A stretch of DNA of 32,664 nucleotides from positions 1-32,664 of IMG/VR virus record IMGVR_UViG_3300044730_000095, one strand, 5' to 3'. The DNA is from a virus. Numbering within the stretch: the stretch's first letter is position 1; each line of letters opens with the position of its first letter. Positions 1-32,664 of the stretch are shown here, piece by piece. The translations under genes were made by a program, and so were the position numbers. A model generated the notes under the pieces. The model was not told where the DNA came from and did not search any database. It was given only the letters and a program-made list of their open reading frames with translations.

Positions 1-10
1 GGGACATTGC
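1..10. repeat. Terminal direct repeat, left copy
   Basis: The first ten bases, gggacattgc, are identical to the last ten of the window. The match cannot be extended, because seven G residues precede the motif at the right end. This fits a circular or circularly permuted molecule, or cohesive ends read at both termini. Confidence 0.8.
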
Positions 11-216
11 CATGAGCCTGCCAAAGAAACGAGCCGCAGCGTGCAGCCAGCCATGCCAACCAAGCGTCACGACGGGGCTGAGCGTCGTTGGGTGTCGTTG
101 CTGTCGTTTGGCATCGTTTCTGCCAAACGGTGGTCGTGCAGCGTGGACGATGGTCGTTTGGCATCGTTGCTGTCGTTGTGCGTCGTTGGGCGGGATTAGG
201 TCTGTTTGTGGCACGC
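1..216. other. Non-coding junction region, candidate cos/packaging site
   Basis: This stretch holds no gene I can support. With positions 32573-32664 it forms a gap of about 300 bases between the HNH endonuclease and the small terminase gene, where cos sites lie in many HK97-like phages. The plus strand is rich in T and G and contains repeats: gtcgtttggcatcgtt occurs at 103-118 and 153-168, and gttgctgtcgtt at 97-108 and 166-177. An inverted repeat, cgtttggca at 105-113 and tgccaaacg at 121-129, could form a 9-bp stem. Plus-strand reading frames here are biased by the repeats and have no ribosome binding site that I can see. Confidence 0.45.
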
Positions 217-618
217 TTACTGTGCTGCGCTGTGTTGCGTTGGATTGTTGGTTGGCACGATGGGGAGGGGCTGTGGGTTTGCACGCAGCAGAGGCGATTG
301 TGGGCGTTCTGCAGGCGTTCTATTGCCTCTGCTGGAGTTGCATGACCTATGGGCGGCGAGCAGGGGACTGTTGATGTCTGCTGGGATGACATGGTCGGCG
401 GTCCATGGGTCGTTGGCACGCTCTCCGTGTCCGCAGAGCCAGCAGACTGTGGCTGTAGCCCGTACCTGTTTGGCACGCTTGCGATACGCGGCGTCGTAAT
501 GGGGGCGGTGGCGCTTTGCGGTGCGTGCAGTCTCGTGCTTGGCATGGCATGTCTCGCAACGGCTGCCGTGCGTCTGCAATGTGCCGCAACGCAGGCAGGA
601 CTTGGGTGGCTTTGGCAT
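217..618 (-). CDS. HNH endonuclease
   Basis: This 133-residue protein has an N-terminal Cys pair set (C8, C11, C21, C24) that probably binds zinc. An HNH core follows: CWLC at 59-62, ADHV with H76, and H90 with the downstream CN and RGN residues. HNH proteins next to the terminase genes take part in cohesive-end cutting and packaging in HK97-like phages. On a circular map this gene lies directly upstream of the small terminase, which supports that role. The C-terminal 35 residues are proline- and asparagine-rich and look disordered. The start ATG at 618 has only a G-rich stretch in front of it. A homing HNH enzyme is the alternative, but the location favours a packaging function. Confidence 0.85.
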   Translation of the reverse strand: MPKPPKSCLRCGTLQTHGSRCETCHAKHETARTAKRHRPHYDAAYRKRAKQVRATATVCWLCGHGERANDPWTADHVIPADINSPLLAAHRSCNSSRGNRTPAERPQSPLLRANPQPLPIVPTNNPTQHSAAQ

Positions 619-635
619 GTGTGCCGCCCCGGGGT

Positions 636-1190
636 CTATGGGTGTGCCAAAGCGAGGAACTCTGCTCTAACGGTGGGGTCGGTGCGCATCACGCCAACCA
701 AACTGCTTGTCACCATTGTCCCAGACTTCTTGATGCCACGATTGCACATGCATGAATGGTTGCCACGCACAACAGCCCCACAACCCAACGGGGCTAGGTG
801 CTCTTGCATGGCTTCCGTCAGTTGGTTGGTGAGCCTCTCCTGCACCTGCAACCTTTGGGCGTAAGCATCAACGAGCCGTGCCAACTTGGACAATCCCACC
901 ACACGGGCTGTTGGCACATAGCCGATGGTGACATGTCCTGTGAATGGCAGCATGTGATGCTCGCACACGGAAGCGAACGGCACATCACGCAACACAACCA
1001 TCTCGTCATACGCAACATCAAACGAGGTGGACAGAATGTGCGCAATGTCTGCGTCGTAGCCCTGTGTCATCTCCAGCCACGCCTTTGCGACACGGTGAGG
1101 AGTCTTGATAAGTCCGTCTCGTTGTGGGTCCTCACCAATCCACCTGAGCAAGGTACGGACTGCTGACTCGGCTGCGTCTTTGTCTGCCAT
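636..1190 (-). CDS. folE: GTP cyclohydrolase I
   Basis: The 184-residue product matches the full length of GTP cyclohydrolase I, which converts GTP to dihydroneopterin triphosphate, the first step toward preQ0. Diagnostic motifs are CEHHMLPF (C76, H78, H79), GLSKLARLVD near 99-108, QERLT near 117-121, and the downstream HSCMCNRG containing C147, the second zinc cysteine. The start overlaps the queE stop as TAATG, so translation is probably coupled. It sits with queE, queD and queC, which indicates 7-deazaguanine rather than folate synthesis. The family identity is clear; the pathway assignment comes from the neighbours. Confidence 0.95.
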   Translation of the reverse strand: MADKDAAESAVRTLLRWIGEDPQRDGLIKTPHRVAKAWLEMTQGYDADIAHILSTSFDVAYDEMVVLRDVPFASVCEHHMLPFTGHVTIGYVPTARVVGLSKLARLVDAYAQRLQVQERLTNQLTEAMQEHLAPLGCGAVVRGNHSCMCNRGIKKSGTMVTSSLVGVMRTDPTVRAEFLALAHP

Positions 1191-1942
1191 TAGATGCCTC
1201 TCTTTGAGCCGTATGCAAGGACATGCATGCGTGGTGTCAAGTTGTAGCCGTAATGAATGCAGTCGTCAAACACTTGCGGCAATGCGTCAAGTATCTCTTG
1301 TTGGCTGCGACCCTCTGGCATGAGGTACACATCTTGAGGGAACACGCCAACCTCTTGCGTGATGCCGTTGACTTGCATGATGCATGCTGGGGCTTTGACA
1401 ACGAACTTGAATGTGGCGCCCATCTCGTACAGCCTGCGCAACACATCAATCTTGATTGCGTCGTCTGCGGCTACACCGCTATTCCACAGTTTGGGTGACA
1501 CATTGAAGTGAACATCGTGTCCATGCGCCAACGGCTCCCAGCCATCCTCGGGCATGACAGTTCCGTTGGTTTCAATCTCTATGCGATGCCCGTCTGCAAT
1601 GAGGCGCTTGGCAAGGTCAAGCATGCTGCGCTGCTGCAACATTGGCTCGCCGCCTGTTATGACTATGAGGTTTGGTGCGACGCTTGTCTTGCAACGGTGG
1701 TACACATCATCAATTGACATGCGCTTGAGTTCAATCTGCTTCGAGTATGCGTAGCCATTCTTGCCTGTCCAGTCCCATGTGTAAGGCGTGTCGCACCAAC
1801 GGCAGTCAAGGTTGCACAATCCCAAACGAATGAAGAAGGCTGGCATGCCTTGGCTTGTTCCCTCGCCTTGCAGCGTTGGTCCAAACATCTCGCTGACGGA
1901 CAACATCCGACCAATCTTGACTGTTTCATCAGATTCGTTCAT
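1190..1942 (-). CDS. queE: 7-carboxy-7-deazaguanine synthase (radical SAM)
   Basis: This 250-residue radical SAM enzyme contracts the pterin ring of 6-carboxytetrahydropterin to give 7-carboxy-7-deazaguanine. The cluster motif is CNLDCRWC (C43, C47, C50 from the chosen start), preceded by the typical EMFGPTLQGEGTSQG segment, with ITGGEPM and IETNGT further on. I chose the ATG at 1942 because GGAG lies nine bases upstream; a GTG five codons earlier (1957) is possible. A 69-base gap separates it from the upstream 68-residue gene and carries a 15-base element shared with the dpdA leader. Its stop overlaps the folE start. Confidence 0.95.
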   Translation of the reverse strand: MNESDETVKIGRMLSVSEMFGPTLQGEGTSQGMPAFFIRLGLCNLDCRWCDTPYTWDWTGKNGYAYSKQIELKRMSIDDVYHRCKTSVAPNLIVITGGEPMLQQRSMLDLAKRLIADGHRIEIETNGTVMPEDGWEPLAHGHDVHFNVSPKLWNSGVAADDAIKIDVLRRLYEMGATFKFVVKAPACIMQVNGITQEVGVFPQDVYLMPEGRSQQEILDALPQVFDDCIHYGYNLTPRMHVLAYGSKRGI

Positions 1943-1959
1943 AAACACACGCTCCACGC

Positions 1960-1974
1960 TGCTCTAGGTTGCGA
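1960..1974 (-). promoter_or_regulatory. Repeated leader element, copy 1 (queE)
   Basis: On the minus strand this reads tcgcaacctagagca, identical to 4248-4262 in front of the first dpdA gene. In both places it is followed by a short spacer, GGAGCGTG and the start codon. It could be part of a promoter, an RNA-processing site or a translational control site. I cannot tell which. Confidence 0.5.
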
Positions 1975-2011
1975 CAAACCGACATGGTATGGGGTAATGG
2001 TGCGGCCACTT

Positions 2012-2218
2012 CTACACCGTTTCATTCAATCCCCACATCTGCTCAAGGCGCAAGATGCGCTGCCCCATGTCCTTGAACAGCGCACGAGTGACGATTGGTG
2101 CGTCATGAATGCTGACGCTTGTGCCTGTGTTGGACTCGTACTGCTCAATGTCAAGCAACGCCAACATCATCTCCTCAATCGTTTCGGGAACCATGTCCCA
2201 TGGGCGGTCGTGAGTCAT
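2012..2218 (-). CDS. Small hypothetical protein in the preQ0 block
   Basis: This 68-residue acidic, probably helical protein starts at an ATG that overlaps the queD stop as ATGA. A longer in-frame opening overlaps queD heavily and is rejected. No known motif is visible. The first half (VPETIEEMMLALLDIEQYES) is probably one helix. It lies between queD and queE, so it would be co-expressed with the preQ0 enzymes. Its function is unknown, and a role as a small partner or regulator is only a guess from position. Confidence 0.7.
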   Translation of the reverse strand: MTHDRPWDMVPETIEEMMLALLDIEQYESNTGTSVSIHDAPIVTRALFKDMGQRILRLEQMWGLNETV

Positions 2219-2667
2219 GTGATGACTGCTGCTGCGTTGCCGGGATGTTCTTTGACTGCGACTTTGGCAAGACGCACATCGTTCGCGTGTTGTGTGCTTG
2301 TTAGCCAACCATTGACGAAGGTTTGTATCTCGCATGCAATGGCTTCGCAGCCTGTGGCTTTCACAACTCGCACATCGGCAACGCCCAAGGCGTGTAGTCC
2401 AAGATGATGCAACTCATCCCACATGGGGTCATCAACCGCTAAGAGCATCTTGTGGTCATACATCTCGCCAAGGAACTCTTTGACGGGTTTCAATGAGCCG
2501 AAGTCAATCACCCAGTTGCGTGCGTCAAGAGTGCTTGCCTCAAAGGTCAACTCAACGCTGATTGCGTAGCCGTGAAGATACTTGCAATGACTATGGGCAC
2601 GCCATTGACGGAACACGCATGACAAGCCTTGTTCGTGCCCGTATGTCTTGACGACTTGGTAGCGCAT
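2215..2667 (-). CDS. queD: 6-carboxytetrahydropterin synthase, QueD-like
   Basis: The 150-residue protein belongs to the PTPS/QueD fold, which turns dihydroneopterin triphosphate into 6-carboxytetrahydropterin. Visible signatures are AHSHCKYLHGY (Cys28 in the catalytic position, H32), NWVIDFGSLK near 51-60, the DH pair at 71-72, and GCEAIA near 106-111. The usual HGH zinc motif reads HGY here, with Tyr34 in place of the second histidine. I believe this variant occurs in other phage QueD-like proteins. The gene starts two bases after the queC stop and overlaps the 68-residue gene. QueD is the best role given queC, queE and folE alongside. Confidence 0.88.
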   Translation of the reverse strand: MRYQVVKTYGHEQGLSCVFRQWRAHSHCKYLHGYAISVELTFEASTLDARNWVIDFGSLKPVKEFLGEMYDHKMLLAVDDPMWDELHHLGLHALGVADVRVVKATGCEAIACEIQTFVNGWLTSTQHANDVRLAKVAVKEHPGNAAAVIT

Positions 2668-2669
2668 GG

Positions 2670-3368
2670 TTAGCCCCGGGGGTCTGCGTAGTCGGGAGTC
2701 GCCAAGTATTGGGTTGGGTCTTGTACGCCAGCCTCTGCGAACGCTTCACGCCGCTCAAAGCATGTGCCGCATGAGCCGCAATGCATGTCACCGCCTTTGT
2801 AGCAACTCCAAGTCTTATTGAAGTCCACGCCAATGGCTGCGCCTTTGGCTGCGATGTCACCTTTGGTCCAGTTGAGGAATGGTGCAAGCACGCCAAAGCC
2901 TTTGCGTGCAAAGCCATCGGTGGCTACGCACAACATGGCATCAACCGCTTTGATGAAGGCTGGTCTGCAGTCTGGGTAGATGTAATGGTCGCCGCCATGT
3001 ACGCCTGTGGCAACATACTTTGCGCCTTCGGCGATTGCCAAACCTGCTGCAATGTTGAGCATGATGGCGTTGCGATTGGGTACGACTGTGATACGCATGG
3101 TCTGCTCTGCATAGTGACCATCTGGCACGGCAACATCGCTGCTGGTAAGACTGCTGCCTTTCAGCAAGCCTTGCAAGCCCGAGAGGTCAATGATGTCGTG
3201 TGGACTGCGCAGGTCGGCTGCGCATTGTTTGGCGTAATCAAGTTCCTTGCTATGGCGTTGCCCGTAGTTGAACGAGACAAGGTGCAACTCGTGTCCCTCG
3301 TGCCTGAGCATGTGTGCCAGCACAACGCTGTCCATGCCACCCGAAACGATTGCAACTGTCTTAGTCAT
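2670..3368 (-). CDS. queC: 7-cyano-7-deazaguanine synthase
   Basis: This 232-residue enzyme converts 7-carboxy-7-deazaguanine to preQ0 with ATP and ammonia. The PP-loop SGGMDS is at 9-14, followed by FNYGQRH near 33-39. The C-terminal zinc cluster has C189, C197, C200 and C203 (spacing C-x7-C-x2-C-x2-C). I chose the ATG at 3368 because GGGAGACA lies just upstream and the PP-loop then falls at the usual N-terminal position. It overlaps the end of the first dpdA by eight bases. No QueF follows, so preQ0 is the predicted end point of base synthesis. Confidence 0.95.
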   Translation of the reverse strand: MTKTVAIVSGGMDSVVLAHMLRHEGHELHLVSFNYGQRHSKELDYAKQCAADLRSPHDIIDLSGLQGLLKGSSLTSSDVAVPDGHYAEQTMRITVVPNRNAIMLNIAAGLAIAEGAKYVATGVHGGDHYIYPDCRPAFIKAVDAMLCVATDGFARKGFGVLAPFLNWTKGDIAAKGAAIGVDFNKTWSCYKGGDMHCGSCGTCFERREAFAEAGVQDPTQYLATPDYADPRG

Positions 3369-4233
3369 GTTGTCTCCCGATTGCTGTGATTGCGTCTCGC
3401 ATGTCCTTGATGATGGTCTGCACGAGATAGATGTGCATGCCATCAACCTTATCAGGACACTTGATTGCGCCATGTCTTTGACGCATGAACGACTCGTAGC
3501 GATGCCAAGAGGCTGCTGAGACTGCGATTGCGTCTTTGCGGTCAAAGCGATTGCGGTCTGCGAAAGCCCCGGGGTCCACACCGTAGCGACGGATGTGGCG
3601 TGCATGTTTGTAGATGGTTTCTGGTCTGCCAAGATGCAGGTTCTCCATTCGTCGCCCTGTCCAGCATGGGACTTGTCCGTAGCGTTGCCCGTTAGCCCAT
3701 GTGGCGGAGTCTGCGCTGTACCACGGCAGGCTGCCCAAGACTTTGGGATGTGTCATGCCGAAGGCATGGAAGCAGGTTTGATGCTGTTGTGTGCGCTTGA
3801 AGCATTCGGCTGCCCAACGATGGTTGCTTGACGATGCTGCGCCCACCATGCCACCAAGTCCGATGTACGGGTAATGCTCGGCGAGGTCATCCAGCACGCC
3901 AAAGTCCGTGCCTGTGTGGAACACGGGAATGACCTCAACACCATTGCGCTCCAGCCAGCGTTGATTGTCAAGAGTGGCATCAACATCTCTGATGACATCC
4001 AGATTGGATGCCACGGTGATGTGATGCGCCCACCGCTTGAGCCATGCCAAGTAATCCGCGCGGTCAATGCGCACACCTTTGGTCCACGCAGAGTACGCAC
4101 CAGAGTCCGCAAAGAGCATCGGCTTGGCAGGCAATCCATCCAATGCTGCGTCCAAGTCCCACGACTTGGCGAACCAATAGGACAACAGCACTTTCGGTGG
4201 TTGGGGGCTGTTTCGTGGTGTTTGGGTGGTCAT
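3361..4233 (-). CDS. dpdA: DpdA-like DNA 7-deazaguanine transglycosylase, copy 1
   Basis: This 290-residue protein resembles phage DpdA enzymes, tRNA-guanine transglycosylase relatives that exchange guanine in DNA for preQ0-type bases. The TGT-like fold shows in FADSGAYSAW at 41-50 (Asp43 matching the general-acid Asp of TGT), GLGGMVG at 125-131, and WYSADSATW at 171-179 (Asp175 in the nucleophile position). The Cys zinc site of bacterial TGT is not visible. A VDGMHIYLV segment lies near the C-terminus. The start ATG follows GGGAG at good spacing. It lies next to queC and is paralogous to the gene at 4729-5685. Catalytic assignment is by motif comparison only. Confidence 0.85.
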   Translation of the reverse strand: MTTQTPRNSPQPPKVLLSYWFAKSWDLDAALDGLPAKPMLFADSGAYSAWTKGVRIDRADYLAWLKRWAHHITVASNLDVIRDVDATLDNQRWLERNGVEVIPVFHTGTDFGVLDDLAEHYPYIGLGGMVGAASSSNHRWAAECFKRTQQHQTCFHAFGMTHPKVLGSLPWYSADSATWANGQRYGQVPCWTGRRMENLHLGRPETIYKHARHIRRYGVDPGAFADRNRFDRKDAIAVSAASWHRYESFMRQRHGAIKCPDKVDGMHIYLVQTIIKDMRDAITAIGRQHD

Positions 4234-4247
4234 AACACGCTCCCAGA

Positions 4248-4262
4248 TGCTCTAGGTTGCGA
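4248..4262 (-). promoter_or_regulatory. Repeated leader element, copy 2 (dpdA)
   Basis: This is an exact 15-base copy of 1960-1974 on the same strand, within the 31-base gap upstream of the first dpdA-like gene. The following GGGAGCGTG and start codon also resemble the queE leader. Its role is unknown. Confidence 0.5.
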
Positions 4263-4264
4263 GT

Positions 4265-4732
4265 TCAGGGCTGGTCTGCGGTCTGCATAGGGGAGCATGC
4301 AGGCAGCCGTCCTAGGTGGTGTTTCATTGCCTGCAGTTGATGCCCCATGCCCGACTTGCCGGGGTACAGGATGCCGTGAGGTTGGGCTGTGAATGGCGTG
4401 CGTACATCCGTCCACACTTGGCGTGCCATGCGTGCGTAGTCCGTACCAGCGACAACGATTGCTACCTGCTTGTCAATGTTGAGCGCCCGTGCCTGCTGCT
4501 GCAAAGTGGCAACGGTGACTGAGCCTGCTTGACCCATGCGCAGGTTGTATGGCTCAACAACCTTGTTGGCTGGCAATAGCCCGTACTTGGCAGACAGGAT
4601 GTAGATGCGATTGTCTGTTGCGATGCTGCGTGCCCACCTGCAAGCCGACTTGAAGTAAGAGCCTTGGTACAGGTCAATGGCTCGGCTTGGCACGCTGCGC
4701 TTCTTTGCGCCACACGAGATGACGACAATCAT
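4265..4732 (-). CDS. DUF6884-like protein
   Basis: The 155-residue protein begins MIVVISCGAKKR, followed by AIDLYQGSYFK and YILSAKYGLL. From memory these are hallmark segments of the DUF6884 family found in phages and bacteria, whose biochemical function I do not know. The start overlaps the stop of the second dpdA-like gene as ATGA, so the two are probably translationally coupled. Its position between two DpdA paralogues suggests a part in DNA-base modification. A nucleotide- or base-handling role is plausible from the alpha/beta pattern, but this is inference. An upstream in-frame extension overlaps dpdA and is rejected. Confidence 0.7.
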   Translation of the reverse strand: MIVVISCGAKKRSVPSRAIDLYQGSYFKSACRWARSIATDNRIYILSAKYGLLPANKVVEPYNLRMGQAGSVTVATLQQQARALNIDKQVAIVVAGTDYARMARQVWTDVRTPFTAQPHGILYPGKSGMGHQLQAMKHHLGRLPACSPMQTADQP

Positions 4733-5685
4733 GGCGTGATGCTGTTGGCTGCCCATTGCAGATGCTGTTTGGCACCGTCCACGAGGTACACATGCACGCC
4801 ATCGGGTCGGCTTGGGCAGGTGACTGCGCCATGCCTGCGCCGCAGGTGCGACTCGTATGCGTGCCACGACTGTGCGCTGACTGCGATTGCGTACCGTTGG
4901 TGATAACGCCCACGGTCTGCGAGACATGCAGGGTCAACGCCATAACTGCGAATGGTGCTGGCGTGCTTGTAGATGCTTGGCGTGTTGCCGATGCGCACCT
5001 TGACGAACTTGCGCCCGACCCACACATCAAGCGCACCATAGCGGTGTCCGCTTGCCCACGATGACGAGTCCACGCTGTACCAAGGCAACGATTCAATGAC
5101 CTGCTTGCGTGTCTGCCCAAAGCCGTGAAACGCTGTGCCGTGTTGGCGTGTGCGTCGCATGCACTCTGCCGCCCACTTGAGGCACGCTGCTGCACTGCTA
5201 CCAACCATGCCGCCAAGAGCAATGTAGGGATACGACTTGGCAAGGTCATCTAGCACGGTGAAGTCGCTGCCCGTATGAAAGACAGGAATCGGCTGCAATC
5301 CCTCACGCTCCAACAAGCGTTGATTGGCTGCTGTAGCCCCGGGGTCACGGATGACATCCAGATTGACATAGGTGGTGATGATGTGCGACCAACGCTTCAA
5401 CCAATCGGCGTACTCTTTGACCTTAACCTCTGCGCCTTGCGTCCATGCGCTGTATGCGCCAGAGTCGGCAAACACCATTGGCTTGGTGTGCATGCCATCA
5501 ACAAGCGCATCCAAGTCCATTGACTTGAAGTAGTGGTACGACAGCAGGAACTTGGCAGGTTGTGCGTCGTTGCCGTTCAATGCGACCATGCCGTGCCTCG
5601 CCGTAGATGGTGCTGCGGCTAGGTAGATGTGTAGCCCGTCAGGCGTGTGAGCCGAATGCGTCAATGAGGTTGGCGATTCGCTCAT
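4729..5685 (-). CDS. DpdA-like DNA 7-deazaguanine transglycosylase, copy 2
   Basis: This 318-residue paralogue of the gene at 3361-4233 keeps the same landmarks: VFADSGAYSAW with Asp74, ALGGMVG at 156-162, and WYSVDSSSW at 202-210 with Asp206. The chosen start at 5685 has GGGAGA nine bases upstream and overlaps the end of the ParB-like gene by 47 bases; an ATG at 5589 is an alternative. Residues 14-23 (TPDGLHIYLA) repeat the C-terminal PDGVHVYLVD motif, as if the N-terminus carried a remnant of another copy. Retained catalytic aspartates suggest both paralogues are active, perhaps with different target motifs. Confidence 0.85.
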   Translation of the reverse strand: MSESPTSLTHSAHTPDGLHIYLAAAPSTARHGMVALNGNDAQPAKFLLSYHYFKSMDLDALVDGMHTKPMVFADSGAYSAWTQGAEVKVKEYADWLKRWSHIITTYVNLDVIRDPGATAANQRLLEREGLQPIPVFHTGSDFTVLDDLAKSYPYIALGGMVGSSAAACLKWAAECMRRTRQHGTAFHGFGQTRKQVIESLPWYSVDSSSWASGHRYGALDVWVGRKFVKVRIGNTPSIYKHASTIRSYGVDPACLADRGRYHQRYAIAVSAQSWHAYESHLRRRHGAVTCPSRPDGVHVYLVDGAKQHLQWAANSITP

Positions 5686-6259
5686 CGTCGGTGTCTCCCT
5701 CTAGCGCGGACCACATCTCTTGCCAACGCTCGTAGGTGGGCAATGTCACCTTGACTTTGATTGTGCCTGTGAAGTCGTCGTCGGTTGGTGCGCCAATGTC
5801 GGCAATCACCTGCTCAAGGTTTGGTGGCTCAAGCAACGCAATCAGGTCATCAAGGTCTGATGGCTCGTAGAGCGTGCCATCAAGCGTGTCGTTCATGACC
5901 ATGTGCTTCAACAAGTCAAGCAACGCTTGGTCGTCGTAGGTGGCAAGGTCGTTGGCTTTGTTGTCCGCCAACAGAATGCGAATGGCATCCTCCTCGTTGC
6001 AATCAACAAAGGTGACTGCAATCTTTGACCAACCCAAGGCTTTGGCTGCCTTCCATGTGTGGTTGCCTGCCAAGATGTGATTGGTTGCTTTGTGCGCAAC
6101 GATTGGGCGATACTGCCCGTTGGCTTCAAGGCTGCGGCTGATGGTGCCAATGTCGCCTTGGCGAACATTGCGTGGATGTGGCTTGATGCTGTCAATGGGT
6201 TGCGCCAACTTCTCTAACTCTTTGCGAACCTTGTGGGTCTGTCCTTGGGTCTTTGCCAT
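5639..6259 (-). CDS. ParB/Srx-like nuclease domain protein
   Basis: The 206-residue protein carries the ParB N-terminal/sulfiredoxin-like fold: PIDSIKPHPRNVRQGD at 21-36, a GNHTWKAAKALG segment near 65-76 and LLADNKANDLA near 97-107. In phages such domains often sit beside DNA methyltransferases or other modification genes; here the neighbour is a DpdA-like enzyme. The C-terminal half is acidic and ends in a short helical region. The ATG at 6259 lacks a clear Shine-Dalgarno sequence, but an upstream in-frame start would run into the hairpin at 6299-6335. DNA binding or cleavage is likely; partitioning is unlikely because no ParA is present. Confidence 0.85.
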   Translation of the reverse strand: MAKTQGQTHKVRKELEKLAQPIDSIKPHPRNVRQGDIGTISRSLEANGQYRPIVAHKATNHILAGNHTWKAAKALGWSKIAVTFVDCNEEDAIRILLADNKANDLATYDDQALLDLLKHMVMNDTLDGTLYEPSDLDDLIALLEPPNLEQVIADIGAPTDDDFTGTIKVKVTLPTYERWQEMWSALEGDTDDERIANLIDAFGSHA

Positions 6260-6298
6260 AAGCAGACATCGTAGCGGCTGGCGGTGGTTGGTCAGAGA

Positions 6299-6335
6299 AC
6301 CACCCACGATGCCTGCCACAAGCATCGTGGGTGGT
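6299..6335 (-). terminator. Strong hairpin, probable terminator
   Basis: Arms at 6299-6312 and 6322-6335 form a perfect 14-bp stem with a 9-base loop. On the minus strand it lies between the 63-residue membrane protein gene and the ParB-like gene. Only a weak pyrimidine stretch (TCTCT) follows, so factor-independent termination may be partial. It would separate the amidoligase block from the 7-deazaguanine block. A promoter for the latter probably lies within 6260-6298, but I see no clear -10/-35 pair. Confidence 0.75.
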
Positions 6336-6346
6336 GTCCCAGGGGC

Positions 6347-6538
6347 TTACTTGTAATGCTTGGTGAGGTTGTGAACCATGTACCCAAACACGCCCATCAG
6401 CACGACTGCTGCTGCTGGGTATGGCATTGGCTCGTAGCCCTCAAGTCCGCCCATGCTCCACAGCAGGGCGAAGGTGACTACGGCGGTGAACACCATCTTG
6501 GTGCGTCGCCACCTGCGTTGGTTCGTGACTCGCAACAT
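6347..6538 (-). CDS. Small two-helix membrane protein
   Basis: This 63-residue protein has a basic N-terminus (RRWRRTK) and two hydrophobic stretches, roughly residues 15-30 and 39-56, joined by a short polar turn. The start overlaps the upstream stop as TGATG; the longer in-frame opening is a shadow of the upstream gene. The shape is that of a small holin or a membrane accessory protein, but it lies far from the endolysin. No family was recognised. The strong hairpin begins 11 bases after its stop, so it is the last gene of its transcript. Confidence 0.65.
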   Translation of the reverse strand: MLRVTNQRRWRRTKMVFTAVVTFALLWSMGGLEGYEPMPYPAAAVVLMGVFGYMVHNLTKHYK

Positions 6539-7068
6539 CACGCCACCTGCTCGCTGTTGGGCTGACCCATGTTCCACGCTGCAACGCTGCGTGGCAGACG
6601 GTGCATGGTGTTGTGAATGGCGTTGGTGTTCAACATTGGCATCACGAATCGCCATCCGTTCTTCTGGATGCCTGCGACTGCAAAGGTTGCGTCCATGAGG
6701 TACGACCCCATGAGCATCGTGCGTGCGCAATGCGTGCGGTGATTGACATACCACGAGTATTGCCAACCATCGTTGCCGTGCATCAATGTGGTGTCCAGCG
6801 CAATGCTTGTCGCAAGGTGGATTGCGTTGTCGGCGTGCGACAACTCTTCCAATGCGATGCAATGCTGTCCGTCTGTCCACTCGTAGCACCAATCAATGTC
6901 GCCATTGAATCCGATGCTTGCAAGATGCCCCATTAGGTAGTTGTACCAAGCACCACGAACGCCAGCCTCTGCGTGGACTTCGTTGTGCTCTGCTTTGTAT
7001 GTCAGCGCAACTGTGCGACCAAGTATTGCGTCCACAGCCAATGCTGTTCTGTTTGTTTGCGTGTCCAA
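6538..7068 (-). CDS. Hypothetical protein, TTG start
   Basis: The 176-residue protein is unrecognised. It is rich in His, Trp and Cys (WCYEWTDGQHCIALEELSHADNA) and soluble-looking. The start is unusual: no ATG is near, but AAGGAGACAGAC stands directly before a TTG at 7068, the same leader that precedes several ATG starts in this genome. The longer opening to 7116 runs into the previous gene. Its three-gene run with the 201-residue HTH protein upstream and the membrane protein downstream suggests co-expression. I assign no function. Confidence 0.65.
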   Translation of the reverse strand: MDTQTNRTALAVDAILGRTVALTYKAEHNEVHAEAGVRGAWYNYLMGHLASIGFNGDIDWCYEWTDGQHCIALEELSHADNAIHLATSIALDTTLMHGNDGWQYSWYVNHRTHCARTMLMGSYLMDATFAVAGIQKNGWRFVMPMLNTNAIHNTMHRLPRSVAAWNMGQPNSEQVA

Positions 7069-7074
7069 GTCTGT

Positions 7075-7080
7075 CTCCTT
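7075..7080 (-). promoter_or_regulatory. Shine-Dalgarno deciding a TTG start
   Basis: AAGGAG lies six bases before the TTG at 7068. The full leader AAGGAGACAGAC is identical to that of the amidoligase-like gene at 9898 and fixes the start of the 176-residue gene. Confidence 0.7.
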
Positions 7081-7684
7081 ACTTGGTCTCGTTGTTGTTG
7101 TTGTCTGCGTTGGCAAGCCAACGCACCTTGCCTGCCGCTTTCACGGCTGACACCTTCTTGGCGTCGTGCAGGTTGTAGAGGTCTTGGTAGACCTGCTTCA
7201 CAGGCACGCCTGCCAGCAACGCAATCTCATCCGCGCTTGCGTCCTTGATTGCGTTCAGCGTGTCAAGCACCTTCTGCATGCGCTCGGCAATGCGTGCCGA
7301 TGGGCGGTACTGCTTCTTGTGCTTCTTGCGCTTGCGCTTCGGCTTCGCCACTTCAGCCCCGGGGCTTGCCACGGCTGCTTGTTGCAACGCTTCCACAACG
7401 CTGTCCTCGTCGTCGGGCAATGTTGCTGGCGCAATCTCTGCACGAATAACTGCTGGGCTTGCCAGCGTCACCTGCAACTCTTGCACCTGCGGCTCGCCGA
7501 CAATCTGCACACCTTCCATGTCATCAAAGCCGCCCGTGGTTGCGTAGAGAACTACGCCTTCGGGAGACTCCTCAATGTTTGGGTGTCCATCTGGGCAGTA
7601 GAGCGGATGCACCGCTACCACCATCGTCACACGGTAGAGCCGTGTGTCCCCCAGCCCTTCTGGGCTGATGTTTGGATTCGCCAT
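7079..7684 (-). CDS. Protein with C-terminal winged-helix-like domain
   Basis: The 201-residue product has an N-terminal beta-rich part of about 100 residues, a very basic linker (KPKRKRKKHKKQYRPS), then a helical segment from about 145 on. That segment, IKDASADEIALLAGVPVKQVYQDLYNL, reads like a winged helix-turn-helix. The linker suggests nucleic acid binding. The ATG at 7684 is set by AAGGAGG seven bases upstream. The gene follows the glutamine amidotransferase by 53 bases. It may be a regulator or DNA-binding partner of the block, but no named family was recognised. Confidence 0.7.
   Translation of the reverse strand: MANPNISPEGLGDTRLYRVTMVVAVHPLYCPDGHPNIEESPEGVVLYATTGGFDDMEGVQIVGEPQVQELQVTLASPAVIRAEIAPATLPDDEDSVVEALQQAAVASPGAEVAKPKRKRKKHKKQYRPSARIAERMQKVLDTLNAIKDASADEIALLAGVPVKQVYQDLYNLHDAKKVSAVKAAGKVRWLANADNNNNETK
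7355..7366. repeat. Perfect AGCCCCGGGGCT palindrome
   Basis: This is one of two perfect 12-base copies of a palindromic motif found in degenerate form at 17 sites in the window. It lies inside the coding region of the 201-residue gene. Confidence 0.8.
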
Positions 7685-7737
7685 GTTCGTACCTCCTTGG
7701 GTCTCGTTGTTGTTTGGCGATTGCGTAGGCATGGGTG

Positions 7738-8670
7738 TCACCACCTGCGGTCGCCGTAGCGACCCATGCCGAACTGTCTGTCCAATGCATCACGGAGCGT
7801 GTCCGTCTCAAGGCGGTCTGCAATCTCTTCCTCTATCTCCGCCTCAAGCAACATCTCCAATGTCATCTGGTCTGCCTCGCTCTGCGGCTTCGGCAGGTCT
7901 TGGCGTGTCGTAGGTGCGCTGTAGGTGCTGCGCTTCGTGTAATCGGGAAGCCTGAACTTCCACTCACGAACCAAATCCACCTGTTGCGTCTCTGCAATGT
8001 TGCCGTTCTCGCATCGCATGTATGTCCCCTCGGGCAACACATGCACCACATCCAACTGCAACTTGCAACGCTTTGCAACCTCACGGACAATGCTCTCCGT
8101 GCTTGCGCCAATGATGCTGCCACCTTTCGTCATGCCCAACACGAGAGGGCTGGACTGTAGGCGTGCAACATGCAGACGCTGCTTGGCGTCGCCTGTGCGC
8201 AACCAGAACAAGGCTGCTCCGCCACGCACCTTTGCGAGACGCTGTCGCAACTTCAGGTCCTTGGGTCCGTGTGCAATCAAGGCAAAGATTGCCTCGCTGT
8301 CCACTTCGCCTTTGCGCTTGTACCCGTCGCACATGCGAATCAACTCGTCGTCGTTGCTGCAATGCCCGTTGTGGACTCCCACAACACCGCTTGCATCAAT
8401 CGGATGGTTGTTCACCTCATGCTTCGGGCTGCCTTGCGTTGCCCAGCGTGTGTGGACAATGCCTGTCGTGCCGATGCTGTCATCCAACTGTCGTGCGAGC
8501 ACGCTGCCTGCGAGCGCCGCCTTCTGGATGTAGGTCTCTCCGTCTGTGCTGTGCCACGCAACGCCGCTGGCGTCACGACCACGAACCTCTAGGAGACGCA
8601 AGAGGTGTTGTGCAACCAATCGGGGGTCGCACTCACCTCCCACTATCTGGAATGCTCCGATTCCACACAT
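7738..8670 (-). CDS. Class II glutamine amidotransferase
   Basis: The 310-residue protein is an Ntn-type glutaminase. Cys2 follows the initiator Met (MCGIGAF), with RGRDASG at 30-36, HTRWATQG at 73-80, NNHP at 87-90 and VHNGH at 99-103, as in PurF and GlmS. It releases ammonia from glutamine. No synthase domain is attached: the C-terminal 80 residues are charged and helical. The start is fixed because Cys must be residue 2. The gene lies 37 bases after an amidoligase-like gene, the pairing described for phage and bacterial amidoligase systems. Supplying ammonia to QueC or to preQ0 amidation is an alternative. Confidence 0.92.
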   Translation of the reverse strand: MCGIGAFQIVGGECDPRLVAQHLLRLLEVRGRDASGVAWHSTDGETYIQKAALAGSVLARQLDDSIGTTGIVHTRWATQGSPKHEVNNHPIDASGVVGVHNGHCSNDDELIRMCDGYKRKGEVDSEAIFALIAHGPKDLKLRQRLAKVRGGAALFWLRTGDAKQRLHVARLQSSPLVLGMTKGGSIIGASTESIVREVAKRCKLQLDVVHVLPEGTYMRCENGNIAETQQVDLVREWKFRLPDYTKRSTYSAPTTRQDLPKPQSEADQMTLEMLLEAEIEEEIADRLETDTLRDALDRQFGMGRYGDRRW

Positions 8671-8707
8671 TGCTATTACCTGCTTTCTTTGTTGTTGGTT
8701 GTTGTTG

Positions 8708-9898
8708 TTATCGGTTGCGATTGGTTGGGATGTTGCCTGCACGCTGGATGAGGTACTCAAACAACTCTGTCGTGATGAGTCCGTTCACCATCATGCATTG
8801 GCATAGACGCTTGAATGCGTCGGCTGCGCTCTGCCGTGTGTTCGGAATGGTGATTGGCGCATCGGCTCCGCTTGCGTCGCAATGCGTGCTGCCGTGATGC
8901 CATGTGCCATCCACATCCACGCCCGAGCCGTTCCAAAGCATCATCTTGTTGGTGAGTCCTCGTTGCACGCACAACTTGGCGTAGTCAAAGAACGCAAGGT
9001 TGAACGCCACCCACGCTGCTGCATTCGTGCCGTTCAACGAGCCGTGGTGCGCTCGCAACTCAAAGGTGCCGTGGCGACCAAAGGCTGCAACATTCAGAGC
9101 GTAGTAGCGATTCTGCATACCAGCCCACGACCGCAGGCTGTCATTGTTCCACGACTCGCTCTCCCACTCTTGCGCCAACTGCTCGGTCGCCGTTGCGCTG
9201 CGCAAGCGTGCCCACGAGTTGTTGATGCGACGCTCCAGCACCATTGCGGTCATCGCCCATTGCCAGCCGTGGTAGAGGCGGATGACTGCTGCCTGCTCTT
9301 GGCGTGTCAATGCGCCATCAACTCCGATGTGGATGTGCATGCCGCATGACTCGTTGATTCGTGCGCCAGCATCTCGTAGCACCTTCATCACCGTGCGCAC
9401 CTCTGCGAGACCCTCTGTGCCTCGCAAGACTGGGCTGACCACTTCACATGCTCCGTTGCGTCCACGCAACGAACCATCTGGGACAACCTTCCACTCTGGC
9501 ATCGTGCGATGTGTGTAGCCAGGTCGCTCACAATGGACTCCTGCTCTTTGCAATGCTGATGCTGCTTGCCAGTCCAACAACCCGACACACTCAATCTCAA
9601 TGCCGAAGGTCAATGTGCTTGTCGTCACCCACGACTCCAAACTGTCCACCGTCATCACTCGTGTGGACTGCCCACCGTTGGCGTTGGGCATGCTCACTCG
9701 GATGCTGCGTGGTGTGCGAGTTGGAATCTCTGCGTCACGACCTGCGAGGCGCAGTCCGCCAATCCATGCGTACCTCGCCGTGCCAGCGTCTGCGTATCCA
9801 CACGCTTCGGCTATCTCACGGAAGGTGCTTCCGTTGTCTCTCATGGCGAGGGCGGTGATGTACCGCTGCCTCGTCTCTGGTGTCATCTGCTGTGGCAT
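8708..9898 (-). CDS. Amidoligase-like (COOH-NH2 ligase) protein with N-terminal HTH
   Basis: This 396-residue protein matches the Amidoligase_2 family, glutamine-synthetase-fold ligases predicted to form amide or isopeptide bonds with ATP. Motifs are TFGIEIECVG (97-106, metal-binding Glu residues), WKVVPDGSL (136-144), CEVVSPVLRG (151-160), CGMHIHIG (185-192) and TFELRAHHG (278-286). Residues 1-50 look like a small helix-turn-helix (FREIAEACGYADAGTARYAW). The start follows AAGGAGACAGAC. The next gene encodes a class II glutaminase, so ammonia transfer to a carboxyl group is a likely chemistry. The substrate is unknown; it could be a capsid, a cell-wall peptide, a host protein or a small molecule. 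Confidence 0.85.
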   Translation of the reverse strand: MPQQMTPETRQRYITALAMRDNGSTFREIAEACGYADAGTARYAWIGGLRLAGRDAEIPTRTPRSIRVSMPNANGGQSTRVMTVDSLESWVTTSTLTFGIEIECVGLLDWQAASALQRAGVHCERPGYTHRTMPEWKVVPDGSLRGRNGACEVVSPVLRGTEGLAEVRTVMKVLRDAGARINESCGMHIHIGVDGALTRQEQAAVIRLYHGWQWAMTAMVLERRINNSWARLRSATATEQLAQEWESESWNNDSLRSWAGMQNRYYALNVAAFGRHGTFELRAHHGSLNGTNAAAWVAFNLAFFDYAKLCVQRGLTNKMMLWNGSGVDVDGTWHHGSTHCDASGADAPITIPNTRQSAADAFKRLCQCMMVNGLITTELFEYLIQRAGNIPTNRNR

Positions 9899-10010
9899 GT
9901 CTGTCTCCTTGTTGTGTGCGACGAACCCCTTGTCCGTCGTATCAACAAGTGTAATAGGTGCAATCGTGCGGTGGCGATGACCTTTATTCGTGCCTACCTA
10001 GACCGATTGC

Positions 10011-10241
10011 TTAGTCGTTGATGAGTTGGTAGGTCAAGATGCCGCTTGCATCCAACTGACGCAAGAATCCATCGTCATCAACACACGCTGGAGAGATTGT
10101 CAAGCCTGCTCTGCGAGCAAGCACATCTCTCAACTCAATGATGGTGTTTGGATTCCAACCACCAAGCAGTTGACGCAACACATCAGTCGCATCAACACCT
10201 TTGGTCACTTCACCATCACGCCACAAGATTGCGACAGTCAT
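10011..10241 (-). CDS. Small hypothetical protein
   Basis: This 76-residue acidic protein begins MTVAILWRDGEV. The ATG at 10241 overlaps the upstream stop (ATGA) and has GGTGGAG close by. A strand-helix pattern is visible, with VDATDVLRQLLGGW probably a helix, but no known motif. Together with the next two upstream genes it forms a compact three-gene unit that includes an XRE regulator. A 112-base gap follows before the amidoligase-like gene and probably contains that gene's promoter. Confidence 0.6.
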   Translation of the reverse strand: MTVAILWRDGEVTKGVDATDVLRQLLGGWNPNTIIELRDVLARRAGLTISPACVDDDGFLRQLDASGILTYQLIND

Positions 10242-10522
10242 AGTCTCCACCAATCAGCGCCCCAGATTGAAGCAGGATGCATGCCGAGCGCATGACATGC
10301 AATCCTGTCTGCTCTTGCATAGTGCAGACCTTGTGCTGTCTCACCGTTGCGCCACTTCTGTAGCGTGCCGGCATTGATGCCGAGAAAGGCTGCTGCCTCT
10401 CTGCACGGCATGCCCTCAACCATGCGCACCAGCGGCTCAGGAGACAAGCGTGGTGGTCTTTCTCTGCGTGGACTCTCGTGCCACGGATTGTTGACGGATG
10501 GCTCCGTCACAACGACCACCAA
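10238..10522 (-). CDS. Small HTH-like DNA-binding protein
   Basis: The 94-residue product contains a helix-turn-helix-like stretch at about 29-65: PEPLVRMVEGMPCREAAAFL, then GINAGTLQKWRNGE. The pattern resembles immunity-repressor or Cro-like proteins that choose an operator with a short recognition helix. The start is uncertain because no ATG is available. TTG at 10522 begins directly after the upstream stop, while GTG at 10510 has GGTGG six bases upstream. It may be a second regulator that works with the XRE protein encoded upstream. Confidence 0.6.
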   Translation of the reverse strand: MVVVVTEPSVNNPWHESPRRERPPRLSPEPLVRMVEGMPCREAAAFLGINAGTLQKWRNGETAQGLHYARADRIACHALGMHPASIWGADWWRL

Positions 10523-10525
10523 TCA

Positions 10526-10771
10526 TCAAGCGTTCCCGTAGGCGATAGCGATGAACAATGCGCCTCGCTCTGTCCCGAGGACTTGCTCAATCTTTGCCAA
10601 GTCGTCAATGCCGGGAGTGACCTTGCCACACTCCCACGATGAAACAAGAGGCTGCGAGATGCCCAATAGGTCAGCCATTCGGACTTGACTGACATTGCCA
10701 AGTGTTCGTGCGTCACGGATGACCTTCGCTGCGTTGCCTCGTAGTTGTGTTCTGTTTCGTCTTGCACTCAT
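10526..10771 (-). CDS. XRE-family HTH regulator
   Basis: The 81-residue protein carries a classical Cro/CI-type helix-turn-helix near residues 27-52 (VSQVRMADLLGISQPLVSSW, then ECGKVTPG), with helices before and after. The ATG at 10771 has GGAGG six bases upstream; the longer opening to 10831 is rejected. At this size it is a bare DNA-binding domain, like Cro or small phage regulators, without a visible oligomerisation domain. It is the best local candidate to bind a palindromic operator. With no integrase seen, it need not imply lysogeny. Confidence 0.85.
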   Translation of the reverse strand: MSARRNRTQLRGNAAKVIRDARTLGNVSQVRMADLLGISQPLVSSWECGKVTPGIDDLAKIEQVLGTERGALFIAIAYGNA

Positions 10772-10805
10772 TGCTGCCTCCGCTCTCACTCTATCAGTAA
10801 TCGTG

Positions 10806-11357
10806 CTAGTTGTCCTGCTTGTAGGTGGCACGCCAATGGCTCAGACCTTTGCCGTTGTCGTAGAGCCGTGCCGCAACTTGTAGTTGGCAGTCCAAGTCCA
10901 TCAAGCCAGCCAGATTGTTCTTGAGCGCTGCCTTGCCACATACCTCGCGGACAAGGTTGCGGTGGATGCTGTTCACCTGCAGGAGACCCGTGTCCCAAGT
11001 CTTGTTGGCATTGAGCGCATAGACCATCTCGCCTGCCTCGTTCCACTTGGCGTTGACAGCCCCGGGGTTGCACCGTGACTCACGCCAAGCGATGTACGAG
11101 AACGGGTCTGCTGGCAAGCCATACTCCGCCAATAGCGGCTCTAGGTCGGGGCAACGCTTGACGCTTGTGCCTTTGGCTGGCGCAACAGTCGTTGTCGTTG
11201 TCGTAGTGGTGCTACTAGATGTTGTGGTCGTCGTAGTTGGCGTGGTAGTTGGCGTGACAGGTGGCGTGTGATGCTGCTCTATCGGGCGACCCCCAAGCCA
11301 AACAGCCACAACCATTACAACTGTCCATACTGCGATTCCGTACAAGGTCTTACTCAT
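10806..11357 (-). CDS. Membrane-anchored lytic transglycosylase-like protein
   Basis: The 183-residue protein has an N-terminal signal anchor (about 5-22), then a Thr/Ser-rich linker at 32-57 with nearly 20 Thr residues. A soluble lytic transglycosylase-like domain follows: WRES at 91-94 (Glu93 the likely catalytic acid), NPGAVN near 97-102, and TGLLQVN at 123-129. Four Cys residues may form disulfides, which fits an exported domain. It would cleave glycan strands in peptidoglycan. It lies in the replication/regulation region rather than with the M15 endolysin. An early role such as superinfection exclusion, or a second lysin, is inference. Confidence 0.82.
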   Translation of the reverse strand: MSKTLYGIAVWTVVMVVAVWLGGRPIEQHHTPPVTPTTTPTTTTTTSSSTTTTTTTTVAPAKGTSVKRCPDLEPLLAEYGLPADPFSYIAWRESRCNPGAVNAKWNEAGEMVYALNANKTWDTGLLQVNSIHRNLVREVCGKAALKNNLAGLMDLDCQLQVAARLYDNGKGLSHWRATYKQDN

Positions 11358-11946
11358 TGCTCAACTCCTGTGCTTGCTTTGCAAACTTGGCTGCCAGCCG
11401 CCTCAGGGTTGGTGCCATTGGTGTGTTGGTGTTGGCGAGTTCCTCAAACTCTGCCGCTACTAGCAAGAGCCCATCTGCCGTGGGTGCTACTTGCTCTGTT
11501 TGTTGCAAAGAATGATACTCGGGCAGTTCTTGTCTCTCATTCACATTGGGTTTAGTTAGGGCATCATCTTTGCTGCCACCCGTCGCCGCAATAACTGGAC
11601 GAGGTGGTATCAAATCTGCGGCTACCCCGTCGGGCATTGATAGCACCGTGTAGAGGTTGCTAGTCCAATCGCCGTTGGCACCTTTGCGACGCTCCATGCG
11701 TATCGCACCATGGTCCACCAACTCCTTGAGGCATCTATCAAGGGTCGTGATACTTGTGCGTGAACGCATTGCAAGTGTGCGCCTACTCGGCCAGCACTCA
11801 CCCGTCTTGTTGTCTGCATACCTGCGCAGACAGCAGTAGACACGCACCGCCTGCGCCGACATAGGCAAGTCCAAGACCCATTCGGGCAAGACTGCGAAGT
11901 AGACCTGTGCCCCGATACCGAGACGGTCCCTGATAGATTCCTTCAT
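11350..11946 (-). CDS. HTH_36-type replication protein
   Basis: The 198-residue protein starts MKESIRDRLGIGAQVYFAVLPEWVL, followed by an HTH_36-like winged helix near residues 30-90 (SAQAVRVYCCLRRYADN, CWPSRRTLAMRSRTSITTL, LVDHGAIRMERR). Phage proteins of this type are usually replication initiators. The C-terminal half is charged and poorly ordered, then a helix of about 25 residues. Consensus AAGGAGG stands ten bases before the ATG at 11946. An 85-base gap lies upstream. With no polymerase or helicase in the genome, this protein would recruit host replication machinery to an origin, which I cannot locate. Confidence 0.78.
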   Translation of the reverse strand: MKESIRDRLGIGAQVYFAVLPEWVLDLPMSAQAVRVYCCLRRYADNKTGECWPSRRTLAMRSRTSITTLDRCLKELVDHGAIRMERRKGANGDWTSNLYTVLSMPDGVAADLIPPRPVIAATGGSKDDALTKPNVNERQELPEYHSLQQTEQVAPTADGLLLVAAEFEELANTNTPMAPTLRRLAAKFAKQAQELSNE

Positions 11947-12031
11947 ACAACTACTACTCCTCCTTGGGTGTGTTGTGGTCGTGTGCTGCTGTGGTGGCTG
12001 TCTCCCTACAGCATGCACACGCTCAATCGTG

Positions 12032-12481
12032 TTATCCGCCGAACAGTTGCTTGAACTTTGACAGGCGCATCACCACCAATCCCTCAGTCATTCCGTCTGG
12101 CATGGCAATGAGCGCGAATGGTCTTGGGTCGCCAATCGCTTTGTGCTGTTGTGACTGTTGCTCTGCTGCAAAGTAGCGAGTGGCAATCGGTTGCACCTGC
12201 GCACCAGCCTTGACCTCAACTCGTAGGTCGCCGCCCCACAGTTCCTCGTGCCGTGTGTTGGCTCCAGCAATGCCAAGTTGCTTGCGTGCTCGTCTGGCTT
12301 TGCTGTCGCCCTTGGCACGATTGCGCTTGCCTCTTGCTCTCGGGTCGCCGCAGCCTTTGATACGCCGCTTACCGTCACGCCCAACACGACCAAGCGTGCC
12401 GAACTTTGGACAGCCCGTTGCGTTGCAACGCTCTTGGTCGCCTTGGCACTCGCCTTTGCGTTCAGTCCCGGGGTTGGTCAT
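12032..12481 (-). CDS. PD-(D/E)XK-like nuclease, possible resolvase
   Basis: This 149-residue protein has an N-terminal Cys-containing, very basic half (GKRRIKGCGDPRARGKRNRA). A short core follows: HEELWGGDLRVEVKAG, a Glu/Asp then ExK arrangement typical of PD-(D/E)XK nucleases, and a QPIATRY...AEQQS helix. Small phage proteins of this type can act as Holliday junction resolvases. The ATG at 12481 overlaps the end of the HTH gene by 20 bases. It groups with the exonuclease and annealing protein upstream, so a recombination role is reasonable. The fold is inferred by eye. Confidence 0.55.
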   Translation of the reverse strand: MTNPGTERKGECQGDQERCNATGCPKFGTLGRVGRDGKRRIKGCGDPRARGKRNRAKGDSKARRARKQLGIAGANTRHEELWGGDLRVEVKAGAQVQPIATRYFAAEQQSQQHKAIGDPRPFALIAMPDGMTEGLVVMRLSKFKQLFGG

Positions 12482-12950
12482 CGGCTGCAAGCCTATCAAC
12501 AAGCATGTTGATGGCTTCTTGCAAACTTGGCGTGAAGCCAACCTCTGCTGCTACAGCACAGGTGGCATGTAGTTCGTCAAGTAATGCACGACGCATCCCA
12601 GCCCGAGTCACGCTCGGCGAATCGTGGCGCTGTGCATCCGTGAACATCATGCGCAACCTGCCATGCACATACGGATGACACTTGTTGCGCTTCTCACGCA
12701 ACGAGAACACCAATCCCATGCGATGCAGGTTTGACAATGCGCCAGAGGCTTGCCCATGATGAAGACCGAGCGTGTGCGCTACCTCTTGCCAAGTCGCACC
12801 AATGATTCCGCGCTTGTCCAACAGGCTCATCACATCGTCAAGGCGCTTGCTAAGCGACCCGTCCTTGACCTCACGGTGCGCACGCTCACGGCTTGCCTGC
12901 ACAGGCACATAGCCTGCCGTGCCGTTGTAGAGCAGGTCTAGTTGCGTCAT
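12462..12950 (-). CDS. Winged helix-turn-helix protein
   Basis: The 162-residue protein contains a winged HTH at about 35-85 (DDVMSLLDKRGIIGATWQEV, LGLHHGQASGALSNLHRMG) followed by a basic wing (REKRNK) and a helical C-terminal half. Similar proteins occur beside recombination genes in actinophages. It is probably a DNA-binding regulator or replication accessory factor. Its start overlaps the upstream stop as TAATG. The C-terminal part (SLQEAINMLVDRLAADDQPRD) may mediate dimerisation. Confidence 0.75.
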   Translation of the reverse strand: MTQLDLLYNGTAGYVPVQASRERAHREVKDGSLSKRLDDVMSLLDKRGIIGATWQEVAHTLGLHHGQASGALSNLHRMGLVFSLREKRNKCHPYVHGRLRMMFTDAQRHDSPSVTRAGMRRALLDELHATCAVAAEVGFTPSLQEAINMLVDRLAADDQPRD

Positions 12951-13153
12951 TACCTACCCCACTTGTTGGCAGGCTTGTTGCACAACGGACACACAACCCA
13001 ACGGTCATCGTCCAGCGAGTAGTTGTTGCGTTGCCATCCGTAGATGCGCTTGCGGTCATGTCCGTTGTCATCCACATACGGCAGGTCACGCCCACACTTG
13101 TCGCAGAACGCAAGCCCATTGAAGATGTATCCAATCACCTCAAACACCGCCAT
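12950..13153 (-). CDS. Small zinc-ribbon-like protein
   Basis: The 67-residue product carries two CxxC pairs, C17/C20 and C55/C58, separated by a charged stretch, a typical zinc ribbon. GAAGGAG stands in front, which favours the second ATG at 13153 over the one at 13159. It overlaps the upstream gene by 14 bases. Small zinc ribbons of this sort in phages often bind nucleic acid or act as accessory subunits. No specific family was recognised. Confidence 0.72.
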   Translation of the reverse strand: MAVFEVIGYIFNGLAFCDKCGRDLPYVDDNGHDRKRIYGWQRNNYSLDDDRWVVCPLCNKPANKWGR

Positions 13154-13379
13154 TGGCATACTCCTTCGCAGGCATCTCCGCTAAGACTACGCCCAAGTCA
13201 TTGATGAGTTCAATGTGTCCGTACCGCCACACATCTCTCGTCAGGCTGCCTCGTGCATTAGCAATCTGGTTGAGAACTTCAAAGCCCCCATCTGCTAACG
13301 CTATGCGGTCATTGTCTGCCGTGAACCATGTAGTGCGTACACGCTGCGCCCATGTCGCACGCAATGCGAATCGTCTCAT
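13140..13379 (-). CDS. Small hypothetical protein
   Basis: This 79-residue protein is basic at the N-terminus (MRRFALRATWAQRVR) and mixed helix/strand after that. The start overlaps the stop of the probable annealing protein as ATGA, and the end overlaps the zinc-ribbon gene. This coupling places it in the recombination operon. No motif was recognised. Confidence 0.65.
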   Translation of the reverse strand: MRRFALRATWAQRVRTTWFTADNDRIALADGGFEVLNQIANARGSLTRDVWRYGHIELINDLGVVLAEMPAKEYANGGV

Positions 13380-14044
13380 TGGTGCGTCACCGTTGCCTTC
13401 CCGTCTGCGTCGTAGGTCAGGGTGGCTGTGCCGTTCTTGATTGCCAGCAAGTCCTCAATGACCTGTCGTGCCTGTTGTCCACTCAACTTGTCAAGCGGTG
13501 TGCCGCCCGTCAAGTCGGCGATGATGTTGTCATCCGATTGCGTCTGCTTCTTCAACACATGAATGAACTTGCGTTGCGCCTCTGACGCTGCGCCGCCCTG
13601 CTTCGCTGCCTTGTTGGGCATGGCGACAACATTGTTCGGCTGCTCTGCCTTTGGCTCTTGCGCCTTGGGCTGCTGTGGGCGTGGCTGCTCTTGGCGATTG
13701 CGCACCTCGTCGGCTGACGCAACCTTCTGGCTATCCGCCGCAAGCGCCGCAACGATGGCACGACCCCAAGCCGAAGTCTCCGCAACCATCAACTCCGAAC
13801 CTTTGGTGAATGGTGTCAGCCCCGGGATTGGTTCCCATGCCATACCAATCCCAGGTCGTGGGTCGGCTGGGTGTCGGTAGCACGCTGCAACATAGACGAG
13901 GCGTGGTCCGACATTCGGCACATCCTCAATCCAGTATGGGCGAGTTGGGTCTGCTGGCTGGAGAGAGGCTTCGGGATACCTCTCTTTGAGTAGCCGTATC
14001 CGTTCGGCTACATCAACATAGTTGTCCATGAAGTTATTGCTCAT
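13376..14044 (-). CDS. Probable single-strand annealing / ssDNA-binding protein
   Basis: The 222-residue protein begins MSNNFMDNYVDVAERI and has a conserved core near 44-100 that includes YRHPADPRPGIGMAWEPIPG and TKGSELMVAETSAWGRA. This AETSAWGRA segment is like that of ERF-type annealing proteins. A Pro/Gln/Lys-rich linker (118-150) separates a small C-terminal helical domain (SEAQRKFIHVLKKQ, LSGQQARQVIEDLL). It lies one gene downstream of a YqaJ-like exonuclease, the usual exonuclease/annealer pairing. AAGGAGACAGCG precedes the start. The family assignment comes from memory of related phage proteins and should be treated as probable. Confidence 0.6.
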   Translation of the reverse strand: MSNNFMDNYVDVAERIRLLKERYPEASLQPADPTRPYWIEDVPNVGPRLVYVAACYRHPADPRPGIGMAWEPIPGLTPFTKGSELMVAETSAWGRAIVAALAADSQKVASADEVRNRQEQPRPQQPKAQEPKAEQPNNVVAMPNKAAKQGGAASEAQRKFIHVLKKQTQSDDNIIADLTGGTPLDKLSGQQARQVIEDLLAIKNGTATLTYDADGKATVTHQ

Positions 14045-14064
14045 CGCTGTCTCCTTGTCTGTGC

Positions 14065-14991
14065 TTACTTGATTGTCCGCAACACTCGGAAGGTGCTGTC
14101 GGTCATGAATGCATCCGCCACCTCTGGGTGTGCGAATGCAAGTCCTTTGGTGTCCAAGCGCCGTGTCGTCTGTGCCTTGTAGGACAGAACCTTTGCGCCA
14201 TTGACTACGCCGAACTCTGCGTCACGCAAAGCATCGGCGAGTTTGTTCTTGATGCGCTTCTCATCCGCCTCAAGTTGCTTGATTGCGTCTTTGATGGCGT
14301 TCCATTGCTCAATGTCCTGCAACACATCTGCGCTCAACTCCACCTCGCCAGCAGGCTTTGGGTACAACGCAGACACCTGCTCCATTGACAATGGGCTGTC
14401 GTCGGGCAGTTTGCCGTCATCAATGGCGTTGCAGAAGCGTTCTACCTCTGCAACCATTGCGCTGATTGCGTCATCGCTTCGTTGCACCTCAAACAAGCCG
14501 AGGCGCAAGCCGCTGTCCAACACGGAGAAGGTCACAACGCCTGCCTGCAATGCGTACATCTGCGCCTGCGCCTGCCACCACCACGACTGCGGAATCTCAT
14601 CGTTCAACGACCAACGATTGTTGGTCTTGCATTCAACGAGGTAATGCATGTCGCCTTGCTCTGCCTCTGCGTCAAGCGTGCAGATGATGCGGTCACGCAG
14701 ATACATACAGTTCGGGGTCGCTAACTCAACGCCCAACTGCAGGCTGGCGTACTTGATGAGCGCAGGCTCAAGCAGGTTGCCCCGAAGCATTGCGTCATTC
14801 TGCTCGCTTACGACAGGAGGCTGCAGTTTGCGGATGGCTAGGTCAATCGGAGAATCGTATGGATTGGCTTGCATGACTGTCGGGACTTCGCTTGCGCCGA
14901 CAATGGACCGACCTTCCTCATCCCACCACCGCCTCCGCAACCATTCAAGACTTCCATGCTCACCCTTGGGTATCAACTTTGTTTGTGTCAT
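14065..14991 (-). CDS. YqaJ-like viral recombinase exonuclease
   Basis: The 308-residue protein matches the YqaJ/lambda-exonuclease family of PD-(D/E)XK nucleases. Visible landmarks are SIVGASEVPTVM, then NPYDSPIDLAIRKL, MLRGNLLEPALIKYA (catalytic Glu), CTLDAEAEQG (Asp) and YLVECKTN (ExK). A helical tail with KQLEADEKRIKNKLADAL follows. It would resect dsDNA ends 5' to 3' and hand ssDNA to the annealing protein encoded just downstream. The ATG at 14991 is preferred over a GTG at 15030, although neither has a strong Shine-Dalgarno sequence. Confidence 0.88.
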   Translation of the reverse strand: MTQTKLIPKGEHGSLEWLRRRWWDEEGRSIVGASEVPTVMQANPYDSPIDLAIRKLQPPVVSEQNDAMLRGNLLEPALIKYASLQLGVELATPNCMYLRDRIICTLDAEAEQGDMHYLVECKTNNRWSLNDEIPQSWWWQAQAQMYALQAGVVTFSVLDSGLRLGLFEVQRSDDAISAMVAEVERFCNAIDDGKLPDDSPLSMEQVSALYPKPAGEVELSADVLQDIEQWNAIKDAIKQLEADEKRIKNKLADALRDAEFGVVNGAKVLSYKAQTTRRLDTKGLAFAHPEVADAFMTDSTFRVLRTIK

Positions 14992-15040
14992 GCATCCAAT
15001 GTAGGACGGGGATGCGACAGAGTTGGACACGCCAAGAGAC

Positions 15041-15283
15041 TTATTCAGTCTCCAATGACCTCACCATGCCAAGAGGTATGCAAGTCACATCGGACACATC
15101 GCCATCGCTCGTGAGACTGCCAGCCACCGTGATGTGGTTTGGCTTGGCATCTGGCATGAGAAACCCACGAGTCACGACAACGACAGGGTCTTGCTCAATC
15201 GGGTCATCCAAAGAATGCCAAGTGGCTTCCGTGCCAGAGTGCGCATCAAGCCAAACAACTTCGCAACGCTTGAGGCTTGCCAT
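15041..15283 (-). CDS. Small conserved phage protein
   Basis: The 80-residue protein reads MASLKRCEVVWLDAHSGTEA at its start and ends in a DVTCIPLGMV motif. I recall this architecture in small hypothetical proteins from many phages, where it sits near recombination genes, but no function is known. The start overlaps the phosphoesterase stop as TGATG. It is probably an early protein with a beta-rich fold. Confidence 0.7.
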   Translation of the reverse strand: MASLKRCEVVWLDAHSGTEATWHSLDDPIEQDPVVVVTRGFLMPDAKPNHITVAGSLTSDGDVSDVTCIPLGMVRSLETE

Positions 15284-16344
15284 CACCAACCTTCCTTCTT
15301 GCGGTCCATGCAGAACACAGGTGCTTGAAGCGTGATGCCTTTCTCTGGCACAACCAATGCCAAAGCCTGCTGTGGTTGCTCGTAGCCAAAGTTGTTGATG
15401 TACGCATACTCGTCCAGTCCCTTGAGGCTGCCATTCACAACCATCCCGGGGCTTGGCAAGTATTGGTGCCAATGACCTAGCCAAAGCGTGTCAAACGATT
15501 GTCCTGTTGCCAAGTACCGTTGCGCCTTGCGTGCCCTCATGCGCATGATTGGCGGATAGATGCCACCAATGCCGCCGCCGCCGCTTGTCTGGTCGCCGTG
15601 CGTCAAGAGATGGTTAGTGTCGTAGATGCGCACCAAACAGTCTGCAGCCTCTGGAATCTGGAAGGTGGCACGCTTGTCGGTGGCGTAATGGCGCTCAAGC
15701 ATCTTGGCAAGCAACCAATCAAAGTTGGTCCGCGCTCGCAGTTTGGCACGAGGCTTGCGAGTGGTGCGCCCATGGTTCCCCGGCACGCTTGCCACATGCA
15801 CATTCTTGAACTCTGTTGCCAACACATCAACGGCGGCTGCCAACTGCTCTGCCCAATAGAGCAGGCTGCCAAGCATGCTGTCCTCGTTTGTTTGGTTCAA
15901 CTCCTCGTGGATGTCGCCAGAGAATGTGTCGCCACCCAAGAACAGCACGCATCCGTCATACTTGACCCCTGCTAAGTGGTGGCGTGCCAACTTGACAACA
16001 TTCTGGGTCCAGCGCTGCATGCGCAGCGTGGCGATGTGCCTGTTGTAGGCGTTGAGTCCATCCACCTCATCTGGCAAGACCACCTCATCAAAGTGTGTGT
16101 CCGAGAGCATCAACACCAATGTGGCTGCGCTCTTGGCACGCTTTGCGACGGGGCTAAGCCATGTTGGTGGTTGCAACTCTGCGTTCTCAACCTTCTGCAC
16201 AATGGCAAGAGCCTTCTCCGCCTTCTCCAACTGCTCTTGCAGTTTGGCAACCTGCAGCACAGCCGAATCACGCTCACGCCTCAGCCGCACCTCTGCCGCA
16301 TGCTGATTGGCATGCTGCTGGTTGCGCAGGTCGTCAGAGAGGCT
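15283..16344 (-). CDS. Calcineurin-like metallophosphoesterase
   Basis: The 353-residue protein has an N-terminal coiled coil at about 10-50 (LQVAKLQEQLEKAEKALAIV), then the full set of metallophosphoesterase motifs: SDTHFDE, GGDTFSGD, PGNHGR, THGDQ and GHWHQ. These bind two metals and hydrolyse phosphodiesters. The related SbcD/Mre11 enzymes act on DNA ends, but no SbcC partner is seen, so the substrate is open. A glycine-rich GGGGIGG loop occurs near the HGD motif. The ATG at 16344 overlaps the upstream gene by 11 bases. It opens the DNA metabolism module. Confidence 0.88.
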   Translation of the reverse strand, partial: SLSDDLRNQQHANQHAAEVRLRRERDSAVLQVAKLQEQLEKAEKALAIVQKVENAELQPPTWLSPVAKRAKSAATLVLMLSDTHFDEVVLPDEVDGLNAYNRHIATLRMQRWTQNVVKLARHHLAGVKYDGCVLFLGGDTFSGDIHEELNQTNEDSMLGSLLYWAEQLAAAVDVLATEFKNVHVASVPGNHGRTTRKPRAKLRARTNFDWLLAKMLERHYATDKRATFQIPEAADCLVRIYDTNHLLTHGDQTSGGGGIGGIYPPIMRMRARKAQRYLATGQSFDTLWLGHWHQYLPSPGMVVNGSLKGLDEYAYINNFGYEQPQQALALVVPEKGITLQAPVFCMDRKKEGW

Positions 16345-16567
16345 CATACATGCCACGCCTGTAGTTGCTGATGATTGACTCGCTCAATGGCAAGCCTCGG
16401 GCTTTCATGACACGGCAGATTGACACGGCAGAGATGTTCTCATCGTCAAGCGCATCTTTGAGGGCTTGTTTGTCTTTGGCATCAAGTTGGTCCATGACCT
16501 CTTGGATGCGATTGCGGCGCCTACGCCTGCTCGGCTCGTTCCGTATCTCGTCTGCTAGTCCTGCCAT
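16334..16567 (-). CDS. Small basic helical protein
   Basis: This 77-residue protein has an Arg-rich patch (SRRRRRNRIQEV) near the N-terminus followed by two or three helices (MDQLDAKDKQALKDAL, SAVSICRVMKARG, SIISNYRRG). The last part resembles a small helix-turn-helix. GGGAGACAGTC precedes the ATG at 16567, inside the end of the membrane protein gene. DNA binding is plausible, and no named family was recognised. Confidence 0.68.
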   Translation of the reverse strand: MAGLADEIRNEPSRRRRRNRIQEVMDQLDAKDKQALKDALDDENISAVSICRVMKARGLPLSESIISNYRRGMYEPL

Positions 16568-16763
16568 GACTGTCTCCCTCTGCATGCCATACGAGGTGAT
16601 TGTGGACATCCCGACGCACCTCTTTCACATCGTCATGAACCAATCTAATAGTCCGAATGACCGCTTGGTGGTCATCCTTGTTCTCTTTGCGGCTGCGCTG
16701 CACAAGGGCTGCAAGCACGCCACCTACGGCTGCAATGATGGCGACGACGATGCTGTTGTCCAT
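16521..16763 (-). CDS. Holin-like small membrane protein
   Basis: The 80-residue protein starts with one hydrophobic helix (VVAIIAAVGGVLAALVQ, about 5-21) and continues with a charged helical tail (DDVKEVRRDVHNHLVWHAEGD). This resembles small phage holin-like proteins with one membrane segment and a cytoplasmic coiled tail. It starts just after the M15 endolysin gene, which supports a lysis role. A spanin or accessory function cannot be excluded. Confidence 0.7.
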   Translation of the reverse strand: MDNSIVVAIIAAVGGVLAALVQRSRKENKDDHQAVIRTIRLVHDDVKEVRRDVHNHLVWHAEGDSHGRTSRRDTERAEQA

Positions 16764-16766
16764 GGC

Positions 16767-17306
16767 TCACCCAAGCCTGCGACCTAAGACATAGCGGATG
16801 TGCCACGGCTCGCTTTGCAACTCCCAAGACCATCCAAGCCCCGGGGCTACCTTGCGTAAGAACTTCAATCCAGTCCGCCAAGCACCGTCTGGCTTGGCTG
16901 TGATGGGGATGGCACGCCCATTGACACGCAACGCAACATCAATGGCAAGACCCCAGCCATGATTGCTAGTCCCTGGGGTAGCGACAGGTGCGCCCGTGTG
17001 CAGATACCAAGTCTCACCGTTCCATGTGCGAGTCGTCTGCACAGTCCGCTTGGCATCTGGATACTTGCGCATGCGAAGTAGAAATAGATGCTCTTGTTGG
17101 CTCATTGGTCTGTAGTCACCAACCTGTGTCAGCGTCAATCCCTCAAAGGCAGCCTGCTGCTGCAGACGCTGCCAAGACTCTGCTGCGTAATGGTGCAACT
17201 TGCCCGATGGCAAGATGTTGGTCAGCAACTTGCTGGATAGTTTGCCGTTCTCTACGCCATGCAAGTCTGCAGGCATACGCATCGGCTCAACAGGCAACCT
17301 ACGCAT
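16767..17306 (-). CDS. M15-family peptidase, probable endolysin
   Basis: The 179-residue protein carries the D-Ala-D-Ala carboxypeptidase/VanY signature: SNHGWGLAIDVA with zinc ligands H116 and D123, and EPWH with H169. It should cleave peptide crosslinks of peptidoglycan. A region of about 60 residues precedes the catalytic domain with QxL-type helices, and no secretion signal is present, so release probably needs a holin. The neighbours are two small membrane proteins, which fits. The ATG at 17306 overlaps the upstream gene by eight bases; a TTG at 17321 is less likely. Confidence 0.9.
   Translation of the reverse strand: MRRLPVEPMRMPADLHGVENGKLSSKLLTNILPSGKLHHYAAESWQRLQQQAAFEGLTLTQVGDYRPMSQQEHLFLLRMRKYPDAKRTVQTTRTWNGETWYLHTGAPVATPGTSNHGWGLAIDVALRVNGRAIPITAKPDGAWRTGLKFLRKVAPGLGWSWELQSEPWHIRYVLGRRLG
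16837..16848. repeat. Perfect AGCCCCGGGGCT palindrome
   Basis: This is the second perfect 12-base copy of the dispersed palindromic motif, located inside the endolysin gene in a different codon frame (GCC CCG GGG CTT) from the copy at 7355 (AGC CCC GGG GCT). Confidence 0.8.
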
Positions 17307-17490
17307 CTTGATAGCGCCCAAAGGCTGGGTCTTTGGGATTCAGCCAGCGAATGATTGGCGGCAATGCTGCAGCCAACGCAGCCTTGAGTAAGTCATCGGG
17401 CGCATAGTTGCCCGTTGATACCACAGCCAACACGGCTGCCAAGACGCTGCGCCCATACGAGGCAAGCATTGCCTTCTGTGTCTCGGTCAT
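17299..17490 (-). CDS. Small membrane protein, possible holin
   Basis: This 63-residue protein has a long hydrophobic helix (SVLAAVLAVVSTG) and a second one (LLKAALAAALPPIIRWL), ending in a NPKDPAFGRYQDA tail. I have seen similar proteins annotated as holins in environmental phages. It lies immediately upstream of the M15 endolysin and overlaps it by eight bases, so it is the best holin candidate. The start at 17490 (MTETQ) is chosen over 17496. Confidence 0.7.
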   Translation of the reverse strand: MTETQKAMLASYGRSVLAAVLAVVSTGNYAPDDLLKAALAAALPPIIRWLNPKDPAFGRYQDA

Positions 17491-17517
17491 GCGCAAAGCC
17501 TATGCCTACTTGAGTTG

Positions 17518-17784
17518 TTATTCGGCTACTTCGGTGGCAGGTGAAACGAACTCGTCTAGTTCTGCGTCATAGCGGTCACCGATACCAGCGTACTTGCCAC
17601 GAAAGTTGGCATTGAAAGAAGTCTGCTTCCAGACACCGCCAAGTTTGAGTGTGTTGGCGATGAACGCACGACCAGCCGCTTCCGTATCAGGGAAGCCGAG
17701 CGTCGGTTCGCCGCAGACATCGTTTGAGATGCTGATAACACTAAGCACCGTGTTCGTGTTGTCTAGTTCTGCGAAGTATGCCAT
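17518..17784 (-). CDS. Small hypothetical protein at the tail/lysis border
   Basis: The 88-residue protein reads MAYFAELDNTNTVLSVISI, then an acidic and aromatic stretch including GVWKQTSFNANFRGKYAGIG. This resembles small proteins that many marine and freshwater phages encode near tail-fibre genes. The start overlaps the glycine-rich protein's stop as TGATG. It is probably structural or an assembly factor, and no function is assigned. Confidence 0.7.
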   Translation of the reverse strand: MAYFAELDNTNTVLSVISISNDVCGEPTLGFPDTEAAGRAFIANTLKLGGVWKQTSFNANFRGKYAGIGDRYDAELDEFVSPATEVAE

Positions 17785-18677
17785 CACGACCACCCGATTG
17801 TGCCTGAGTCGTTGAATGTGTAAACCTTGAATCCTGATGATGTGTCTAATGTGCCAACCGTAAGAGTAGTCGCAGTCTTTGCGCTCGCAGATGTGCGAAT
17901 GATGACAACACCTTTGCCGCCTGCTGAGCCCGTGGTGTTAGAGCCACCACCGCCACCAGAACCAGTATTGACCGCACCTGCTGTATTTGTTCCATCTCCA
18001 AGGTAAGCACCCTTGCCACCACCGCCAGCACCGCCAGCACCGCCAGCACCGCCGCTATTTCTAGCGCCACCACCGCCACCAGCCCTAGTGACAGATGAGC
18101 CAGTTATGGAAGATGCGACACCAGCGCCGCCGTTACTTGTGCTTGACCCCGACACGCCAACCGCATCAGCACCACCGCCGCCACCCGCAAGGTATTCATT
18201 TACGCCAGTTCCACCGTTTCGCCCTTGATTTGCTGTTCCAGTTCCTCCCGAAGTTGTGCCAGTTACGCCTGCGCCACCGCCACCTGAACCGCCGTTGCCG
18301 CCAGTGTTTGCACTTTGACCGCCACCACGACCACCACCGTCAGCCGTAATCGTTGATAAGCCCGTTCCAGCAATAGATGAGTTCGTTCCAGTCGCTTGAC
18401 TACCGCCACCACCACCGACGGTAATCGTGTAAACGACACCGCTTGTCACCGCCATAGGTGATTCGGCTGCACCACCACCACCAGAAGATTCACCGCTTAC
18501 CGACGAGCGATAACCGCCAGCGCCACCGCCCCCACCGTTCGTTGAGGCATCCCAGTTACCACCGCCACCGCCACCAGCAATAACCAAATACTCAGCCAAA
18601 GAAGGAACTAGCGCAGGCTTCTGCCCGAAACTTGAAACGCGTTCACCTACCCGTGTGCGTTCACCGTACCTAGACAT
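17784..18677 (-). CDS. Glycine-rich tail protein
   Basis: The 297-residue product is dominated by glycine, alanine, serine and threonine tracts over about residues 33-245 and ends in a strand-rich segment (TTLTVGTLDTSSGFKVYTFN, GTIGWS). Glycine-rich domains of this kind occur in phage tail fibres or tip proteins and may bind the receptor or form polyglycine-II-like bundles. The N-terminal 30 residues (RYGERTRVGERVSSFGQ) may anchor it to the tail. AGGTG precedes the ATG. The low-complexity DNA (many ccaccgcc units on the plus strand) makes assembly or slippage errors possible. Confidence 0.75.
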   Translation of the reverse strand: MSRYGERTRVGERVSSFGQKPALVPSLAEYLVIAGGGGGGNWDASTNGGGGGAGGYRSSVSGESSGGGGAAESPMAVTSGVVYTITVGGGGGSQATGTNSSIAGTGLSTITADGGGRGGGQSANTGGNGGSGGGGAGVTGTTSGGTGTANQGRNGGTGVNEYLAGGGGGADAVGVSGSSTSNGGAGVASSITGSSVTRAGGGGGARNSGGAGGAGGAGGGGKGAYLGDGTNTAGAVNTGSGGGGGSNTTGSAGGKGVVIIRTSASAKTATTLTVGTLDTSSGFKVYTFNDSGTIGWS

Positions 18678-18684
18678 CAGACAC

Positions 18685-19047
18685 CTATGCGGTGATGCGG
18701 TTCACATAGCCGCCAATCATCACGACATTCGCAGAAGCGCAGAACGCTCTCACGACGAGTGGTGTTGCGTTGCCTTTGATTACCAGACCAGCGACGATAA
18801 GAATTAGACCGCTTTCGGCGGTGATGGTTTGTTCAATCAAATCATCGGGCGACGACACGCCACCAAACTCAATCGTCAACTTGCGGTCAGAGGTGTCGCT
18901 GTTGACTGCATAGAGCCATACTTCGTCAATGGTTGTGGCAGTAGCCGAGCCTGTGTGAATCGTCGTTCCAGCCGTAGCAGTCTGCACCACCTTGATGAGC
19001 CTGCCGTCTGTCGAACCGCTGAGAGGAATCTTGGAATAGGTTGCCAT
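18685..19047 (-). CDS. Probable minor structural protein
   Basis: This 120-residue beta-rich protein has alternating Thr/Val/Ile strands (TIHTGSATATTIDEVWLYAV) and no charged core. It probably forms a beta-sandwich in the virion. AAGGAGCAAAC precedes the start. It sits between the minor tail genes and the glycine-rich protein, so a tail-tip or decoration role is likely. No family was recognised. Confidence 0.68.
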   Translation of the reverse strand: MATYSKIPLSGSTDGRLIKVVQTATAGTTIHTGSATATTIDEVWLYAVNSDTSDRKLTIEFGGVSSPDDLIEQTITAESGLILIVAGLVIKGNATPLVVRAFCASANVVMIGGYVNRITA

Positions 19048-19056
19048 GTTTGCTCC

Positions 19057-19335
19057 TTATGCAAAGAGTGCTGCTGCCAGCACGAGTTGGTCATCGTCAT
19101 TAGTGATGCCCAACGCTTGCCACGCTGAGCCTGTGTAGAAGTAGGTGACATTGTCTGCGTCAACATAGGCGAACATGCCCTCAGCCAGCGTAGGTTCACC
19201 TGCGCCACCAAAGGCGTTGTCTCGTGCTGTTGTGGTTGCAAACCTCATGATGGATTGGTCCATGAGGTAAGTGTTGACCTGTGCCGCTGTTAGCACATCT
19301 CCACTTACGAATAACTTTGCGCCTGCGCCTGCCAT
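19057..19335 (-). CDS. Small tail-associated protein
   Basis: The 92-residue protein begins MAGAGAKLFVSGDVLTAAQV, then VNTYLMDQSIMRFATTTARD, EGMFAYVDADNVTYFYTGSAW. I recall this arrangement in small actinophage tail proteins located after the minor tail gene. It is probably exposed on the virion. Only weak Shine-Dalgarno sequence is visible. Confidence 0.72.
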   Translation of the reverse strand: MAGAGAKLFVSGDVLTAAQVNTYLMDQSIMRFATTTARDNAFGGAGEPTLAEGMFAYVDADNVTYFYTGSAWQALGITNDDDQLVLAAALFA

Positions 19336-19349
19336 AACGAGTGACTCTA

Positions 19350-20612
19350 TCAGGCGAGAGCGTTGCTGGAGTCCATTACGCCAAAGGTCGGGTCGTCCAA
19401 GATGAACTCAAAGACAATGGTGGGCTGATACAGACCTAGGCGGACTTGATGGTTATTGGCTGTGATTGTGTGCGACAACCTCTCAATGGCATAGACCTCG
19501 GTCACGGTGGTTGGTGTTCCATTAGGGAAGTGTCTTGTGAGCCTTATCTGGTCACCCATGTCCAAGCCGTAGAGCGTTGTCCGTTGTGCGTCCGAGATGA
19601 GGTTGGCTGGGGTAGCAATCTCGTCAAACCAGAAGGTGGGTTGACTGTAGGTGTCACGCAGATACTCGGCTAGTTGCAAGGCTTGCGCATCCGACCCAAA
19701 CAATGCGTCCGAGATTGCATAGGTCAGAACGCCATACTCTGCCTGACTTACGGGGTCGTCGGCTGTCTGCAATGTGCCGCCTTCGGCTTGGACTTGAACT
19801 CTGTTGTAGAGGAACTCGGAGCCATAGATAATCTGCAGCACTTGATACGGCAGGTCTGTGCCATTGTCATTGAACTCGGCTACCACATTGTCAAAGACTG
19901 ATGTTTGACGCTTGCGGAATGCCAACTCACCATCTTTGTTGATAAACAGCAGACCCCACTCGGTCTCACCTATCTGTTGCAGGTAGGTCAAGACATTGGT
20001 GTTGGCATCAATCTGCTGCGTACCAAGCGTGACTGTGCCTGTGTCAATGTCTCGGTCTGCGATTGGGTATGCAACCTCGCTGCGGTCAAGTATTGCGTTG
20101 ATTCGCGCGGATGACAGTTGGCTGGTCGGTGTCACATCGGCGTTGATAAACGCTGTGGACAGAATGGCAAAGTCATCAACTGCACTAATGATGGCTGTTG
20201 ATGTGCCTGTCGGGTTGGGGTCATACTCAATGTCAATGTCCGTGATGCGACCAACAAAGACCGTCACACCATTGCAGATGAGGCGGACTGCACGCCTTGG
20301 GGTTAGTCCAGAGCGATTAGTGACGGGGTCCCAATAAGGTCCAGCCGTGTTCGTAGGGTCAAAGCGCCTGTCATCATTGCGCAATGTGACCGACAGCGTG
20401 CCAGCATCAAAGTTTGAGAAGTCATCTTTGCGACCCCGGGACACATTGATGACCTGTGCGTATGGCGACACATCATCACCAAGCAGCGTGCCATCAAGGT
20501 AGTCGGTATCCAACAGTCCATCTGTTGCGGAGTCAAGCGTGAACACATCAACGGGGAATCCCAACTCCATGAGCAAGTCAATGGACTCGCCCCAAGGCAT
20601 CGTGGTAGCCAT
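19350..20612 (-). CDS. Minor tail protein
   Basis: The 420-residue protein follows the tape measure gene directly (TAATG junction), the usual place for distal-tail or baseplate hub proteins. An N-terminal beta-rich part includes NVSRGRKDDFSNFDAGTLSV and a RRFDPTNTAGPYWD segment, then ICNGVTVFVGRITDIDIEY, then a strand/helix region with two TYLQQIGETEWGLLF-like patterns. These resemble minor tail proteins of mycobacteriophage-type siphoviruses. The exact position in the tail tip cannot be told from sequence. Confidence 0.82.
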   Translation of the reverse strand: MATTMPWGESIDLLMELGFPVDVFTLDSATDGLLDTDYLDGTLLGDDVSPYAQVINVSRGRKDDFSNFDAGTLSVTLRNDDRRFDPTNTAGPYWDPVTNRSGLTPRRAVRLICNGVTVFVGRITDIDIEYDPNPTGTSTAIISAVDDFAILSTAFINADVTPTSQLSSARINAILDRSEVAYPIADRDIDTGTVTLGTQQIDANTNVLTYLQQIGETEWGLLFINKDGELAFRKRQTSVFDNVVAEFNDNGTDLPYQVLQIIYGSEFLYNRVQVQAEGGTLQTADDPVSQAEYGVLTYAISDALFGSDAQALQLAEYLRDTYSQPTFWFDEIATPANLISDAQRTTLYGLDMGDQIRLTRHFPNGTPTTVTEVYAIERLSHTITANNHQVRLGLYQPTIVFEFILDDPTFGVMDSSNALA

Positions 20613-23518
20613 TACGCCACCGTGATTGGGATTGCGCCATTGTGGCGTTGATACTGACGCAACGCATCCACGACAGCCTTGCCAACAGCATCACCATTGG
20701 CTCCCATGCCTGCATTGACCGTCACATTGATAGTCGTACCTAATCCGCCAGCCCTATCAAGCGGAATCACAGCCTCTGGTCCTGCTTCACCAACTATGCC
20801 TAGCGTTGGTGCGGTCACAATGCCGCCACGAGCGAACATCATCAAGCCACCCAAACCCGTGAAGTCATAGACGGGCTCTGACGCTGCTGTGGCATTAGCA
20901 GTTGATGTAGATGCGCCTGCTGCTTCAAGTTGTCTGCGAATCGCCTCAAACTCTGCGTCAATGCGTGCAACTCCCGGGGCTGGTGCTGCGTTGCGTGCTG
21001 CGTTCACCTCACGCTGCGCTCTGGCAACCTCATAGAGGGCTTGCGCCTCATCCAACTGGGCTTTGGCAACATCCCTGATGGCTGCCGCCTGCTCACGCTT
21101 GGCAGCCTCTACATCACGCTCAGCCTCAGCCAACGCCCACTTGGCATCCTCAACACGCTTATTAGCCTCAGCCTCCTCGTCAAGAGCCTCTGTTATGGCA
21201 GCCAATGACTCAACCTCTCGCTCACGAGCCGTGTTGACTCCCTCTATCGCCTCTTGCTCTGCCGCTTTGGCAGCGTTTAGGTCTGCGAGCAGGTCTTTGT
21301 AGATGGCGCTGTCCTCGCGGACTCCGTTGAGCATCTGGTCGTAATGGTCCAAAGCCTGCGTCAAACCATCCTGTGAGTCCACCTGTTTCTCTTGCGCATC
21401 TACCAACGCCAACTTTGCCTCAGCCAACGCAATCTCTGCCTCACGAATCATTCGTGGCGTTGCCTCGGTATCTGCACGGACTGCCGCCAACTCTGCCTCT
21501 GCGTCAACGACTGCATACTGCGCTGCTTCAATGTCGTATGCCGATTGCTCGTTTGCTTGTTGCGCATCTGCAAGTTGGCGTGACGCATCTTTGCCTTGTT
21601 TGCTGGCTGCCCCATAGCCACGCACGGCTGCATTGAACGCCTCTTGCGCAACTGCAACGCTCTCGGTGGCTTTCTTGAGTTTGTCTTGCGCTTTGGCTGT
21701 GGCTGCCACATTGTCTTGATAGGTCTTGCGTGCTGCTGCCGTTGCCGCCTGTGCTTTGGCGATACCTTTGATTGCCTCAGCCACATCATCGGCAGCCTTC
21801 TTCTGCGCACGCTCGGCTTGCGTCACGCCATGCGCCGCATCTTTGACCTTCTGTTGTGCATCTGCTACGCCTTGCGATGCATCCGTCAACGATTGCTGCG
21901 CACCAACAAGTCCTTCAACGGCGCTGCGATACGACTCGTTGAGTTCTTTGACGGTCTTGACTGCCTTGGCGTTCGCACCCAATGACTTGGTGGCGATGCC
22001 GAGTTCGTTGTGATACTTCTTGAGCGCATCTTTGCCTGCGTTGCTCATGCGCATGTCGTCGTACTTGGCTTGTTGCACATTCAGGAAGGCTTGGCGTGCC
22101 ACCTGCGCAAGACTGATGGTGCTGCCAATGCCCATGTTCAGCGCATCTGTTGCGCCTTTGGCGAGGTTGACCTGCGACTCGTAGCGAGCAATCGCATCCG
22201 ATAGGTCTTTGTACGCCTGACTCGTTGGGTCTGTGACCGCCAACTGTGCCTTGAGAGCCTGCACCAACTTGGCTGCCTGCTCTGGGCTGGTCTCCATGAC
22301 ACGCTTGAACGCCTCATCAAAGTCCTCAATGTCAACCTTTGCACCGTCAATAGTGAGTTGGAACTCCCTACCGAAGTCACCAAACACATCACCCATCTTG
22401 AGTTTGCTGTCAATCTCTTGCGCCAACTTGACAAAGTCACCAATGACCTGCGTCGTGTCCTCTTTGCTGGCACCACGCAGGCTGCCCAATGAGATGATGA
22501 TGCCTTTGGATGCTTCGTCAATCTTGCGGTCTGCCCCGGATGCAGCGTTGCCAATCTCAAAGATGATTTGAGCCAAGCCAGCCACAACCAATGCGCCACC
22601 AGCAGTCTTGGCGGCCATTCCGTATGCATTGACGGCTTTGGCAGAAGTGAGCATGGCTGTGGCGTTCTTGTACGCCTGCACTTCCATGAGCCGCTGCTGC
22701 AGGTTCATCAACTTGATGTAGCCCGTCGCCAAGAGAATCGCAGTTGCGAATGCTGCAATCACGGCAGTCAATGCAACAATGACTCCACGATTGCGCTCAG
22801 CGAAACCTGCCAACGATGACATGACGGGCAGGATTGCCTGCACAACGGGCAGCAGTATGCTGCCAAACGATTCCGCCAACTCGCTTACTTGGTTGCGGAA
22901 CATCTGCATCTGACCTGCTGCGGTCTGTGTCTGGGCTAATGCTGCGCCACCAAAGACATCACCAAGTTTGGTGTAGACCTCTGAGAGACTTGCGCCTTCT
23001 TTGACATTCTCTCGCACGGCTGGCGCAAGCATGGCAAGCGCACGCATCTGTCCATTCTCTGCCTTAGCCAACGCATCCGTCACGGCAATCAGAGGCGTGC
23101 CTGTAGCCACGCTGATGTCCATGGCAAGACTCATCAACTTCTGTGAGCGTGCAACATCTCCCGTTGCTTGCACAAGATTGGCAAGAGCAGGTCGCAACTC
23201 GCCATCCGCGAAGGTTGAAACCTTCATGTAGGCAGACACCTGCTCCTCAACTGCTGCTATCTGTGCATTGGTTGCGCCTGTGGCTTGGCGTAGCGTCTGC
23301 GCTAACTTTGCCTGCTCCTCGGCATCCTCAATGGCTGCCTTTGTGGCAAGCCCTGCTGCTGCTGCGATACCTGCCAACGCTGCTGCTGCAGGCAATGCAG
23401 CCTTCTGGATAACGAACTTGGTCTTGTCTGCAGTTGTCTGCAGTTTGTTGAACTCTTTGATTGCTTTCTCTAGACCGCCACCATCAAAGCCCGTGACTAT
23501 GTTGATGCCAACAGCCAT
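20612..23518 (-). CDS. Tail tape measure protein
   Basis: At 968 residues this is the longest gene. It has TP901-like N-terminal features, hydrophobic helices near 38-62 (AAAALAGIAAAAGLATKAAI), 242-270 (VIVALTAVIAAFATAILLAT) and around 305-325, and long Ala/Gln/Lys-rich coiled-coil repeats at about 540-870. The C-terminus carries FARGGIVTAPTLGIVGEAGPE, a typical tape-measure ending. At about 1.5 angstrom per residue it predicts a tail near 145 nm. Both ends overlap neighbours by one base (TAATG). The coiled-coil part is repetitive, so unequal recombination could change tail length. Confidence 0.93.
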   Translation of the reverse strand: MAVGINIVTGFDGGGLEKAIKEFNKLQTTADKTKFVIQKAALPAAAALAGIAAAAGLATKAAIEDAEEQAKLAQTLRQATGATNAQIAAVEEQVSAYMKVSTFADGELRPALANLVQATGDVARSQKLMSLAMDISVATGTPLIAVTDALAKAENGQMRALAMLAPAVRENVKEGASLSEVYTKLGDVFGGAALAQTQTAAGQMQMFRNQVSELAESFGSILLPVVQAILPVMSSLAGFAERNRGVIVALTAVIAAFATAILLATGYIKLMNLQQRLMEVQAYKNATAMLTSAKAVNAYGMAAKTAGGALVVAGLAQIIFEIGNAASGADRKIDEASKGIIISLGSLRGASKEDTTQVIGDFVKLAQEIDSKLKMGDVFGDFGREFQLTIDGAKVDIEDFDEAFKRVMETSPEQAAKLVQALKAQLAVTDPTSQAYKDLSDAIARYESQVNLAKGATDALNMGIGSTISLAQVARQAFLNVQQAKYDDMRMSNAGKDALKKYHNELGIATKSLGANAKAVKTVKELNESYRSAVEGLVGAQQSLTDASQGVADAQQKVKDAAHGVTQAERAQKKAADDVAEAIKGIAKAQAATAAARKTYQDNVAATAKAQDKLKKATESVAVAQEAFNAAVRGYGAASKQGKDASRQLADAQQANEQSAYDIEAAQYAVVDAEAELAAVRADTEATPRMIREAEIALAEAKLALVDAQEKQVDSQDGLTQALDHYDQMLNGVREDSAIYKDLLADLNAAKAAEQEAIEGVNTAREREVESLAAITEALDEEAEANKRVEDAKWALAEAERDVEAAKREQAAAIRDVAKAQLDEAQALYEVARAQREVNAARNAAPAPGVARIDAEFEAIRRQLEAAGASTSTANATAASEPVYDFTGLGGLMMFARGGIVTAPTLGIVGEAGPEAVIPLDRAGGLGTTINVTVNAGMGANGDAVGKAVVDALRQYQRHNGAIPITVA

Positions 23519-24117
23519 TAGTAGATGCCCCCGATGCCCTCAGTTAGACGACGCTCTGTTTGTTTCTCCAACTTGTCAATCACACGCTGCACACCTTCCT
23601 CAACAAGATTGAAGTTGGTCTTGACCGCGCGGAACATCACACGGCTACGGAAGCCCTGCTGCTTGCTCTTGACCCGTAGGTGCTTGTCAAGGTTCGTGAC
23701 AAACTGACGAGCCGTAAGACTGCCTGCCGTATCAAAGACCTGTCCGCCACCGTTCATCTGTTGGATGCGCAAGATGCGTTGCCCACCGCTGCGAGCCAAT
23801 CCCGTACCAGCCACAGGCTTGACACCTTTGGCAACAAGGGCAGGTGAGTATCCCGGCATGCGGCTACGACCCTTGCGACCCGATGTATGCCAACGCTCAA
23901 GTGGCTTGACCTTTGGGAAGGCATCACCAACGGCTTTGGCAAGCGGCTTGGCTTCATCAACCATCTCTTTACGCAATGCGTCATAGGTATCTTTCTCCAT
24001 GCGTCTCAGGGCACGCAGCGTCTCATTGATGCCCGTGGTTGCGATGCCGAACTTCAGCCCGTCACCTTGGACTTGCAGAACATCGGCGTCTCTATGCGAT
24101 AGGCGAGACTTTGCCAT
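23518..24117 (-). CDS. Tail/connector protein, HK97-gp10-like by pattern
   Basis: The 199-residue basic protein reads DGLKFGIATTGINETLRALR early, a helical start typical of gp10-like connector or tail completion proteins. A KLEKQTERRLTEGIGGIY C-terminal helix follows. It lies between the frameshifted chaperone and the tape measure gene; these two are usually adjacent, and gp10-like genes usually precede the tail tube gene. The placement is therefore unusual, and the identification is tentative. Confidence 0.6.
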   Translation of the reverse strand: MAKSRLSHRDADVLQVQGDGLKFGIATTGINETLRALRRMEKDTYDALRKEMVDEAKPLAKAVGDAFPKVKPLERWHTSGRKGRSRMPGYSPALVAKGVKPVAGTGLARSGGQRILRIQQMNGGGQVFDTAGSLTARQFVTNLDKHLRVKSKQQGFRSRVMFRAVKTNFNLVEEGVQRVIDKLEKQTERRLTEGIGGIY

Positions 24118-24135
24118 AGTTAGCCAATCGTACTG

Positions 24136-24554
24136 CTACTTGTGCTTGCGTTGTGCCTGCTTTGCACGCCATCGCAGATAAGCGACCATCGTGTTGATTG
24201 TTGCCTCGGATTCTTGTGCTAAGTCCCGGGGCTGCAGATGAAACTCGTAGGCAAGGTGTACCAACAGCCATGTGGCTGAGTCGTCACCTAACTTGCCAAA
24301 GGGCTCTCACCTGCATCACGCACAGACACATTGGCAACGGTGCGAATCCAATCGGGGTCAAACTTTGCTTTGGTCTTGTTGGAATGCGTCAGTTGCGACC
24401 ATGCCAGCCATGCAAGGTCGGTGAGGCGCAAGTCCGTCTCAAAGCGTGCCACGCTGCGATTCCATGTGCGCTCAAAGGCAACGAAGTCCGCAAAGACTGC
24501 GTCAACATCCTCTGACTCGCCTGTGTGATACTCAACCTTCAATGCCAATCGCAT
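24136..24554 (-). CDS. Tail assembly chaperone, -1 frameshift product
   Basis: Reading shifts back one base at the slippery heptamer at 24297-24303. The extended protein is 139 residues: the first 86 of the short form, then a -1 frame that stays open for 53 codons to the TAG at 24136-24138. The extension is helical and charged (PRDLAQESEATINTMVAYLR, WRAKQAQRKHK). This matches the G/GT arrangement of lambda-like tail chaperones, where the frameshifted form helps load the tape measure protein. The frame has no start codon of its own and no other gene in that gap, which supports the model. Confidence 0.82.
24288..24554 (-). CDS. Tail assembly chaperone, short form
   Basis: The 88-residue protein (MRLALKVEYHTGESEDVDAV start, Trp-rich middle) ends with ESPLAS just after the slippery site. 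It lies between the tail tube gene and the tape measure region, the expected place for this chaperone. AAAGGAGACAGTC stands before the ATG. The family is not identified by sequence motif, only by position and frameshift. Confidence 0.8.
   Translation of the reverse strand: MRLALKVEYHTGESEDVDAVFADFVAFERTWNRSVARFETDLRLTDLAWLAWSQLTHSNKTKAKFDPDWIRTVANVSVRDAGESPLAS
24297..24303 (-). promoter_or_regulatory. Programmed -1 frameshift heptamer CCCTTTG
   Basis: On the minus strand the site reads C CCT TTG in frame with the short chaperone, which is the X XXY YYZ form (CCC to TTT after slippage). The zero-frame stop is two codons later (GCA AGT TAG), and the -1 frame remains open for 53 codons. No obvious downstream pseudoknot was checked. 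Confidence 0.8.
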
Positions 24555-24581
24555 GACTGTCTCCTTTGGTTGTAGGTGTTA

Positions 24582-24992
24582 TCAGGCTCCCGTGCCCTTG
24601 ACGAGCGAGCCGCCTTGGAACGACAACGAAGTGGTGCCGAGTTCGCCGACAGCGCCATTGATTGGCGTGTGGCTGGCAAGGTATGTGCCCGTGATGGTGT
24701 AAGACGGGTTGGTTGCCGACACGGCAGCATCCACAGCCTTGAAGCCGATGGTGGTCTGCTGACCGACCAACGGGAAGATGGTTGCTTCAACGGATGCGGC
24801 AGCGAAGTCCTGCTGGAGTTCCACATCGCAGGTCACATTGCCAAGACCTGCTTGGAACTTGCGCCAGTCATCACCGAATGCGGTGACCTCAACGGCTTCC
24901 TTCTCGTAGTTGATGGTGACGCTGGTTGCTCGCGATTGCAGGTCAACGCTGTTGATGGTGACGACTACATCGGTGAGGACAATCTGTGCCAT
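24582..24992 (-). CDS. Probable major tail tube protein
   Basis: The 136-residue protein is beta-rich and Thr/Val-dominated (MAQIVLTDVVVTINSVDLQS, SVTINYEKEAVEVTAFGDDW). The EVTAFGDDW turn resembles short siphophage tail tube proteins. Its place just before the chaperone gene supports this. The small size is at the lower end for tube proteins. It should polymerise around the tape measure protein. Confidence 0.82.
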   Translation of the reverse strand: MAQIVLTDVVVTINSVDLQSRATSVTINYEKEAVEVTAFGDDWRKFQAGLGNVTCDVELQQDFAAASVEATIFPLVGQQTTIGFKAVDAAVSATNPSYTITGTYLASHTPINGAVGELGTTSLSFQGGSLVKGTGA

Positions 24993-24998
24993 GGCTGG

Positions 24999-25175
24999 TT
25001 ATTCCTTATCTGTTTGCTTGTTGGTGGACTTTGGTTGAGGCTTGACTGCGATTGGTTCAATGAACCCACCCTCAACGAGAGCAGGCACGCTGAGTCCAGC
25101 GAGGTCCTCGTCGTTGATGGTATCACCCGGCACACCGAGCGAAGTGTTGTTGCTGATGATTCTGTAAGTCGTCAT
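24999..25175 (-). CDS. Small hypothetical protein in the connector region
   Basis: The 58-residue protein (MTTYRIISNNTSLGVPGDTI start) has a basic, disordered C-terminus. AGGAGAACAC precedes the ATG at 25175; the longer opening overlaps the upstream gene. Similar small proteins occur between connector and tail tube genes. No function is assigned. Confidence 0.62.
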   Translation of the reverse strand: MTTYRIISNNTSLGVPGDTINDEDLAGLSVPALVEGGFIEPIAVKPQPKSTNKQTDKE

Positions 25176-25183
25176 GTGTTCTC

Positions 25184-25591
25184 CTAGGCGTGGACTTGAC
25201 ATTGCAAAGTTATCTGCAAGAAGTCTGCGTCACCTTGTGTCACGGCATTGATACTTGCACCGTTGGTCAAGATGAGTGTCTTTGCCACACCTCCTAGCGT
25301 TCGGTCACTCTCTATCGCTGCCCTGACGCTTGATGCGCCCGAGTACGACAGGTAAGTGTCTAGCAGGCTGTGTGCCGTTCGGTCTGTGTATCTGCCAACG
25401 ATGACTGTAATCGTCCAGTCCTGCACAACATCTCCGCCACTCATTGCCTTGTGGTAGGTGACTTGCTCAATGGTTGGGAATGCGACAGGCGGATTGAGTT
25501 GCTCGGGTTGGTAGGTGTAGGTGCGCAGCCCAGAGATTGTGCCAAGTCGTGCGGCTAGACCTGTGGCGACTTGATTGATGCTGGCATTCAT
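25184..25591 (-). CDS. Tail terminator-like protein
   Basis: The 135-residue protein starts MNASINQVATGLAARLGTIS, followed by strand-helix alternation including DWTITVIVGRYTDRTAHSLLD. This matches the pattern of small tail terminator or completion proteins that follow the connector genes. The start overlaps the upstream stop as TAATG. The assignment rests on position and shape. Confidence 0.6.
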   Translation of the reverse strand: MNASINQVATGLAARLGTISGLRTYTYQPEQLNPPVAFPTIEQVTYHKAMSGGDVVQDWTITVIVGRYTDRTAHSLLDTYLSYSGASSVRAAIESDRTLGGVAKTLILTNGASINAVTQGDADFLQITLQCQVHA

Positions 25592-26190
25592 TAGGCAACA
25601 GCCATCAGACGGTACTGATTGAGCATGTCACGCACATCGGGGTCAACGGCTCGGACTTGGATTGCCATGTCATTGAAGCCAACGATGCCAAGCGCAGCGT
25701 TGTAGCGAGCGAATCCGCGGATGGACAACAGTACGCATGCCTCACGAACATCGTGCGGCACAGCCTGCCAACCCCATTGGGCAGTCACCTGCAACAAAGG
25801 CTGGTCGGGAATGGACTGTGTTGGGAATGTCTTACCACCAATGGCAACGATGCGCCGATACGGGATGCCGTTGAGTGATGCGTCAAGAGGCTCAAGTTGG
25901 TAGTCCGTGCCTTGAACCCATGTGTCCTCAAAGGTTCCGTCTCCGTCATCATCTGTCTGCACGGTGACAGTCGTGTTGGCAATGTCGTTGGTCGGGACAT
26001 TGTAGTAATCAAACGGATACATCTTGATGGCTGTCTGCGCAGTCTTGTAGAACCAGCGACCGCAATAGCCATCAATGCGTCGTGAGGCTGCCTCAATGCT
26101 GCGCTCAAGTAATGAGTCATCAACGCTGTCGGTGAGCCGTAGGGCGGCTTTGACCTCAGCCAGCGAGCAATAGCCATTGACTATTGCCAT
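25591..26190 (-). CDS. Head-tail connector protein, gp6-like
   Basis: The 199-residue protein opens with MAIVNGYCSLAEVKAALRLT and SLLERSIEAASRRIDGYCGR, the helical start of HK97 gp6-type connectors. A second part with LLQVTAQWGWQAVPHDVREA follows, also typical. It forms the ring beneath the portal. The gene follows a 63-residue protein by two bases. Confidence 0.82.
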   Translation of the reverse strand: MAIVNGYCSLAEVKAALRLTDSVDDSLLERSIEAASRRIDGYCGRWFYKTAQTAIKMYPFDYYNVPTNDIANTTVTVQTDDDGDGTFEDTWVQGTDYQLEPLDASLNGIPYRRIVAIGGKTFPTQSIPDQPLLQVTAQWGWQAVPHDVREACVLLSIRGFARYNAALGIVGFNDMAIQVRAVDPDVRDMLNQYRLMAVA

Positions 26191-26192
26191 GG

Positions 26193-26384
26193 CTACTTCT
26201 TTCGCTTGCGTGCTTTGGGTGGCGTTGCTCGCTCAGTCCCGGGGTCAAGCGTTGCAGTCTCCTTGGCAACATAGCCGAGGTCTTTGAGGGAAGCGTCAAT
26301 CGCTTCAATGCGCTCAGTCAAGCCACGCTTGATGTAGCCCTCACGCTCTTGCAACAGAGCGGCGATGAGATTCTTGTTCGTCAT
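26193..26384 (-). CDS. Small basic protein after capsid
   Basis: The 63-residue protein reads MTNKNLIAALLQEREGYIKR, a helix, and ends in a Lys/Arg-rich KARKRKK tail. AAAGG stands six bases before the ATG at 26384; the upstream extension is rejected. Small head proteins of this type follow the capsid gene in many HK97-like phages. Nucleic acid or portal contact is possible. Confidence 0.65.
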   Translation of the reverse strand: MTNKNLIAALLQEREGYIKRGLTERIEAIDASLKDLGYVAKETATLDPGTERATPPKARKRKK

Positions 26385-26448
26385 GTCTGCCTTTCTGGCG
26401 GTGACACAGCCAAGGGGATGCTGCGCCACCGCCAGAGTCTAGGCGGAA

Positions 26449-27741
26449 CTAGAAGGTCGGAGTGACCAGACCCGTACCGTCAATGATTGCCCACGACTTC
26501 GGGTAGCGATTGACGGTGAAGGCTGAGTAGCCGTACACAATCATCGTCACATCCAACTCGGCTGCCTTTGGCTGCTCAAAGCGCAGCATCATCGGCTCAC
26601 CATTGCCTTCTTCCCACAGGTGAACTTCCTGCAGGTTGCCGACATAGATGTTGTCCTCGTTGTTGCCGGGACCTTGCGTGATGCTCACATTGGCATCGGT
26701 GATGACAGGCAGACCCATGATGGTGTAGCCGCTGTTGCCGTACACAGGTGCGCCATCTCCGTTGGCGACGCTGTTGAAGTTCGGCGCTGGCACAGCCAAC
26801 GGGCGATTCTGCAGGTCAAGCGAAGCCAAGATGAATGCAAGGCGGCGCGGGTGCATGACGATGGCGTTCGGACCAGCAAAGAAGGTGGTCTGCACCTTCT
26901 GCACAGCGTCTGCCAACTTGGGGTACAACTCAGCCACGCTTGGCGAGGCATCGGTGTACGAGACGACATTGCCGCCAGCCACCACATCGGTGCGCATCTG
27001 CGCCACGAGCAGGTTGTCCAGCGTCGTGTGGTAGGCGGACACGAGGTCTGCCATCACGAGCGAGTCAATGTTCGTGCCACGCTCAATCGCCTGACGGGAC
27101 ACATTCTGCTGACCAGCAATCGTCTTGACCGAGATGTCCAACTTGGTGTCGTCCATGTTGGTCTCTTGCACAGCCAAGCCTTCGGTCTGTTCGGCGACAG
27201 CCGAGCCAGTCGTGACCTTGGAGATGCTGATGGTCAGACCATCTGCAGGCAGTTGGTGCTTGCGAGCACGGTCAGCCAACGGGCGACCTGCACGAGCAAA
27301 CGGTGCTGCGAGTTCGGTCAGGAACTGCGGAACGATGAGTCCAGCAAAGTTGCTGCTGGTCACATCACGACGCTCAACCTGCTCCTCACGCATGTGACGG
27401 GCGAGGCGCTCTTGCGCTGCGTAGTCGTTGTTGAAATGCGCACGGTACGCATCGCTGATGAACGAGTGTCCACTGCGCTGCGTATAGGTGCGAGGCTCAG
27501 CCTTGACGACTGCCACGCCTTGTTCCTTGCGGATTGCCTTGGCGGCTGCGGTGCGAGCCTCAAGTTCTTCGTGCTTGGCAATCTGACCATCAAGGTCGGA
27601 TGCTGCCTTGAGGGCATCGGCAATCTTGCCATCCTCGTCGGCGGTGAGGTCACGCTTCTCCGCTTCGGCTGCGTCCACAATGGACTGCGCTTCCGACAGC
27701 AGGCTGCTGCGCTTCTCTTTGAGTGTTTCGGACATTGCCAT
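26449..27741 (-). CDS. Major capsid protein, HK97 fold
   Basis: The 430-residue protein has an N-terminal helical part of about 100 residues (MAMSETLKEKRSSLLSEAQS, EAEKRDLTADEDGKIADAL) that acts as the scaffolding delta domain and is probably removed by the upstream protease. The rest follows the HK97 capsid plan, with FAGLIVPQFLTELAAPFARA and GPNAIVMHPRRLAFILASL visible. The start at 27741 has CAGGAGA nine bases upstream; the longer opening to 27783 is rejected. It follows the prohead protease as expected. Confidence 0.92.
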   Translation of the reverse strand: MAMSETLKEKRSSLLSEAQSIVDAAEAEKRDLTADEDGKIADALKAASDLDGQIAKHEELEARTAAAKAIRKEQGVAVVKAEPRTYTQRSGHSFISDAYRAHFNNDYAAQERLARHMREEQVERRDVTSSNFAGLIVPQFLTELAAPFARAGRPLADRARKHQLPADGLTISISKVTTGSAVAEQTEGLAVQETNMDDTKLDISVKTIAGQQNVSRQAIERGTNIDSLVMADLVSAYHTTLDNLLVAQMRTDVVAGGNVVSYTDASPSVAELYPKLADAVQKVQTTFFAGPNAIVMHPRRLAFILASLDLQNRPLAVPAPNFNSVANGDGAPVYGNSGYTIMGLPVITDANVSITQGPGNNEDNIYVGNLQEVHLWEEGNGEPMMLRFEQPKAAELDVTMIVYGYSAFTVNRYPKSWAIIDGTGLVTPTF

Positions 27742-27800
27742 GAGAGTTGTTCTCCTGTTGTAGTTGTTTGCTTGGCTGCCCAAGTGTTCTTCTCAGTGAC

Positions 27801-29162
27801 TTAGTCGGCTGACGAACGGCTTGTCTTGTGGCGTTGGATTGCTAATTGCGCCCGTCGCAACGCCAGCGACGGTGACTTCAATGTAGCGGTGTCTGTATCA
27901 GCAGACTGCTTGTTGCGTAGTTGCACCATCGTCTGCTCGTAGGCAGGGTAGGTGACGACGCTTACATCGTAGAGGCGCACCTCTTTGAGTTCGCGAGTGC
28001 GACGGTCATCCGACCACGCATCTTTGACTGTCTCAAAGGCGAAACTCATCTGGCTAATGTCGCCACGACGCATTGCGGAGAGCAGTTTGGCTGCGTCTGG
28101 GTTTGATTCGTCAAGGCTGGCTTCAATGCGCAGACCCGTGTCGTCCTCGGCTAGGCGAAGCGTGCCGGACTTGGTGCGTGCCAATGGCACACCTTCGTGG
28201 TCAATCAACAGACGCACATCTGCGCCATCTTTGATGGTCTTGGTGAATGCGCCTCGGCGCACGAACTCTGTCCAAGGCAGAGGCTCGCTCGGGCTGTCAA
28301 AGACTGCCGCATAACCAACCAAGGTCCTGCCATCGCCTTCGGCACGGAGTTCAAGGTTGCTGTAGGCGACGCTGCGTTTCTCGCCATGTGCAACTACCCA
28401 ATGGTTCATCTCCATCTCGTCGTCCTCGTCTGCTTCCCATGACTCACATACCATGTTGGCTTGACATCCAGCCATGTATCGCTCGCACCATGAACGCTCG
28501 TTGTCAAAGTATTCGCATGTGCCACAAGACCTGCTCGGGTCAGATGCCTCTTGGTACGACTCTGGCAGTTCACGCAAGTCCGACACGCCCAACTCGGGTC
28601 GCTCGTCAGTCTCCATGTCGTCAGCCATCACCATGGCTTCCCGTTCCTCATCAAGTTTGGCGACCACATTGTTGGCATGTTCCATTGCTCGTCTTGCATC
28701 CTCTTTCGTTGGACCGCTACCCCACAGCAGGTGAGCCACCAGCCCCGGGGTAATCTCGTCGCCTTGAACGGCATCTAAGTCAACCATGTGGCGTGCTATC
28801 CAAGGACCAATCTTGCGCCACTTCTCCTCTGTGACTGTGCCTGCAGCCATCTTGCGTGCATCCTCAACAGTCTGTGGGCGAACGCCATCGCCAGACAGAC
28901 CTTCCTCGTGCAGTTTGACACCTCGGCGTGCTGCTGCACGCATGTAGGCAGGTGGCGTCAGATTGACTTGACGAATCTCTGAGCGACTGTTGAGTTCGCC
29001 CATTGCCTCGCCATCTGTGTTCACGGCTGCTGCAATCATGTGGTCAATCGCCTCTTGTTTGGTTGCGTGGCAACCCATTGACTCGTATGACCCGTCATCG
29101 TTCTGTTTGAGCATTGCCCAACCAGAGCAGTCGTCTTGTTTGTCTGAGATGTAGTAAGGCAT
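27801..29162 (-). CDS. HK97-family prohead protease with long N-terminal extension
   Basis: The 453-residue protein ends in the S78-like protease domain: TLVGYAAVFDSPSEP, a VRRGAFTKTI segment, LLIDHEGVPLA (H322 likely catalytic) and SQMSFAFE (S373 likely nucleophile). About 260 residues precede it: a YISDKQDDCSGWAMLK domain, a middle helical domain (EKWRKIGPWIARHMVDLDAV) and a five-cysteine cluster (C213, C216, C226, C233, C239) that may bind metal. Most HK97 proteases are near 200 residues, so this is a multi-domain version. The ATG at 29162 overlaps no gene; a TTG at 29171 is the alternative. Confidence 0.88.
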   Translation of the reverse strand: MPYYISDKQDDCSGWAMLKQNDDGSYESMGCHATKQEAIDHMIAAAVNTDGEAMGELNSRSEIRQVNLTPPAYMRAAARRGVKLHEEGLSGDGVRPQTVEDARKMAAGTVTEEKWRKIGPWIARHMVDLDAVQGDEITPGLVAHLLWGSGPTKEDARRAMEHANNVVAKLDEEREAMVMADDMETDERPELGVSDLRELPESYQEASDPSRSCGTCEYFDNERSWCERYMAGCQANMVCESWEADEDDEMEMNHWVVAHGEKRSVAYSNLELRAEGDGRTLVGYAAVFDSPSEPLPWTEFVRRGAFTKTIKDGADVRLLIDHEGVPLARTKSGTLRLAEDDTGLRIEASLDESNPDAAKLLSAMRRGDISQMSFAFETVKDAWSDDRRTRELKEVRLYDVSVVTYPAYEQTMVQLRNKQSADTDTATLKSPSLALRRAQLAIQRHKTSRSSAD

Positions 29163-29163
29163 G

Positions 29164-29430
29164 TCAATCAATGTCCGGGGTCATGATGCGTAGGTTTGCT
29201 GTGCCGACTTGCGATGTGACGATGCCGTACATGGTCTGTCCGATTGGTAGCACGAATGCATGAGGTGCTGAATGCTTCTCCAATGGCATGCCATTATCGG
29301 TGGTCACCGTGCTGTCGCCGACATAGATTGTTGCGCTTGTGACAATCTGCAAGTAGATGGTGCGATTCTGGTTGTCGGGGTTGACAATGACTGTAGGTGT
29401 AGTTCCGACAGCAACATTGGTGGACTTCAT
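29164..29430 (-). CDS. Small structural-like protein
   Basis: The 88-residue beta-rich protein (NVAVGTTPTVIVNPDNQNRT, IYLQIVTSATIYVGDSTVTT) lies between portal and protease genes and overlaps the portal end as ATGA. Its pattern resembles small head decoration or stabilising proteins. No family was recognised. Confidence 0.65.
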   Translation of the reverse strand: MKSTNVAVGTTPTVIVNPDNQNRTIYLQIVTSATIYVGDSTVTTDNGMPLEKHSAPHAFVLPIGQTMYGIVTSQVGTANLRIMTPDID

Positions 29431-30626
29431 GCTGGGCGCTCCTCATCTGTGCCGAGGTCGGGTAGGTCTGGTGTGCCCGCCATTGGCGCACCCGGCAGGT
29501 TGAGCACGAACTTATCGCCACCGTCATACGGCTCACGACCTTCAACATGCCGTGCCTCGTTCGGTGTGAGCGTGCCGCTTGCAATCTGGACTTGATGCGC
29601 ACGCACACGGGTCGCAAGGTCGCCGCGCATCAACTCGTCTGCGTTGAAGCGAACCATCAATCCGATTGGCAGCATCTCGCTGATTGCTCCCTCAAGTCTG
29701 CGCATGTATGGAAGGAGTGTGTGGCGAACGAAGTTGATTCCAGCGGATTCAACATTCTGATAGGTCTGCGAGTCTCCGCCTGTGCCAATCATGAGGTGCA
29801 ACGGGATTCGGTAAGCGCGGGCTATGTCACGCACAATGCTCTCCCGATGTGCCATGGTGTCCATGTCCGATGCGCTTGCCTGCACAGGCTTCCACTTGAG
29901 TCCACCTGCCAGCACGGCTGGCTTGCGTGTCTTGTAATGCATGTCAGTCCATGTGTCACGCAGAATCTGTGCTTGGTCTGGCGTGAGTTGTTGGTCGGTC
30001 TCTAGCACGCTTGATGGCGTTGCGCCATCGCCATAGAACGCAGCCAAGAACCTGTTGATTGAGATGTCCGTGCCAATGATGTTGCGCAGAGCATCAATCG
30101 GGGCGATGCCTCGCATGTGTCCCGGCAAGCGCAGCCAATCAACCTGTCGGATGGTCTCTCGGTCAAAGGTCTCTACACCTTTGCCAACCTGATACTGGAT
30201 TGTGCCATCGTCGTTGTGAATCTGTTTGACTGCCAACGGATTGAGATTGCGCATCTCCAACGGGACTCCGTTGCGGTCTGATGGTGCGTAGATGAAGTCA
30301 ACGCCATGAATGGCAAGTGTTGCGACTGCTTGATGCACAAAGTCAAACTGCAGTTGCTCGTCGTTGGGTCTGCGTAGCCAATCGGGAGTTGGCAGTCTGC
30401 GTAGACGGCCGTTGTCCTGCTCCTCAAACAACTCCAACGGCATCGTGGCAACGGAGTCGGCAAGGATTGTGATGGCAGCCATCATCGCTGCGGATGCAAA
30501 GACATTGACTTCGTTGATGACCTCGCCTGTGTAGTTCTGGAACAGAGGGCGAGCCGTTATCTGGTACGGGTCAATGTTGGTTGATAGAGCCCGTTGCTCT
30601 CTCTTTGATACCCACCTCAGCGCCAT
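29427..30626 (-). CDS. Portal protein, HK97 family
   Basis: The 399-residue protein matches HK97-type portals: AAMMAAITILADSVATMPLE near 47-66, GVDFIYAPSDRNGVPLEMRN, a GDGATPSSVLETD segment, and IARAYRIPLHLMIG followed by NVESAGINFVRHTLLPYMRR. It forms the dodecameric ring through which DNA is packaged and joins head to tail. It begins four bases after the large terminase stop. Confidence 0.93.
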   Translation of the reverse strand: MALRWVSKREQRALSTNIDPYQITARPLFQNYTGEVINEVNVFASAAMMAAITILADSVATMPLELFEEQDNGRLRRLPTPDWLRRPNDEQLQFDFVHQAVATLAIHGVDFIYAPSDRNGVPLEMRNLNPLAVKQIHNDDGTIQYQVGKGVETFDRETIRQVDWLRLPGHMRGIAPIDALRNIIGTDISINRFLAAFYGDGATPSSVLETDQQLTPDQAQILRDTWTDMHYKTRKPAVLAGGLKWKPVQASASDMDTMAHRESIVRDIARAYRIPLHLMIGTGGDSQTYQNVESAGINFVRHTLLPYMRRLEGAISEMLPIGLMVRFNADELMRGDLATRVRAHQVQIASGTLTPNEARHVEGREPYDGGDKFVLNLPGAPMAGTPDLPDLGTDEERPA

Positions 30627-30630
30627 GTCG

Positions 30631-32118
30631 TCACCATACTTTCTCTATCGTAGGCAGGACCGTGCTAGTGGCTCTGCGTGTTGCTCGGTCTAACGCCATG
30701 CACAATGCGATGGCTGCGTCAATCTTACGCCTTGACTTACCTTTGGAGAGCCGCCATCCGTTGTCCGTCATGCGTTGCGCTGCAGACAGGACTTGGTCTG
30801 TGAACATTGGCGAGCCATCGTGGATGACTTTGCCTTGCACGATGAGGTCGTATGCCGTACCGCAGGCTGGAATCATGCGTTGGCTTGATTGCGGGAACTC
30901 CACCATTGGCAACCCGTCGTCGTAGAGTGCCTCTGCGCTGCGTTGAAAGAACGCTGGGTCGTATGCGAACTCTTGCACCGTCAAGGTGTCTCGCAGGTGG
31001 CGTAGGTGCATCTCTACCTCTGCGACATCCATTGCGCCCATGTCTGGATGCCAGATGCGTGCCTGTGTTGCAATGCGACCGTCATCCCGGGGCTGTGCGA
31101 CGACGACTGCAATGCTGTCGTGCTTCAACGCCATGTCAATCCCAACCCAACATGGCAGGTCGGGGTCAAGTGTTGCATCTCCAAGCAGCCTCTCCCATGC
31201 ACCAACGGGCAACCAAGACTCTTGTGTGCGCACCCATTGATTGAGACGGAACCTGCGGAACGCCATCTCGCTCGTCTGCTTCATGGCAACTTCCATGTCC
31301 TCGGGGTCAAGCAGATGCTGTGCAAGGTTGGGATTGGCACGCTTCCATTGGCTGCGGTCTGCAATGTCGCAGTCCGCTTTGGCTTCCCACCAATAGAACC
31401 CAAAGGTCTCATCATCCATCTCGCCTGTTGATACGGACTTGCCGTAGTTGTAGAGGCGACCACAGAGCGTGTCCAAGTCAAAGCCTGCGGTGGTGATGCC
31501 AACCACCAACGGGTCTTGTCGTGCGCCCGAGCCAAGCGTCAACGCATCCCACAGGTCGTCGTTGGGCTGCACATGCAACTCGTCAAAGATGACCAACGAT
31601 GGGTTCAAGCCCTGCTGCAGTTTGCCATCGCTTGACAGCACACGATAGACAGCGCCGAAGCGTGGCACCTCAATCGCATCCCGATAGACCTTGCACTCCG
31701 ACGACAACATTGGTGACGCAAGAATCTGAGCCTTGGCTTCACCAAACACTATGCGACCCTGCTGGCGATCTCCTGCTGCCGAATAGACCTCTGCGCCGGG
31801 CTCGCCAGCAAACAGACCGTAGAGAGCAAGCGCAGAACCCATCAATGACTTGCCCTGCTTGCGAGGCAAGCCAATCAGCGCACGACGAAAGCGCAATCTG
31901 CCATCATCACGACGCTCAAGCAATCCATTGAGCATCCACTTCTGCCATGTTGTGAACTCCAATGGCGCACCAGCCATCACGCCTTTGGTGACGGTCAGCC
32001 ATTGCTCTGCGAACTGTGCAACCAAGTCACCGTCTGTGCTTCGTGACTTGCGTGGAACGAAGTAGGTAGGCGACCACGCCTTACTTGGCAGTAGTGCGCT
32101 TCGCTGAGACTTTGTCAC
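30631..32118 (-). CDS. Terminase large subunit
   Basis: The 495-residue protein carries ATPase motifs GLPRKQGKS (Walker A, 83-91) and VIFDE (Walker B, 176-180), and RNase H-like nuclease motifs (GIDMALKHD near 328-336, KIDAAIAL near the C-terminus). It drives packaging and cuts DNA. The start is a GTG at 32118, which overlaps the small subunit by 38 bases; I see no strong Shine-Dalgarno sequence, so the true start may differ. The family resembles HK97/phiC31-type terminases that cut at cohesive ends. Confidence 0.94.
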   Translation of the reverse strand: MTKSQRSALLPSKAWSPTYFVPRKSRSTDGDLVAQFAEQWLTVTKGVMAGAPLEFTTWQKWMLNGLLERRDDGRLRFRRALIGLPRKQGKSLMGSALALYGLFAGEPGAEVYSAAGDRQQGRIVFGEAKAQILASPMLSSECKVYRDAIEVPRFGAVYRVLSSDGKLQQGLNPSLVIFDELHVQPNDDLWDALTLGSGARQDPLVVGITTAGFDLDTLCGRLYNYGKSVSTGEMDDETFGFYWWEAKADCDIADRSQWKRANPNLAQHLLDPEDMEVAMKQTSEMAFRRFRLNQWVRTQESWLPVGAWERLLGDATLDPDLPCWVGIDMALKHDSIAVVVAQPRDDGRIATQARIWHPDMGAMDVAEVEMHLRHLRDTLTVQEFAYDPAFFQRSAEALYDDGLPMVEFPQSSQRMIPACGTAYDLIVQGKVIHDGSPMFTDQVLSAAQRMTDNGWRLSKGKSRRKIDAAIALCMALDRATRRATSTVLPTIEKVW

Positions 32119-32566
32119 GGAATGTTTGTAGTGCGTCTGTTGATGTTGATGCGATACCGAGTCTGGCTCTGTCCGTTGGCGTGAACCCTAACTGCGCCAA
32201 GTTAGATGCAATCTGTTTCTCAAGCGCACGAAGCGCAGCACGCTCACGCCAATCAAGACCAATGCGGAACATCCTGTCTCGTAGCAATGTGCGCTCATCG
32301 GTCTGCTCGCACACAAGCATCACCAACTCAACATCCATGTCACGACGCAACCAAGGCGATGCAGAATCCCAGACAAGTTGCCAAAGTTGACCGCCAGCCC
32401 CGGGACTGCCATCAGGCTTCTTCATCAACGGACGATGAGGTTCGGGAATCCCGTTGTCATCAACAGTTGGCATAGGCACGACTGTCAGCGTGGGAAGTTT
32501 GCGACCACCTGGGTTGCCAATCCTGCGCTTCTGCTCAACGGGCTTGGGTGGTCTGCCAACAGCCAT
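32081..32566 (-). CDS. Terminase small subunit, P27-like
   Basis: The 161-residue protein begins MAVGRPPKPVEQKRRIGNPG, the basic N-terminal region typical of P27-family small terminases, followed by helices with WDSASPWLRRDMDVELVMLV and FTPTDRARLGI. It recognises the packaging site. The ATG at 32566 has GGTGA six bases before it; an ATG at 32572 is possible. It overlaps the large subunit start. Upstream lies the candidate packaging region. Confidence 0.88.
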   Translation of the reverse strand: MAVGRPPKPVEQKRRIGNPGGRKLPTLTVVPMPTVDDNGIPEPHRPLMKKPDGSPGAGGQLWQLVWDSASPWLRRDMDVELVMLVCEQTDERTLLRDRMFRIGLDWRERAALRALEKQIASNLAQLGFTPTDRARLGIASTSTDALQTFRDKVSAKRTTAK

Positions 32567-32572
32567 AAGCAT

Positions 32573-32664
32573 TCACCATACCACAACGCCATCAAGAGAC
32601 CTCATCTGCCAATCCGATTAGTTTCGCCGACGCATGCGCCGTGATGGCACGGGGGGGACATTGC
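32573..32664. other. Non-coding junction region, right part
   Basis: No gene is visible in the 92 bases before the small terminase start. The stretch contains a run of seven G at 32651-32657, directly followed by the terminal repeat. On a circular map it continues into positions 1-216. Confidence 0.5.
32655..32664. repeat. Terminal direct repeat, right copy
   Basis: The last ten bases, gggacattgc, equal the first ten of the window. Confidence 0.8.

Follow-up and report, generated by a model that had tools for sequence, protein, structure and literature searches.

A phage operon with two DpdA-like transglycosylases and a linked DUF6884 gene, predicted to modify DNA with 7-deazaguanines

Results

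Operon layout and preQ0 synthesis genes

The window examined here, a 32,664-nucleotide stretch of an environmental phage (IMG/VR record IMGVR_UViG_3300044730_000095), contains a single tight operon at positions 636 to 6259, with all genes on the minus strand and overlapping or nearly so. In the direction of transcription the order is a ParB-like gene, DpdA_b, a DUF6884 gene, DpdA_a, QueC, QueD, a 68-aa ORF, QueE and FolE. The initial annotation had described an operon-like 7-deazaguanine DNA-modification block of FolE, QueE, QueD, QueC and two DpdA-like enzymes, and both the operon and these gene identities held up; the DUF6884 gene and the leading ParB-like gene were missing from its list.

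The leading gene (5639..6259) encodes a ParB-like protein of 206 aa (ParB_N, 5.8e-6; phrog_8071, 4.9e-40) and overlaps the start of DpdA_b. No PADLOC DpdB match was observed for this protein, which matched MTase_II models only. Most related loci also have a ParB-like gene upstream of DpdA, as do Finch, Sonali, Nadezda and Nicole72, and we regard its product as a putative partner in DNA handling that occupies the place of DpdB in bacterial systems.

A complete preQ0 gene set is encoded, with identities backed by Pfam, PHROGs and NCBIfam. FolE (GTP cyclohydrolase I, 184 aa; 636..1190) matched PF01227 (1.1e-66) and TIGR00063, the latter above cutoff, and QueC (7-cyano-7-deazaguanine synthase, 232 aa; 2670..3368) matched TIGR00364 above cutoff (5.9e-55) and carries SGGMDS and Cys-rich C-terminal motifs. 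QueE (7-carboxy-7-deazaguanine synthase, 255 aa; 1190..1957) matched phrog_2076 (2.9e-60) and contains a CxxxCxxC motif, while the QueD-like protein (150 aa; 2215..2667) matched PF01242 (6.2e-16) and phrog_2389 (1.4e-36); both scored under the NCBIfam cutoffs (TIGR03365, 6.6e-25, for QueE). The alignment showed QueD to be a non-canonical variant, in which two of the three histidines that normally bind zinc are replaced (RQW for AGH, HGY for HGH), with C28, H32, D71, H72, E108 and E140 retained. The GTP to preQ0 route proposed earlier is thus supported, as is the lack of QueF, and no Gat domain fused to QueC was found with NCBIfam. Between QueD and QueE, the ORF list and its translation gave the 68-aa ORF (2012..2218), whose longer reading had no credible family match in Pfam or PHROGs.

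Two transglycosylase genes

DpdA_b (318 aa; 4729..5685) and DpdA_a (290 aa; 3361..4233) both matched the phage DpdA families phrog_887 (4.3e-54 and 1.5e-48, respectively) and phrog_7068, while no Pfam model matched either copy at E 0.1. A PDB sequence search with the DpdA and DUF6884 profiles also gave no match. AlphaFold2 models of DpdA_a (pLDDT 89.9) and DpdA_b (pLDDT 85.2) had tRNA-guanine transglycosylases as their best Foldseek matches (probability approximately 1.0, TM 0.4-0.5), placing both within the TGT fold. Both copies keep the aspartates of the DSGA and DS(S/A)(S/T)W motifs together with a family histidine, residues that were invariant in an alignment of 23 homologues; the catalytic aspartates correspond to D43 and D175 in DpdA_a and to D74 and D206 in DpdA_b. 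A histidine at position 196 of the published numbering sets DpdA apart from DpdA2, and the invariant histidine here, H156 of DpdA_a, is a candidate counterpart. The earlier claim of two intact DpdA-like enzymes is borne out by the fold and residues, which suggest that both copies are DNA-guanine transglycosylases exchanging guanine for preQ0.

The copies are 56-58% identical. Comparison with L006 (IMG/VR contig 3300010885_004131), which has the same pair, gave identities of 64% between a copies, 75-76% between b copies and 56-60% between a and b copies, showing that the two stay distinct, though the description of them as divergent in the initial annotation was too strong. DpdA_b was also approximately 70% identical to the single DpdA of L003. 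Purifying selection acts on both copies, with a dN of 0.34 and a dS of approximately 2 between DpdA_a and its L006 orthologue. At otherwise conserved sites we counted 12 derived changes in DpdA_a versus 2 in DpdA_b, and those in DpdA_a include A174, A/T177 and T178, beside the nucleophile D175. In the lineage of the window, DpdA_b is the ancestral-like copy and DpdA_a the derived one.

A DpdA match was observed in 234 of 50,697 phage records, at 237 places. Only three of the 234 were two-copy isolates, the Microbacterium phages Megan (two records) and Nicole72, which agrees with the expectation that known phages usually have one DpdA. The two-DpdA layout is unusual without being unique, since tandem pairs recur in several IMG/VR lineages (approximately ten contigs besides the window), and four relatives (L003, L004, L005, L019) have one DpdA each. 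A single ancient duplication behind all pairs was rejected (AU p = 8.5e-6), and second copies appear from the trees to have arisen several times independently in related phages. Scanning viral contigs with DpdA_a alone yielded no confirmed relative, the relatives having come from alignments, and a scan of bacterial genomes returned distant matches only, with no clear host.

The DUF6884 gene

Between the two DpdA genes lies a gene for a DUF6884 (YaaA/DUF328-like) protein of 155 aa (4265..4732; PF21818, 8.6e-22; PF03883, 4.2e-5, below cutoff), joined to DpdA_b by an ATGA stop-start overlap. Of the 75 viral DUF6884 loci identified in a scan blind to DpdA, 39 had a DpdA gene no more than 4 kb away (32 of 46 once redundancy was removed), and the linked loci show several gene orders. 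C7 and K11, forming a CxxxK motif, were invariant in all 31 DpdA-linked homologues, and the domain carries CxxxK and LSAxxG motifs as in DpdC. PADLOC DpdC models matched the window protein at 2e-6 to 2e-3 (best model PDC-M57A) and were matched by 30 of the 31 linked members. However, DUF6884 proteins of phages lacking a linked DpdA gave similarly weak DpdC scores, so we dropped the DpdC identification from these non-specific scores, and the argument for DpdC rests on linkage. Most isolate phages with DUF6884 were mycobacteriophages, and no linked DpdA was found in those checked.

Discussion

Proposed function of the operon

The gene content makes it very probable that this operon performs 7-deazaguanine DNA modification. 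We propose that FolE, QueD, QueE and QueC would make preQ0 from GTP, as their homology indicates, and that after replication the two DpdAs would exchange part of the phage guanines for it, with D43/D74 and D175/D206 as predicted catalytic residues. The DUF6884 protein, acting like DpdC, may then convert dPreQ0 to dADG by hydrolysing the nitrile, a reaction that its invariant Cys probably mediates. The ParB-like protein may aid DpdA in engaging DNA, as DpdB is said to. The expected outcome would be a genome shielded from more restriction enzymes. We give this explanation as a whole, with two specialised DpdAs, a DpdC-like step and a ParB-like helper, a probability of roughly 0.55. Weighing against it are a QueD without two canonical zinc ligands, the chance that a second DpdA simply raises dosage, and the breadth of the DUF6884 family, which extends to phages without a linked DpdA.

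The end product depends largely on the reading of the DUF6884 gene. The DUF6884 domain has been assigned to bacterial dpdC (PMC11888242), and bacterial DpdC hydrolyses dPreQ0 to dADG (PMC12839542), which makes dADG, the 7-amido base, at least as likely as preQ0. The initial annotation had favoured preQ0 or a derivative from the missing QueF; the absence stands, while preQ0 loses its place as the favoured product. We put dADG as main end product at about even odds, with the DUF6884 protein as a proposed DpdC-like dPreQ0 hydrolase on the strength of its linkage. It is somewhat less probable that modification ends at dPreQ0, with DUF6884 serving as a DNA-binding or regulatory DpdA helper and not as a pathway enzyme. 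FolE, QueD, QueE, QueC and DpdA suffice for dPreQ0 in Rosebush and CAjan (PMC6884629), the Pfam authors propose a DNA-repair or DNA-binding role for DUF6884, which has a YaaA-like DNA-binding cleft and one member tied to DNA lesions (PMC11701544), and the family's occurrence away from DpdA points the same way. The invariant Cys and Lys, the association with cassette genes across many arrangements and the two descriptions of bacterial DpdC argue instead for the hydrolase. Archaeosine (dG+) is a highly improbable end product. The window does encode a class II glutamine amidotransferase with an N-terminal Cys (7738-8670), which together with QueC might be taken as a split form of the fused Gat-QueC that makes dG+ in phage 9g (PMC6884629) and is also present in Megan. 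We rejected this because the gene travels instead with the adjoining Amidoligase_2 gene (8708-9898; 6.1e-29), a pair kept in L003, L004, L006 and Arthrobacter phage Laroye, and no Gat-QueC was found among DUF6884-linked loci.

Repeated origin of a duplicated DpdA in related phages suggests a distinct job for the second copy. In this lineage the second gene may have been gained before the window and L006 diverged, either by duplication or by acquisition from a close relative, and kept for that job, most likely action on target guanines in another sequence context and less likely the use of a different base. Recurrent origin, purifying selection and asymmetric active-site changes indirectly favour different motifs or bases, and action on different target contexts is our best reading, with perhaps an equal chance of being wrong. 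The single DpdA of phage CAjan modifies both GA and GGC (PMC8306585), so two motifs need not mean two enzymes. This would suit plain redundancy, in which a duplicate raises the dose and neither the sites nor the base differ between copies, as would tandem copies in one operon that share 56-58% identity and their catalytic residues. We consider redundancy unlikely given that copies a and b remain distinct across the window and L006 and that copy a has derived sites adjoining the nucleophile; independent origin and retention also fit specialisation better, though dosage could explain them. Less likely again is an obligate heteromer of one catalytic and one binding subunit, resembling eukaryotic TGT (QTRT1/QTRT2), in which one subunit is catalytically dead. 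Both copies here keep both aspartates, as do nearly all pairs inspected (including L076 and L109), which weakens a dead-partner form of the heteromer raised in the initial annotation, and close relatives do with one DpdA, even though tandem genes of like length would suit equal expression and TGT enzymes are active as dimers (PMC6884629).

Returning to two specialised DpdAs, we tentatively suggest that two-inserter systems evolved repeatedly in actinophage-type viruses, with DpdAs that read different contexts or insert different bases and a DpdC-like DUF6884 protein coupled to one of them. If so, the modification pattern of one genome would fall into two parts, with some sites possibly carrying dPreQ0 and others dADG. 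Natural DpdA pairs differing at about a dozen sites, several at the active site, offer ready comparisons for specificity determinants and could yield tools placing different 7-deazaguanines at chosen motifs, while the DUF6884 linkage provides a concrete candidate viral enzyme for the amide step.

Comparison with known systems

Bacterial Dpd islands (DpdA-DpdB-DpdC) share with the window a TGT-like inserter, a ParB-family protein and a DUF6884/YaaA-like protein, but the DpdAs here are phage-type, matching NCBIfam and PADLOC DpdA weakly, and PADLOC DpdB was unmatched. No restriction genes dpdD-K were seen among the annotated window proteins, the PADLOC scan having covered the cassette genes. Escherichia phage CAjan likewise combines a phage DpdA with the preQ0 pathway, with a single DpdA, the one reported on GA and GGC sites (PMC8306585), and another gene order. 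In Rosebush, dPreQ0 makes up approximately 28% of G in the DNA (PMC6884629). Rosebush-type mycobacteriophages (Arbiter, JN618996) share the DpdA-QueC-QueD-QueE-FolE-terminase order on one strand, a regulator-like first gene and the terminal GxHLxLA motifs in DpdA, and differ in having a single DpdA that is not separated from QueC by a DUF6884 gene. The cluster EC Microbacterium phages Megan and Nicole72 share the ParB-like gene, two tandem DpdAs, QueC, QueD, QueE and FolE, whereas their pair is independent on the tree and DUF6884 is absent; Megan's QueC is a Gat-QueC fusion, and dG+ is therefore expected in that phage. L006 has the same order including DUF6884 between the DpdAs and orthologues of both copies, differing in a QueD replaced by the short canonical HGH type.

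Results

The genes of the cassette form a single run, all on the minus strand of the 32,664-base IMG/VR record. By homology they comprise a ParB-like gene (5639-6259), DpdA_b (4729-5685), a DUF6884 gene (4265-4732), DpdA_a (3361-4233), QueC (2670-3368), QueD (2215-2667), QueE (1190-1957) and FolE (636-1190), with a 68-aa ORF (2012-2218) between QueD and QueE and an HNH gene (217-618) next after FolE. The preQ0 genes and two DpdAs named in the initial annotation were recovered, but the DUF6884 gene had gone unmentioned there. Because the stop of DpdA_b and the start of the DUF6884 gene overlap as ATGA at their junction, the two genes may be translationally coupled; two related contigs, L003 and L006 (3300010885_004131), keep this stop-start overlap too. 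At the ends of the window the HNH gene (region 1-618) lies opposite the terminase genes (30631-32572), and since HNH is followed by terminase in L005, L006 and L014, the window has the appearance of a permuted genome, almost complete at about 33 kb.

Neither DpdA_a nor DpdA_b had a Pfam match; PHROGs assigned both to phage DpdA families. Their AlphaFold2 models were confident, with tRNA-guanine transglycosylases (TGTs) as the top PDB structural matches (probability about 1.0, identity about 10-13%, TM 0.4-0.5), placing both paralogues within the TGT fold; neither fell outside it, the outcome that would have counted against the initial annotation. Two aspartate motifs and one histidine were invariant across 23 aligned DpdA homologues, and from what is established for TGTs we take the conserved aspartates to be the general base and nucleophile. 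Short GxHxYLA/V motifs (GLHIYLA, GVHVYLV, GMHIYLV), perhaps a binding peptide, were also observed at one or both ends (N, C) of DpdA_b, DpdA_a and the DpdAs of L004, L020, L024 and L030; in relatives, the Rosebush-type enzyme among them, the number of copies reaches about four.

A tblastn search of 50,697 phage records located DpdA of the window type at 237 places in 234 records. Only three of the 234, Microbacterium phages Megan (two records) and Nicole72, held two places, which agrees with the earlier statement that one DpdA per known phage is usual. Their cassettes run ParB-like, DpdA, DpdA, QueC, ..., FolE; in the publication on Nicole72 the preQ0 genes are noted, whereas the DpdA pair goes unmentioned. 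Two-DpdA cassettes were observed in the IMG/VR contigs L006, L020, L021, L022, L023, L024 and L026, and also in L076, L087 and L109, with both aspartate motifs in both copies except the second copy of L087 (CDSITW in place of DSS). No earlier description of the DpdA pair or of the viral DUF6884 linkage was found in the literature searched. In Arthrobacter phage Sonali (L032), where gene 87 is the cassette DpdA, gene 81 (990-1607; 205 aa) is also annotated as DpdA-like; it had no Pfam match.

In a tree of 35 DpdAs, the pairs of the window and L006 fell inside an 11-row clade (support 97/93) together with the single copies of L003, L004, L005, L010, L013, L014 and L019, and the pairs of Megan/Nicole72, L020/L022/L023, L021/L026 and L024 fell outside it. 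A single clade of all second copies was rejected (AU p 8.5e-6). One clade of the four window and L006 rows was not rejected (p 0.17), and the window pair may have arisen either by local duplication or by uptake from a close relative. Between the window and L006, dN was 0.34 for copy a (DpdA_a) and 0.22 for copy b (DpdA_b) against a dS of about 2, near saturation, and both copies are therefore constrained. Copy a carries 12 changes at sites conserved in copy b and the single-copy DpdAs, and copy b differs from the single-copy DpdAs by 2, counted on a slightly different comparison set. Among the sites changed in copy a, 174, 177 and 178 adjoin the nucleophile D175, and 20-21, 52, 75 and 125 lie near other conserved strand ends; these changes may alter specificity.

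IMG/VR was scanned with an alignment of three DUF6884 sequences, taking no account of DpdA, although the patterns came from cassette-linked sequences and are biased towards them. The scan returned 75 loci, 39 of them with DpdA at <=4 kb; for comparison, window-type DpdA occurs in 0.46% of phage records. Most of the 39 had more cassette genes, in varied orders. Clustering at 90% identity left 46 loci, 32 with DpdA; two of the 14 without it (L050, L111) had other cassette genes, and eleven formed one clade with a QueD-like gene about 3 kb off in the members checked. C7 and K11 were kept in all 31 aligned DpdA-linked DUF6884 proteins. In the viral contigs L054-L056, L061, L063-L066, L068, L069, L073, L077-L079, L086 and L088, DUF6884 is followed some 3-4 kb downstream by a QueD-like gene, with no window-type DpdA in view; this group possibly uses another inserter subfamily.

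The window QueD has FRQWRA...HGY where the canonical zinc site reads AGH...HGH, so that two usual zinc ligands are gone. This variant is common to the window, L004 and L005, while the QueD of L003 and L006 is short and has the HGH motif; queD has thus been swapped within the cassette. As the variant is kept in three diverged phages, we presume it functional. An additional N-terminal phosphoribosyltransferase-like domain with a DDLVDSGKT-type motif was observed in FolE of L003 (11203-12084), L004 (10925-11800) and L005 (10727-11605); FolE of the window and L006 is without it.

Discussion

In bacterial islands, DUF6884 is reported as a domain of dpdC (PMC11888242), and DpdC, described by Hutinet et al. 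as an amidohydrolase (PMC6884629), hydrolyses dPreQ0 to dADG and has been named DUF328/PF03883 (PMC12839542). The window DUF6884 protein matched PF03883 below cutoff and the PADLOC DpdC models weakly; because DUF6884 proteins lacking a linked DpdA reach similar PADLOC scores, DpdC membership is not assignable from sequence alone. We do not class the protein as a DpdC member, and put the chance that it works like DpdC at about one half. In Rosebush and CAjan the minimal gene set yields dPreQ0; with Gat-QueC the product is dG+. No Gat-QueC fusion was found in the window; its stand-alone class II glutamine amidotransferase (Gat, 7738-8670) adjoins an Amidoligase_2 gene (8708-9898), and as relatives and Arthrobacter phage Laroye have this pair too, dG+ is an unlikely end product. 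Predicted candidates for the modified base remain dADG, dPreQ0 or both.

Two DpdAs that would serve different sequence contexts give the best fit to the repeated origin of the pairs, to the constraint on each copy and to the positions of the changes, with dosage, a second copy simply adding enzyme, as the main rival. A two-motif pattern alone needs no second enzyme, since the single DpdA of CAjan modifies both GA and GGC (PMC8306585).
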